DNA of 51,054 nucleotides from an uncultured Flavobacteriaceae bacterium (lineage in GTDB: Bacteria > Bacteroidota > Bacteroidia > Flavobacteriales > Flavobacteriaceae): NCBI GenBank assembly GCA_938088195.1, contig CALKEO010000016.1, positions 1 through 51,054 of the forward strand, read 5' to 3'. How positions within the stretch are numbered: the stretch's first letter is position 1; each line of letters opens with the position of its first letter. Positions 1 to 51,054 of the stretch are shown here, piece after piece. The position numbers were made by a program, and so were the translations under genes. The notes beneath the pieces are model-generated. The model was not told the DNA's origin. It made no database searches and saw only the letters and a list, made by a program, of their open reading frames with translations.

Positions 1-380
1 CTGCGTTGAATTTCATCGGTAACATGATGAATGATCTGAACAGTTTTTCCTAGATATTTGCCTTCACGCTCATTTTCAATTACCGTTTGGTAAACACGTC
101 CAGTGGTTACATTATTGGCTTGAGAGGTTGGAACATTCAAAAAACGTTCGTAGTGTCCAAGATCTAAATCGGTCTCGGCACCATCATCCGTTACATAACA
201 TTCTCCATGTTCATAGGGATTTAATGTGCCAGGATCTACATTTATATATGGGTCAAATTTTTGAATAGTTACACTTAAACCTCTAGCTTGAAGCAATTTA
301 GCTAAAGAAGCTGAAATTATTCCTTTACCTAAAGATGAACTTACACCACCTGTAACAAAAATAAATTTTGATTTAGACAT
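1..380 (-). CDS. pyrG: CTP synthase, N-terminal part (cut by window edge)
   Basis: CTP synthase makes CTP from UTP, ATP and glutamine in the cytoplasm, the last step of pyrimidine nucleotide synthesis. Only the first 126 codons are present; the gene continues beyond base 1. Translating the minus strand from the ATG at 378-380 gives the family N-terminus with [11 protein letters not shown] (the nucleotide-binding loop of the synthetase domain), followed by [19 protein letters not shown] and [17 protein letters not shown], all hallmark segments. The glutaminase domain lies outside the window. It is downstream of the LysM-protein gene on the same strand with a 79-nt gap that contains a candidate -7 promoter box, so it may have its own promoter. 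Identification is certain from these motifs. Confidence 0.96.
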
Positions 381-404
381 TTGATCAATAAATCGTTAAG
401 CCCT

Positions 405-412
405 CAAAAATA
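405..412 (-). promoter_or_regulatory. Candidate -7 promoter element for pyrG
   Basis: On the minus strand this octamer reads TATTTTTG, matching the Bacteroidota -7 consensus TAnnTTTG, 24 nt before the pyrG ATG. No convincing -33 TTTG lies at the usual 19-21 nt distance, so this is a half-supported site. Confidence 0.4.
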
Positions 413-459
413 CAAAAAGAAATAAGAAAGAGAATCCAAGCTGAACTATATTTTAAAAT

Positions 460-1905
460 TCAATTTTTTATTTTAATTTCTGTGATATTTAATTTTTCAT
501 GTTTAATTAAATACACTGATTCATTGATGAATCCTTGGTTATAATTAGAGTAATTGAATTTGTTTTGGAGATATCCAGTTTCACCAATTTCAATCGACTT
601 TTTAAACTTACGTTTGATTGCAATTCTAAATACCATATCTAAAGTAATATCATGCGCTCTGATAGCAATTTTATTTGGGCGTTTTCCGAATTCTTCTAAA
701 TATTTATTATTAAAAACACCTATTTCCTCGTTTTCATATTCAGGAAAGTAATAACTGGGGTAAGTAAAATTTAAATTGCCTAAATGTTCAAAAGAAATAT
801 TTTCATTCTCATAAATATCTGATCTGAAAGTTGTCATCATGGCAATATTTCTTTCATCAGAAATTTGAGAATTCAATAAAGATGAAACACTTGCTATTGT
901 GTTTAAATTTTCAGATTCTAGAAAAACATAATTATTTTTTGTTGACACTAATAAAGAATCGGTGATTTCTGGGTCTACAAAACCGTTATTTTCGTCAGTG
1001 TTAATTAATTCAGCGTAAGGAAATTTTTCATTTAATTTCTTTTTAATATCTAAACTCTCATTATCGTAAATTATCATCACGCATGGGTCTGAATCAATTT
1101 CAATTAGAGAATCTATATAATTAAGCATAATTTTTCTTTGATTCACTTTAGAGGGCATTGATTGGACCACGTTTTTATTAATCTCAATCTCTTTGGAACT
1201 TAAAGGGGAAACTATAGTGGTTTTAAAATCTTGATTTTTTTTAGAAACTAAATTTATATTTCTAGGTATAAACGGACCTAATACAAAATCAAATTCATCA
1301 AGTTTGTTTTCCTTTAATAAATTTGAAATAGTATCCAAATTGTTTTTAGTGTCCAAAACATTTAATTCAATATTTAATCCATGTTCTTTTGCTTTATCTA
1401 ATGCCATTATGACTCCACTATAAAAATCTAAAGAAATAGTAGTCAAGTTTAAATTTTTTAAAAACTTTTTAGAGTTATCCACAGAATCTAGCTCTATTTG
1501 ATCCAATTTAAATGGTGCTAACAAAGCAACTTTTATGATTTTTTTCTTAACAACACTATCTAATAAATTCAACACAATGTTATTTAAATTTGAAACAGAA
1601 AAATCTAATGTATCATTACTTTTTTCTAAAAATTTGATTTCCGGTTCAACTTGTTTTTTGATCGGAATTTTTAAAATCATTTTTCTAGACAATCTAGATC
1701 CTTTTATTTTAGAATTATATCTTTTTATATCCTCAACAGAAACATTATAAATTTTAGAAATAGAATATAAAGTTTGTTTTTTTTCTACATTGTGAAATAA
1801 CGTGTCAATCACGAAAGTTTTCAAAAAAATTTCATTACTTTCCTGAGTAAAAATGAACACAGGCATTAGTAAAAAAAATATTTTAATTTTATTTATTATT
1901 CCCAT
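460..1905 (-). CDS. Exported LysM-domain protein with a periplasmic-binding-type fold
   Basis: 481 residues. Residues 1-20 form a hydrophobic signal peptide ending near IFTQ. Residues about 38-82 are a LysM domain ([19 protein letters not shown], later MILKIP), which in known families binds peptidoglycan or other N-acetylglucosamine polymers. Residues about 120-470 look like a type I periplasmic-binding fold of the branched-chain amino-acid receptor kind: a VALLAPF start, a [13 protein letters not shown] helix, VLGPFIPRN and IVSPLSSKE segments. No transporter genes are adjacent, so a solute-uptake role is doubtful; an envelope or peptidoglycan-associated role is inferred. The ATG at 1903-1905 overlaps the end of guaA by 10 nt, indicating co-transcription. 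The substrate cannot be named from sequence. Confidence 0.8.
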
Positions 1906-3425
1906 TCAATTGTCGCAGGAGGTTTAGAACTTATATCATAAACAACTCTATTAACTCCCTTTACATTATTAATTATTGTATTTGATATATTTTGTAAAAA
2001 TTCATATGGCAGATTTACCCAATCAGCAGTCATTCCATCTGTGGATTCAACTGCTCTCAATGCTACACATTCTTCATAAGTTCTTTCATCACCCATAACA
2101 CCAACACTTTTAACATTAAGAAGAATAGCACCAGCTTGCCAAACCTTTTCGTAGAGATTATTATCCTTTAGCCCCTTAATAAATATAGCATCTACTTCTT
2201 GTAAAATTTTTACTTTTTCTTTAGTAATATCACCTAAAATTCTAATTGCTAAGCCAGGGCCAGGAAAAGGATGACGTTTAAGTAAATTTGAATCAATATT
2301 TAAAGAGGCTCCAACTCTTCTTACTTCATCTTTAAATAACATTTTAAGCGGCTCAATAACTGAAAGTTTCATAAAATCAGGAAGACCTCCAACGTTGTGA
2401 TGAGATTTTATTGTAGCCGAAGGACCCTTTACAGAAATAGATTCTATGACATCTGGGTAAATAGTTCCTTGAGCTAACCATTTCGCTCCATCAATTAATT
2501 TTGATTCTTTATCAAAAACATCAATAAAAGCTTTTCCAATGACTTTTCTTTTTTTCTCAGGATCAGAAACTCCATTTAAAAGGCTAATAAAATAATTAGA
2601 AGCATCAACCCCTTTTACATTTAAACCCATTCCTTCGTACTGTTTTAAAACATCACTAAACTCATTTTTCCTTAAAAGTCCATTATTAACAAAAATACAA
2701 TGTAAATTATTTCCAATAGCTTTGTGAAGAAGTACTGATGCAACGGTTGAATCTACACCTCCAGACAATCCTAAAATAACTTTATCGAAGCCAATTTTTT
2801 CTTTAATATTTAAAATTGTTTTATTTGAGAATAAGTCAGGCGTCCAATCAGGTTTTATTTTAGCAATATTAATCAAAAAATTTTTTAAAATTTCTTTTCC
2901 ATCTTTACTGTGATAAACTTCAGGATGGAATTGAATACCATATACAGTTTCTTCTTCAATTGAATAAGCAGCATTTTTTACATCTTTTGTACTTGCAATA
3001 CATTCGGCATTAGTTGGTAAATGACTGATAGTATCACTATGGCTCATCCAAACCTGTGAATCCATATGAATGTTATTAAAAAGCCTATTTTGTTTGTCAA
3101 TAAATTTCAAATTTGCTCTGCCATACTCTCTTTTGTTGGACGGTACTACCTTTCCCCCACTAAAATGAGCTATGTATTGAGCTCCATAACAAATTCCCAG
3201 TAAAGGCTTTTTACCTTTTATTTTAGATAAATCAAAATGAAGAGCTTCATTAGATCTAACAGAGAAAGGAGATCCTGAGAGAATTATGGCTTTAAATGAA
3301 CTAAAATTTATTTTATCACTATTGTAAGGATGAATTTCACAGTAAATAAAAAGCTCTCTAATCCTTCTTGCAATTAACTGAGTATATTGAGATCCGAAAT
3401 CTAGAACTAAAACTTTTTCTTCCAT
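1896..3425 (-). CDS. guaA: GMP synthase (glutamine-hydrolysing)
   Basis: Converts XMP to GMP using ATP and glutamine-derived ammonia. 509 residues from the ATG at 3423-3425; an in-frame TTG two codons upstream is possible but less likely. The N-terminal class I glutaminase carries the nucleophile in GICYGAQ (Cys79) and the His167/Glu169 pair in QFHPE. The ATP-pyrophosphatase PP-loop GLSGGVDST is at 219-227, followed by the dimerisation domain ending in KPPATIEWE, the family's C-terminal signature. It sits between bshC (40-nt gap) and the LysM-protein gene, which overlaps its last codons. Full length with all catalytic residues present. No purine riboswitch-like structure was seen in the 40-nt upstream gap. 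Confidence 0.98.
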
Positions 3426-3465
3426 ATTCAAAATTACTACTAAAACAATTTATATTACCAATTAA

Positions 3466-5058
3466 TTATAAAGAAATAATAATAAATTTATTTACAAATG
3501 GTTTTAAATTACTTTTTAAAATATTAATAAAATCTTCTCCATAATCTTTATAAAATTCAGAAAAATTAATTTCCCTCTCTTGAAGAGAATTATTTGGAAA
3601 TAAAACATCTTTAAGCGCTTTAATTCTTTCTACTTCATCTTTATGTTTTATTTTTTGTGCTTTAATAAATCTTTTTTCTAAATGCATAAGTCCCTTTAAT
3701 TGCTTAGCTTCTTGAGCCTTTAGAGCACCCATAAATGATTTGTCTGTTTTATGAGCTACTTTATATAATTTTATAAAGTTTAATGAAATTACTTTTTTAA
3801 GTTTTGTGAAATCTTTAGAATAATCTGTTTTTTTTGAAATATGATATTTTATTAGATTATCTGTTTTTTTAAATAAGTCTGAAACATTTAAATCTAATTT
3901 TTCACACTTTTTAATATTTTTTTTAGACATTAATAAAACTGAATTCCTTACAATTAATATCGGAAAAGTTATATTTTTTTCATCAAAAAAAGAATTCAAC
4001 TGTAGCCAATAAGCTATTTCACTTCCTCCACCAACGTAACCCAAGTTTGGGAGTATTTTTTCTTGAAAAAAGGGTCTAAATAAAACATTAGGAGAAAATC
4101 TTTCAGGATAATTATTGACTTCATCAATAATCTGACTTTTAGTAAAAGAAATATTGGTTTCAAATACTTTATAAATTGAGTTTTCTTTATAAATCCTGGA
4201 ACGTTCATTTTTTTTTAAATAAAATAAATTAATTTGCCTTGGATTAACTTGAGGATTAAAACCTATCTTTTTTAAATTTTTATTAGTAATACTAACATTT
4301 TTAAAACAATTTTCATTTATAATTTCATCAATAATCTCTTTTGATAATATTTTTTTAAGTTTTGAATTATCAGGGTTAATAATCAAAAGCCCGTGTTTTC
4401 CAAAAAGATTGTGAACTAAATTGAAAGTTGCATCCGATAATTTTTTATTTTTTATATACGATGTGTTAAATAAATCTATTAAATTTTTTGAATTTATATT
4501 TTCAGTTCCAAAACAATTAACCAATTCATCAAATACTTTTGCAAGGGATTGAGTTTCTAAATTCCCCACAGCACCTTTAGTTGAAATATTCCAATCAAAT
4601 AAAGTGTTATTTGAATTAAAAAACTTTATTTCTTTATAATCATGATCCTCTGAAGCCATCCAATAAACAGGAATAAAATTATATTGAGGATATTTGGATG
4701 CAAGTTTTTTACAAATGTTAATAGTATCAATAATCTTATAAAAAAAATATAATGGTCCTGTGAAAAGATTAAGCTGATGCCCTGTTGTGATGGTGAAAGT
4801 ATTTTCGTTTGCTATTCTCTTGATAGCGTTAATTTGAAAAGAATTTTCTTTAACATTATGATAACTTGATTTTAATACATCACACAATGGTTTTCTATAG
4901 CTGTTATCATAATTATTTTTTTTCTCATCTATTTGGTCAAAATAGTTTTCTATAGAATTAGATCGATTAAAAAAATTTTTAATACTGGCACCATTATTTA
5001 AATAATCCAAAGTTATCTTTGGAAGATGTTTTGTAAAATTTAGATCAATGTTTTTCAA
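3466..5058 (-). CDS. bshC: Putative cysteine ligase BshC (bacillithiol biosynthesis)
   Basis: BshC is thought to add cysteine to glucosaminyl-malate, the last step of bacillithiol synthesis, giving the low-molecular-weight thiol used by many Firmicutes and Bacteroidota in place of glutathione. 530 residues, near family length. Recognised by TTGHQLNLFTGPLYFFYK at 91-108 and VYWMASEDHD at 131-140, a Rossmann-like core, and a lysine-rich predicted coiled coil in the last 110 residues. The start is a TTG (5056-5058), 8 nt after the ftsY stop; no in-frame ATG exists near it and the N-terminus aligns by eye with the family pattern ending in the DYL motif, so TTG is accepted. bshA and bshB are not in the window. 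Confidence 0.93.
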   Translation of the reverse strand: MKNIDLNFTKHLPKITLDYLNNGASIKNFFNRSNSIENYFDQIDEKKNNYDNSYRKPLCDVLKSSYHNVKENSFQINAIKRIANENTFTITTGHQLNLFTGPLYFFYKIIDTINICKKLASKYPQYNFIPVYWMASEDHDYKEIKFFNSNNTLFDWNISTKGAVGNLETQSLAKVFDELVNCFGTENINSKNLIDLFNTSYIKNKKLSDATFNLVHNLFGKHGLLIINPDNSKLKKILSKEIIDEIINENCFKNVSITNKNLKKIGFNPQVNPRQINLFYLKKNERSRIYKENSIYKVFETNISFTKSQIIDEVNNYPERFSPNVLFRPFFQEKILPNLGYVGGGSEIAYWLQLNSFFDEKNITFPILIVRNSVLLMSKKNIKKCEKLDLNVSDLFKKTDNLIKYHISKKTDYSKDFTKLKKVISLNFIKLYKVAHKTDKSFMGALKAQEAKQLKGLMHLEKRFIKAQKIKHKDEVERIKALKDVLFPNNSLQEREINFSEFYKDYGEDFINILKSNLKPFVNKFIIISL

Positions 5059-5066
5059 AAATTTAA

Positions 5067-6356
5067 TTAATATTTTTTTGATTTATTAAAAAATGAATTA
5101 ACAAATTCTTTTTTGTTAAATAATTGCAAATCTTCAAGTCCCTCTCCAATTCCAATGAATTTAATTGGGATTTTAAATTGATCTGAAATACCCAAAACTA
5201 CTCCACCTTTTGCAGTTCCATCTAGTTTTGTTACAACCAAAGAAGTTATCTCAGTTACATTACTAAATTGCTTAGCCTGTTCAAAAGCATTTTGTCCAGT
5301 TGAGCCATCAATCACTAATATTACCTCATGAGGGGCATCTGTGTTTTTCTTCTGTAAAACTCTTTTGATTTTACCTAATTCATTCATCAGGTTTACTTTA
5401 TTATGTAATCTTCCAGCTGTATCGATAAGTACAACATCTGCATTTTTATTAATTGCTGACTCCAATGTGTCAAAAGCTACGGATGCCGGATCACTTCCCA
5501 TTTCCTGTTTTATTAAATCTACATCTACTCGTTTAGCCCATATTTCTAATTGTTCAATTGCAGCAGCTCTAAAAGTATCTGATGCTCCAATAACAACTTT
5601 TAAACCCAAGGATTTATAATGATTTGCCATTTTACCAATTGATGTTGTTTTTCCTACACCATTAACCCCTACTACTAAAATAACGTGTGGTTTTTTGTTT
5701 GAAATAATAAATTGATTCTCCACTCCAGAATCAATAACTCCAATTATTTCTTCTTTAAGAATAATATCCAATTCATTTGAGCCGATATACTTATCTCTTG
5801 AAACCCTAGATTCAATTCTATCAATTATTTTTAGAGTAGTTTTTACTCCAACATCAGAAGATATAAGTATTTCTTCTAATTCATCTAATACTTCATCATC
5901 AACTTTACTTTTACCAACAATTACTTTAGAAATTTTATTAAAAAAAGATGAACTAGTTTTTTCTAAACCTTTATCAAGAGATTGTTTTTTTTGTTTAGAA
6001 AAAAAATTGGAAAAAATAGATTTTTTGGTTTGTTTATCTATTTTTTTGTTATCTGACGGTTTGTTTAAAACCACTTCTTTTTTATAAATAGATTTTTTTT
6101 TAGATACTTTTTCTTTTTTTAAGTCAGAAGATTTATTAACGAAAGATGCATTTTTATCAAATTTTCCTTGTTTAATATCAGTTTGATTCTCTTTAAAAAA
6201 ATCTTTTTCAACTACTTGTTTCTTTGTATTTGATTTTTTTTTGTTAATTGGCGGTTTAGATTTATCTATTAGATTATCATCCTTTAATGTATCATCATTT
6301 GTGGAAGAAATATCTTTTTTTTTAGATGAACCAAAAAGTTTTTTAAAGAAACTCAT
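5067..6356 (-). CDS. ftsY: Signal recognition particle receptor FtsY
   Basis: Membrane-associated GTPase that docks SRP-ribosome complexes at the Sec translocon. 429 residues. Residues 1-135 are a long, low-complexity lysine/serine-rich extension (the A domain, expected to contact the membrane). The N domain spans about 136-215 and the GTPase domain follows: G1 GVNGVGKTT at 230-238, DTFRAAAIEQLE at 260-271, DTAGR at 312-316, TKLDGTAKGG at 376-385, and the closing GIGEGLEDL motif. The extension is more lysine-rich than usual but fits a low-GC genome. Separated from the ribosomal cluster upstream by a terminator and a -7 promoter box, so it begins a new transcription unit with bshC and probably guaA. 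Confidence 0.97.
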   Translation of the reverse strand: MSFFKKLFGSSKKKDISSTNDDTLKDDNLIDKSKPPINKKKSNTKKQVVEKDFFKENQTDIKQGKFDKNASFVNKSSDLKKEKVSKKKSIYKKEVVLNKPSDNKKIDKQTKKSIFSNFFSKQKKQSLDKGLEKTSSSFFNKISKVIVGKSKVDDEVLDELEEILISSDVGVKTTLKIIDRIESRVSRDKYIGSNELDIILKEEIIGVIDSGVENQFIISNKKPHVILVVGVNGVGKTTSIGKMANHYKSLGLKVVIGASDTFRAAAIEQLEIWAKRVDVDLIKQEMGSDPASVAFDTLESAINKNADVVLIDTAGRLHNKVNLMNELGKIKRVLQKKNTDAPHEVILVIDGSTGQNAFEQAKQFSNVTEITSLVVTKLDGTAKGGVVLGISDQFKIPIKFIGIGEGLEDLQLFNKKEFVNSFFNKSKKY

Positions 6357-6371
6357 ATTAAAACATTAATT

Positions 6372-6379
6372 CAAATATA
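6372..6379 (-). promoter_or_regulatory. Candidate -7 promoter element for ftsY
   Basis: Reads TATATTTG on the minus strand, an exact TAnnTTTG match, 15 nt before the ftsY ATG and just downstream of the preceding operon's terminator. The same octamer recurs before six other genes in this window. No clear -33 box. Confidence 0.55.
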
Positions 6380-6390
6380 TGAAAACAAAA

Positions 6391-6412
6391 AAAGTCACTA
6401 TAAGGTGACTTT
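6391..6412 (-). terminator. Rho-independent terminator after the L28–L33–DUF4295 genes
   Basis: Perfect 8-bp inverted repeat AAAGTCAC/GTGACTTT with a 6-nt loop. In the minus-strand transcript the stem is followed by a T-run (the stem's last Ts run on into TTTTGTTTT). It lies 24 nt past the DUF4295 stop and before the ftsY promoter box, so it ends the ribosomal-protein transcript. Confidence 0.82.
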
Positions 6413-6435
6413 AAAATATCATTAAAAAAATAATT

Positions 6436-6588
6436 TTATTTTTTTGACAGCCACTCATTAACTTTTTCGGGTGCCATAATTGTTTCAACAAAAATGTAAG
6501 CACCTGTTTTGGGGCTTTTTACCATTTTTATAGCTTTAGAAAGTCTTTTTGAACCAGTTTGAAGAGATGCTACAGATTTTTTTGCCAT
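6436..6588 (-). CDS. DUF4295 family small basic protein
   Basis: 50 residues, starting MAKKSVASLQTGSKRLSKAI and ending in NEWLSKK. This matches the small DUF4295 family typical of Bacteroidota, whose gene follows those of L28 and L33. It is lysine-rich (about one residue in five) with a serine-rich N-terminus, as expected for an RNA- or ribosome-associated protein, but no function is established to my knowledge. The ATG is at 6586-6588, 8 nt after the rpmG stop, and a terminator follows the stop, so it is the last gene of that operon. Coding status is supported by the clean reading frame and conserved position; the role is inference. Confidence 0.88.
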   Translation of the reverse strand: MAKKSVASLQTGSKRLSKAIKMVKSPKTGAYIFVETIMAPEKVNEWLSKK

Positions 6589-6596
6589 AACTAAAA

Positions 6597-6779
6597 TTAT
6601 TTAATTTCCTTATGAATTGTATTCTTTTTCATGATAGGATTAAACTTTTTTATTTCTAATCTATCAGGTGTATTTTTTTTGTTTTTGGTTGTAACATATC
6701 TGGAAGTACCAGGCATTCCAGAGTTTTTGTGCTCTGTACATTCCAAGATAACTTGAACTCTATTTCCCTTCTTAGCCAT
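6597..6779 (-). CDS. rpmG: 50S ribosomal protein L33
   Basis: 60 residues: [21 protein letters not shown], then the typical [19 protein letters not shown] stretch. This version lacks the CxxC zinc ribbon (only one Cys, in ECTEHK), so it is the zinc-free form. It lies 3 nt downstream of rpmB and 8 nt upstream of the DUF4295 gene, in one transcription unit. Confidence 0.96.
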
Positions 6780-6782
6780 AAC

Positions 6783-7013
6783 TTAAACTCTATTTTTTTT
6801 TGATTCTTTTAAAACAGCAGAAATACCTTTTTTATTAATAGTTTTTAAAACAGCAGTAGAGACTTTTAATGTAATCCACTTACCTTCTTCAGGGATAAAA
6901 AACCTTTTTTTGATAAGATTAGGTTCAAATCGTCTCTTAGTTTTGTTCATTGCTTTGGAAACATTATTTCCAACTAAAACTTTTTTTCCAGAAATTTCGC
7001 AAACTTTTGACAT
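6783..7013 (-). CDS. rpmB: 50S ribosomal protein L28
   Basis: 76 residues with the family start MSKVCEISGKKVLVGNNVSKA and the basic NKTKRRFEPNLIKKRFF core that contacts 23S rRNA. Only one cysteine (Cys5) is present, so this is also a zinc-free form, matching the L33 next to it. First gene of the L28–L33–DUF4295 cluster; 59 nt separate it from the upstream CinA-family gene. A near-match to the -7 box (TTAATTTG, minus strand, about 7046-7053) precedes it but deviates at the first bases. Confidence 0.96.
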   Translation of the reverse strand: MSKVCEISGKKVLVGNNVSKAMNKTKRRFEPNLIKKRFFIPEEGKWITLKVSTAVLKTINKKGISAVLKESKKNRV

Positions 7014-7072
7014 AATTAGTCTTTTAAAACAGTGTGCAAATTAACAACATTTTTCGAGTAATGCCAAATTTT

Positions 7073-8323
7073 TTAATCTCTAGTTAATAATTCAGAAAAT
7101 AATAATTCTAAGGCCTTGTTTACGGTCTTGTGAATATTTTTTTCTCTATTTTTTCCAAAATTAAATTCAAAAGATTTTACTTGCTTTGGTGTTGCTAGTG
7201 AAATAAATATTTTTCCAATGGGCTGATTTGAATCGCCTTTAGATGGCCCTGCATTTCCAGTTGTAGAAATAGCATAATCAGAATTCATTATTTTTTTACA
7301 GTTAACTACCATTTCGTTAGCAGTATTTGAACTTACAACAGAATATTTATCAATAGTTTTGTTTTTAACATTAACCAGGGTTTTCTTTATTGAAGAGTTA
7401 TAAGCTACTATTCCACCCTTAAAATATTTAGAGGCACCAGGTATCGAAGTCAAGCGAGATGCCAACATTCCGCCAGTCAAACTTTCAACCAAGCTAAGGG
7501 TTTTTTTATTTTTAATTAATATTTTTCCAATTTCGCTCTCAATTGGATTAGTTGTTTCATAACCAATAATTATTTTTCCAAGTATTTCATAAAGTTGAGC
7601 AACTAGTTTATCCATTGTTTTCTCTAAAACAATATTATTGGTCCCTTTAGCACTAATTCTTAACCTAACTCTACCCAAATTTGGCAAATAAGCCAGTTTA
7701 AAATTTGAGGGGATATCTGACTCAAATTTTTTTAATTTTTTTGCAATATAACTTTCTCCTTTGCCATAGGTAATTAAAGTTTTATTGATTATAACAGGAC
7801 ATTTATAATCTGTTTGTAATTGTGGAATTATAAATTCTGTAATCATTGATTTCATTTCAAAAGGAACCCCGGGAAGGGATATAAAAAGAGTATTATTTTT
7901 TTTTATACTCATCCCAGCTGCCGTACCATAAAGATTAGGAATAAGCTTAGCTTTAGATGGAAGATATGCCTGAGCTCTATTTAAGTCGTTAATAGGGTTA
8001 TCAACAAATTTTTCAAAAAGTTTTTCAATATGTCTCAATATTGCTGAATTATGAACTAATTTATCTTCGAAAAAATCACAAAACACCTCTTTTGTTATAT
8101 CATCATTAGTAGGTCCTAATCCACCAGTAATAATAACAATATCACATTTATTATGTGAATTTTTTAAAGAAGACAAAATCTCTTTTTTAGAATCACCAAT
8201 TGAAATAATTTTACTAACCTCAATTCCAATTTTGATTAATTCTTTTGAAATGAAAGCAGAATTAGTGTCGATAATCTGACCTATTAAAATTTCGTCACCA
8301 ATTGTTATTATATGAGCTCTCAA
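7073..8323 (-). CDS. cinA: CinA-family protein (molybdopterin-binding-like plus NMN amidase domain)
   Basis: 416 residues, two-domain CinA. Residues 1-170 are the COG1058 molybdopterin-binding-like domain (IITIGDEILIGQIIDTNSAF, ITGGLGPTNDD, SLPGVPFEMKSM). Residues about 255-412 are the nicotinamide-nucleotide amidase (PncC-like) domain: LSLVESLTGGMLASRLTSIPG, then STTGNAGPS. Known CinA proteins take part in NAD recycling and nucleotide-damage cleanup. The start is TTG at 8321-8323, giving MRAHIITIGDEILIGQ, which fits the family N-terminus exactly; 2 nt separate it from the upstream FAH gene. Not a competence protein in any demonstrated sense here. Confidence 0.94.
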   Translation of the reverse strand: MRAHIITIGDEILIGQIIDTNSAFISKELIKIGIEVSKIISIGDSKKEILSSLKNSHNKCDIVIITGGLGPTNDDITKEVFCDFFEDKLVHNSAILRHIEKLFEKFVDNPINDLNRAQAYLPSKAKLIPNLYGTAAGMSIKKNNTLFISLPGVPFEMKSMITEFIIPQLQTDYKCPVIINKTLITYGKGESYIAKKLKKFESDIPSNFKLAYLPNLGRVRLRISAKGTNNIVLEKTMDKLVAQLYEILGKIIIGYETTNPIESEIGKILIKNKKTLSLVESLTGGMLASRLTSIPGASKYFKGGIVAYNSSIKKTLVNVKNKTIDKYSVVSSNTANEMVVNCKKIMNSDYAISTTGNAGPSKGDSNQPIGKIFISLATPKQVKSFEFNFGKNREKNIHKTVNKALELLFSELLTRD

Positions 8324-8325
8324 TA

Positions 8326-8937
8326 TTATTTAATTTTAATTGAAAAACATTCTTTCTTATTTAAAAAGCCAACTAAAATATCATTTTCATTGACCTTTCC
8401 AACACCAGCAGGTGTTCCCGTAAAAATAACATCTCCAATCTTGAGAGTAAAAAAATTTGAAATTTCTGAAACTAATTCATCAATTTTCCATAACATATTT
8501 GAAGTATTTCCCCTCTGAACAATTTTTTCATTTTTTTTTAAATAAAAATCTATATTATCTAGATCGTCTATTTCATTTTTATTAACCCAACTCCCAATTA
8601 GGGCAGATCCATCAAAGGCTTTTGATTTTTCCCATGGCATGCCTTTATTTTTCAATTTAAGCTGAAGATCTCTGGCAGTGAAATCAATTCCTAGTCCAAT
8701 TTTATCATAATATTTATGGGAATATTGAGTAGCTATAGACTTACCTAATCTGTTAATTTGAACTATAATTTCAATTTCGTGATGTATCTCGTTTGAAAAA
8801 CTAGGAATAAAGAAAGGTTGTTTTTTATGAATTAAAGATGTTTCAGGTTTTAAAAATAAAACTGGTGAATCAGGTTTATTATTGTTTAACTCTTCAATAT
8901 GTTCAACATAATTTCTCCCAACACATATAATTTTCAT
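8326..8937 (-). CDS. Fumarylacetoacetate hydrolase family protein (FAHD1-like)
   Basis: 203 residues, the short single-domain FAH fold. Metal ligands expected for the family are present: Glu54 and Glu56 in HHEIEI and Asp85 in GIDFTARD. The segment GIDFTARD…KGMPWEKSKAFDGSALIG closely resembles human FAHD1, which has acylpyruvase and oxaloacetate decarboxylase activity; C-terminal GDVIFTGTPAGVG is the family signature. The exact substrate cannot be assigned. It lies 2 nt from both neighbours (the exonuclease upstream and cinA downstream), so the three are presumably co-transcribed. Confidence 0.92.
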   Translation of the reverse strand: MKIICVGRNYVEHIEELNNNKPDSPVLFLKPETSLIHKKQPFFIPSFSNEIHHEIEIIVQINRLGKSIATQYSHKYYDKIGLGIDFTARDLQLKLKNKGMPWEKSKAFDGSALIGSWVNKNEIDDLDNIDFYLKKNEKIVQRGNTSNMLWKIDELVSEISNFFTLKIGDVIFTGTPAGVGKVNENDILVGFLNKKECFSIKIK

Positions 8938-8939
8938 AA

Positions 8940-9713
8940 TTATAATTTGTTATTTAACTTATTAAGTCTAATTTGAGTTAATACCTTTTTGGTATACATT
9001 GGAAAGTCAGCATTCAACAGCCATCCAAAATACCCAGATTCATTTTCTAAAACATAATCTACTGTTTTGCCTTTATGCTTTCCAAATGAAAAACAAGGAA
9101 TATGATCTTTATTATATTTAATAAATCCTGCTAAATCTACATTTTTTCCTCTTTTAGAAAAGTCAGAAAGAAAGCTTACATTATTTTCTAAATCATCATA
9201 CTTTTCGATTTGAGATTCCAAAACCTCAAATGTTGCAAGTGTATCAGCTTTTGAAGAATGAGCATTGTCTAAAGATTTTCCACAATAAAATTGGTAAGCG
9301 GCACTCAAAGTTCTTTGTTCCATTTTATGAAAAATATTTTGAACATCAATTGTTGATACATTATCTAAAGAAAAATCGATTTCAGATCTCAAGAGTTCTT
9401 CAGCAAGTAACGGAATATCAAATTTATTAGAATTAAAACCAGCTAGATCACAATTATTAATCATGGATTTAATGTCCGAAGCAATCATTTTAAACAACGG
9501 TTCATTTTTAATAATATCGTTGGTAATTCCATGTATATTAGAAGCTTCTAACGGAATTGGAACACCAGGATTCACAAGCCAAGTTTTGGATTCTTTGTTT
9601 CCATTTGGAAATATTTTAAGAATTGATATTTCAACAATCCTATCTAAAGAAACATTAACGCCAGTTGTTTCTAAATCAAAAAAACATATTGGTTTTGATA
9701 TTTTTAAATTCAT
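8940..9713 (-). CDS. 3'-5' exonuclease, DEDDh family
   Basis: 257 residues. The DnaQ-like fold is clear: FFDLETTG (Asp13, Glu15), GFNSNKFDIPLL (Asp99) and AHSSKADTLAT (His152, Asp157) supply the five DEDDh metal and catalytic residues. The C-terminal 60 residues (PCFSFGKHKGKTVDYVL…GYFGWLL) are a small extra domain often seen in Bacteroidota members. Likely a DNA repair or proofreading-type exonuclease; it is not linked to a polymerase gene here, so it should not be called DNA polymerase epsilon subunit without more evidence. Upstream gap to the E2 gene is 23 nt. Confidence 0.93.
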   Translation of the reverse strand: MNLKISKPICFFDLETTGVNVSLDRIVEISILKIFPNGNKESKTWLVNPGVPIPLEASNIHGITNDIIKNEPLFKMIASDIKSMINNCDLAGFNSNKFDIPLLAEELLRSEIDFSLDNVSTIDVQNIFHKMEQRTLSAAYQFYCGKSLDNAHSSKADTLATFEVLESQIEKYDDLENNVSFLSDFSKRGKNVDLAGFIKYNKDHIPCFSFGKHKGKTVDYVLENESGYFGWLLNADFPMYTKKVLTQIRLNKLNNKL

Positions 9714-9736
9714 TTAATTAAAATAATTTTTTAAAA

Positions 9737-10996
9737 TCAAATAGACATATTAGTCTCCCAATTTTCAATTAAATCTTTAATTCTTTTAATAAACATGCCA
9801 CCCATAGCACCATTAATAATACGATGATCAAAACTGTGAGATAATATAATTTTATGTCTTATCCCTATAAAATCTCCTTGATCAGTTTCAATTACTGAGG
9901 GCACCTTTCTAATTGCTCCAAATGCTAAAATTCCTACTTGAGGTTGATTTATTATTGGAGTACCCATTAACGTTTCAAAAATACCAACATTACTTATGGT
10001 ATATGTTCCTCCTTGGGTGTCTACGGGTTCTAACTGACCATTTCTTGACCTGTAAGCCAAATCATTAACTTTTTTTACTAATCCAGTCAAACTTAATTGA
10101 TCTGCATTTTTTAATACAGGAACAATAAGGTTTCCATCGGAAAGTGCAGTAGCCATTCCAATATTAATATTTTTTTTCTTAGTCACATTGTATCCATCAA
10201 TACTTGAATTTAAAAGCGGAAACTCTTTTAAGACTTGTGCAACGAACATTATGAATATTGGAGTAAAAGTTATTTTCTCGCCCTCTCTTTTTTGAAATAA
10301 ATTTTTATTTTTTTCTCTCCATTTACATAAATTAGTAATATCGGCTTCGATAAAAGCTTGTACATGAGCAGATTCGTTTTTACTTTTTATCATATGATCT
10401 GAAATCAATTTTTCCATTCTACTCATTTCGTAAATACCATCATTATCTTTTTCAATATTAGATGAAAAGGACAAATCAATATTTTCAGATTTATTTTTGG
10501 AGGATAAATAATTTAACAAATCGTTTTTTGTAACTCTTCCCTCTTTTCCAGAACCTATAATTTTCTCTAATTCGGATTCGCTTAAACCTTCTTTTTTTGA
10601 AATACTTCTAATTAATGGAGAATAATTTTTTTTTGTGGAATAATTTTTTGGAGACTCAATAATTTTATTAGCCTTATAAATTATTTCTTGAACTTTATTT
10701 TCAGGTTTTTCAGGTTTCAAAACTGGTTTTGTCTCAGAACTAGCTTCCAATGAATTTTCTGTTTCAATTACAGCTATAGGTTCACCTACCTTTACCACAT
10801 CATTGACTTTACATAATTTTTCAATTAAAATACCAGAAACATCGCTTGGAACTTCTGAGTCAACTTTATCAGTTGCTATCTCAACTACAAGATCATCAAT
10901 ATAAATTTCATCACCTTCGTTTTTTAGCCAATTAATGATAGTAGCCTCTTCAATACTCTCTCCCATTCTTGGCAATAAAAGTTGAAATTTAGACAT
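9737..10996 (-). CDS. 2-oxo acid dehydrogenase E2 component (lipoyl acyltransferase)
   Basis: 419 residues. The N-terminal lipoyl domain carries the lipoylation lysine in EIATDKVDSEVPS (Lys44). A peripheral-subunit-binding domain lies at about 124-163 (SPLIRSISKKEGLSESELEKI, then GRVTKNDLLNYL). The catalytic domain ends with SHSFDHRIINGAMGG, containing His391 and the DHRxxxG motif. Such enzymes transfer the acyl group from E1-bound intermediates to CoA. No E1 or E3 gene is adjacent, so pyruvate, 2-oxoglutarate or branched-chain specificity is open; the DKVDSEVPS lipoyl motif leans towards a branched-chain or general form. Confidence 0.93.
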   Translation of the reverse strand: MSKFQLLLPRMGESIEEATIINWLKNEGDEIYIDDLVVEIATDKVDSEVPSDVSGILIEKLCKVNDVVKVGEPIAVIETENSLEASSETKPVLKPEKPENKVQEIIYKANKIIESPKNYSTKKNYSPLIRSISKKEGLSESELEKIIGSGKEGRVTKNDLLNYLSSKNKSENIDLSFSSNIEKDNDGIYEMSRMEKLISDHMIKSKNESAHVQAFIEADITNLCKWREKNKNLFQKREGEKITFTPIFIMFVAQVLKEFPLLNSSIDGYNVTKKKNINIGMATALSDGNLIVPVLKNADQLSLTGLVKKVNDLAYRSRNGQLEPVDTQGGTYTISNVGIFETLMGTPIINQPQVGILAFGAIRKVPSVIETDQGDFIGIRHKIILSHSFDHRIINGAMGGMFIKRIKDLIENWETNMSI

Positions 10997-11016
10997 TAAA
11001 CAAGAATTTTTTTTTA

Positions 11017-11024
11017 CAAAAATA
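11017..11024 (-). promoter_or_regulatory. Candidate -7 promoter element for the E2 gene
   Basis: Reads TATTTTTG on the minus strand, 20 nt before the E2 ATG and within the 40-nt gap after recR. Consensus match at all fixed positions, but no -33 box is evident. Confidence 0.4.
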
Positions 11025-11036
11025 TCAAATAAAATG

Positions 11037-11660
11037 CTATAAAATATTTTTTATTGAGTTCTCAAAAAGAATTCTTTTAACAATACTTCGTCCCAGAGTA
11101 ACCTCATCAGTATATTCTAATTCGTTTCCTACGGAAACTCCTCTGGCAATCGTTGTTATTTTTATTTCAAAATTTTCTAAATGCTTATAAATATAAAAAT
11201 TTGTAGTATCTCCCTCCATAGTAGCACTTAATGCAAGTATTATTTCTGAAATTTGATTGGAATTTACTTTTTTAACTAACGAGGAAATATTTAATTGATT
11301 CGGACCAATACCCTCAACCGGGGATATTTTTCCACCTAAAACATGATAAATTCCATTAAATTGTCCTGTGCTTTCAATTGCCATTACATCTCTAATATCT
11401 TCAACAACACATATAACTTTTTTATCTCTTTTACTACTTGTACAAATTTCACAAATTTTATTATCGGAAATGTTGTGACAACTTTCACATAAAATTACAT
11501 GTTCAATTAGTTCGTTTAATGCATTAGACAAATCTTTTGTTTGAGAATTAGGTTGTTGTAATAAAAACAAAACCAACCTTAGTGCAGTTCTTTTACCAAT
11601 ACCTGGTAACTGAGACATTTCACTTACAGCATTTTCTAACAATTTTGAAGAAAAATTCAT
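11037..11660 (-). CDS. recR: Recombination mediator protein RecR
   Basis: 207 residues. RecR forms a ring that works with RecO and RecF to load RecA on gapped DNA. The helix-hairpin-helix segment [17 protein letters not shown] is at about 18-34, followed by the four-cysteine zinc finger ([16 protein letters not shown]) and the TOPRIM domain ([14 protein letters not shown], later [11 protein letters not shown]). Ends with the usual [20 protein letters not shown] Walker-B-like stretch. Divergent from the symporter gene, with 65 nt between start codons. Complete. Confidence 0.97.
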
Positions 11661-11702
11661 TGGTTAAATATAACACTACATTTTATAAGAACCATAAATT
11701 AG

Positions 11703-11710
11703 TATATTTG
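11703..11710 (+). promoter_or_regulatory. -7 promoter element for the sodium:solute symporter gene
   Basis: TATATTTG, exact TAnnTTTG match, 15 nt before the ATG at 11726. It supports that ATG over the longer reading frame that runs back into recR. Confidence 0.55.
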
Positions 11711-11725
11711 AATAACTACTTCAAA

Positions 11726-13183
11726 ATGAGTTCATCAATTATTTTAATTGTAATTTTTCTGTATTTTTTTGGACTTTTTATAATTTCCAGTTTGACAACA
11801 GGAAATAATGACAATCAAACTTTTTTTTCTGCTAATAAAGAATCACCATGGTATCTAGTCGCATTCGGAATGGTTGGAGCCTCTTTATCTGGAATAACAT
11901 TTATTTCGGTTCCTGGAGATGTTGGTTCGTCACAATTCACTTATTTTCAAGTAGTTTTGGGTTACTTATTTGGTTATTTTGTAGTTGCGCTTTTACTTCT
12001 TCCAATATATTATAAATTGAAATTAACGTCAATTTATGAATATTTAAAAGTACGTTTTGGAGTTGTCAGTCATAAAACTGGAGCTTTTTTCTTTTTCTTA
12101 TCAAGAATAACTGGAGCATCTTTTAGATTGTATTTGGTTGCTATAGTTCTACAACAATTTGTTTTTAATGAATTAAAAGTTCCCTTTGAAATAACAGTAA
12201 TTATCTCTGTTATACTCATATGGATTTACACATTTAGGGGTGGAATAAAAACAATTGTTTGGACAGATACATTACAAACTAGTTTTATGCTAATTTCTGT
12301 TGTTTTATCTATTTATTTAATAAATCAAAGTTTGAACTGGACGTTCTTAGATTTTATTAATTCCAATGAACTTAAAACTTATTCAAATATTTTAGTAACA
12401 GAGAGCTTGATGGAAAAAAATCATTTATTTAAATCCTTTATCGGAGGAATGTTTATAACAATTTGCATGACTGGTTTAGACCAAGATATGATGCAAAAAA
12501 ACTTAACATGTAAATCTTTAAAAGAAGCTCAAAAAAATATGATTGTTTTTAGCATTGTTTTAGTTATTGTAACATTTATATTTTTACTATTAGGTGCCTT
12601 GTTATTTATCTATTCAGAAAAATTAAATATTATAATACCTAATCTTAATGGCTCAATTAATAGTGATTTACTTTTTCCACAAATTGCCTTAAATAGTGGA
12701 CTTGGTAATATTATAGGAATAACTTTTTTGCTAGGTTTAATTGCTGCTGCTTACAGCAGTGCCGATAGCGCTCTAACCTCTCTAACAACATCTTATTGTG
12801 TGGATGTCATTGATATTAAAAACAAAAGCAAAGATTACCAAATTAAAATTAGAAAAAGAGCTCATATAATTATGAGTATTATACTAGTAATAGTTATTAT
12901 AATTTTTAAAAACTATTTAAATACTAGTGTAATTGATGGCCTTTTAGTTTTGGCAGGATATACCTATGGCCCTTTACTTGGTTTATTTGCGTTTGGAATT
13001 TTTACTGATTACCAAATTAAAGACAAATACGTTTGGATAGTAACCATATTCTCTGTTTTGATTGTAGCATTATTAGCTAATTTAGACCCCAGTTACTTGG
13101 GGGGATATAAAATTGGATATGAACTTCTACCAATTAATGGATTAATTACTTTTTTGGGACTAATACTGATTCGTAGAAAGTAA
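11726..13183 (+). CDS. Sodium:solute symporter family transporter
   Basis: 485 residues, SSS family inner-membrane transporter coupling sodium uptake to an organic solute. About 13 hydrophobic segments. Family motifs include GASLSGITFISVPGDVG near residue 45, GLDQDMMQKNL mid-protein and AAAYSSADSALTSLTTS in the segment that carries conserved Na+-binding serines. The open frame extends 48 codons upstream into recR on the other strand, but the extension is not family-like, and a -7 box lies 15 nt before the ATG at 11726, so that start is chosen. The 3' end overlaps the convergent CoA-binding protein gene by 24 nt. Substrate unknown (the family includes sugar, proline, pantothenate and sialic acid carriers). 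Confidence 0.92.
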   Translation: MSSSIILIVIFLYFFGLFIISSLTTGNNDNQTFFSANKESPWYLVAFGMVGASLSGITFISVPGDVGSSQFTYFQVVLGYLFGYFVVALLLLPIYYKLKLTSIYEYLKVRFGVVSHKTGAFFFFLSRITGASFRLYLVAIVLQQFVFNELKVPFEITVIISVILIWIYTFRGGIKTIVWTDTLQTSFMLISVVLSIYLINQSLNWTFLDFINSNELKTYSNILVTESLMEKNHLFKSFIGGMFITICMTGLDQDMMQKNLTCKSLKEAQKNMIVFSIVLVIVTFIFLLLGALLFIYSEKLNIIIPNLNGSINSDLLFPQIALNSGLGNIIGITFLLGLIAAAYSSADSALTSLTTSYCVDVIDIKNKSKDYQIKIRKRAHIIMSIILVIVIIIFKNYLNTSVIDGLLVLAGYTYGPLLGLFAFGIFTDYQIKDKYVWIVTIFSVLIVALLANLDPSYLGGYKIGYELLPINGLITFLGLILIRRK

Positions 13184-13522
13184 AACCAATGTACAAGCTT
13201 CTGCATAATTAATGAATTTATTTTTTAAATGAAGATAAAAATCAGGGTTTTCCGTTCCTGGATTAAAAATAACACGTTGTGGATTTAGAGAAATTATGTA
13301 ATCATAGTATTCTCTTTGTCTAATCTTATTTAAATAAATAGTTACTGTATGAATGTTTTTAAAGGGAATTTTTAATTTATGTATTTTTACTTCTCTTACA
13401 AAATCCAAGCTGTTTCCAATTGCTTTTACATCAATTTTTTTTTCTATCAGTTTATTTAATGCTTTGTATGAATATCTTTCAGGATTTGATGAAACCCCTA
13501 AAACTAAAGTTTTTTTTACCAT
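13160..13522 (-). CDS. CoA-binding-domain protein (YccU-like)
   Basis: 120 residues from the ATG at 13520-13522. The N-terminal MVKKTLVLGVSSNPERYSY followed by KAIGNSL-type strands is the Rossmann-like CoA-binding fold; the C-terminal NPGTENPDFY…EACTLVLL matches the small stand-alone family. The function in bacteria is not established. This start overlaps the end of fabH by 7 nt, so the two are co-transcribed and likely translationally coupled; a start 7 codons further upstream is possible but would extend the overlap and is not family-like. The 3' end overlaps the convergent symporter gene. Confidence 0.82.
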   Translation of the reverse strand: MVKKTLVLGVSSNPERYSYKALNKLIEKKIDVKAIGNSLDFVREVKIHKLKIPFKNIHTVTIYLNKIRQREYYDYIISLNPQRVIFNPGTENPDFYLHLKNKFINYAEACTLVLLSTNQY

Positions 13523-14523
13523 CTTATCATAACTGATCCCCAAGTAAAACCTGCACCAAAAGAAGCCAGAATAATCAAATCATCTTCTTTGACTTTTCCT
13601 TGTTCCCAAGCCTCAGAAAGTGCAATAATTATTGAAGCAGCTGTAGTGTTTCCATAGCTCATGATATTATTATAGACCTTATCGTCAGAAAGTTTAAATT
13701 TTCTTTGTACAAATTGTGAAATACGCATGTTTGCCTGATGAGGAATCAATAAATCAATATCACTAATTTGTAAATTATTAGCTTCCAAGCCTTCATTGAT
13801 TACCTCAATAAATCTTTTCACAGCATTTTTAAAAACAAATTGACCATTCATGTAAGGGTAGTAAGACTGATCATTTGGGTCATTGTTAGCTATTATCTCA
13901 GGAACCCAGCGACCTGTACTTGGTCCATCTAACATTAATTCACGAGCATGTTTACCCTCTGAATGTAAATGAGATGATAAAATTCCTTTTTCTTTTTGTT
14001 CGCATCTGGATACAATTGCAGCTCCTGCACCATCTCCAAAAATAACAGTGACTCCTCTTCCTTTTGTAGATTTATCAAGTCCACCTGAATGATTTTCAGA
14101 ACCAATTACTAATATGTTTTTATACATTCCTGTTTTAATAAATTGATCTGCTACAGACATAGCATATACAAATCCGGAACATTGATTTCTGACATCTAAA
14201 GCACCAATTGTAGGGAGATCTAACATATCTTGAACTCGAACACCTCCACCTGGAAAATACATATCTGGGCTTAATGTTGCAAAGATTATGAAATCTATAT
14301 CGTTTTTATTTAAGCCGGACTTTTTAATAGCAATTTTTGAAGCTTTAACTGCCATTGTTGATGTCGTATCGTCTGATTTAGGGTCAATCCAACGTCTCTC
14401 TTTGATTCCTGTTCTTTCTTGAATCCAAGAATCACTCGTATCAATTAACTTTGATAAATCATCGTTCGTAACAACATTTTCTGGAACATAATGACCCAAA
14501 CCTATCATTCTTGAATTAAACAT
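13516..14523 (-). CDS. fabH: 3-oxoacyl-ACP synthase III (FabH type)
   Basis: 335 residues. FabH condenses acetyl-CoA (or branched acyl-CoA) with malonyl-ACP to start fatty-acid synthesis. The catalytic triad is intact: Cys115 in RNQCSGFVYA, His262 in PHQANMRI and Asn292 in SYGNTTAAS; the C-terminal GAGFTWGSVMIRW motif is typical. It is a stand-alone gene, not in the usual plsX–fabH cluster, so it may be one of several paralogues in the genome; a specialised role in another acyl-chain pathway cannot be excluded. Divergent from htpG across a 136-nt AT-rich gap. Confidence 0.93.
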   Translation of the reverse strand: MFNSRMIGLGHYVPENVVTNDDLSKLIDTSDSWIQERTGIKERRWIDPKSDDTTSTMAVKASKIAIKKSGLNKNDIDFIIFATLSPDMYFPGGGVRVQDMLDLPTIGALDVRNQCSGFVYAMSVADQFIKTGMYKNILVIGSENHSGGLDKSTKGRGVTVIFGDGAGAAIVSRCEQKEKGILSSHLHSEGKHARELMLDGPSTGRWVPEIIANNDPNDQSYYPYMNGQFVFKNAVKRFIEVINEGLEANNLQISDIDLLIPHQANMRISQFVQRKFKLSDDKVYNNIMSYGNTTAASIIIALSEAWEQGKVKEDDLIILASFGAGFTWGSVMIRW

Positions 14524-14603
14524 ATTTAATTAGGTTAAATTGAAATAATGTAATTTATCTAAAACTTACGAATAATATTTTTAAAAAAGAACATTAATGT
14601 CAA

Positions 14604-14636
14604 TTTGTCATTGAAAGCTATTTGGTATATCATTTG
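14604..14636 (+). promoter_or_regulatory. Possible htpG promoter (-33 TTTG, -7 ATCATTTG)
   Basis: TTTG at 14604-14607 and ATCATTTG at 14629-14636 are 21 nt apart, 23 nt before the htpG ATG. The -7 octamer has its first two bases inverted relative to the consensus, so this is tentative. No heat-shock inverted repeat was seen in the fabH–htpG gap. Confidence 0.3.
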
Positions 14637-14659
14637 ATAATTTTATTAAAAATTAAATT

Positions 14660-16534
14660 ATGTCTAAAGGTAAAATTAATGTTTCAGTTGAAAACATATT
14701 TCCACTAATTAAAAAGTTTTTATATAGCGATCACGAAATTTTTTTAAGAGAATTAATTTCAAATGCGACAGATGCAACATCTAAACTCAAACATCTTAGC
14801 AGCATTGGAGAAAATAAAATTAAAATTGATAATCCAATCATTGAAGTCAAAGTTGATAAAAAAGGAAAAAAGCTTCATATTATCGATCAGGGTATAGGAA
14901 TGTCCTCAGATGAAGTGAAAAAATACATTAATCAGGTAGCTTTTTCGGGTGCTGAGGAATTTTTAGAAAAATATAAGGATTCAGCAAAAGACAGTGGAAT
15001 AATTGGACATTTTGGACTTGGTTTTTATTCAGCTTTCATGGTTGCTGAAAAAGTTGAAATCAAAACTAAATCTTACAAAGATGATTCTGCTGCACACTGG
15101 GTTTGTGATGGATCTCCAGAATACTCTCTAACTAAATGTGATAAAAAGGATAGAGGAACTGAAATAATTTTGCATATTGATAAAGATTCTAAAGAGTTTT
15201 TGGAAGAATCTAGAATTAGAACACTTCTAACAAAATATAATAAGTTTATGCCAGTTCCTATAAAATTTGGAACTAAAGAAATAACAAAAAAAGAAGGTAA
15301 GGGTAAAAACGAGAAAGAGATTAAAGAAACTGTTGATGATATTATCAATAATCCTAATCCAGCGTGGACTAAAACCCCTAGTGATTTAGATGAAAACTCT
15401 TATAAAGAATTTTATAGAGAGTTGTATCCAATGCAATTTGAGGAACCCTTGTTCAATATTCACCTTAACGTTGATTATCCCTTCAACCTCACAGGAATTT
15501 TATATTTTCCTAAAATATCAAACGACATAAATGTTCAAAAAGATAAAATTCAGTTATATCAAAATCAAGTTTTTGTAACTGATAATGTTGAAGGAATTGT
15601 TCCGGAATTTTTGACTCTTTTAAGAGGTGTTATTGATTCGCCTGATATTCCTTTAAATGTTTCTAGAAGTTATCTACAAGCTGATGGAGCGGTTAAAAAA
15701 ATAAGTAATTACATAACAAGAAAAGTTGGTGACAAATTAAATTCTTTATTCAAAAAAGACAGAAAAGAATTTGAAAAAAAATGGAATGACATAAAAGTAG
15801 TTATTGAATATGGTATGCTAAGTGAAGAAAAATTTTATGAAAAAGCTCAAAAATTTGCTCTTTACCCAACAGTAAATGACGAATTTTTAACATTTGAAGA
15901 ATTAAAAGAAAAAGTTTCTAAAAATCAAACTGATAAGGACGGTAAAATAGTTGTTTTATATGCATCAAATAAAAATGAACAGCATCCTTACATTGAAACT
16001 GCTAAAGAAAAAGGATATGAAGTTCTTTTACTTGATTCACCTATAATAAGTCACTTAATTCAAAAAATTGAAACTAGTAATGATAAAATTACTTTTTCAA
16101 GAGTCGATGCAGATGTTGTTGATAATTTAATTAAGAAAGAAAATGAAGAAATATCTAAACTTGATGATAAAGAAAAAGAAAAATTAAAATCAATCATTGA
16201 AAAAAATGTTCCAAAAGAAAAATATACAGTTCAGTTGGAAGCAATGGATAGCAGTGCTGCACCATTTGTAATAACATTCCCAGAGTTTATGAGAAGAATG
16301 AAAGAAATGCAGCAAAGTGGAGGAAATAGTATGTTTGGAAATATGCCTGAAATGTATAATCTTATCATAAATGTTAATAATCCAATAAGTTCAGAAATAT
16401 TAAAATCTAAAAGCAAAGACAAAAAACAAAGATTAATAAATCAATCTTTGGATTTGGCTAAGTTATCTCAAAATTTATTAAAAGGTGAAGAACTCACCTC
16501 ATTTATAAAAAGAAGCATAAGTTTCATAAAATAA
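14660..16534 (+). CDS. htpG: Molecular chaperone HtpG (Hsp90)
   Basis: 624 residues, full-length bacterial Hsp90. The GHKL ATPase domain carries the catalytic Glu/Asn in FLRELISNATDA, the Mg/ATP motif in IIDQGIGMSSDEV and the lid/glycine motif GHFGLGFYSAFMV. The middle domain has the family LYFPK and RGVIDSPDIPLNVSRSYLQ segments, where the arginine contacts the ATP phosphate. The C-terminal dimerisation domain is present. ATP-driven folding chaperone in the cytosol. Followed 3 nt later by the DoxX-like gene on the same strand. Confidence 0.98.
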   Translation: MSKGKINVSVENIFPLIKKFLYSDHEIFLRELISNATDATSKLKHLSSIGENKIKIDNPIIEVKVDKKGKKLHIIDQGIGMSSDEVKKYINQVAFSGAEEFLEKYKDSAKDSGIIGHFGLGFYSAFMVAEKVEIKTKSYKDDSAAHWVCDGSPEYSLTKCDKKDRGTEIILHIDKDSKEFLEESRIRTLLTKYNKFMPVPIKFGTKEITKKEGKGKNEKEIKETVDDIINNPNPAWTKTPSDLDENSYKEFYRELYPMQFEEPLFNIHLNVDYPFNLTGILYFPKISNDINVQKDKIQLYQNQVFVTDNVEGIVPEFLTLLRGVIDSPDIPLNVSRSYLQADGAVKKISNYITRKVGDKLNSLFKKDRKEFEKKWNDIKVVIEYGMLSEEKFYEKAQKFALYPTVNDEFLTFEELKEKVSKNQTDKDGKIVVLYASNKNEQHPYIETAKEKGYEVLLLDSPIISHLIQKIETSNDKITFSRVDADVVDNLIKKENEEISKLDDKEKEKLKSIIEKNVPKEKYTVQLEAMDSSAAPFVITFPEFMRRMKEMQQSGGNSMFGNMPEMYNLIINVNNPISSEILKSKSKDKKQRLINQSLDLAKLSQNLLKGEELTSFIKRSISFIK

Positions 16535-16537
16535 CCT

Positions 16538-16888
16538 GTGAAAAAGATTAATCTTTATATCATGGGTATAATTTACATTTACCTTGGTATAATGCATTTT
16601 ACTAACACCAATTTTTATTTACCATACATGCCTAAATTTCTTCCCTGGCATTTTGAACTAATTATAGCTAGTGGTGTTGCTGAAATTCTGCTTGGTCTTG
16701 GTGTGTTTTTTAAAAAGTTCAGGAAAATTAGTCTAATCGGAATAATGATGATGTTAACTGTTTTTTTAATAGTTCATTTCAACATGCTAATTCCAGAGAA
16801 TAGTTTAGGAAATCCAACTTACCTTCTATTAATCAGAATTGTAATTCAATTTGGATTAATCTATTGGGCTTGGAGAAACATTGATTAG
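16538..16888 (+). CDS. DoxX-like small integral membrane protein
   Basis: 116 residues with four hydrophobic segments (about 4-20, 43-60, 68-85 and 96-112). The N-terminal YIYLGIMHFTNTNFYLPYMPKFLPWH stretch and ASGVAEILLGLGVFF helix are typical of the DoxX/DoxD-like (DUF4870-size) membrane family. No function is known. Start is GTG at 16538-16540, 3 nt after the htpG stop, so it is probably co-transcribed with htpG. Confidence 0.78.
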   Translation: MKKINLYIMGIIYIYLGIMHFTNTNFYLPYMPKFLPWHFELIIASGVAEILLGLGVFFKKFRKISLIGIMMMLTVFLIVHFNMLIPENSLGNPTYLLLIRIVIQFGLIYWAWRNID

Positions 16889-16936
16889 TTTTTTTTTAAT
16901 ATAAAATTTTGTGATATTTATAAAAATAATACCCAA

Positions 16937-17617
16937 TTGAAAAAAATTATTTTTTTATTTTTTATTGCCTTTTTTACAAATTGTTCTAAATCAAATGATC
17001 TTATGACAGTAAACCTTTCAGTGGAAGGGTTTAAAAAAGGAAATGTTTACTTACAAAAAATTCAAGATTCAGTCTTAATTAATATTGACTCTATTTTTAT
17101 TGAAAATAGCAAACCTATAATACTAGACTACAAAATAAATTCGCCTGAAATTTTTTATATAAATCTTGACATAAAAAGTAAAGAAAAAAGAATAGAGTTT
17201 TTTGGAGAAAAGGGAAGTATCTCTATTAATACCAACTTAAAAAAATTTAATTCAAACTATAAAATTACAGGATCTAAAAGTGACTCTATTTTCAGAATAT
17301 ATCAAAATGTAATAAAAAGGTTCAACTATCAAAGATTAGATTTAATTAAACTTTCTATCGAAAAATCTCAAAAAGGTCAGCCGGATAGTCTTAAAATTAT
17401 TGAAGAACAAATTAATAGTCTAAATAAAAGACAATACCTCTATACTTTAAATTTTGCTGTAAGTAATGGAAAAAGTCACGTAGCTCCTTTTATAGCTTTA
17501 AATGAATTTTCAGAGGACAGTAAAATCTTATTAGATACTATAAGAAAATCCCTTTCCAATGAAGTTTTGAATTCTAAATACGGAAATATGCTTGTGAAGA
17601 AAATTAGCTCAAATTAA
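16937..17617 (+). CDS. Putative lipoprotein with a DUF4369-like domain, no thioredoxin domain
   Basis: 226 residues from a TTG at 16937. The first 15 residues are a lipoprotein signal ending in FFTNC, with Cys16 as the expected lipidation site. Residues about 22-110 resemble the DUF4369 beta domain found at the N-terminus of Bacteroidota TlpA-like thiol-disulfide proteins (VNLSVEGFKKGNVYLQK), and the helical tail ending NSKYGNMLVKKI matches the linker that normally precedes the thioredoxin domain. Here the gene stops there, and no thioredoxin coding remnant is visible downstream. The missing domain means redox function cannot be assumed. Family call is by eye and moderate. Confidence 0.65.
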   Translation: MKKIIFLFFIAFFTNCSKSNDLMTVNLSVEGFKKGNVYLQKIQDSVLINIDSIFIENSKPIILDYKINSPEIFYINLDIKSKEKRIEFFGEKGSISINTNLKKFNSNYKITGSKSDSIFRIYQNVIKRFNYQRLDLIKLSIEKSQKGQPDSLKIIEEQINSLNKRQYLYTLNFAVSNGKSHVAPFIALNEFSEDSKILLDTIRKSLSNEVLNSKYGNMLVKKISSN

Positions 17618-17620
17618 CTT

Positions 17621-17887
17621 TTAAAGATCATTAAAGTTTTTAACTAATTCTTCAGCTTTTTTGGTGAGCTCTAAACTAATTTTTTTAAAATGAGTCTTTT
17701 TGTTAGAAATATCTTTTTGATTGATCTTCTCAATCAATGAATCAAAAACACTAAAACATTTATCAACTAGTTTTTCACTTTTTTTTTGATCCTTTTCAGG
17801 ATTTTCTAACTCCCATGAATTAATATTTTGAATAATTTCGCCAATAACATTATTCAAATCTTTCTTTAAATTTCTAACACTTGCCAT
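17621..17887 (-). CDS. Small helical protein, function unknown
   Basis: 88 residues, ATG at 17885-17887. Almost entirely charged and predicted helical (ELENPEKDQKKSEKLVDKCF, THFKKISLELTKKAEELVKN), with no signal peptide or membrane segment. I do not recognise a named family. It ends 3 nt from the convergent lipoprotein gene and lies 10 nt downstream of queD on the same strand, so it is probably the last gene of an idi–queD–small protein operon. The clean frame and compact neighbours support it as a real gene. Confidence 0.7.
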   Translation of the reverse strand: MASVRNLKKDLNNVIGEIIQNINSWELENPEKDQKKSEKLVDKCFSVFDSLIEKINQKDISNKKTHFKKISLELTKKAEELVKNFNDL

Positions 17888-17897
17888 ATTTTACAGT

Positions 17898-18308
17898 CTA
17901 ATTTCCGTTATATTTTACAAAATTTCTAGGAGTTTCGTACAATGTCACTTCTAATTTTTTATTGTAGTTTATTTTAATTCTTAATTTATTCCAAATAAAA
18001 ATACAAATATTTTCGGCCGTAGGAACAACCTTTTTGAAATAATCTATATCAAGATTTAAATTTTTATGATCCATCAAATCTTCAATTTCATTTTTAATGA
18101 TATCCTTAAGAGTCTTTAAGTCTATTACCATTCCAGTTACAGGATCAACTTTACCTGTAACATCAACTATTATTTCGTAATTGTGACCATGATAATTTGA
18201 ATTACTACACACTCCAAAAACATTGAGATTTTTCTCATCGCTCCATTCTTTGACAAATAATCTATGAGCTGCATTAAAATGTGCTTTTCTGCTTACAGTA
18301 ACATTCAT
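17898..18308 (-). CDS. queD: 6-carboxytetrahydropterin synthase (QueD/PTPS family)
   Basis: 136 residues. The family converts dihydroneopterin triphosphate to 6-carboxytetrahydropterin on the path to queuosine. Zinc ligands His15 (FNAAHRL), His40 and His42 (YHGHNYE), and the catalytic Cys34 (FGVCSNSNYHGH) are all present; the C-terminal ETPRNFV motif is typical. Queuosine rather than biopterin is inferred, as no other queuosine genes are in the window. Overlaps the end of idi by 4 nt (ATGA arrangement), implying coupled translation. Confidence 0.92.
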   Translation of the reverse strand: MNVTVSRKAHFNAAHRLFVKEWSDEKNLNVFGVCSNSNYHGHNYEIIVDVTGKVDPVTGMVIDLKTLKDIIKNEIEDLMDHKNLNLDIDYFKKVVPTAENICIFIWNKLRIKINYNKKLEVTLYETPRNFVKYNGN

Positions 18309-18820
18309 TTATTAAAATTATTATAAAATTTATTAAAAATTATTTTAAACCAAACAGTATAATTAGAGGAGTTTATTTTAATATCCTCTTTTAAAAAATC
18401 TAAATTAATCCATTTCCAATCACAAACTTCATTTTCATTTATTATTGGATTTTGATTATAGTATCCAACTAAAACATAATCATATTCATGCTCAAAAAGA
18501 CCATTATCAAATTCCGCCTTATAAATAAAAGATAATAAAACTTTAAGATCTGTTTCAAATCCCATTTCTTCACTCAATCTTCTAATACCAGCCTTTTTAA
18601 TTGTTTCACCATCTCTAGGATGACTGCAACACGTATTTGTCCATAAACCAGGTGAGTGATACTTGTTTAAAGCTCTTTTTTGAATTAAAAGTTCATGATC
18701 ATCATTTAAAATGAATACAGAAAAAGCTCTATGTAAAACAGCTTTTTCATGAGCTTCAATTTTCTCCATCAATCCAAGTTGATTATCATTTTTGTCGACT
18801 AATATTACCATTTCGCCCAT
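18305..18820 (-). CDS. idi: Isopentenyl-diphosphate delta-isomerase, type I
   Basis: 171 residues. Interconverts IPP and DMAPP. This is the NUDIX-fold type I enzyme: LHRAFSVFILNDDHELLIQKRA, the metal/catalytic TNTCCSHPRDGE segment (Cys65 is the expected catalytic cysteine) and FEHEYDYVLVG (Glu110/Glu112). Type I IDI is usual where the mevalonate pathway makes isoprenoids, as in many Flavobacteriia, but other pathway genes are not seen here. A -7 box sits only 4 nt before the ATG at 18818-18820, so the message is probably leaderless; an alternative in-frame ATG lies three codons downstream. Confidence 0.95.
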   Translation of the reverse strand: MGEMVILVDKNDNQLGLMEKIEAHEKAVLHRAFSVFILNDDHELLIQKRALNKYHSPGLWTNTCCSHPRDGETIKKAGIRRLSEEMGFETDLKVLLSFIYKAEFDNGLFEHEYDYVLVGYYNQNPIINENEVCDWKWINLDFLKEDIKINSSNYTVWFKIIFNKFYNNFNK

Positions 18821-18824
18821 TATT

Positions 18825-18832
18825 CAAATTTA
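18825..18832 (-). promoter_or_regulatory. -7 promoter element for idi, 4 nt before its ATG
   Basis: Reads TAAATTTG on the minus strand (TAnnTTTG). With this spacing transcription would begin at or next to the start codon. No -33 box was seen at the expected distance. Confidence 0.45.
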
Positions 18833-18874
18833 CAAAATCTGAAAGATTTAAGTAACTATTTTAAAAAACAATAC

Positions 18875-18882
18875 TATTTTTG
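18875..18882 (+). promoter_or_regulatory. -7 promoter element for prfC
   Basis: TATTTTTG, consensus TAnnTTTG, 15 nt before the ATG at 18898. A TTG at 18880 that could open a 6-codon longer frame falls inside this box, which argues against that start. Confidence 0.5.
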
Positions 18883-18897
18883 AAAATTATTCAAAAT

Positions 18898-20484
18898 ATG
18901 GTGTTTAAAGAAGAAATAATAAAAAGAAGAACATTTGGTATAATATCTCATCCAGATGCTGGAAAGACAACACTTACAGAAAAATTATTATTATTTGGCG
19001 GAGCAATACAAGAAGCAGGTGCAGTAAAATCTCATAAAATTAAAAAAAGTGCTACTAGTGACTTTATGGAAATTGAAAGACAAAGAGGGATTTCTGTATC
19101 TACTTCGGTATTGGCATTTAATTATAAAGAAAAAAAAATAAATATACTTGATACACCTGGTCATAAAGATTTTGCAGAAGACACCTTTAGAACTTTAACC
19201 GCTGTAGATAGTGTAATAGTGGTAATTGATGTAGCTAAGGGAGTAGAGGAACAAACTGAGAAATTAGTTGAAGTTTGCAGAATGAGAGAAATCCCTATTA
19301 TAGTTTTTATAAATAAGCTTGATAGAGAAGGAAAAGATGCATTTGATTTATTAGATGAATTGGAAAGTAAATTAAAATTTACTGTATGTCCATTAAGCTT
19401 TCCAATTGGAATTGGTTACGATTTTCAAGGCATTTATAATTTATGGCAAAATAATTTAATGCTTTTTAAAGAGGAAAATAAACAAAAAATTTCTGACACA
19501 ATAAATATTAAAAGTCTAGATGATATTAGACTTATAGATTTTATTGGCGAAAATGCTTCCCTCAAATTAAAAGAAGAAATTGATATTGTAAAAGAAGTTT
19601 ACCCAAATTTTAACCAAAATGATTATTTAAGCTGTAAACAACAACCGGTATTTTTTGGATCAGCCTTAAATAATTTTGGAGTTAAAGAATTACTTGATTG
19701 TTTTATTTCTATTGCGCCTCCTCCACTTGCAAAAGAAAGCACTGAGAGAATGATAAAACCAGATGAGAACAAATTTTCTGGATTTATATTTAAAATACAT
19801 GCTAATATGGATCCTAAACATCGGGACAGACTGGCGTTTATTAAAATTGTTTCAGGAATTTTTAAAAGGAATAAACCATATAATCACGTTAGGTTAAATA
19901 AAAAATTTAAGTTCAGTAGTCCAAATGCTTTTTTTGCTGAAAAAAAAGAAATTATTGACCAATCGTATCCTGGTGATATAGTTGGTGTTCACGATTCTGG
20001 TAACTTCAAAATTGGTGATTCTTTTAGTGAGGGCGAAAGAATTAATTTCAAAGGAATTCCTAATTTTTCACCTGAGCACTTTAAATTTATAAATAATCAA
20101 GATCCCATGAAATCTAAACAACTTGCGAAAGGAATTGATCAATTAATGGATGAGGGTGTTGCACAATTATTTATAATGGAAATAAATGGAAGAAAAGTAA
20201 TAGGAACTGTTGGTGCACTTCAGTTTGAAGTAATTCAATATAGATTAGAACATGAATATGGAGCTAAATGCTCTTATGAAAATATCAATATTTACAAAGC
20301 GTGCTGGACAGAAAATTACCAAAAAAATGAAAATGAATTTAGAGAATTTAAAAAACTTAAAAGTAAATTTTTAGCAAAAGATAAAGCTGGAAACTTAGTC
20401 TTTTTATCCGACTCAGCGTTTTCATTAGAAATGACCAAACAAAAATTTCCCTCAATAAAATTTCATTACAAATCAGAATTCTAA
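18898..20484 (+). CDS. prfC: Peptide chain release factor 3
   Basis: 528 residues. RF3 is a translational GTPase that removes RF1/RF2 from the ribosome after termination. The G1 loop SHPDAGKTTL is near residue 15, switch region FMEIERQRGISV follows, then DTPGHKDF (G3) and NKLDREGKD (G4); the C-terminal part has the RF3-specific GALQFEVIQYRLEHEYGAKC. The ATG at 18898 is preferred to a TTG at 18880 because of the promoter box and because MVFKEEIIKRRTFGIISHPD fits the family N-terminus. Convergent with the DUF3467 gene; only 6 nt separate the stop codons. Confidence 0.96.
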   Translation: MVFKEEIIKRRTFGIISHPDAGKTTLTEKLLLFGGAIQEAGAVKSHKIKKSATSDFMEIERQRGISVSTSVLAFNYKEKKINILDTPGHKDFAEDTFRTLTAVDSVIVVIDVAKGVEEQTEKLVEVCRMREIPIIVFINKLDREGKDAFDLLDELESKLKFTVCPLSFPIGIGYDFQGIYNLWQNNLMLFKEENKQKISDTINIKSLDDIRLIDFIGENASLKLKEEIDIVKEVYPNFNQNDYLSCKQQPVFFGSALNNFGVKELLDCFISIAPPPLAKESTERMIKPDENKFSGFIFKIHANMDPKHRDRLAFIKIVSGIFKRNKPYNHVRLNKKFKFSSPNAFFAEKKEIIDQSYPGDIVGVHDSGNFKIGDSFSEGERINFKGIPNFSPEHFKFINNQDPMKSKQLAKGIDQLMDEGVAQLFIMEINGRKVIGTVGALQFEVIQYRLEHEYGAKCSYENINIYKACWTENYQKNENEFREFKKLKSKFLAKDKAGNLVFLSDSAFSLEMTKQKFPSIKFHYKSEF

Positions 20485-20490
20485 AAGAAA

Positions 20491-20805
20491 TTACGCCTCA
20501 GCTGTTGGTCCAAAATTTAAATTTATAGACTGCTTATTATCGTAATCTTTAATTTCTCCATTAGTTTTTTCAAATCTAGAAATATTTTCTTTCAATGCTT
20601 TAGAAAATCTTTTTGCATGTTGAGGAGTTAAAATTATTCTGGACTTAACCTTAGCTTTAGGAACACCGGGCATAATATTAATAAAATCGACAACAAATTC
20701 AGAAATAGAATGATTAATTAAAGCCAAATTAGAATAAGTTCCTTGAGCTAGATTTTCATCGAGCTCAAGATTTATATTTCCTTTTTTTTTATTAAATTCC
20801 TTCAT
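20491..20805 (-). CDS. DUF3467 domain protein encoded after rpoC
   Basis: 104 residues. The core NLALINHSISEFVVDFINIMPGVPKAKVKSRIILTP is characteristic of DUF3467, a small family of unknown function. In Flavobacteriia the gene commonly sits directly after rpoC, as here. The ATG (20803-20805) overlaps the rpoC stop by one base (TAATG), so translation is probably coupled to that of the beta' subunit. The conserved position suggests a link to transcription, but this is inference only. Confidence 0.9.
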   Translation of the reverse strand: MKEFNKKKGNINLELDENLAQGTYSNLALINHSISEFVVDFINIMPGVPKAKVKSRIILTPQHAKRFSKALKENISRFEKTNGEIKDYDNKQSINLNFGPTAEA

Positions 20806-23800
20806 TAAAGATTAATATTTTTTGCAGCTAATAATTCTTCATATTCATCAGTATAGCCAACGATAATATCTTTAAACTTTCTGTTACCCGTTCCAGCAGG
20901 TATTTTATGACCAACAATTACATTTTCTTTCAAGCCTTCTAAACCATCAACTTTACCATTAACGGCAGCTTCATTTAAAACTTTAGTTGTTTCTTGGAAA
21001 GAAGCCGCAGAAATAAATGATTTAGTCTGTAAAGATGCTCTTGTTATACCTTGTAAAATTGGCGTTGCTGTAGCATTAACTGCATCTCGAGCAATTACTT
21101 GCTCTTTATCCTCACGTTTCATTATAGAGTTTTCATCTCTTAATTCTCTTGCAGTTACAATTTGACCTTCCTTAAAACTTTCAGAAGCTCCAACTGATTC
21201 AATAATCTTCTTACTAAATAAATTATCGTTTTCTTTAATGAAATCGTTTTTATGAATTAACTGGCCTTCTAAAAATGTAGTATCTCCAGAATCCTGAATT
21301 TTAACTTTTTGCATCATCTGTCTAATTAAAACTTCAAAATGCTTATCATTAATTTTAACACCTTGTAACCTATACACTTCTTGCACTTCGTTTACTAAAT
21401 ATTGCTGAACAGCTGAAGGTCCATTTATATTCAAAATATCATTAGGGGTAATAGAGCCATCTGATAATGGCATTCCAGCTTTTACAAAATCATTTTCTTG
21501 AACTAAAATTTGATTTGATAATTTAACTAAATATTTTTTAATTTCTCCAGTCTTAGATTCTACAATTATTTCTCTATTTCCTCTTTTAATTTTACCAAAA
21601 CTAACCACACCATCAATTTCACTTACAACTGCTGGATTGGAAGGGTTTCTAGCTTCAAAAAGTTCTGTTACTCTTGGAAGACCTCCAGTAATATCACCAG
21701 ACTTGGCAGACTTTCTTGGAATTTTAACTAAAATTTTTCCTTCCTTAACTTTTTCGCCATCATTAATCATTAAGTGAGCGCCAACAGGCAAGTTATAAGT
21801 TCTTAAATTTTTTCCCTTGTTATCATTGATTAATAAAGTTGGAACAATTTTTTTATTTCTAGATTCAGAAATTACTTTTTCTTTGAAACCAGTTTGTTCA
21901 TCAATTTCTACTTGATAGGTAACTCCCTGTTCTATATTTTCATATTCAATGACTCCACCAAATTCGGAAATAATAACACCATTGTAAGGATCCCATTGAC
22001 AAACAACATCATCCTTTTGAAGTTTTTGACCATCTTCAATAAGAATAGAAGATCCATAAGGGATAATATTCGTACTCAATAAAACACCAGTCTTTTTATC
22101 AACCAATTTAAGCTCACATGTTCTAGAAATTACAACATTAATTTTATTTCCTTCTGAATCTTTACTTTTAACAATTTTTAAGTCTTCTATTTCAGCTATT
22201 CCATCAAATTTAACCGCTAATTTATTTTCTTCAGAAATATTTCCAGCAATTCCTCCAACATGAAATGTTCTTAAAGTTAACTGAGTACCAGGTTCACCAA
22301 TGGATTGTGCAGCAACTACTCCGACTGCTTCGCCATTTTGAACCATTTTACCAGTAGCAAGATTTCTTCCATAACACTTTGTACAAATTCCTTTTGGAGA
22401 TTCGCAAGTTAATGGAGAACGCACCTCAACTTTGTCAATAGTAGTATTTTTAATTTCTTTAACAGTTTCATCAGAAATTTCGCTTCCAGAATGAACTATA
22501 ATTTCATTTGTGACTGGATTAAAAATATCATGAAGAGAAACTCTACCTAAGATTCTTTCACCAAGAGATTCAACTTCTTCTTCATTTTTCTTTAAAGCTT
22601 CTACCGTTATTCCTCTGAGGGTATTACAATCTTCAATATTAACTATAACGTCTTGAGCAACATCTACTAATCGTCTAGTTAAATATCCAGCATCAGCAGT
22701 TTTAAGGGCTGTATCAGCTAATCCTTTTCTAGCTCCGTGCGTAGAAATGAAATATTCTAAAATTGAAAGTCCTTCCTTAAAATTTGAAAGAATTGGGTTT
22801 TCGATAATTTCACCTCCACTGGCACTAGCTTTTTTAGGTTTAGCCATCAAACCTCTCATTCCAGTAAGTTGACGTATTTGTTCTTTTGATCCACGAGCTC
22901 CAGAGTCAAGCATCATAAACACCGAATTGAAGCCTTGTTGATCTTCGCTAATTCTTTTCATAGCCAACTCAGTAAGAGTGGCATTAGCTGACGTCCAAAC
23001 ATCAATTACCTGATTATATCTTTCATTGTTAGTAATTAGACCCATGTTATAATTTGAGATAATGGAATCAACCTCAATATTTGCATTAGAAATCATCTCA
23101 TGTTTTTCAGGTGGAATAATAATATCACCTAAGCTAAATGAAAGACCTCCTTTAAATGCAAAAGAGAATCCCATGTCTTTTATTTTATCCAAAAATTCTG
23201 CAGTTTCTGGAACGCTAGTAACTTTTAAAATATTACCAATGATATCACGTAAAGATTTTTTTGTCAAAACTTCATTAATGAAACCTGCTTTTTCCGGAAC
23301 AACCTGATTGAACAATACTCTACCAACTGTTGTATCTATAATCTTAAAAACAAGTTTTCCTGACTTATCAAAATCTTTTGCCCTGATTTTAATCATCGCA
23401 TTTAACTCAACAACTTCTTCATTGTAAGCAATATTAACTTCTTCTGCAGAATAAAAGGTCAAACCTTCACCTTTAACCTTATAGTCTTTTGTAGATTTTA
23501 GTAATTTAGTCATGTAATAAAGTCCTAAAACCATATCTTGGGAAGGAACTGTAATCGGAGATCCGTTTGCGGGATTTAAAATGTTGTGAGAAGCTAACAT
23601 CAACAATTGAGCTTCTAAAATAGCTTCTGGACCTAAAGGAAGATGAACAGCCATTTGATCACCATCAAAATCAGCATTGAAAGCTGTACACACAAGCGGG
23701 TGGACTTGAACTGCTTTACCTTCAATCAAACTAGGCTGAAAAGCTTGAATACCTAATCTATGAAGTGTTGGAGCTCTATTCAAAAGGACAGGATGTCCTT

Positions 23801-25100
23801 TTAAAACATTTTCAAGAATATCCCAAACTAGGGGCTCTCTTCTATCGATAATTTTTTTAGCTGATTTTACTGTTTTAACAATACCTCTTTCAATTAATTT
23901 TCTAATTATAAAAGGTTTGTATAACTCGGCAGCCATATTTTTTGGTAAACCACATTCATACAATTTCAGTTCAGGTCCACCAACAATTACTGATCTTGCA
24001 GAATAGTCAACTCTTTTTCCAAGAAGGTTCTGGCGAAATCTTCCTTGTTTACCTTTTAGTGAATCAGAAAGGGATTTTAAAGGTCTGTTGGCATCTGTTT
24101 TCACTGCAGAAGACTTTCGTGTGTTATCAAAAAGAGAGTCAACAGATTCTTGAAGCATCCTTTTTTCATTTCTTAAAATAACTTCAGGAGCTTTAATTTC
24201 AACAAGCCTCTTTAATCTATTATTTCTTATAATCACTCTTCTGTATAAATCATTTAAATCAGAAGTAGCAAATCTTCCTCCATCTAATGGAACCAAAGGA
24301 CGAAGTTCTGGTGGAATTACAGGAATTGCTTTTAAAACCATCCATTCTGGCTTATTTTCCTTATTAGTATTAGCTTCTTTAAAAGATTCTACAACCTGAA
24401 GTCTCTTGAGAGCTTCCATTTTTCTTTGTTTGGAAGATTCAGTATTTGCCTTATGTCTAAGTTCATATGAAAGTTCATCTAAATCTATTCTCGATAATAG
24501 TTCTATTAAACACTCAGCACCCATTTTAGCAATAAACTTATTTGGATCTTCGTCATCTAAAAATTGATTTTCTTGAGGAAGGTTATCAACAATATTCATA
24601 TATTCTTCTTCAGACAGAAAATCCATTTTATTTATTGGTTCACCCTCTAAATTTACAGCTAGACCAGCTTGAATAACAACATACCTTTCATAATATATTA
24701 TCATATCAAGTTTCTTTGATGGTAAGCCTAATAGATATCCTATCTTATTTGGGAGTGATCTAAAATACCAAATATGAGCAACTGGAACTACCAAGTTAAT
24801 ATGTCCAACTCTATCTCTTCTAACTTTTTTCTCAGTAACCTCAACACCACACCTGTCACATATGATTCCCTTGTATCTAATTCTTTTATACTTTCCACAA
24901 GCACATTCGTAATCTTTGACAGGACCAAAAATCCTTTCACAGAACAAACCGTCTCTTTCAGGTTTATGTGTTCTGTAATTAATAGTTTCTGGCTTTAGTA
25001 TTTCACCTCTCGATGAAGCTAATATTGTTTCAGGAGAAGCAAGTCCAATAGATATTTTCGAAAACTTCTGAGATTTATTAATTTCAATTTTTCTTGACAT
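20805..25100 (-). CDS. rpoC: RNA polymerase beta' subunit
   Basis: 1431 residues, a single uninterrupted chain. N-terminal zinc-binding cysteines Cys66, Cys68, Cys81, Cys84 (ECACGKYKR and CDRCGVEV). The active-site magnesium loop NADFDGD is at 475-481. The second zinc site ([19 protein letters not shown]) and the trigger-loop/bridge-helix region ([22 protein letters not shown]) are present. Together with rpoB it forms the catalytic core of RNA polymerase. 15 nt downstream of rpoB and overlapping the following DUF3467 gene by one base. Confidence 0.99.
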
Positions 25101-25115
25101 AGTGTATCTTGTTTT

Positions 25116-28100
25116 TTATTCTTCAAGTCTAATATCCAAACCTAGACCTTTAAGTTCATGCATTAATACATTAAATGACTCTGGCAAACCAGGGTCAGGC
25201 ATTGTTTCACCCTTAACTATAGCTTCATAAGCTTTAGCTCTTCCCTGAACATCATCTGATTTAATAGTTAGAATTTCTTGCAGGGTACTAGATGCTCCGT
25301 ATGCTTCAAGGGCCCAAACTTCCATTTCACCAAACCTTTGACCACCAAATTGAGCCTTTCCTCCCAATGGCTGTTGAGTAATTAATGAATATGGACCGAT
25401 TGATCTTGAATGCATTTTATCATCAACCATATGACCTAATTTTAACATATAAATTACTCCAACAGTAGCAGGCTGATCAAATCTTTTACCTGTTCCGCCG
25501 TCATACAAGTAAGTATGTCCAAATTTAGGAACACCAGCTTCATCTGTTAATTGATTTATTTGATCTAAAGTAGCACCATCAAAAATTGGAGTAGAAAACT
25601 TTCTACCTAGTTTAAGTCCTGCCCAACCCAATACTGTTTCATAAATTTGACCAATATTCATTCTAGAAGGAACTCCAAGGGGGTTTAGGACAATATCCAC
25701 AGGAGAACCGTCCTCTAGAAATGGCATGTCCTCTTGTCTAACAATTCTAGCGACAATACCTTTATTTCCGTGTCTACCCGCCATTTTATCCCCAACTTTA
25801 AGTTTTCTTTTCTTAGCAATATATACTTTTGCTAATTTTAAAATTCCAGGGGGAAGTTCATCACCAACAGAAATTGTAAATTTTTCGCGTCTATGCATTC
25901 CTTGTAAATCATTTTCTTTGATTTTATAATTATGAAGAAGTGACACTACTAAACTGTTAATTTTCTTATCAACAGCCCAAACCGCTGAAACAATATGGGT
26001 GAATTCTTCAACTTGATTAAGCATTTTTAATGAATATTTTTTTCCTTTAGGCAAAATCTCTTCACCTAAATCATTGAAAATTCCTTGACAAGTCTTCCCA
26101 TTTAAAATAACATATAATTTTTCAACTAATTTACTTTTAAGATCTTTAAATTTTTCTTCATATTGAAGTTCAAGTTGGTTCAAAACTTCTTTATCTTCCG
26201 ATCTTTTTCTTTTATCCTTAACAGGTCTAGTAAATAATTTTTTATCAATTACAACACCATTTAATGAAGGAGGTGCTTTTAAGGATGCATCTTTTACATC
26301 ACCAGCTTTATCTCCAAATATTGCTCTTAAAAGTTTTTCTTCAGGTGTCGGATCTGATTCACCTTTAGGTGTTATTTTTCCAATGAGAATATCACCAGGG
26401 TGAACTTCAGCTCCAACTCTAATCATACCATTTTCATCCAAATTAGATGTTGCTTCTTCACTAACGTTTGGAATATCATTAGTAAGTTCTTCCATACCAA
26501 GCTTTGTGTCTCTGACATCAAGAGAATACTCATCAATATGTAGAGAAGTAAAAACATCATCTCGAACAACTTTTTCAGAAATCACTATAGCATCCTCGAA
26601 ATTATATCCTTTCCAAGGCATAAATGCAACTTGTAAATTTCTTCCTAAAGCAAGTTCTCCTTTATTTGTAGCGTAACCTTCGCATAAGACTTGACCTTTA
26701 GAAACTTCGTCCCCTTTTGTAACAATAGGCTTCAAATTTATACAAGTACCTTGATTGGTTTTTCTGAACTTTACTAAGTTGTATGTTTTCTCATCAGTAT
26801 CGAAACTTGTTAATTTTTGTTCATCTGAGAGTTTATACTTTATAGTAATTTTTTGAGAATCAACATAAATAACTACACCATCATAATCGGCATTTATTAA
26901 AACTCTAGAATCAGATGCAACTTGTCTTTCAAGACCAGTACCAACTATTGGAGATTCTGGTTTTAACAAAGGAACCGATTGTCTCATCATGTTAGATCCC
27001 ATGAGAGCCCTATTAGCATCGTCATGTTCTAAAAATGGAATTAAAGATGCAGAAATAGACGCAATTTGATTGGGAGCAACATCTGTGTAATTTACATCAA
27101 CTGGGTCTATTACTGGGTAATCCGCTTCTTGTCTTGCAATTACTTTTTCAGAAAGTATTTTACCGTCCTTATCTTTTGGAATATTTGCCTGTGCTATAAG
27201 TTTACCTTCCTCCTCCTCAGCGCTTAAATAGGCATGATTCTTAGTGTCAACTACTCCGTTCTCTACTTTTCTGTAGGGTGTTTCGATAAATCCTAAATTA
27301 TTAACTTTAGCAAATACACCTAGTGAAGATATTAACCCAATATTTGGACCTTCAGGTGTTTCAATTGGACATAACCTTCCATAATGAGTATAATGAACAT
27401 CTCGGACTTCGAATCCAGCTCTCTCTCTAGACAAGCCACCTGGACCTAAGGCAGAAAGTCTTCGTTTGTGAGTAATTTCTGCTAATGGGTTAGTTTGATC
27501 CATAAATTGAGATAGCTGATTAGTCCCAAAAAATGTATTAATAACAGATGATAATGTCTTGGCATTTATTAGATCAATTGGTGTAAAAACCTCATTATCT
27601 CTGACATTCATTCTTTCCCTTATAGTTCTAGCCATTCTAGACAAACCAACACCAAATTGGGATGAAAGTTGTTCACCAACAGTTCTAACCCTTCTGTTAG
27701 ATAAATGATCGATATCATCTATTTCAGCTTTAGAATTAATCAATTCAATTAAATACTTGATTATAGTAATTATGTCTTGCTTTGTTAAAACTAACTTGTC
27801 CATTTCAATATTGAGTCCTAACTTCTTATTCATTCTATATCTACCAACCTCACCCAAATTATATCTTTGATCAGAAAAGAATAATTTATCAATTATTCCT
27901 CTAGCTGTTTCTTCATCAGGCGGTTCAGCATTTCTAAGTTGTCTGTAAATATGTTCAACAGCTTCTTTTTCAGAGTTAGTAGGATCTTTTTGTAAAGTGT
28001 TATGAATGATGGCATAATCAGAAAACTGACCATCAACTTTATGTAAAAGAATAGTTTTAGTGTTAGTTTCTAAAATTTCAGAAATATTTTCTTTGTCGAT

Positions 28101-28922
28101 AATAACATCTCTATCTAAAACAATTTCATTTCTTTCGATTGAAACAACCTCACCAGTATCCTCATCAACAAAATCCTCAAACCAAGAATTCAAAACTCTA
28201 GCAGCAAGTTTCCTTCCAATATATTTTTTTAAGCCTGACTTAGAAACTTTTACCTCCTCTGCTAAATCAAATATTTCCAAAATATCCTTATCTCTTTCAT
28301 AGCCTATAGCTCTTAGAAGAGTCGTTACAGGAAGCTTCTTTTTTCTATCAATGTAGGCATACATTACACTATTTATATCAGTTGCAAATTCAATCCAAGA
28401 GCCCTTAAAGGGGATAACTCTCGCAGAATATAATTTAGTTCCATTTGCATGAAATGATTGACCGAAAAAGACACCAGGAGATCTGTGTAGTTGAGAAACT
28501 ACAACACGTTCAGCTCCATTAATAATAAAAGTTCCACTGGGGGTCATGTAAGGAATGACTCCCAAATAAACATCTTGTACAATAGTTTCAAAATCTTCAT
28601 GCTCTTCGTCAGTGCAAAAAAGTTTTAGCCTTGCCTTCAAGGGAACACTGTATGTTAAGCCTCTTTCAATACATTCCTGTATCGAATATCTTGGTGGATC
28701 GACAAAATAATCCAAAAATTCTAATACAAACTGATTTCTGGAATCTGAAATAGGAAAGTTTTCTAAAAAAGTATTGAAAAGTCCTTCATCAGTTCTTTCA
28801 TCAGATTTGGTTTCTAATTGAAAAAAATCTCTGAACGATTTAACTTGAATCTCAAGAAAATCTGGATAATTTGGAATATCAGTAGCTGAAGCAAAGTTTA
28901 ATCTATTTGTAATATTGTGCAT
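25116..28922 (-). CDS. rpoB: RNA polymerase beta subunit
   Basis: 1268 residues from the ATG at 28920-28922; the frame could start at a TTG three codons upstream, which is less likely. Recognised by [18 protein letters not shown] near the N-terminus, the rifampicin-region [46 protein letters not shown]-like segment ([13 protein letters not shown]) and the C-terminal clamp motif [24 protein letters not shown]. The [18 protein letters not shown] residues are the rifampicin-sensitive type. Between rplL (99-nt gap holding a hairpin) and rpoC. Confidence 0.99.
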
Positions 28923-28964
28923 TAAAATCAATTTAAATTAAAAGAACATTAAACTAAATACAAG

Positions 28965-28979
28965 AGGGTATTTCACCCT
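28965..28979 (-). other. Short hairpin in the rplL–rpoB gap
   Basis: Inverted repeat AGGGT/ACCCT with a 5-nt loop, in the only sizeable gap of the L12–beta junction. No T-run follows, so it is not a normal terminator. E. coli has an attenuator and an RNase III site at the same junction; a similar adjusting role is a guess. Confidence 0.35.
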
Positions 28980-29021
28980 AAATACATTGAGTTTAAAAAT
29001 AAAACTAAAGCTTGGGTAGAA

Positions 29022-29399
29022 TTATTTTAATTCAACCTCAGCTCCAGCTTCTTCAAGTGACTTCTTAAATCCTTCAGCCTCATCTTTTGAAACTGCTTCT
29101 TTAATATTACTTGGTGCATTGTCTACAAGTTCTTTAGCTTCTTTTAAGCCAAGACCTGTCAATTCTTTTACTAGTTTAACTACAGCTAATTTTGAACCTC
29201 CGGCTGCGTTTAATACTACATCAAATTCTGATTTTTCTTCAGCTGCTTCAGCGTCTCCACCTGCTGCAGGTCCAGCTGAAACTACTGCTGCTGCTGCTGG
29301 TTCGATACCGTACTCGCTCTTTAGAATCTCTGCTAACTCGTTAACTTCTTTAACTGTTAGATTAACTAATTGTTCTGCAAAATCTTTTAAATCTGCCAT
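29022..29399 (-). CDS. rplL: 50S ribosomal protein L7/L12
   Basis: 125 residues. N-terminal dimerisation helix ([21 protein letters not shown]), a flexible Ala/Gly/Glu hinge at about 36-54, and the C-terminal domain with [27 protein letters not shown] that recruits translation factors. Acidic, normal family length. 37 nt after rplJ. Confidence 0.99.
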
Positions 29400-29436
29400 T
29401 TTATAAATATTTATTATTGTTATTATTAATTTTTAA

Positions 29437-29958
29437 TTACTCTTTTCTTTCTCCAAGGGTTTTAATAACCCCAGATAATGTTGATCCGCCAGATTGTAAA
29501 GCAGATATTAAATTTTTAGTCGGAGATTGTAAAAGCGAAATTACTTCCCCAATCAATTCTTCCCTAGATTTAATATTTGCCAACACACTAACTTGGTCGT
29601 CTCCAATATAGATTGCGTCTTCAATGGTTGCCCCCTTCAAAATTGGTTTTTCAGATTTTTTTCTAAAATTCTTAATCAATTTTGCAGGAGAATTACCAAC
29701 TTCAGAATACATTAGTGCGGTATTTCCGACTAATACTTGATTTAATTCTCCAAAGTCTCTATCAGAAGCCTCCATTGCCTTTGCAAGCAAAGAATTTTTT
29801 ACAACTGAAAGTTTAACATTTGCTTTGAAACAGGCTCTTCTCAGTTTGCTAGTTTCAACAGCGTTAAGACCTGAGGCATCTGTCAAGTAAATATTGGTGT
29901 TGTCTGCTAATTCAGCAGTCAATGTTTTTATTACTTTAGATTTTTGTTCTCTTGTCAT
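29437..29958 (-). CDS. rplJ: 50S ribosomal protein L10
   Basis: 173 residues from the ATG at 29956-29958 (MTREQKSKVIKTLTAELADN), which fits the family start; the frame remains open 10 codons further upstream but those are not family-like and run into rplA. The RNA-binding N-domain (NIYLTDASGLNAVETSKLRR…NVKLSVVKNSLLAKAM) and the C-terminal helix that carries L12 dimers are both present. 13 nt after rplA. Confidence 0.97.
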   Translation of the reverse strand: MTREQKSKVIKTLTAELADNTNIYLTDASGLNAVETSKLRRACFKANVKLSVVKNSLLAKAMEASDRDFGELNQVLVGNTALMYSEVGNSPAKLIKNFRKKSEKPILKGATIEDAIYIGDDQVSVLANIKSREELIGEVISLLQSPTKNLISALQSGGSTLSGVIKTLGERKE

Positions 29959-29971
29959 TTTATTTTTTTTA

Positions 29972-30658
29972 CTAAATATTAGTATCAATATTAATTCCTG
30001 GACTCATAGTACTAGACATTGAAATACTTTTTAAATAAGTACCCTTAGATGAATTTGGCTTTAGCTTGATTATATTTTGAATTAGTTCAAGAGAATTTAT
30101 GTAAATATTATCTGCATCAAATGAAACTTTTCCAATTGAGGCATGAATTATACCTGTCTTATCAACTCTAAAATCAATTTTACCAGCTTTTACATCAGAA
30201 ACTGCTTTAGAAATGTCCATAGTAACAGTCCCAGTCTTAGGGTTAGGCATTAAACCTCTTGGTCCTAAAATCTTACCCAAAGGACCCAATTTACCCATTA
30301 CACTAGGCATGGTTACAATAACATCAACATTTGTCCAACCATCTTTGATTTTTTGAAGATATTCATCAAGACCTACATAATCAGCTCCTGCTTCACTAGC
30401 TTCCTTTTCTTTATCAGGTGTAACAAGTGCTAGAACTTTGACATCTTTTCCTGTTCCATTTGGGAGAGTAACAACCCCCCTTATATTCTGATCAGCTTTT
30501 TTAGGATCGACTCCTAAACGTATTGCTAAATCCACTGAGGCATCAAAATTAGTATTTGTAAGTTCCTTAACAATTGAAGATGCTTCTTTTAGTGAATAAA
30601 CCTTTGAATTATCAACTTTGCTTAATGCAATTTTTCGTTTTTTTGAAATTTTTGTCAT
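29972..30658 (-). CDS. rplA: 50S ribosomal protein L1
   Basis: 228 residues with the L1 stalk signature: [25 protein letters not shown] in the second domain and [24 protein letters not shown] in the first. Binds 23S rRNA and, in many bacteria, represses its own operon; no obvious L1-like mRNA target site could be confirmed here. 9 nt after rplK. Confidence 0.98.
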
Positions 30659-30667
30659 AATAATAAA

Positions 30668-31105
30668 TTAAAAAGGAGCTTTACCCTTAACTTTTATACC
30701 CATTGATCTGGCTGTACCAGCAATCATTCTCATCGCCGATTCGACAGTAAAAGCATTTAAATCTACCATCTTATCTTCAGAAATTACTTTAATTTGATCC
30801 CAAGAAACCGAAGCTACTTTGCTACGATTTGGTTCGCCAGAACCCTTTTTAACCTTAGCCGCTTCCAATAATTGCACTGCTGCAGGAGGAGTTTTAACAA
30901 CAAATTCAAATGATTTATCTTTAAAAACAGAGATAGCAACAGGAAGAACTTTACCTGGCTTGTCTTGTGTTCTTGAATTAAATTGCTTACAAAATTCCAT
31001 TATGTTTACACCAGCAGCTCCCAATGCAGGGCCAACCGGCGGTGATGGATTAGCAGCGCCTCCTCTGATTTGAAGTTTTAATACCTTTTCTATTTCTTTT
31101 GCCAT
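30668..31105 (-). CDS. rplK: 50S ribosomal protein L11
   Basis: 145 residues. N-terminal domain [20 protein letters not shown] with the PPVGPALG proline motif and the 23S-binding C-domain ([20 protein letters not shown], ending [17 protein letters not shown]). Part of the GTPase-associated centre that responds to stalled ribosomes via RelA. 64 nt after nusG. Confidence 0.98.
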
Positions 31106-31169
31106 TATTAATATTTAAAGTTTCTTAAACAATTGGAAGCTATTTAAGAATCGATTTATATTGTAACAT

Positions 31170-31721
31170 TTATATTTTTTCGACTTGCATATATGAAAGC
31201 TCCAAAGGAGTTTTTCTTCCAAATATTTTAACCATAACCTCTAACTTTCTTTTATCCTCGTTAACATTTTCAACCGTTCCATTGAATCCATTAAAAGGAC
31301 CGTCAATAACTTTTATATTTTCGCCCATCACAAAAGGAATTGAAATGTTTTCAGTTTCAGTAGAAAGTTCATCAACCTTACCTAGCATTCTATTGACTTC
31401 AGCAGTTCTCATTGGAATTGGATCACCACCCTTGGTTTCACCTAGAAATCCAATTACATTTGGAAGCGATCTAATAATATGAGGAATTTCACCGGATAAA
31501 TTTGCTTTAATCATGATGTAACCAGGGAAATAAACCTTTTCTTTGTTAATTTTCTTCCCTTTTCTAATTTGAACAACTTTCTGGGTAGGTACTAACATCT
31601 CTTCAACAAGATTAGAAAAACCAAGTCTATTAATCTCGGACTCCATGTAAGCTCTAATTTTATTTTCTTGGCCACTAACTGCCCTAACAACATACCATTT
31701 CTTAATATCTGTATCAGTCAT
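31170..31721 (-). CDS. nusG: Transcription elongation/termination factor NusG
   Basis: 183 residues. NGN domain (KKWYVVRAVSGQENKIRAYMESEI…YFPGYIMIKA) binds the RNA polymerase clamp; the C-terminal KOW domain (VIDGPFNGFNGTVENVNEDKRKL) contacts S10 or Rho. Starts 1 nt after the secE stop, in the usual secE–nusG–L11 order. Confidence 0.98.
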   Translation of the reverse strand: MTDTDIKKWYVVRAVSGQENKIRAYMESEINRLGFSNLVEEMLVPTQKVVQIRKGKKINKEKVYFPGYIMIKANLSGEIPHIIRSLPNVIGFLGETKGGDPIPMRTAEVNRMLGKVDELSTETENISIPFVMGENIKVIDGPFNGFNGTVENVNEDKRKLEVMVKIFGRKTPLELSYMQVEKI

Positions 31722-31722
31722 G

Positions 31723-31914
31723 TCAATTAATTAAATCAAAATAAACTTTTATTACTCTAGATAAAACACTATCTGCAGCCCAAATAAGCAGCGCAAAAAT
31801 TATAGAAAAAACTAATACAACAACAGTAAGTCTAGAAAGTTCGTTTGCAGGGGTCCAAGAAACGTGTTCTTTCAATTCTGAAAAAGACTCCTTGATGTAA
31901 GAAACTATATTCAT
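31723..31914 (-). CDS. secE: Preprotein translocase subunit SecE
   Basis: 63 residues from the ATG at 31912-31914 (MNIVSYIKESFSELKEHVSW). The amphipathic helix with the conserved E-L…V-S-W-P-like motif and a single membrane helix (LTVVVLVFSIIFALLIWAAD) define the short, single-span SecE. The frame stays open 14 codons upstream, but that part is the 3' end of tRNA-Trp and is not coding. Confidence 0.95.
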   Translation of the reverse strand: MNIVSYIKESFSELKEHVSWTPANELSRLTVVVLVFSIIFALLIWAADSVLSRVIKVYFDLIN

Positions 31915-31926
31915 TTTCAAATTTTG

Positions 31927-31999
31927 CACGGGTTGAGAGACTCGAACTCCCGACACCTGGTTTTGGAGACCAGTGCTCTACCAACTGAGCTAAACCCGT
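31927..31999 (-). tRNA. tRNA-Trp (CCA)
   Basis: 73 nt. Acceptor stem ACGGGTT/AACCCGT, discriminator G, D-arm AGCTCAGTTGGTAGAGC, anticodon stem CTGGT/ACCAG with loop CTCCAAA, so anticodon CCA (complement of 31964-31966), and T-arm with GTTCGAG. No encoded CCA end. Lies between tuf and secE. Confidence 0.97.
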
Positions 32000-32044
32000 C
32001 TCTATTAATGGTGTCTATTAATACACCCTAGATATTTAGCCATA

Positions 32045-32073
32045 AAAGGTATCTGCATATTGCAAATACCTTT
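32045..32073 (-). other. Stem-loop between tuf and tRNA-Trp (possible weak terminator)
   Basis: Long imperfect hairpin: 8-bp AAAGGTAT/ATACCTTT, one mismatch, then TGCA/TGCA around a 3-nt loop. In the minus-strand transcript it ends in only four Ts, followed by ATGG. It may partly terminate after tuf or act as a processing site ahead of the tRNA. Confidence 0.5.
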
Positions 32074-32092
32074 CATAGATTTTATTAGTATT

Positions 32093-33280
32093 TTATTTTA
32101 AAATTTCAGTAACCTGACCTGCACCAACAGTTCTTCCTCCCTCTCTGATAGCAAACCTTAATCCTACACTACATGCAATAGGAGATATTAAATCTACTGT
32201 AATAGTTAGGTTATCACCTGGCATAACCATCTCAACTCCTTTAGGAAGTTCAATATTTCCAGTCACATCAGTTGTTCTAACATAAAATTGCGGTCTGTAA
32301 TTGTTATGAAATGGGGTGTGTCTTCCACCTTCTTCTTTCTTTAAAATATAAACTTCAGCTTTGAATTTACCATGAGGTTTTACAGAACCTGGTTTACAAA
32401 TAACCATTCCTCTAGTTATATCCGTTTTTTCGATTCCTCTTAAAAGGATACCAACATTATCACCAGCTTCACCTCTATCAAGTATTTTTCTAAACATTTC
32501 AACTCCAGTAACAGTAGAACCTAATTTTTCAGCACCCATTCCAATGATATCAACAGCGTCTCCAGTGTTTGCAACACCAGTTTCAATTCTACCAGTTGCT
32601 ACAGTACCTCTTCCTGTGATAGAAAATACATCTTCAACGGGCATTAAAAAATCTTTTTCAATATCTCTTTTAGGGAGTTCAATCCATTTATCAACATTTT
32701 CCATGAGTTCCATAACGGTATCAACCCACTTCTTTTCACCATTTAATGCTCCAAGAGCAGATCCTAAGATTACAGGACCATTATCTCCATCATACTCATA
32801 AAAATTTAATAAATCCCTAACTTCCATTTCAACAAGTTCTAACAATTCTTCATCGTCAACTTGATCAGCTTTATTTAGAAAAACAACAATTCGGGGTATA
32901 CCTACTTGTCTTCCTAATAATATATGTTCTCTTGTTTGTGGCATTGGACCATCAGAAGCTGCAACCACAAGAATTGCACCATCCATTTGAGCAGCACCAG
33001 TAACCATATTTTTCACATAATCAGCGTGACCTGGACAGTCAACGTGAGCATAATGACGATTAGCAGTTTGATACTCTACGTGAGAAGTATTAATTGTAAT
33101 ACCTCTTTCTTTTTCTTCGGGAGCGTTATCAATTTGATCAAAGCTTTTAGCCTCAGAAAGTCCTGCATCTGCTAGTACTTTAGTAATAGCTGCAGTTAAA
33201 GTTGTTTTACCGTGATCTACGTGTCCAATTGTGCCAATGTTTAAATGTGGTTTTGAACGATCGAAAGTTTCCTTTGCCAT
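32093..33280 (-). CDS. tuf: Translation elongation factor Tu
   Basis: 395 residues. Delivers aminoacyl-tRNA to the ribosome. G1 GHVDHGKT at 19-26, G3 [13 protein letters not shown]4 NKAD; domain II has the [19 protein letters not shown] stretch and the C-terminus ends [21 protein letters not shown]. Only copy in the window. Located in the conserved tRNA-Thr/Tyr/Gly/Thr–tuf–tRNA-Trp–secE unit, but separated from the tRNAs here by an extra SRPBCC-like gene. It has its own -7 box upstream. Confidence 0.99.
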
Positions 33281-33313
33281 AATATTTATGTTTTATTACT
33301 TTTAAAATGAGCG

Positions 33314-33321
33314 CAAATATA
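33314..33321 (-). promoter_or_regulatory. -7 promoter element for tuf
   Basis: Reads TATATTTG on the minus strand, 33 nt before the tuf ATG. It gives tuf its own promoter in addition to read-through from the tRNA promoter. No clear -33 box in the AT-rich DNA upstream. Confidence 0.5.
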
Positions 33322-33413
33322 TAAATTTTATACGAAAAAATGAATAAATTTTATTTTTTTTAAAGAATATAAACTAAGTGCTCAATGTTTTTTATTTTAA
33401 AAATCTAATTTTT

Positions 33414-33914
33414 TTAGAATTTAGAAAACCATCTGTGTTTTCCAAAGTGATTTCTTGGCACAGTTGTTTTATTAATCACATAAAAATTAATTCCTTTTAA
33501 AACAGAATTTAAATATTTTTTTAAATAAGGGTTGATAATTAAAATATATGGAACAAATGACAAAATTTTTGGCCAAGAGCTAAGAAGATAAGGATAAACA
33601 GTGATTGATAAATACGTTTGATTTTTGAAACTAGTAATTTCCCAAACAACTTTTGATTTTTTTCCTCTTTTTTTGCCAATAAAAAGTGTGTAGCCCTTGT
33701 TTATTTCAAATTTTATTATTTCTCTAAAATATGTTAGACCATTAAGGTAAACCAAAACATCACGATAATTACCATTTTGCCACTCAATTATTTCATTTGA
33801 CCGACAGAATGGATGCACTAAATTTAAATTTCCAGGCTCAATAATTAAGGCCCACAAACTCTGAACAGAACATTCTATTTGTTGTTTATTAGAAACTGAC
33901 CAAGTTTTGTTCAT
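33414..33914 (-). CDS. SRPBCC-like (START/cyclase fold) protein, function unknown
   Basis: 166 residues, ATG at 33912-33914. The pattern of an opening strand (KTWSVSNKQQIECSVQSLWALIIEPGNLN), the HPFC turn, repeated beta strands and a closing amphipathic helix (PYLKKYLNSVLKGINFYV) fits the SRPBCC/polyketide-cyclase lipid-binding fold. Very basic and aromatic-rich; a short hydrophobic stretch (LLSSWPKILSFVPYILIINPYL) may bind membrane or ligand. Ligand unknown. Its position between tRNA-Thr(GGT) and tuf breaks a unit that is normally uninterrupted. The fold call is by eye, so moderate. Confidence 0.68.
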   Translation of the reverse strand: MNKTWSVSNKQQIECSVQSLWALIIEPGNLNLVHPFCRSNEIIEWQNGNYRDVLVYLNGLTYFREIIKFEINKGYTLFIGKKRGKKSKVVWEITSFKNQTYLSITVYPYLLSSWPKILSFVPYILIINPYLKKYLNSVLKGINFYVINKTTVPRNHFGKHRWFSKF

Positions 33915-33961
33915 AACGGTGGGTTAAAATAAAAAAGTTTGTAGATTTTACTTTTTTGAAG

Positions 33962-34033
33962 AGCCAATGTCGAGATTTGAACTCGAGACCTCTTCCTTAC
34001 CAAGGAAACGCTCTACCCCTGAGCTACATCGGC
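33962..34033 (-). tRNA. tRNA-Thr (GGT)
   Basis: 72 nt. Acceptor GCCGATG pairs with CATTGGC (one G·U), anticodon stem TTTCC/GGAAG with loop TTGGTAA, so anticodon GGT (complement of 33999-34001); discriminator T; T-loop GTTCAAATC. Last of four clustered tRNAs. Confidence 0.95.
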
Positions 34034-34044
34034 AGAAAATTTTG

Positions 34045-34117
34045 AGCGAGAGACCGGGTTCGAACCGGCGACATTCAGCTTGGAAGGCTGACGCTCTACC
34101 AACTGAGCTACTCTCGC
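34045..34117 (-). tRNA. tRNA-Gly (TCC)
   Basis: 73 nt. Acceptor GCGAGAG/CTCTCGC, D-arm AGCTCAGTTGGTAGAGC, anticodon stem TCAGC/GCTGA with loop CTTCCAA giving TCC (complement of 34082-34084), T-arm CCGGTTCGAACCCGG. Spaced 11 nt from tRNA-Thr(GGT). Confidence 0.97.
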
Positions 34118-34129
34118 TTAAAAAATTAG

Positions 34130-34211
34130 TGGGGAGAGCAGGATTCGAACCTGCGAAGTTAAAAACAGCAGATTTACAGTCTGCCCTCGTTGGCCGCTTG
34201 AGTATCTCCCC
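34130..34211 (-). tRNA. tRNA-Tyr (GTA)
   Basis: 82 nt, class II with a long variable arm. Acceptor GGGGAGA/TCTCCCC, discriminator A, anticodon stem GCAGA/TCTGC with loop CTGTAAA giving GTA (complement of 34175-34177), T-arm GCAGGTTCGAATCCTGC. Confidence 0.97.
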
Positions 34212-34232
34212 AGTATGTTAAAGATCATTGTG

Positions 34233-34306
34233 AGCCGATGGAGGGACTCGAACCCACGACCTGCTGATTACAAATCAGCTGCTCTAGCCAGCTGAGCTAC
34301 ATCGGC
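34233..34306 (-). tRNA. tRNA-Thr (TGT)
   Basis: 74 nt. Acceptor GCCGATG/CATCGGC, anticodon stem GCTGA/TCAGC with loop TTTGTAA giving TGT (complement of 34270-34272), T-arm GTGGGTTCGAGTCCCTC. First transcribed tRNA of the cluster, about 20 nt after a strong promoter. Confidence 0.97.
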
Positions 34307-34328
34307 TTTTCCATTTTTCAATGGATGG

Positions 34329-34360
34329 CAAATGTATAGATTTATTTTTTTTCAATCAAA
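34329..34360 (-). promoter_or_regulatory. Promoter of the tRNA–tuf operon
   Basis: On the minus strand: -33 TTTG (34357-34360), a 20-nt spacer, and -7 TACATTTG (34329-34336). Both boxes match the Bacteroidota housekeeping consensus at the right spacing, placing the transcription start about 20 nt before tRNA-Thr(TGT). The best two-part promoter in the window. Confidence 0.8.
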
Positions 34361-34393
34361 AGAAAATTAACGATTTTTTAAAAAAAAATAAAC

Positions 34394-35278
34394 TTAGCTC
34401 TTTTTAATTTCTCTTGGATGATTATTCTTATAATCACTAATAATTTTTGGTAACTTAATTTTCGTATAAATCTGAGTAGAGGCAAGGCTTGAGTGTCCTA
34501 AAATTTCTTTAATTGTATTAATGCCTGCTCCATTATTTAAAAGGTGTGTTGCAAACGAATGTCTTAAGACATGGGGGCTAATTTTAACTTTTGAAGAAAC
34601 TTTTGAGAAATATTTTTTTACAACCCTATACACTAAAGATGGACCGATTTGTGTTCCTTTTTTTGTGATAAATAGGTTGTTAATTGATGATTTAATGTTA
34701 GATCTTAGTTTAATATAATTATTAATATTTTGTAATAGTGATGGTAGTATTGGAACTAACCTCTCCTTATTTCTCTTTCCTTGAATTTTAATTAAATTTT
34801 CATCAAACAAAAGATCATTTAATTTTATTTTGATAAGTTCATCTCGTCTTATTCCAGTGGAATATAGCGTATCTATAATTAACATATCTCGTTTACCTTC
34901 AAACGAATCGTCAAAAACATTTATTACGTAAAACACCTCATCCTCGGAAAATGGTATTATAATTTTTGACTGAACCTTTAACCTTTTGTGATTTTTAGTT
35001 GGTGATTCATCAATTTGTTCAAGTTTAATCAAAAAATCATAATAACGACTCAGAGCTGATATTTTTCGATTAATTGTTAAGGGCGATAAATTGGAGTCTG
35101 ACAGATTAACTATCCAGCTTCTAATAATTGAATAAGGTATTTTTGAAATGTTATTTATACCATGTTCATCTTTACAAAAACCATAAAATGTATTTAGATC
35201 TTTTTTGTAAGCGGTGATAGTATTTTCAGAATACTTTTTTTCGTTTGAGAGATAATCAAAAAAGTTTGAAAAATACAT
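34394..35278 (-). CDS. Tyrosine recombinase, XerC/XerD type
   Basis: 294 residues, normal Xer length. N-terminal core-binding SAM-like domain (residues 1-88: FFDYLSNEKKYSENTITAYKKDL) and catalytic domain with Arg144 (STGIRRDEL), the HxxR pair His236/Arg239 (SPHVLRHSFATHLL), His262 (LGHSSLAST) and the nucleophile Tyr271 (TQIYTKI). Most likely one of the two recombinases that resolve chromosome dimers at dif; C versus D cannot be decided by eye. No attachment sites or phage genes nearby. Lies between rpsU and the tRNA–tuf promoter. Confidence 0.92.
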   Translation of the reverse strand: MYFSNFFDYLSNEKKYSENTITAYKKDLNTFYGFCKDEHGINNISKIPYSIIRSWIVNLSDSNLSPLTINRKISALSRYYDFLIKLEQIDESPTKNHKRLKVQSKIIIPFSEDEVFYVINVFDDSFEGKRDMLIIDTLYSTGIRRDELIKIKLNDLLFDENLIKIQGKRNKERLVPILPSLLQNINNYIKLRSNIKSSINNLFITKKGTQIGPSLVYRVVKKYFSKVSSKVKISPHVLRHSFATHLLNNGAGINTIKEILGHSSLASTQIYTKIKLPKIISDYKNNHPREIKKS

Positions 35279-35337
35279 ATAGATCTTAACAGAATTTAAA
35301 GTTAAGAACTTTTAAATGAAAAAAAATTTAAGAGAAA

Positions 35338-35532
35338 TTATATATTTTCAAGATCTCTAAGATTCTGCACGTATGCAGCTTTTTTAATCTTATCTCTATT
35401 TTTAACTGATGGCTTAATGAAAGCTTGTCTCGCTCTAAGGTTTTTCATTGCTCCAGTTTTATCAAACTTACGTTTGAATCTCTTGAGAGCTCTGTCAATG
35501 TTTTCACCTTCTTTTACTGGAATAATTAACAT
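35338..35532 (-). CDS. rpsU: 30S ribosomal protein S21
   Basis: 64 residues: MLIIPVKEGENIDRALKRFKRKFDKTGAMKNLRARQAFIKPSVKN, the family pattern with the basic RKFDKTG helix. Acts near the 3' end of 16S rRNA; in Bacteroidota, S21 is part of the pocket that hides the anti-Shine-Dalgarno sequence, which fits the lack of ribosome-binding sites seen here. 59 nt upstream of the Xer recombinase. Confidence 0.97.
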   Translation of the reverse strand: MLIIPVKEGENIDRALKRFKRKFDKTGAMKNLRARQAFIKPSVKNRDKIKKAAYVQNLRDLENI

Positions 35533-35552
35533 ATTTAATTTTAAATAGGTGG

Positions 35553-35560
35553 CAAATATA
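35553..35560 (-). promoter_or_regulatory. -7 promoter element for rpsU
   Basis: Reads TATATTTG on the minus strand, 20 nt before the rpsU ATG; same octamer as at tuf and ftsY. -33 box not evident. Confidence 0.5.
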
Positions 35561-35631
35561 AAAACATTTTTAGTTCCTAAAAAATTATTTGTTAATTTTT
35601 AAAAAAAACTGAGAATTATAAATAATTAATA

Positions 35632-37158
35632 TTATTTGATTGCTTTTAAATACTTTTCTAATTCTTTTTTAACAACTGGAAATAGGAAAAATAATCCTAT
35701 CATGTTTGGAAAAACCATAGCAAAAATCATAGCATCGGAAAAGTCCCATATTGAACTCATACTGGCAGCAGAACCTATCACTACAAACATGCAAAAAATT
35801 AGCTTATAAGTAATATCTGCAATTTGTCCTCTTCCAAAAAGATATTTCCATGATTGTAATCCATAATAAGACCATGAAATCATTGTAGAGACCGCAAATA
35901 AAACAACTGCTATTGTTAAAAATATATCAGAAAAAGGAATATACTGTGCAAATGCTTGGGATGTAATTCCAGCTCCTTCAAAAGGAACACCATCAATTAA
36001 AACTGTTCCCATACCATCTCCTCCGTATTCAAAATATCCTCCAAAATTAAAAATTATGATGACAAGAGCTGTCATTGTACAAATCAATACAGTATCAATA
36101 AAAGGTTCCAATAAAGCAACTAAACCTTCTGAAGCTGAATATTTGGTTTTTACTGCTGAGTGAGCTATTGATGCTGAACCAACTCCAGCCTCATTGGAAA
36201 AGGCAGCTCTTTTAAAACCTACCATTAAAACTCCAATAAATCCTCCAACACCCATTGCAGTTGGATTAAAGGCTTCATTAACTATAAGAGAAATTGCATC
36301 ATCGATTAAAGTAAAGTTTATTAGCAATATATATAGACAAGCAATCAAATAAAGAAGAGCCATAAAAGGAACTATTTTCTCTGTAACTGAGGCAATTCTT
36401 TTAATTCCCCCAATAATAATTATTCCAACTAAAATTGCTAAAACAAGCCCTATAATTGCGCCTGCGCTTGTACTTTCTAAACCTAACAATTGTTTTAGCA
36501 CAAGAGTGGCTTGATTAGATTGTGCTGCATTTCCACCTCCAAACGATCCTCCAATACAAAAAATTGCAAAAAATACAGCAGCAATTTTACCTAAAGTCTC
36601 AAAACCTTTCTCTTTTAAACCTTTCGTTAAATAATACATCGGTCCTCCATAAATAGTTCCATCAGCTCCAACATCACGATACTGAACACCTAATGTACAC
36701 TCAACAAATTTTGAGGACATTCCAATTAGCCCACAAACAACCATCCAAAAAGTTGCTCCAGGTCCTCCTAACGCAATTGCTAGGGCAACACCAGCAATAT
36801 TTCCGTTTCCAACAGTACCTGAAACAGCAGTAGCTAAAGCTTGAAAATGAGAAACTTCTCCATCTTCAGATGCTGAATCGTCTTTTTCAACTTCATCGTA
36901 TTTTCCTCTAACAACATTTATAGCAGTGAAAAAATATTTAATATTAGGAAATCCGAAATATAATGTAAAAAAAGCAGCACTTCCAATTAATAATAGAATT
37001 ACAAACGGATAACCAGCTATTGGATAAAAAACGTAATAACTAAAAAAATCAGAAATTGGAGCGAATGCTTCGTCAATTTTTTGATCCAATCCTTTTTCCT
37101 GAGAAAAATTAACAAAAGATGATAAAACAAATAAAAAGCTAAAAAATATTTTTTTCAT
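35632..37158 (-). CDS. Alanine/glycine:cation symporter (AGCS family)
   Basis: 508 residues, about 11 membrane segments. Sodium-coupled uptake of alanine or glycine. Family motifs include GTVGNGNIAGVALAIALGGPGATFWM near 115-140 and the GFKRAAFSNEAGVGSASIAHSAVKT stretch near 310-335. The first 20 residues look like a cleavable signal (FFSFLFVLSSFVNFSQ), giving an extended N-terminus before the first core helix. No glycine riboswitch is visible in the 68 nt upstream. Separated from pspC-like and rhodanese genes by 68 nt on the same strand. Confidence 0.94.
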   Translation of the reverse strand: MKKIFFSFLFVLSSFVNFSQEKGLDQKIDEAFAPISDFFSYYVFYPIAGYPFVILLLIGSAAFFTLYFGFPNIKYFFTAINVVRGKYDEVEKDDSASEDGEVSHFQALATAVSGTVGNGNIAGVALAIALGGPGATFWMVVCGLIGMSSKFVECTLGVQYRDVGADGTIYGGPMYYLTKGLKEKGFETLGKIAAVFFAIFCIGGSFGGGNAAQSNQATLVLKQLLGLESTSAGAIIGLVLAILVGIIIIGGIKRIASVTEKIVPFMALLYLIACLYILLINFTLIDDAISLIVNEAFNPTAMGVGGFIGVLMVGFKRAAFSNEAGVGSASIAHSAVKTKYSASEGLVALLEPFIDTVLICTMTALVIIIFNFGGYFEYGGDGMGTVLIDGVPFEGAGITSQAFAQYIPFSDIFLTIAVVLFAVSTMISWSYYGLQSWKYLFGRGQIADITYKLIFCMFVVIGSAASMSSIWDFSDAMIFAMVFPNMIGLFFLFPVVKKELEKYLKAIK

Positions 37159-37226
37159 TTATAATTGATTTATGAAATAATTGTACAACAAGATGCAAAT
37201 TAAATGTAATAATTCAAATGTTTTTT

Positions 37227-37445
37227 TTACAAATCAAAAACTGAAGATCTTTTTGTAGAAATTAAATCTTTTATTTTTAGCCAAAATGCTAGTACTAAGT
37301 AAAGGGCAAAATTCAAACCCAGTGAAAAAAAACTTATGTAAATAAAAAATAATCTAACGTTTTTAGCTCTAATACCCATCCATTCAGCTAACCTTGAACA
37401 TACTGAAAAACCATGACGTTCTAAAAAATACCTAAACTCAATCAT
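37227..37445 (-). CDS. PspC-domain small membrane protein
   Basis: 72 residues. FSVCSRLAEWMGIRAKNVRLFFIYISFFSLGLNFALYLVLAFWL is the PspC arrangement: a short cytoplasmic segment, then one or two membrane helices. In enterobacteria PspC is part of the phage-shock envelope-stress response, but no psp partner is present here, so only domain membership is claimed. 2 nt after the rhodanese gene, so co-transcribed. Confidence 0.85.
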   Translation of the reverse strand: MIEFRYFLERHGFSVCSRLAEWMGIRAKNVRLFFIYISFFSLGLNFALYLVLAFWLKIKDLISTKRSSVFDL

Positions 37446-37447
37446 GT

Positions 37448-37759
37448 TTAATTATTTAAAATCTCACCTTTCCATCCCATAATACCACCCTCTAAATTAA
37501 AAACATTTTCAAAACCAAATTGTTTCATTAGTTCACATGCCTGAAAGCTCCTTGCTCCTGACTTACAATAGACATGAATACAGCTTTCTTTTTTAAGCTT
37601 TTTTATTTCATCTAAAAAAAATTGTGAATCATAAATATTTAAATTAACAGAATTCCTTATGAAACCTTCTTTAAATTCTTCAGGAGTTCTAACATCTAAC
37701 ACAACACTATTTTTGGAATTTTTTATGGATTTAATCCATTTATTTTGTTTGAGATTCAT
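37448..37759 (-). CDS. Single-domain rhodanese-like protein
   Basis: 103 residues, one complete rhodanese domain: VVLDVRTPEEFKEGFIRNSVNLN and the active-site loop HVYCKSGARS with Cys65 as the persulfide-carrying residue, ending GGIMGWKGEI. Sulfur donor and acceptor are unknown; no signal peptide, so cytoplasmic. First gene of a unit with the PspC-like gene, preceded by a -7 box. Confidence 0.93.
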   Translation of the reverse strand: MNLKQNKWIKSIKNSKNSVVLDVRTPEEFKEGFIRNSVNLNIYDSQFFLDEIKKLKKESCIHVYCKSGARSFQACELMKQFGFENVFNLEGGIMGWKGEILNN

Positions 37760-37773
37760 ACTTTAAATAAAAT

Positions 37774-37781
37774 CAAATATA
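37774..37781 (-). promoter_or_regulatory. -7 promoter element for the rhodanese–PspC unit
   Basis: Reads TATATTTG on the minus strand, 14 nt before the rhodanese ATG. It points away from the trp promoter about 70 bp to its right. Confidence 0.5.
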
Positions 37782-37822
37782 TAGCACTAAATCTTTTAAA
37801 AAAAATTAAATTTATTTAAATA

Positions 37823-37854
37823 CTTGTAAACTAATAGTATGATTTATATATTTG
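37823..37854 (+). promoter_or_regulatory. Promoter of the trp operon
   Basis: -33-like CTTG (37823-37826, one mismatch to TTTG), a 20-nt spacer, and an exact -7 TATATTTG (37847-37854). Transcription would start at about 37858, giving a leader of about 130 nt before trpE. Confidence 0.68.
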
Positions 37855-37858
37855 ATTT

Positions 37859-37918
37859 ATGTTAAAAAATTTAATGTTTAATATTTGGTGGGTAATTAAT
37901 TATGATATCTCGCGATAG
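37859..37918 (+). CDS. trpL: trp leader peptide with tandem Trp codons
   Basis: A 19-codon ORF, MLKNLMFNIWWVINYDISR, ending in TAG at 37916-37918. The two adjacent TGG codons are at 37886-37891. Tryptophan is otherwise a rare codon, so a WW pair in so short an ORF directly before trp genes is the mark of a ribosome-mediated attenuator. The first ATG lies 4 nt after the -7 box, like the start codons of pyrE and idi, suggesting leaderless translation; an in-frame ATG at 37874 would give a 14-codon version. The stop codon lies inside the 5' arm of the antiterminator, so a ribosome that reaches it masks that arm. Confidence 0.82.
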   Translation: MLKNLMFNIWWVINYDISR

Positions 37919-37959
37919 ACCAATTAAATTATAAAAAAATATTTAGGCTTGTCTCGCGA
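37910..37959 (+). promoter_or_regulatory. Antiterminator structure of the trp attenuator
   Basis: TCGCGA (37910-37915) can pair with TCGCGA (37954-37959), and GAC (37918-37920) with GTC (37951-37953), a 9-bp helix with a 2-nt bulge. It uses bases of the terminator's 5' arm and loop, so both cannot form together. A ribosome stalled at the Trp codons leaves the 5' arm free, allowing this helix; one at the stop codon covers it. A possible alternative 5-bp helix (TTGGT 37885-37889 with ACCAA 37919-37923) would be the counterpart of the 1:2 pause hairpin. Confidence 0.72.
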
Positions 37960-37971
37960 CAGGCCTTTTTT
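37945..37971 (+). terminator. Attenuator terminator of the trp operon
   Basis: Stem AGGCTTGTC (37945-37953) / GACAGGCCT (37958-37966), 9 bp with one G·T pair, loop TCGC, followed by six Ts (37966-37971). A textbook Rho-independent terminator located 20 nt before the trpE start. Confidence 0.88.
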
Positions 37972-37990
37972 AATTTAAAGAATTGATAAA

Positions 37991-39385
37991 TTGTATAAAA
38001 TATTAACATCCGAAAAAAAACTATTAGCAGATACTTTGACACCTGTTAGTATTTATTTAAAAATAAGAGACAAGTTTTCGAACTCTCTTTTGTTGGAAAG
38101 TAGTGATTATGGTGCAAATGATAATAGTTTTGCTTATGTATGCTTTAACCCTATTGCTCACATATCTGTTAAAGAAAATATAATATCAAAATCTTTTCCT
38201 GATGGAGTTAAAGAGACTATTGAAATAAACAAAAATATTGATGTGGTTAAGCAAGTTGATGAATTTTGTAAATTATTTGAGTGCAAAAAAAATGACAAAA
38301 AATTTATTAATAATGGCGTTTTTGGATACATGAATTATGACTCAATAAAATACTTTGAAAATATAAATATCCAGTCAAAAAATAAAGACACAAATATACC
38401 TGACATATACTATGCTTTTTATTCAAATATAATTGTGATTAATGTTTTTAATAATGAGGCTAAACTATTTCATCACCGTTTTAATGAAAAAGAAAATTTG
38501 AATGATATATTAAATATTATTTTTTCAAATAATTCGTCTAAGTTTCCTTTTTCAAGAATCGGAGAATTAAACTCTAATATCAATGATAAACAATATGTTG
38601 ATCTTGTTAAAAAAGGAATTAAGCATTGTTACAGGGGAGATGTTTTTCAAATTGTTCTATCCAGAAGATTTAAACAAAAATTTAAGGGAGATGAGTTTAA
38701 TCTATACAGAGCATTGAGATCAGTAAACCCTTCTCCATATTTATTTTATTTTGATTATGGTAGTTATAAAATTTTCGGAAGTTCACCAGAAGCACAATTA
38801 GTTGTTAAAAAAAATAAAGCTGAAATTCATCCAATAGCAGGGACATTTAAAAGAACCGGAGATGATGTAGAAGATTCAAAAAAAGCTGAGAAACTTTCAA
38901 AAGATGATAAAGAAAATAGTGAGCATATGATGCTTGTTGACTTAGCTAGAAATGATTTAAGTAGAAATGGAAACGATGTAAAAGTAGAAAAAGATAGAGA
39001 GATTCAATTTTATTCTCACGTTATACATCTTGTTTCAAAAGTAACTGGAATTAAGAAAAATGGTTCATCTACTTTTCAAATTGCTGCTGATACATTTCCC
39101 GCTGGGACATTAACTGGTGCGCCAAAGCATAGGGCGATGCAATTAATTAACGAATATGAAAATTGTAATAGATCATTTTACGGAGGAGCAATTGGTTTCA
39201 TGGATTTTGAGGGGAATTTTAATCATGCGATAATAATTAGATCATTTCTAAGTAAAAACTATGAACTTTTATTTCAAGCTGGTGCTGGGATTGTTTCAAA
39301 ATCTATTCCGAAAAATGAATTACAAGAAATTTACAATAAACTTGGTGCATTAAACACCGCACTAGAAATTGCTGAAAAAATTTAA
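37991..39385 (+). CDS. trpE: Anthranilate synthase component I
   Basis: 464 residues. Makes anthranilate from chorismate with ammonia supplied by TrpG. The N-terminal domain has LADTLTPVSIYLKIRDKFSNSLLLESSD, with LLESSD being the tryptophan feedback-binding motif; the chorismate-binding C-domain has GDVFQIVLSRRF, IHPIAGTFKRTGDD, DLARNDLSRNG and GAPKHRAMQLI. The start is TTG at 37991, as no ATG is near and MYKILTSEKKLLADTLTPVS matches the family N-terminus. It begins 20 nt after the attenuator, giving double control by attenuation and probably feedback inhibition. Confidence 0.97.
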   Translation: MYKILTSEKKLLADTLTPVSIYLKIRDKFSNSLLLESSDYGANDNSFAYVCFNPIAHISVKENIISKSFPDGVKETIEINKNIDVVKQVDEFCKLFECKKNDKKFINNGVFGYMNYDSIKYFENINIQSKNKDTNIPDIYYAFYSNIIVINVFNNEAKLFHHRFNEKENLNDILNIIFSNNSSKFPFSRIGELNSNINDKQYVDLVKKGIKHCYRGDVFQIVLSRRFKQKFKGDEFNLYRALRSVNPSPYLFYFDYGSYKIFGSSPEAQLVVKKNKAEIHPIAGTFKRTGDDVEDSKKAEKLSKDDKENSEHMMLVDLARNDLSRNGNDVKVEKDREIQFYSHVIHLVSKVTGIKKNGSSTFQIAADTFPAGTLTGAPKHRAMQLINEYENCNRSFYGGAIGFMDFEGNFNHAIIIRSFLSKNYELLFQAGAGIVSKSIPKNELQEIYNKLGALNTALEIAEKI

Positions 39386-39387
39386 AT

Positions 39388-39951
39388 ATGAAAATTATAG
39401 TTATTGACAATTACGATTCTTTTACTTACAATTTAGTTCATTATTTCGAAGAACTTAAATGTGAGGTGACAGTCAAAAGAAATGATCAAGTCAATATAAA
39501 AGAAATTGAAAAGTTTGATAAAATTGTTCTTTCACCCGGTCCGGGAATTCCAAAAGAAGCTGGTCTTTTAAAAGAAATTATTTCATCTTTTTTTAATACA
39601 AAAAGTATTTTAGGGGTGTGTTTGGGACACCAAGCGATAGCTGAAGTTTTTGGCGCAGAACTTATCAATTTAAAAACAGTTTTTCATGGAGTTGCTAGTG
39701 ATATAAATATTATTAAAGAAGATCCTCTTTTTAATGATTTACCGAACCCTTTAAAAGTTGGACGTTACCATTCTTGGGTTGTTAAAGAACCACTTCCAGA
39801 TGATTTGGAGGCTTTAGCTTATGATCAAAACGGACAGATAATGGCATTTAAACATAAAACGTATAATTTAAGAGGAGTTCAATTTCATCCTGAATCTATA
39901 TTAACAGAACACGGAAAAGATCTTTTAAAAAATTGGTTAAAAATCAAATAA
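39388..39951 (+). CDS. trpG: Anthranilate synthase component II (glutamine amidotransferase)
   Basis: 187 residues, class I glutaminase. Nucleophile Cys78 in GVCLGHQAI and the His167/Glu169 pair in VQFHPESILTEHG; the oxyanion region SPGPGIPKEAG is at about 49-59. Stand-alone TrpG, not fused to TrpD. 2 nt after trpE, and its stop codon shares one base with the trpD start (TAATG). Could also serve PabB, as in some bacteria, but its place in the operon favours tryptophan. Confidence 0.96.
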   Translation: MKIIVIDNYDSFTYNLVHYFEELKCEVTVKRNDQVNIKEIEKFDKIVLSPGPGIPKEAGLLKEIISSFFNTKSILGVCLGHQAIAEVFGAELINLKTVFHGVASDINIIKEDPLFNDLPNPLKVGRYHSWVVKEPLPDDLEALAYDQNGQIMAFKHKTYNLRGVQFHPESILTEHGKDLLKNWLKIK

Positions 39952-40943
39952 TGAAAGATATATTAAATAAATTATTTGCTCATAAAACTCTAGACAGAGA
40001 AGAAGCTAAAAATATATTGCTTGAAATTTCTAGCGGGATGCATAATCATTCACATGTGACTTCCTTCTTAACTGTATATATGATTAGAAATATTACAGTT
40101 GAGGAGCTAGAAGGGTTTAGAGACGCCTTGATTGAGCTATGTATTTCAATTGATTTAAAAAAATACAATACGATTGATTTGTGTGGTACTGGGGGTGATA
40201 ATAAAGACACATTTAATATTTCAACACTATCTGCTTTTATTACTGCTGGAGCTGGAATAAAAGTTGCCAAACACGGAAACTATGGAGTTTCATCATCATG
40301 TGGATCAAGTAATGTATTAGAAAATTTAGGAATTAGATTTTCAAATGATCAAAGTTTTATAGAAAATTGTATTGAAAAAAGTGGTATATGTATTCTTCAT
40401 GCTCCTCTTTTTCATCCAGCAATGAAGCATGTTGCTCCAATAAGAAGAGAATTAGGATTAAAAACCTTCTTTAATATGTTGGGGCCATTAGTAAATCCCT
40501 CAACCCCTAACAATCAAATGGTTGGAGTTTATAGCTTAGAATTAGCTAGATTATACTCATATGTATTTCAAAAATCAAATAAAAATTTCTCAATCATTCA
40601 TTCTTTAGATGGTTATGATGAAGTATCTCTAACGGGAAATGTTAAAATCATTTCTAATAATTCCGAAAAAATATTCGAACCATCAGACTTTGATTTAAAT
40701 ATATTAAAACCTAAGTCTATAGTTGGAGGTAATTCAATTTCAGAATCCGCAAAAATTTTTATGAATATTTTAAATAATAAAGGATCTAGTTCACAAAATA
40801 ATGTTGTTTTAGTCAACTCTGGAATAGCCATTTCAACTGCCCAAAATATTAGTATTAGTGATGGAATTGAAAAAGCAAGAGAATCTTTGAAGTCCGGTAA
40901 AGCTTTAAATGCATTTAAAACTTTAAAAAAACTAAGTAAATAA
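39951..40943 (+). CDS. trpD: Anthranilate phosphoribosyltransferase
   Basis: 330 residues. Joins anthranilate to PRPP. The PRPP-binding CGTGGDNKDTFNIST is at about residues 77-91, KHGNYGVSSSCGSSNVLE binds anthranilate and PRPP, and HPAMKHVAPIRRELGLKTFFNMLGPL is the family signature. The chosen ATG at 39951 overlaps the trpG stop by one base; an upstream in-frame start inside trpG is rejected as not family-like. Confidence 0.96.
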   Translation: MKDILNKLFAHKTLDREEAKNILLEISSGMHNHSHVTSFLTVYMIRNITVEELEGFRDALIELCISIDLKKYNTIDLCGTGGDNKDTFNISTLSAFITAGAGIKVAKHGNYGVSSSCGSSNVLENLGIRFSNDQSFIENCIEKSGICILHAPLFHPAMKHVAPIRRELGLKTFFNMLGPLVNPSTPNNQMVGVYSLELARLYSYVFQKSNKNFSIIHSLDGYDEVSLTGNVKIISNNSEKIFEPSDFDLNILKPKSIVGGNSISESAKIFMNILNNKGSSSQNNVVLVNSGIAISTAQNISISDGIEKARESLKSGKALNAFKTLKKLSK

Positions 40944-41728
40944 TGAGCATTTTAAATCAAATAATTGAAACTAAAAAAACTGAAATAGAATTAAATAAAA
41001 AAAATAATTCATTTTCGGATCTTGAAAGACTAAAAGGGTTTAGTAGACCTGTAAATTCTCTATCACGAAGTCTTCAAATTTGTAAGTTTGGAATCATTTC
41101 AGAATTTAAAAGAAAATCCCCTTCAAAATCAATTATTAATAAAAACTCAAATGTTAATGATGTAGTAAAAGGATATGAGAATGCAGGTGCTAGTGGAATT
41201 TCTATTTTGACTGATGAACAATATTTTGGAGGATCCTCTAAAGATTTAATAATTGCCAGAGAAAACACTAAACTTCCGGTTTTAAGAAAAGAATTTATTA
41301 TAGATGAATATCAAATAATTGAAGCAAAAGGATTAGGAGCAGACGCAATTCTTTTAATAGCATCATGTTTAAAAAAAGAATCCATAAAATCCCTAAGTCA
41401 ATTTGCCAAAAGCTTAGGGCTAGAAGTGTTAATAGAAATTCATAATCTCAATGAATTAAATAAGTGTTTGATTGATTCCATAGATATTATTGGTGTTAAT
41501 AATAGGAATCTAAAAACATTTGAAGTGAATATCCAAACTAGTAAAGATTTAGTGGAATTTATTCCAAAAGAATTTGTTAAAATATCTGAAAGTGGACTTA
41601 CCAGTAAGAAAGAAATAATAGAACTTATTGATTATGGATTTGAAGGTTTTTTAATGGGTGAAAATTTTATGAAAGAAAAAAATCCTGGGAAAGCAGCAGA
41701 TAATTTCATTAATAATTTAAAAAGTTAG
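40943..41728 (+). CDS. trpC: Indole-3-glycerol-phosphate synthase
   Basis: 261 residues, TIM barrel. Key motifs: EFKRKSPSKSIIN (phosphate and catalytic Lys), GASGISILTDEQYFGGS, PVLRKEFIIDEYQIIEAKGLGADAILL, GVNNRNLKTFEV and the C-terminal SESGLTSKKE. One-base overlap with trpD, 4 nt before trpF. Not fused to trpF. Confidence 0.97.
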   Translation: MSILNQIIETKKTEIELNKKNNSFSDLERLKGFSRPVNSLSRSLQICKFGIISEFKRKSPSKSIINKNSNVNDVVKGYENAGASGISILTDEQYFGGSSKDLIIARENTKLPVLRKEFIIDEYQIIEAKGLGADAILLIASCLKKESIKSLSQFAKSLGLEVLIEIHNLNELNKCLIDSIDIIGVNNRNLKTFEVNIQTSKDLVEFIPKEFVKISESGLTSKKEIIELIDYGFEGFLMGENFMKEKNPGKAADNFINNLKS

Positions 41729-41732
41729 TAAA

Positions 41733-42344
41733 ATGAAATTGAAAATTTGTGGAATGAAGTTTGAAAATAATATTTCTGAAATAAATAATTTAAATCCAGA
41801 TTTTATGGGTTTTATTTTCTGGCCAAATTCTAAAAGGTTTTTCAATGAGAAAACAATTGATATTTCTAATACAATAAAAAAAGTTGGGGTTTTTGTCAAT
41901 CAAGATTATGACTTAATTATAAATAAAATCAATCAATTTAATCTTGATTTTGTTCAATTACATGGTAATGAAAGCTCTGAATTTTGTAATAAAATCAAAG
42001 CTCATTGTAAAGTAATTAAAGTATTTAGTATTGGGAAAGAATTCGATTTTAAAAAATTATATTTATTTGAAAAAGTTTGCGACTATTTTTTGTTTGATAC
42101 CAAAGGGGAGTCATATGGTGGAAATGGGATTAAATTTGATTGGAAAATTCTAAAAAAATATAATTCAAAAAAACCCTTTTTGTTAAGCGGCGGCATTGAT
42201 ATTCTTGATTTTCCAGATTTACTAAACATTCAAAAACTAAAAATTCCTTTGTTAGGAATTGACATCAACAGTAAATTTGAAACTAAGCCTGGATTAAAAG
42301 ATTATAAAAAAGTTAATGAACTAATAAATAAAATGAAAAAATGA
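41733..42344 (+). CDS. trpF: Phosphoribosylanthranilate isomerase
   Basis: 203 residues. KICGMKFENN contains the catalytic cysteine Cys6, the GFIFWPNSKRF motif binds phosphate, VQLHGNESSEFC follows, and LFDTKGESYGGNGIKFDW has the catalytic Asp. The C-terminal GIDINSKFETKPGLKD is typical (the usual DLNSGVE is slightly changed). Overlaps trpB by 4 nt (ATGA). Confidence 0.95.
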   Translation: MKLKICGMKFENNISEINNLNPDFMGFIFWPNSKRFFNEKTIDISNTIKKVGVFVNQDYDLIINKINQFNLDFVQLHGNESSEFCNKIKAHCKVIKVFSIGKEFDFKKLYLFEKVCDYFLFDTKGESYGGNGIKFDWKILKKYNSKKPFLLSGGIDILDFPDLLNIQKLKIPLLGIDINSKFETKPGLKDYKKVNELINKMKK

Positions 42345-43528
42345 AAATTTCTTATAATGTAGATAAAAATGGGTTTTATGGTGACTTTGGCGGAGCATTT
42401 ATCCCAGAAATGATGCATGCTAATATTGAAGAACTTAAATCTAAATATTTAAAAATATCATCTGAAATAAGTTTTAAAAAAGAATTCGATGACTTGTTAG
42501 AAAAATATGTAGGAAGGCCTACCCCACTTTATTACGCAAAAAGACTTTCTAAAAAATATAATACGAAAGTTTATTTAAAAAGAGAAGATTTATGTCATAC
42601 TGGAGCTCATAAAATAAACAATACAATAGGACAAATACTACTTGCAAAAAAATTGGGTAAAACTAGAATAATTGCTGAAACAGGCGCTGGACAACATGGA
42701 GTTGCTACTGCTACTGTATGTGCGCTTATGGGGATTAAATGTATTATTTATATGGGAGAGGTTGATATATCTAGACAGGCTCCAAACGTTGCTAGAATGA
42801 AAATGTTAGGTGCAGAAGTCAAGCCTGCAATTTCAGGAAGTAAAACCCTAAAAGATGCCACTAACGAAGCTATTAGGGATTGGATAAATAATCCAGTTGA
42901 CACACATTATATCATAGGTTCAGTCGTGGGGCCCCACCCCTATCCTGATATGGTTGCTAGGTTTCAATCTGTAATTGGAAATGAAGTTAAAAAACAATTA
43001 AAAAAAGTTGAGGGAAATGAAAATCCTAATTATGTTATAGCATGTGTTGGAGGCGGAAGCAATGCAGCTGGTATATTTTACCCTTACTTAGATAATGACA
43101 AAGTCAAAATAATTTGTGTTGAGGCAGCAGGTAAAGGAATAAAATCTGGAGAAAGTGCAGCCACTTCAGTTTTAGGTAAAGAAGGAATCATTCATGGTTC
43201 TAAAACCTTATTAATGCAAACTAAGGATGGACAAATAACAGAGCCTTATTCCATTTCTGCTGGACTTGATTATCCAGGAGTTGGTCCAATGCATGCTAAT
43301 TTGTATAAAACGGGTAGAGGAAAGTTTATTTCAATTGAAGATAAGGATGCCATGGAATGGGGGTTGATTTTATCCCGAATGGAAGGGATTATTCCTGCAA
43401 TAGAAACCTCTCATGCTTTTGCAGTTCTTGATAAAATGAAATTTAAAAAAACTGATGTCATTGTTTTTAATTGCTCTGGAAGAGGAGATAAAGACTTGGA
43501 CACCTACATTGAGTATTTTAAATTATGA
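42341..43528 (+). CDS. trpB: Tryptophan synthase beta chain
   Basis: 395 residues. Uses PLP to join indole and serine. Lys91 in HTGAHKINN is the PLP lysine; GAGQHGVATATVCALMG, the VGGGSNAAG phosphate loop and ISAGLDYPGVGPMH are TrpB1-type motifs. Full length. Its natural partner trpA is not next: a sulfatase gene intervenes, with a 76-nt gap after trpB. Confidence 0.98.
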   Translation: MKISYNVDKNGFYGDFGGAFIPEMMHANIEELKSKYLKISSEISFKKEFDDLLEKYVGRPTPLYYAKRLSKKYNTKVYLKREDLCHTGAHKINNTIGQILLAKKLGKTRIIAETGAGQHGVATATVCALMGIKCIIYMGEVDISRQAPNVARMKMLGAEVKPAISGSKTLKDATNEAIRDWINNPVDTHYIIGSVVGPHPYPDMVARFQSVIGNEVKKQLKKVEGNENPNYVIACVGGGSNAAGIFYPYLDNDKVKIICVEAAGKGIKSGESAATSVLGKEGIIHGSKTLLMQTKDGQITEPYSISAGLDYPGVGPMHANLYKTGRGKFISIEDKDAMEWGLILSRMEGIIPAIETSHAFAVLDKMKFKKTDVIVFNCSGRGDKDLDTYIEYFKL

Positions 43529-43604
43529 TTCATTAATACATAATTATACCTATTTAACATTCAATCAAAATATTACATTTATTATATTTAAATAAAAAAC
43601 ACAA

Positions 43605-45152
43605 ATGAAATCAATTAAAATTATTTTACAAGTATTTAGTATTATTATATTATTTGGATGCAATAAAGAGATTCCAGTAGATAAAAATGAGAAACTTAAT
43701 GTATTGTTTATAATGACAGATGATCTTAATTGTGATTTAGGTTCATACGGACACCCACAAGTAATAAGTCCTAATATTGACAAGCTAGCTAGTCAAGGTG
43801 TTCTTTTTGAAAATGCTCATAATCAATACCCTCTTTGCGGGCCCTCAAGAGCTTCTTTTATGACTAGTATGTATTCTGATCAAACTATGCACACCACACT
43901 TAATGTGGATATCAGAACTACAACTCCTGATGTTGTTACCCTTGGACAAAGATTTAGGCAGCAAAATTACAGATCAGTAAGAATTGGAAAAATATTTCAT
44001 TACGACAATCCAGGGTCTATAGGCAGTTCAAGTTCAGATGATATTTATACTTGGGATTACACAATAAATCCATGGGGAAGAGATAAAGAGGAGGAGTATA
44101 AAATAAATACATTGAGTGAAAGACAATATGGCGGAACCTTAAGTTGGATGGAGGCTGATGGTTTTGATGAGGAACAAACTGATGGAATAGTAGCTAAAGA
44201 AGCAGTTGAACAACTTGAAAAATTTTCAAAAAATGGACAAAATTTCTTTTTAGCTGTCGGATTTTTTAAACCACACACACCATTTGTTGCTCCAAAAAAA
44301 TATTTTGATTTATATGAAAAAGATGATATGATTATTCCCTACACTGGAATTAGTGAAGATTATTTAAAATCAATTCCTCTACCAGCAGCAAAATCTATAA
44401 GGAACAAAAAAGATCAAATTAAATTAAATTTAAAATCTAATAAAGAATTGTCACAAGAAATTAAAGAAGCTTATTATGCTACAATTTCTTTTATGGACGC
44501 CCAAATTGGAAGAGTTCTTGATAAATTAAAAGAAACAGGCCTAGATAAAAATACGATTATTGTCTTTTCATCAGATCATGGTTATCATTTGGGAGAACAT
44601 GGGTATTGGCAAAAACAAACTCTATTTGACAATGCCACTAGAGTTCCTTTAATTTTTTCTGGTCCTGGAATTGAAAAAGGTAAAAAAAGCAACTCACCAG
44701 TAGAAATGATTGATATTTATCCAACACTAATGGAACTTACTGGGATTGATTCTCCAGATCATGTAGTTGGTAAAAGTTTAATGCCAGTATTTAAAGACTC
44801 TAATTTTAAAATAAGAAACAGTGCTTTAACAAGATGGAAAAATGGATACTCAATTAAATCAGAAAAATATAGACTCACCAAATGGGGAGAAAATGGTCAG
44901 TTAGGTTATGAACTTTATGATCATAGTAATGATAAAGAAGAATTAGTAAACCTTGCAAAAAATGAAGATTATTCACAAGTTTTAGATTCTTTAAAAAAGG
45001 AAATTAATGTAAGAATTGCTGATGCCAGACTTAAACCTAAAGGACTTGGTAGACAGTTTGAGCAACGGCCATACAACAGAATAAAATATACGCCTGGTGA
45101 TTTGTATGATAAAGATGGTAAAAGAATATATTTGAAACCCTCGAATGAATAG
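43605..45152 (+). CDS. Sulfatase lipoprotein, iduronate-2-sulfatase-like, inside the trp operon
   Basis: 515 residues. Lipoprotein signal ending ILFGC (Cys19). The sulfatase signature CGPSR has Cys78 as the residue to be converted to formylglycine; Asp39/Asp40, Arg82, Lys129/His132 (IGKIFHY), His224 (FFKPHTPF) and Asp324/His325 (SSDHGYHLGEHG) supply the calcium and active site. The layout and the GKIFH, KPHTPF and SDHGYHLGEHGYWQK segments match the iduronate-2-sulfatase branch, whose marine relatives remove sulfate from algal polysaccharides. Substrate unproven. It lies between trpB and trpA and overlaps the trpA start by 8 nt. A near-consensus -7 box (TATATTTA, 43583-43590) may give it an extra promoter. 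No maturase gene is in the window. Confidence 0.93.
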   Translation: MKSIKIILQVFSIIILFGCNKEIPVDKNEKLNVLFIMTDDLNCDLGSYGHPQVISPNIDKLASQGVLFENAHNQYPLCGPSRASFMTSMYSDQTMHTTLNVDIRTTTPDVVTLGQRFRQQNYRSVRIGKIFHYDNPGSIGSSSSDDIYTWDYTINPWGRDKEEEYKINTLSERQYGGTLSWMEADGFDEEQTDGIVAKEAVEQLEKFSKNGQNFFLAVGFFKPHTPFVAPKKYFDLYEKDDMIIPYTGISEDYLKSIPLPAAKSIRNKKDQIKLNLKSNKELSQEIKEAYYATISFMDAQIGRVLDKLKETGLDKNTIIVFSSDHGYHLGEHGYWQKQTLFDNATRVPLIFSGPGIEKGKKSNSPVEMIDIYPTLMELTGIDSPDHVVGKSLMPVFKDSNFKIRNSALTRWKNGYSIKSEKYRLTKWGENGQLGYELYDHSNDKEELVNLAKNEDYSQVLDSLKKEINVRIADARLKPKGLGRQFEQRPYNRIKYTPGDLYDKDGKRIYLKPSNE

Positions 45153-45909
45153 AATTAATAAAGTTTTAAAAAATAAAAGAGATATACTGTCCATATATTT
45201 CACCGCAGGTTTTCCTAATATTTCAGATACTACCACAATTATAAAAAATTTGGATAATTGTGGTGTAGATATGGTTGAAATTGGATTGCCTTTTAGTGAC
45301 CCTTTAGCCGATGGACCTACTATTCAAAAAAGTTCAACACAAGCTTTAAATAATGGAATGACTACTAAAAAATTGTTTGAACAACTTAAAGGGTTGAGAA
45401 AAGAAACTAATATTCCTCTAATAATAATGGGGTATTTCAATCCAATAATGCAGTATGGTGTTGAGTCTTTTTGCAAAGACTGTGAGATTGCAGGAATAGA
45501 TGGATTAATAATACCAGATTTGCCAGTTGAGATTTATTGTGATAATTACAAAACAGTTTTTGAAAAACATAATCTACTAAATATGTTTTTAATAACTCCT
45601 CAAACATCGAATAAAAGAATACGATTTATCGATAAGATTTCTAACGGCTTTATTTATATGGTTAGTAGTTTCAGTATTACAGGAACAGTTAATTCTTTTA
45701 AAAAAGAACAAACAAAATACTTTGAAAGAATAAATAAAATGAATTTAAGCTCTCCACTAATAATTGGATTTGGAATAAGTAACAGACAAACATATCTTGA
45801 TGCAATTAAAAACAGTAATGGTGCGATTATAGGTTCAGCATTTATAAAACACTTAAAAAAATATGGTGTGGGTAAAGTGAGTGATTTTATAAATAAAATA
45901 AGAAATTAA
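45145..45909 (+). CDS. trpA: Tryptophan synthase alpha chain
   Basis: 254 residues. Cleaves indole-3-glycerol phosphate and passes indole to TrpB. Catalytic Glu45 (MVEIGLPFSDP) and Asp56 (LADGP) are present, as are GYFNPIMQYG, LIIPDLPVE and GFGISNRQTY. Starts inside the last codons of the sulfatase gene, so its translation is likely coupled to that gene rather than to trpB. Its stop directly abuts the convergent yaaA stop, leaving no room for a terminator. Confidence 0.97.
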   Translation: MNRINKVLKNKRDILSIYFTAGFPNISDTTTIIKNLDNCGVDMVEIGLPFSDPLADGPTIQKSSTQALNNGMTTKKLFEQLKGLRKETNIPLIIMGYFNPIMQYGVESFCKDCEIAGIDGLIIPDLPVEIYCDNYKTVFEKHNLLNMFLITPQTSNKRIRFIDKISNGFIYMVSSFSITGTVNSFKKEQTKYFERINKMNLSSPLIIGFGISNRQTYLDAIKNSNGAIIGSAFIKHLKKYGVGKVSDFINKIRN

Positions 45910-46671
45910 CTATCTTATAAAAACTAATTCCTTCATTTTTTCACTTTCTTCTGAGCTGTAACTGTAACCTCCATAATCAAAACCCCTAAGATCTTCCAAG
46001 TTAATAATTTCATTATCTAAAATATACCTTACCATCATCCCTCTCGCTTTTTTTGCATAAAAAGAAATAATTTTTAACTTACCATTTTTCATGTCTTTAA
46101 ATACGGGAGAAATCATGGTTGTTTTTAATAACTTTCTATCAATGGCTGAAGAATATTCATTACTAGCTAGGTTCACAAAAAATTCATTTTCATTTAATTC
46201 ATCATTTAATTTATTGGTGATCTTATTTCTCCAAAATCCGTATAAATTTAGAGAACCCTCAACATTCAATTTTGTGCCCATTTCTAGCCTGTAGGGTTGA
46301 ATTAAATCTAAGGGTTTTAATAAACCATAAAGTCCGGATAATATTCTTAATGATTTTTGAGCCTGATTAAGTTGATCCATTGAAAGGCTAAATGCATCTA
46401 GTCCACTGTATACATCACCATTAAAGGTAAAGATACTTGGTCTAGCATTTTCTATATTAAATGGAGTTTTAAAAGTATTATTTCTGTTCCAATTTAATTC
46501 AGCTAACTTTTCAGAAATACTCATTAAAGATTTGAGTTCAGAGGGAGATTTTTTCTTTAATAATTCATTGATTTTTTTGGACTCTGATAAAAAATTAGGA
46601 ATAGAAAAGTTTTTAATTGGAAGTTCAGTTTTAAAATCAAGAGATTTTGCAGGCGAAATAATAATTTTCAT
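45910..46671 (-). CDS. yaaA: Peroxide stress protein YaaA family
   Basis: 253 residues. MKIIISPAKSLDF, RILSGLYGLLKPLDLIQPYRLEMGT and FYAKKARGMMVRYIL are the family's defining segments. E. coli YaaA limits intracellular free iron under peroxide stress and binds DNA; the same role is inferred here. Single gene, convergent with trpA at its 3' end, 34 nt downstream of rluD on the same strand. Confidence 0.95.
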   Translation of the reverse strand: MKIIISPAKSLDFKTELPIKNFSIPNFLSESKKINELLKKKSPSELKSLMSISEKLAELNWNRNNTFKTPFNIENARPSIFTFNGDVYSGLDAFSLSMDQLNQAQKSLRILSGLYGLLKPLDLIQPYRLEMGTKLNVEGSLNLYGFWRNKITNKLNDELNENEFFVNLASNEYSSAIDRKLLKTTMISPVFKDMKNGKLKIISFYAKKARGMMVRYILDNEIINLEDLRGFDYGGYSYSSEESEKMKELVFIR

Positions 46672-46705
46672 AACATAGAGGTATTGATCATAAAATTATA
46701 AAAAA

Positions 46706-47728
46706 TCAACTATTATTTGAATAGTTTCTCCATTTATTAAGACAATGAACAAAGTCATCAGGTAAGTCAGATTCAAAGTTCATTTCCTTATTTGTTACAG
46801 GATGCAAAAAGCCAAGGGATTTTGCATGAAGCGCTTGTCTAGGTAAGATTTTAAAACAATTTTGAACAAATTGTTTGTATTTATTAAAAATTGTTCCCTT
46901 CAAAATTTTATCTCCCCCATACCTTTGATCACTAAAAATCGGATGGCCAATAAATTTCATATGAGCTCTAATTTGATGTGTTCTCCCTGTTTCTAATTCA
47001 CACTCCAAAAGAGTAACGTAATTAAACCTTTCGATGACTTTATAATGTGTAATAGCACTTTTTCCAATTTCTTTATTATCAGGAACACTCATTATTAAAC
47101 GATTTTTTGGGTCTCTAGCTAAATTTTCCATAATTGTTCCATTATCATTTTCAACAATTCCCCAAACCAAAGTATTATATTTTCGTCTTGAAGATTTTAA
47201 ATAAAACTGTTTAGCTAGATTAGTCATAGAGACTTCAGTTTTTGCAACAACTAACAATCCACTTGTGTCCTTATCAATTCTATGAACTAAGCCTGGTCTG
47301 CCATCTTTGTTGGACGGCAAATTTTTAAAATGATTAATCAAACCATTTAATAAAGTTCCACTATAATTTCCATGACCAGGATGAACTACTAGACCAGGTG
47401 GTTTATTAACAACCAGTAAATACTTGTCTTCAAAAACAATATTAAGTGACATTTCTTCACCAACAAGTAAATTTTCATAGGGTGGATGAGAAAACATAAC
47501 TTTAATTAAATTACCTGGTTTAATTTTATAGCTTGACTTTACTGGCTTTTCATCTACAAAGATAAAACCACTTTTGGCGGCACTTTGAATTTTATTCCTC
47601 GTAGCATTTTCAATTCTATTCATTAAAAATTTATCAACCCTTAAAGGTTCCTGACCCTTATCAGCTTTAAATTGATAATGTTCAAATAGATCTTTACTCG
47701 AATCTAAACTTTCTTGTGCTTTAATCAT
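46706..47728 (-). CDS. rluD: Pseudouridine synthase, RluD-like
   Basis: 340 residues. N-terminal S4 RNA-binding domain (about 28-80: LRVDKFLMNRIENATRNKIQ) and the RluA-family catalytic domain with Asp152 in HRIDKDTSGLLVVAKT, plus the ETGRTHQIRAHMKFIGHPI motif. Probably modifies 23S rRNA helix 69 uridines, as RluD does. Overlaps the upstream PASTA gene by 4 nt (ATGA), so the two are translationally coupled. Confidence 0.94.
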   Translation of the reverse strand: MIKAQESLDSSKDLFEHYQFKADKGQEPLRVDKFLMNRIENATRNKIQSAAKSGFIFVDEKPVKSSYKIKPGNLIKVMFSHPPYENLLVGEEMSLNIVFEDKYLLVVNKPPGLVVHPGHGNYSGTLLNGLINHFKNLPSNKDGRPGLVHRIDKDTSGLLVVAKTEVSMTNLAKQFYLKSSRRKYNTLVWGIVENDNGTIMENLARDPKNRLIMSVPDNKEIGKSAITHYKVIERFNYVTLLECELETGRTHQIRAHMKFIGHPIFSDQRYGGDKILKGTIFNKYKQFVQNCFKILPRQALHAKSLGFLHPVTNKEMNFESDLPDDFVHCLNKWRNYSNNS

Positions 47729-48285
47729 TTTTCGCTATTGATACCATTTCCAAGAACTAAATCGATTTTAGATTTTTTGGGAACTAAAAATCCTGGACTT
47801 ATCTCCTCGTTTTTATATAAAATCTTAATAACCATATCCTTTCCAATATTATCAATCAATGTAATTTCACCGATATTTAAATTTGAAGAGAGCAGAGATG
47901 AAATAGCACTTCTTTTGGTAATTTGAATTATCTCAGGAATCGCTACATTACCAAAGTTAGCAGGATTAATTGTTAAATAAATTTTTCTATTTTTTTTAAC
48001 CTCAGAACTGGCAACAGGAATTTGTTCTAAAACTACGAATTTTGGAAAATCTGGGTTAAAAAAGGTTGAATCAGAAATCTCAAATTTTAATTTATTTTTA
48101 TTTAGAATCTCCGCTACATTTTCAATTGATAATCCCTTTAAGTCAGGAACTTTAATATAATTATTATGATTTGTACTAATATTTAAGTAAATAAAAACAA
48201 TGGTGATTATAGTCCCAAAAAAAAGAAACGCAACAAAAGCTTGTTTTAAAAAATATCTACTGAAAAAATATTTTAATAAATTCAT
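47725..48285 (-). CDS. Membrane-anchored PASTA-domain protein
   Basis: 186 residues. A single membrane helix at about 15-35 (FVAFLFFGTIITIVFIYLNI) and two PASTA-like repeats: residues about 41-107 (IKVPDLKGLSIENVAEILNKNKLKFEIS…QIPVASSEVKKNRKIYLTIN) and 110-181 (NVAIPEIIQITKRSAISSLLSSNL…PGFLVPKKSKIDLVLGNG). PASTA domains usually bind peptidoglycan fragments on penicillin-binding proteins or Ser/Thr kinases; here neither catalytic domain is attached. Divergent from ddl, a cell-wall precursor gene, and coupled to rluD. Role in envelope sensing is inferred. Confidence 0.86.
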   Translation of the reverse strand: MNLLKYFFSRYFLKQAFVAFLFFGTIITIVFIYLNISTNHNNYIKVPDLKGLSIENVAEILNKNKLKFEISDSTFFNPDFPKFVVLEQIPVASSEVKKNRKIYLTINPANFGNVAIPEIIQITKRSAISSLLSSNLNIGEITLIDNIGKDMVIKILYKNEEISPGFLVPKKSKIDLVLGNGINSEK

Positions 48286-48298
48286 TTTTAATTTTAAA

Positions 48299-48306
48299 CA
48301 AATATA
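48299..48306 (-). promoter_or_regulatory. -7 promoter element for the PASTA–rluD unit
   Basis: Reads TATATTTG on the minus strand, 13 nt before the PASTA-gene ATG; about 40 bp from the oppositely oriented ddl -7 box. Confidence 0.5.
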
Positions 48307-48346
48307 TAAAATATGTCATCTCTGTGTTTTGACTTAAAATAAATGA

Positions 48347-48354
48347 TATTTTTG
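48347..48354 (+). promoter_or_regulatory. -7 promoter element for ddl, 5 nt before its ATG
   Basis: TATTTTTG (TAnnTTTG). A GTG that could extend the frame by two codons begins on its last base, so the ATG at 48360 is favoured and the message is predicted to be leaderless. A TTTG at 48328-48331 is only 15 nt away, shorter than normal. Confidence 0.48.
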
Positions 48355-48359
48355 TGTTA

Positions 48360-49334
48360 ATGAAAAAAAATGTGGCTGTTTTAATGGGAGGGTATTCATC
48401 TGAATATGAAATTTCAATGAAAAGTGGTCTAGTTGTTATTGAAAATCTTGACAAAGAAACTTATAATTCATACAGAATTATAATTAGTAAAAAAGAATGG
48501 ATTTATTTAGATGAAAATAATAATAAATTTAAAATCAACAAAGGAGATTTTTCAATCCAAATTGATAATGAAAAAATAGTGTTTGATGTAGCGCTTATAA
48601 TGATTCATGGATCTCCCGGCGAAGACGGTAAATTACAATCTTACTTTGAGTTATTAAGAATTCCATACACTGGTTGTAGTTCATATAGTTCTGCCATAAC
48701 CTTTAATAAAAGAGACTGTATATCAGTTCTTAAAAAACACAATATTCCTAGTGCTAAATCAGTCTATTTGAATTTAGGTGATAAAATTGATGAAGATAAA
48801 ATTATAAACAAAATTGGTTTACCCTGTTTTGTAAAAGCAAATAGATCGGGAAGCAGTTTTGGTGTTTATATGGTAAAACATAAAAAAGATTTAGCTAATT
48901 CAATTGAAGATTCGTTAAAGATTGATAGTGAAGTTTTAATTGAATCGTTTTTGGACGGAATTGAAGTTTCCGTTGGTGTTATGAAATATAAAAATAATAT
49001 TGAAGTTTTTGGGATAACTCAGTTAATTACAGATAATGATTTTTTTGATTACGAAGCGAAATACAATGGAAAATCTAAAGAAATAACACCAGCTAATATT
49101 TCAGAAGTTCAAAAAAATAATGTTATTAATATTTCAAAAAATATATATAAGAAACTTGGCTTAAAAGGATTCACCAGAAGTGAATTCATTTTTGTTGGAG
49201 ATGTCCCATTTTTTTTAGAATTAAACTCTGTTCCCGGAATGACCAATGAAAGTATTTTCCCTAAACAGGCTAAATTAAAAGGAATCCCTTTAAATGAGTT
49301 ATTAAATGAGTTAATTAAAGAGGCTATTGAATAA
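48360..49334 (+). CDS. ddl: D-alanine--D-alanine ligase
   Basis: 324 residues, ATP-grasp enzyme that makes the D-Ala-D-Ala dipeptide for peptidoglycan. VAVLMGGYSSEYEIS at the N-terminus, HGSPGEDGKLQSYFELLRIPYTGCS, FVKANRSGSSFGVY (ATP-grasp loop) and the C-terminal ELNSVPGMTNESIFPKQA are diagnostic. Tyr in the IPYTG region and the serine-rich loop are kept. 17 nt upstream of coaD on the same strand. Confidence 0.96.
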   Translation: MKKNVAVLMGGYSSEYEISMKSGLVVIENLDKETYNSYRIIISKKEWIYLDENNNKFKINKGDFSIQIDNEKIVFDVALIMIHGSPGEDGKLQSYFELLRIPYTGCSSYSSAITFNKRDCISVLKKHNIPSAKSVYLNLGDKIDEDKIINKIGLPCFVKANRSGSSFGVYMVKHKKDLANSIEDSLKIDSEVLIESFLDGIEVSVGVMKYKNNIEVFGITQLITDNDFFDYEAKYNGKSKEITPANISEVQKNNVINISKNIYKKLGLKGFTRSEFIFVGDVPFFLELNSVPGMTNESIFPKQAKLKGIPLNELLNELIKEAIE

Positions 49335-49351
49335 ATTATTTATATTTAATT

Positions 49352-49804
49352 ATGAGAAAAGCAATTTTTCCTGGTTCTTTTGACCCTTTCACTTTAGGTC
49401 ATTATGATATTTTAAAAAGAAGCTTATCTCTTTTTGACGAAATTATAGTAGGAGTCGGCAGAAACAATCAAAAAAAAACAATGTTTTCCGAAAAACAAAG
49501 ATTAAGTTTCATAGAAAATTGTTTTAAGGATGATAAAAAAATAAAAGTTGAAGCTTATCAAGGTCTAACTATTGATTTTTGCAAGAAGGTCGGTGCAAGT
49601 TTCATCGTCAGAGGAATAAGAAACAATGGTGATTTTGAATTTGAAAAAGCTATTGCTAGAACAAATAGAAAGCTTTCAAAAATCGAAACTATTTTTCTTC
49701 TCACATCTGCAAAAACTTCTTTTATAAGTAGTAGTATAGTCAGAGAATTGATTTTAAATAATGGGGATTATAAACAATTAGTTCCTAATTCAGTTGATTT
49801 TTAA
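49352..49804 (+). CDS. coaD: Phosphopantetheine adenylyltransferase
   Basis: 150 residues. Nucleotidyltransferase of coenzyme A synthesis. FPGSFDPFTLGHYDIL has the (H/T)xGH-type motif (TLGH), FIVRGIRNNGDFEFE and ISSSIVREL complete the active site. Its last 20 nt overlap the convergent NUDIX gene. Confidence 0.97.
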   Translation: MRKAIFPGSFDPFTLGHYDILKRSLSLFDEIIVGVGRNNQKKTMFSEKQRLSFIENCFKDDKKIKVEAYQGLTIDFCKKVGASFIVRGIRNNGDFEFEKAIARTNRKLSKIETIFLLTSAKTSFISSSIVRELILNNGDYKQLVPNSVDF

Positions 49805-50381
49805 TTTGGTCTAAAATCAACTTAATGTTTGGAAATGTATTTTCAATTCTACTAAGCTTCAATTTATTTTTCCAAACTACCTTCGAAATTCCCTCATTAA
49901 TTTGAGGACTCAATTCGCCATCATATTTAGTAGTCATGTTAAACCACGACGTCTCTTTTAAAAAATATTTATTTTGTTTTTTAAAAATATGAAAGGTTTT
50001 CATTAAAAAATTTGAAATCATAAGGTTTCGTACACCTGTTTCTTCTTCAACCTCTCTTATTGCGGTTTCTTCAATACATTCTCCCTTGTCTTTCTTTCCT
50101 TTTGGTAAATCCCATTTATTTCTTCTATAAATAAATAAGGTCTCATCATTAGCATTTCTAACTACACCTCCACCAGCTTTAACTACTTTAATTTTTTTTT
50201 TGAAACGTTTAATTAGCTTTTCAGGATTTTTATGAAATAAATATATTTTTTTAAATTTTTTAGCATTTGAAATTATATCTTTTAAACAAATCGACTTTAA
50301 ATTAAATAATTTAACATCAGAATTAATTGGAACTTGACTTGTTAATATCACCACATTTTTATTGATAAAAACTTTATACAT
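49785..50381 (-). CDS. NUDIX hydrolase with an N-terminal extension
   Basis: 198 residues. The NUDIX box G95–V117 (GX5EX7REVEEETGV) is intact, with the catalytic EE pair. The preceding 65 residues form a small, lysine-rich alpha/beta domain of a kind often seen on Bacteroidota NUDIX proteins; I do not recognise it as a named domain. The substrate cannot be told; GGGVVRNANDETLFIYRRNKWDLPKGKKDKGE fits a nucleotide-type or diphosphoinositol-like NUDIX. Its ATG (50379-50381) is 7 nt from the divergent pyrE ATG and lies within pyrE's -7 box. Confidence 0.92.
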   Translation of the reverse strand: MYKVFINKNVVILTSQVPINSDVKLFNLKSICLKDIISNAKKFKKIYLFHKNPEKLIKRFKKKIKVVKAGGGVVRNANDETLFIYRRNKWDLPKGKKDKGECIEETAIREVEEETGVRNLMISNFLMKTFHIFKKQNKYFLKETSWFNMTTKYDGELSPQINEGISKVVWKNKLKLSRIENTFPNIKLILDQIKNQLN

Positions 50382-50384
50382 TTG
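50377..50384 (+). promoter_or_regulatory. -7 promoter element for pyrE, overlapping the NUDIX start codon
   Basis: TACATTTG (TAnnTTTG), 4 nt before the pyrE ATG. The first five bases include the start codon of the divergent NUDIX gene. No good -33 box at 19-21 nt, where the DNA is already NUDIX coding sequence. Confidence 0.5.
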
Positions 50385-50388
50385 TTTA

Positions 50389-51030
50389 ATGGTTTTAGAT
50401 AAATATACAGCAAAAAAAACTGCCGAATTACTTCTTCAAATTAAAGCAATAAAATTAAATCCAAAAAATCCTTTTAAATGGGCTAGCGGATGGAATTCAC
50501 CCATTTATTGTGATAACAGAATAATACTTTCTCACCCTGAAATTAGAGTTTTTGTAAGAGAACAGATGGTGAAACAAATTGAAAAAATATATGGGAAACC
50601 TGATGTTATAGCTGGTGTTGCAACAGGGGCTATTGGAATAGGAATGTTAGTGGCTGACCTAATGAATCTTCCTTTTATTTACGTCAGACCCAATTCAAAA
50701 AAACACGGTAGAAAAAATCAAATTGAAGGACAGTTTTCTAAATCACAGAAAGTTGTTGTTATTGAAGATTTAATTAGTACAGGAAATAGTAGTCTAATGG
50801 CTATTGATGCTTTAAGATCTGAGGATCTCGAGATAAAAGGAATGATTAGTATTTTTACTTATGGATTCGATATTTCTTACAATAATTTTAAAGAAAAAAA
50901 TGTTGAATTTTGTTCCTTAAGTTCATACGATTTTCTATTGGAACAAGCACTTGACATCAATTATATTAGCGATGAAGAATATGAAATTTTAAAAGATTGG
51001 AAAAACAACCCAAGTAAATGGGTAATCTAA
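50389..51030 (+). CDS. pyrE: Orotate phosphoribosyltransferase
   Basis: 213 residues. Joins orotate to PRPP, fifth step of UMP synthesis. The PRPP-binding VVIEDLISTGNSS (about residues 121-133) and the FKWASGWNSPIYCDNR orotate motif near residue 25 are present, with the flexible loop RPNSKKHGRKNQIEG. The ATG at 50389 is chosen over an in-frame start 9 codons upstream that would run into the NUDIX gene and its own promoter box. Followed by a possible new gene 9 nt later. Confidence 0.95.
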   Translation: MVLDKYTAKKTAELLLQIKAIKLNPKNPFKWASGWNSPIYCDNRIILSHPEIRVFVREQMVKQIEKIYGKPDVIAGVATGAIGIGMLVADLMNLPFIYVRPNSKKHGRKNQIEGQFSKSQKVVVIEDLISTGNSSLMAIDALRSEDLEIKGMISIFTYGFDISYNNFKEKNVEFCSLSSYDFLLEQALDINYISDEEYEILKDWKNNPSKWVI

Positions 51031-51039
51031 AGAAACTTT

Positions 51040-51054
51040 ATGAAACTTAACAGT
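51040..51054 (+). CDS. Possible start of the next gene (cut by window edge)
   Basis: ATG at 51040-51042 reading MKLNS, 9 nt after the pyrE stop on the same strand. In many Flavobacteriia an SRPBCC-family protein with an MKLxS-like start follows pyrE, which would fit, but five codons cannot prove it. Confidence 0.35.

Follow-up and report, generated by a model that had tools for sequence, protein, structure and literature searches.

A probable ribosome-mediated attenuator with a predicted leaderless leader ORF precedes the trp operon of an uncultured Flavobacteriaceae bacterium

The DNA analysed here, referred to as the window, is a stretch of 51,054 nucleotides from an uncultured Flavobacteriaceae bacterium and carries a trp operon on the plus strand. 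The first regulated gene is trpE (anthranilate synthase I; 37991-39385; PF00425 and PF04715), which is read from a TTG start and is followed at 39388-45909 by the open reading frames of trpG, trpD, trpC, trpF, trpB, a sulfatase gene and trpA. The trpG, trpA and sulfatase genes were identified by Pfam, and trpD, trpC, trpF and trpB were named from their sequence and order. The sulfatase gene (43605-45152; PF00884, with an apparent lipoprotein signal) lies between trpB and trpA. This insertion is common to the close relatives L111, L112 and L113, whereas in the more distant genus members L114, L115, L118 and L119 the gap between trpB and trpA is just 5-8 nt; in the window, the sulfatase gene would fall under the control of the Trp attenuator described below. 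TrpR (PF01371) was not found in the organism's own genome, the assembly of which is about 80% complete. The named relatives closest by TrpE are marine, uncultured Flavobacteriaceae, one of which is a MAG with the label BACL29.

The region upstream of trpE contains a compact series of elements, all on the plus strand. A -33-like TTG (37824-37826) lies 20 nt upstream of a sigma-A(Bfr)-type -7 box, TATATTTG (37847-37854), and the spacing of these two elements is 19-20 nt in 17/17 genus members. Direct reading of the sequence gives a leader ORF (trpL) from ATG at 37859 to TAG at 37916-37918, encoding the 19-aa peptide MLKNLMFNIWWVINYDISR, with tandem Trp codons (TGG TGG) at 37886-37891 as the proposed stall site. 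An internal ATG at 37874 would yield a 14-aa peptide; this start was rejected because the nearest relatives have other codons there (AGG in L002 and AAA in L003), which leaves 37859 as the likely start. Constrained folding and an arm-swap comparison place the 5' arm of an antiterminator (region 2) at 37910-37920, where it includes the leader stop codon, and its 3' arm (region 3) is predicted by folding at 37951-37959, with 37910-37915 and 37918-37920 pairing with 37951-37959. Region 3 overlaps an intrinsic terminator (37945-37971) that folds into a 9-bp stem (37945-37953 with 37958-37966) around a UCGC loop (37954-37957) and ends in six T (37966-37971). The first-pass annotation had proposed the -7 promoter, an ORF of 14-19 codons with adjacent TGG codons and a stop codon inside the antiterminator arm, and each of these was confirmed where it had been placed. 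Its 9-bp terminator with six Ts likewise stood, but the distance to trpE is 19 nt from the end of the T run to the TTG start, not 20 nt, so that its coordinates were correct to within one base.

To assess conservation, TrpE was searched in 60 relatives and then in 296 genomes of the phylum, which gave 109 upstream regions. A short ORF with WW or WWW (W-x-W at a few loci) precedes trpE in 40/41 regions from the relatives and in 66/68 of those added from other genomes of the phylum. A scan of named genomes, comprising Flavobacteriaceae such as Maribacter, Salegentibacter, Allomuricauda and Flavobacterium and overlapping slightly with the other two sets, found the leader at 70/70 trpE loci, 62 of them with the leader within 420 nt and eight with it behind an inserted small gene. 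Under a strict ATG requirement, WW leaders occur in 98/108 regions and in 15/2160 dinucleotide shuffles, and WWW leaders in 77/108 and 1/2160, respectively. Across Bacteroidia, a short WW/WWW ORF preceding a terminator is present in nearly all trpE upstream regions, as compared with less than 1% of shuffles. Within the genus, the ATG and the tandem Trp codons are kept in all 17 members (9/3400 shuffles contain a WW leader), and the conservation of these codons that the first-pass annotation had suggested looking for in related flavobacteria is thus borne out. The leader of the window has two Trp codons, and most relatives have three. In Flavobacteriales, the Trp run typically begins 8-9 codons past the ATG, and about 30-40 nt separate the stop codon from the terminator. 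The stop codon lies within or next to region 2 also in relatives with a different sequence. The rest of the peptide, beyond its start, Trp run and stop region, differs freely between leaders, including those of genus members. No leader was found upstream of trpE at L091, and at L100 trpB directly precedes trpE, with no leader.

Several loci depart from this common arrangement. Upstream of a second trpE in one genome (L041, G020:C77), a single Trp codon is found (TGG TAT for TGG TGG), with antiterminator and terminator apparently intact; a different contig of the same genome carries a normal trpE, and L041 may be a contaminant or a duplicate. Two WWW leader ORFs in series, each with its own terminator, precede trpE at L036 and L038 (genomes G052 and G037) and are apparently tandem ribosome-mediated attenuators. 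At L130, L131, L137, L139, L140, L163, L172 and L181, mostly from Allomuricauda and Flagellimonas, a gene of 94-101 aa, named GIY-YIG-like by sequence resemblance, is inserted between attenuator and trpE and starts about 330-390 nt upstream of the latter.

The antiterminator covaries across these leaders. In the arm-swap comparison, each region 2 was paired in silico either with its own region 3 or with the region 3 of others. Own arms paired at -10.96 kcal/mol and swapped arms at -9.33 kcal/mol within the genus, and at -15.22 and -10.93 kcal/mol in the rest of the class; 0/2000 permutations were as good in either group, a count that is not a probability because the sequences are related rather than independent. 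Own arms were also better than swapped arms among other Flavobacteriales, where 0/2000 permutations reached the mean. A single case from the same genus illustrates the compensation in the stems that the first-pass annotation had suggested looking for: the UCGCGA/UCGCGA pairing of the window is replaced in L005 by UCGUGA with UCACGA, a compensated double change. Since the 3' side of this change lies within the terminator loop, the terminator does not explain the compensation. Most other flavobacteria likewise have UCGUGA, the UGA of which is often the leader stop, opposite UCACGA in the loop.

Folding of the leader RNA had also been put forward as a check. With the RNA ending at region 3 and a ribosome placed over the Trp codons in the model, the best fold was the 2:3 antiterminator (-11.2 kcal/mol); when the ribosome was modelled at the stop codon, the sole fold was the 3:4 terminator (-14.0 kcal/mol). 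The stability of the whole region is just moderately above that of dinucleotide shuffles (z -2.1, with 4/200 shuffles equally good), and the case therefore rests on the comparative evidence. In the full-length leader at equilibrium, the terminator (-14.9 kcal/mol) is more stable than the antiterminator, even with a ribosome at the Trp codons. A switch would therefore have to depend on the order of synthesis, a kinetic requirement that is generally assumed for attenuators.

The promoter bears on how the leader would be translated. The TAnnTTTG box of Flavobacterium spans -12 to -5 from the transcription start (PMC9723704, PMC6847099), and with the same spacing, transcription in the window is predicted to begin at 37859, on the first base of the leader ATG. 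An exact TAnnTTTG is present in 88/101 leaders. Between the box and the ATG lie 4 nt in 12/17 members of the genus, 4-7 nt in 16/17 and 2 nt in the remaining one, these members being related to one another; the gap is at most 10 nt in 56/88 leaders with an exact box, and class-wide the gaps form two groups of about 4-10 nt and 16-20 nt. In F. psychrophilum, just 5.5% of mRNAs with mapped starts are leaderless (PMC9723704), and because such mRNAs are rare there, the predicted leaderless start looks selected. The absence of a Shine-Dalgarno sequence is normal for Bacteroidota (PMC6847099). The suggestion of the first-pass annotation that this leader works without a Shine-Dalgarno sequence and is possibly leaderless fits these observations, and the leader mRNA of the window is likely to be leaderless, starting on the A of the ATG. 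For the genus and much of the class, we put the chances of trp attenuation operating on leaderless leader mRNAs at about even.

Leaders of this kind are already catalogued. The family RF01692 (Bacteroid-trp, 'Bacteroidete tryptophan peptide leader RNA') was described in 2010 by Weinberg et al. (PMC2864571), and the rarity of such attenuators outside Proteobacteria implied by the first-pass annotation was overstated, the element being common to the class. RF01692 matches 4/20 sampled relatives. Positions 37750-38050 of the window give no hit to this model at E<=10 and so fall below the gathering threshold of 49 bits, whereas the genus members L014, L015 and L016 score 57-61 bits at the same position. 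The copy in the window shares with Bacteroid-trp the phylum, the gene and the order of elements, from a leader ORF rich in Trp through a stop codon placed within an antiterminator arm to the terminator, and in its position and layout before trpE it is orthologous to, and continuous with, the members that do score. It differs in having two rather than three Trp codons, UCGCGA instead of UCGUGA/UCACGA, a very AT-rich sequence and a predicted 5' UTR of zero length. Judged by sequence and position, it is an orthologous but diverged member below the reach of the RF01692 model. Low-scoring matches of other Rfam families over the leader (rli60, tsr26 and others) were set aside as chance, being far below their gathering scores.

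Comparison with better-known systems places the element further. The E. coli trp leader (trpL attenuator) likewise has tandem Trp codons, 1:2/2:3/3:4 alternatives and an intrinsic terminator before trpE; the window, unlike E. coli, has no Shine-Dalgarno sequence, a TAnnTTTG promoter, a predicted leaderless start and no TrpR found in its genome, and the Rfam trp_leader (E. coli-type) covariance model has no match in the window. Sinorhizobium meliloti trpLE(G) resembles the window in its transcript, which starts at the ATG of the leader ORF, so that a leaderless trp leader is already known, and in trp attenuation without transcription repression (PMC7298713). It differs in phylum and in the single Trp codon of its 14-aa peptide; trans functions are reported for its peTrpL and rnTrpL. 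Flavobacterium psychrophilum belongs to the same family as the window but to another genus. Bacteroid-trp has been noted ahead of its trp operon (PMC6414381), and its amino-acid operons show signs of being preceded by leader-peptide attenuators (PMC9723704), the same mechanism as proposed here, drawn from transcriptome and structure prediction.

Other amino-acid leaders were sought in the genome of the window via the hisG, homoserine dehydrogenase, ilvD and pheA loci. Three were found, each followed by a terminator-like hairpin: MKFNRNNHHHLNILKRAM (HHH) before hisG (L190, 1222-1278), MKRNYYFQNFYFFFYYEVKKGLLYM (FYFFFYY) before pheA (L193, minus strand, about 1353) and MLQTKLYILLLLN (ILLLL) before ilvD (L192, minus strand, about 1270). 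No Thr/Ile leader was seen within the 1.5 kb read on each side of the homoserine dehydrogenase match, which is a domain inside a long gene.

Three features expected of ribosome-mediated attenuators are found at the locus, namely a short translatable ORF in which codons for the regulated amino acid stand in tandem, an intrinsic terminator between this ORF and the first structural gene, and an antiterminator that by geometry, constrained folds and arm-swap covariation is mutually exclusive with the terminator, left open by a ribosome at the Trp codons and masked by one at the stop codon. We propose that RNA polymerase would start at, or within 1 nt of, the leader ATG, and that the emerging 5' end would be bound by a ribosome with no Shine-Dalgarno sequence to guide it. 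Under a shortage of charged tRNA-Trp, this ribosome would stall at the two UGG codons, leaving region 2 free to pair with region 3, so that the terminator could not form and trpE would be transcribed. When Trp is plentiful, the ribosome would reach the UAG inside region 2 and cover it, region 3 would pair with region 4 (37958-37966), and polymerase would stop at the six U. The E. coli-like logic that the first-pass annotation had seen here is supported on three counts: the tandem Trp codons are conserved, the antiterminator covaries, and the stop codon keeps its position. We give a probability of about 0.94 to the reading of this element as a diverged Bacteroid-trp leader that controls the trp operon by ribosome-mediated transcription attenuation.

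Other explanations can be weighed against the same evidence. A constitutive promoter-proximal terminator beside a chance WW ORF, its hairpin setting a basal level with no Trp-dependent switch, would suit the modest folding z-score and the terminator being the more stable fold, but it is very unlikely given a WW leader throughout the genus and in so few shuffles, the antiterminator covariation, and a stop codon kept in or beside region 2 as the sequence around it changes. Trp operons of Firmicutes are regulated by TRAP and T-box mechanisms, and a riboswitch, T-box or RNA-binding protein could in principle sense Trp here as well, the leader ORF being incidental. This is the least probable of the alternatives: the window has no T-box or riboswitch match, what is conserved is an in-frame run of Trp codons rather than an aptamer, and the His, Phe/Tyr and Leu leaders of the same genome carry the codons of their own amino acids.

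There is a slim chance, somewhat greater than that of either alternative above, that attenuation in cis is accompanied by a trans function of the leader peptide or of the terminated leader RNA. The leaderless layout resembles that of S. meliloti trpL, whose peTrpL and rnTrpL are reported to act in this way (PMC7298713), but the free variation of the peptide outside its start, Trp run and stop region suggests no function for the peptide itself.

Taken together, the ribosome-mediated attenuator before trpE appears real, well conserved and ordinary for its phylum, and as a mechanism it is well supported by the comparative sequence evidence. What is new is confined to a member missed by the current RF01692 model and to a likely leaderless example. 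RF01692 covers just part of a family that is seemingly close to universal in the trpE-first operons of the class. Classic attenuation needs a ribosome close behind RNA polymerase. Bacteroidia do not initiate at Shine-Dalgarno sites, and the near-universal presence of an attenuator before their trpE genes implies that ribosome-polymerase coupling works in them too, in many cases apparently on transcripts with little or no 5' UTR. If this is true, initiation on a bare 5' end, rather than at a Shine-Dalgarno site, would time the ribosome relative to polymerase.
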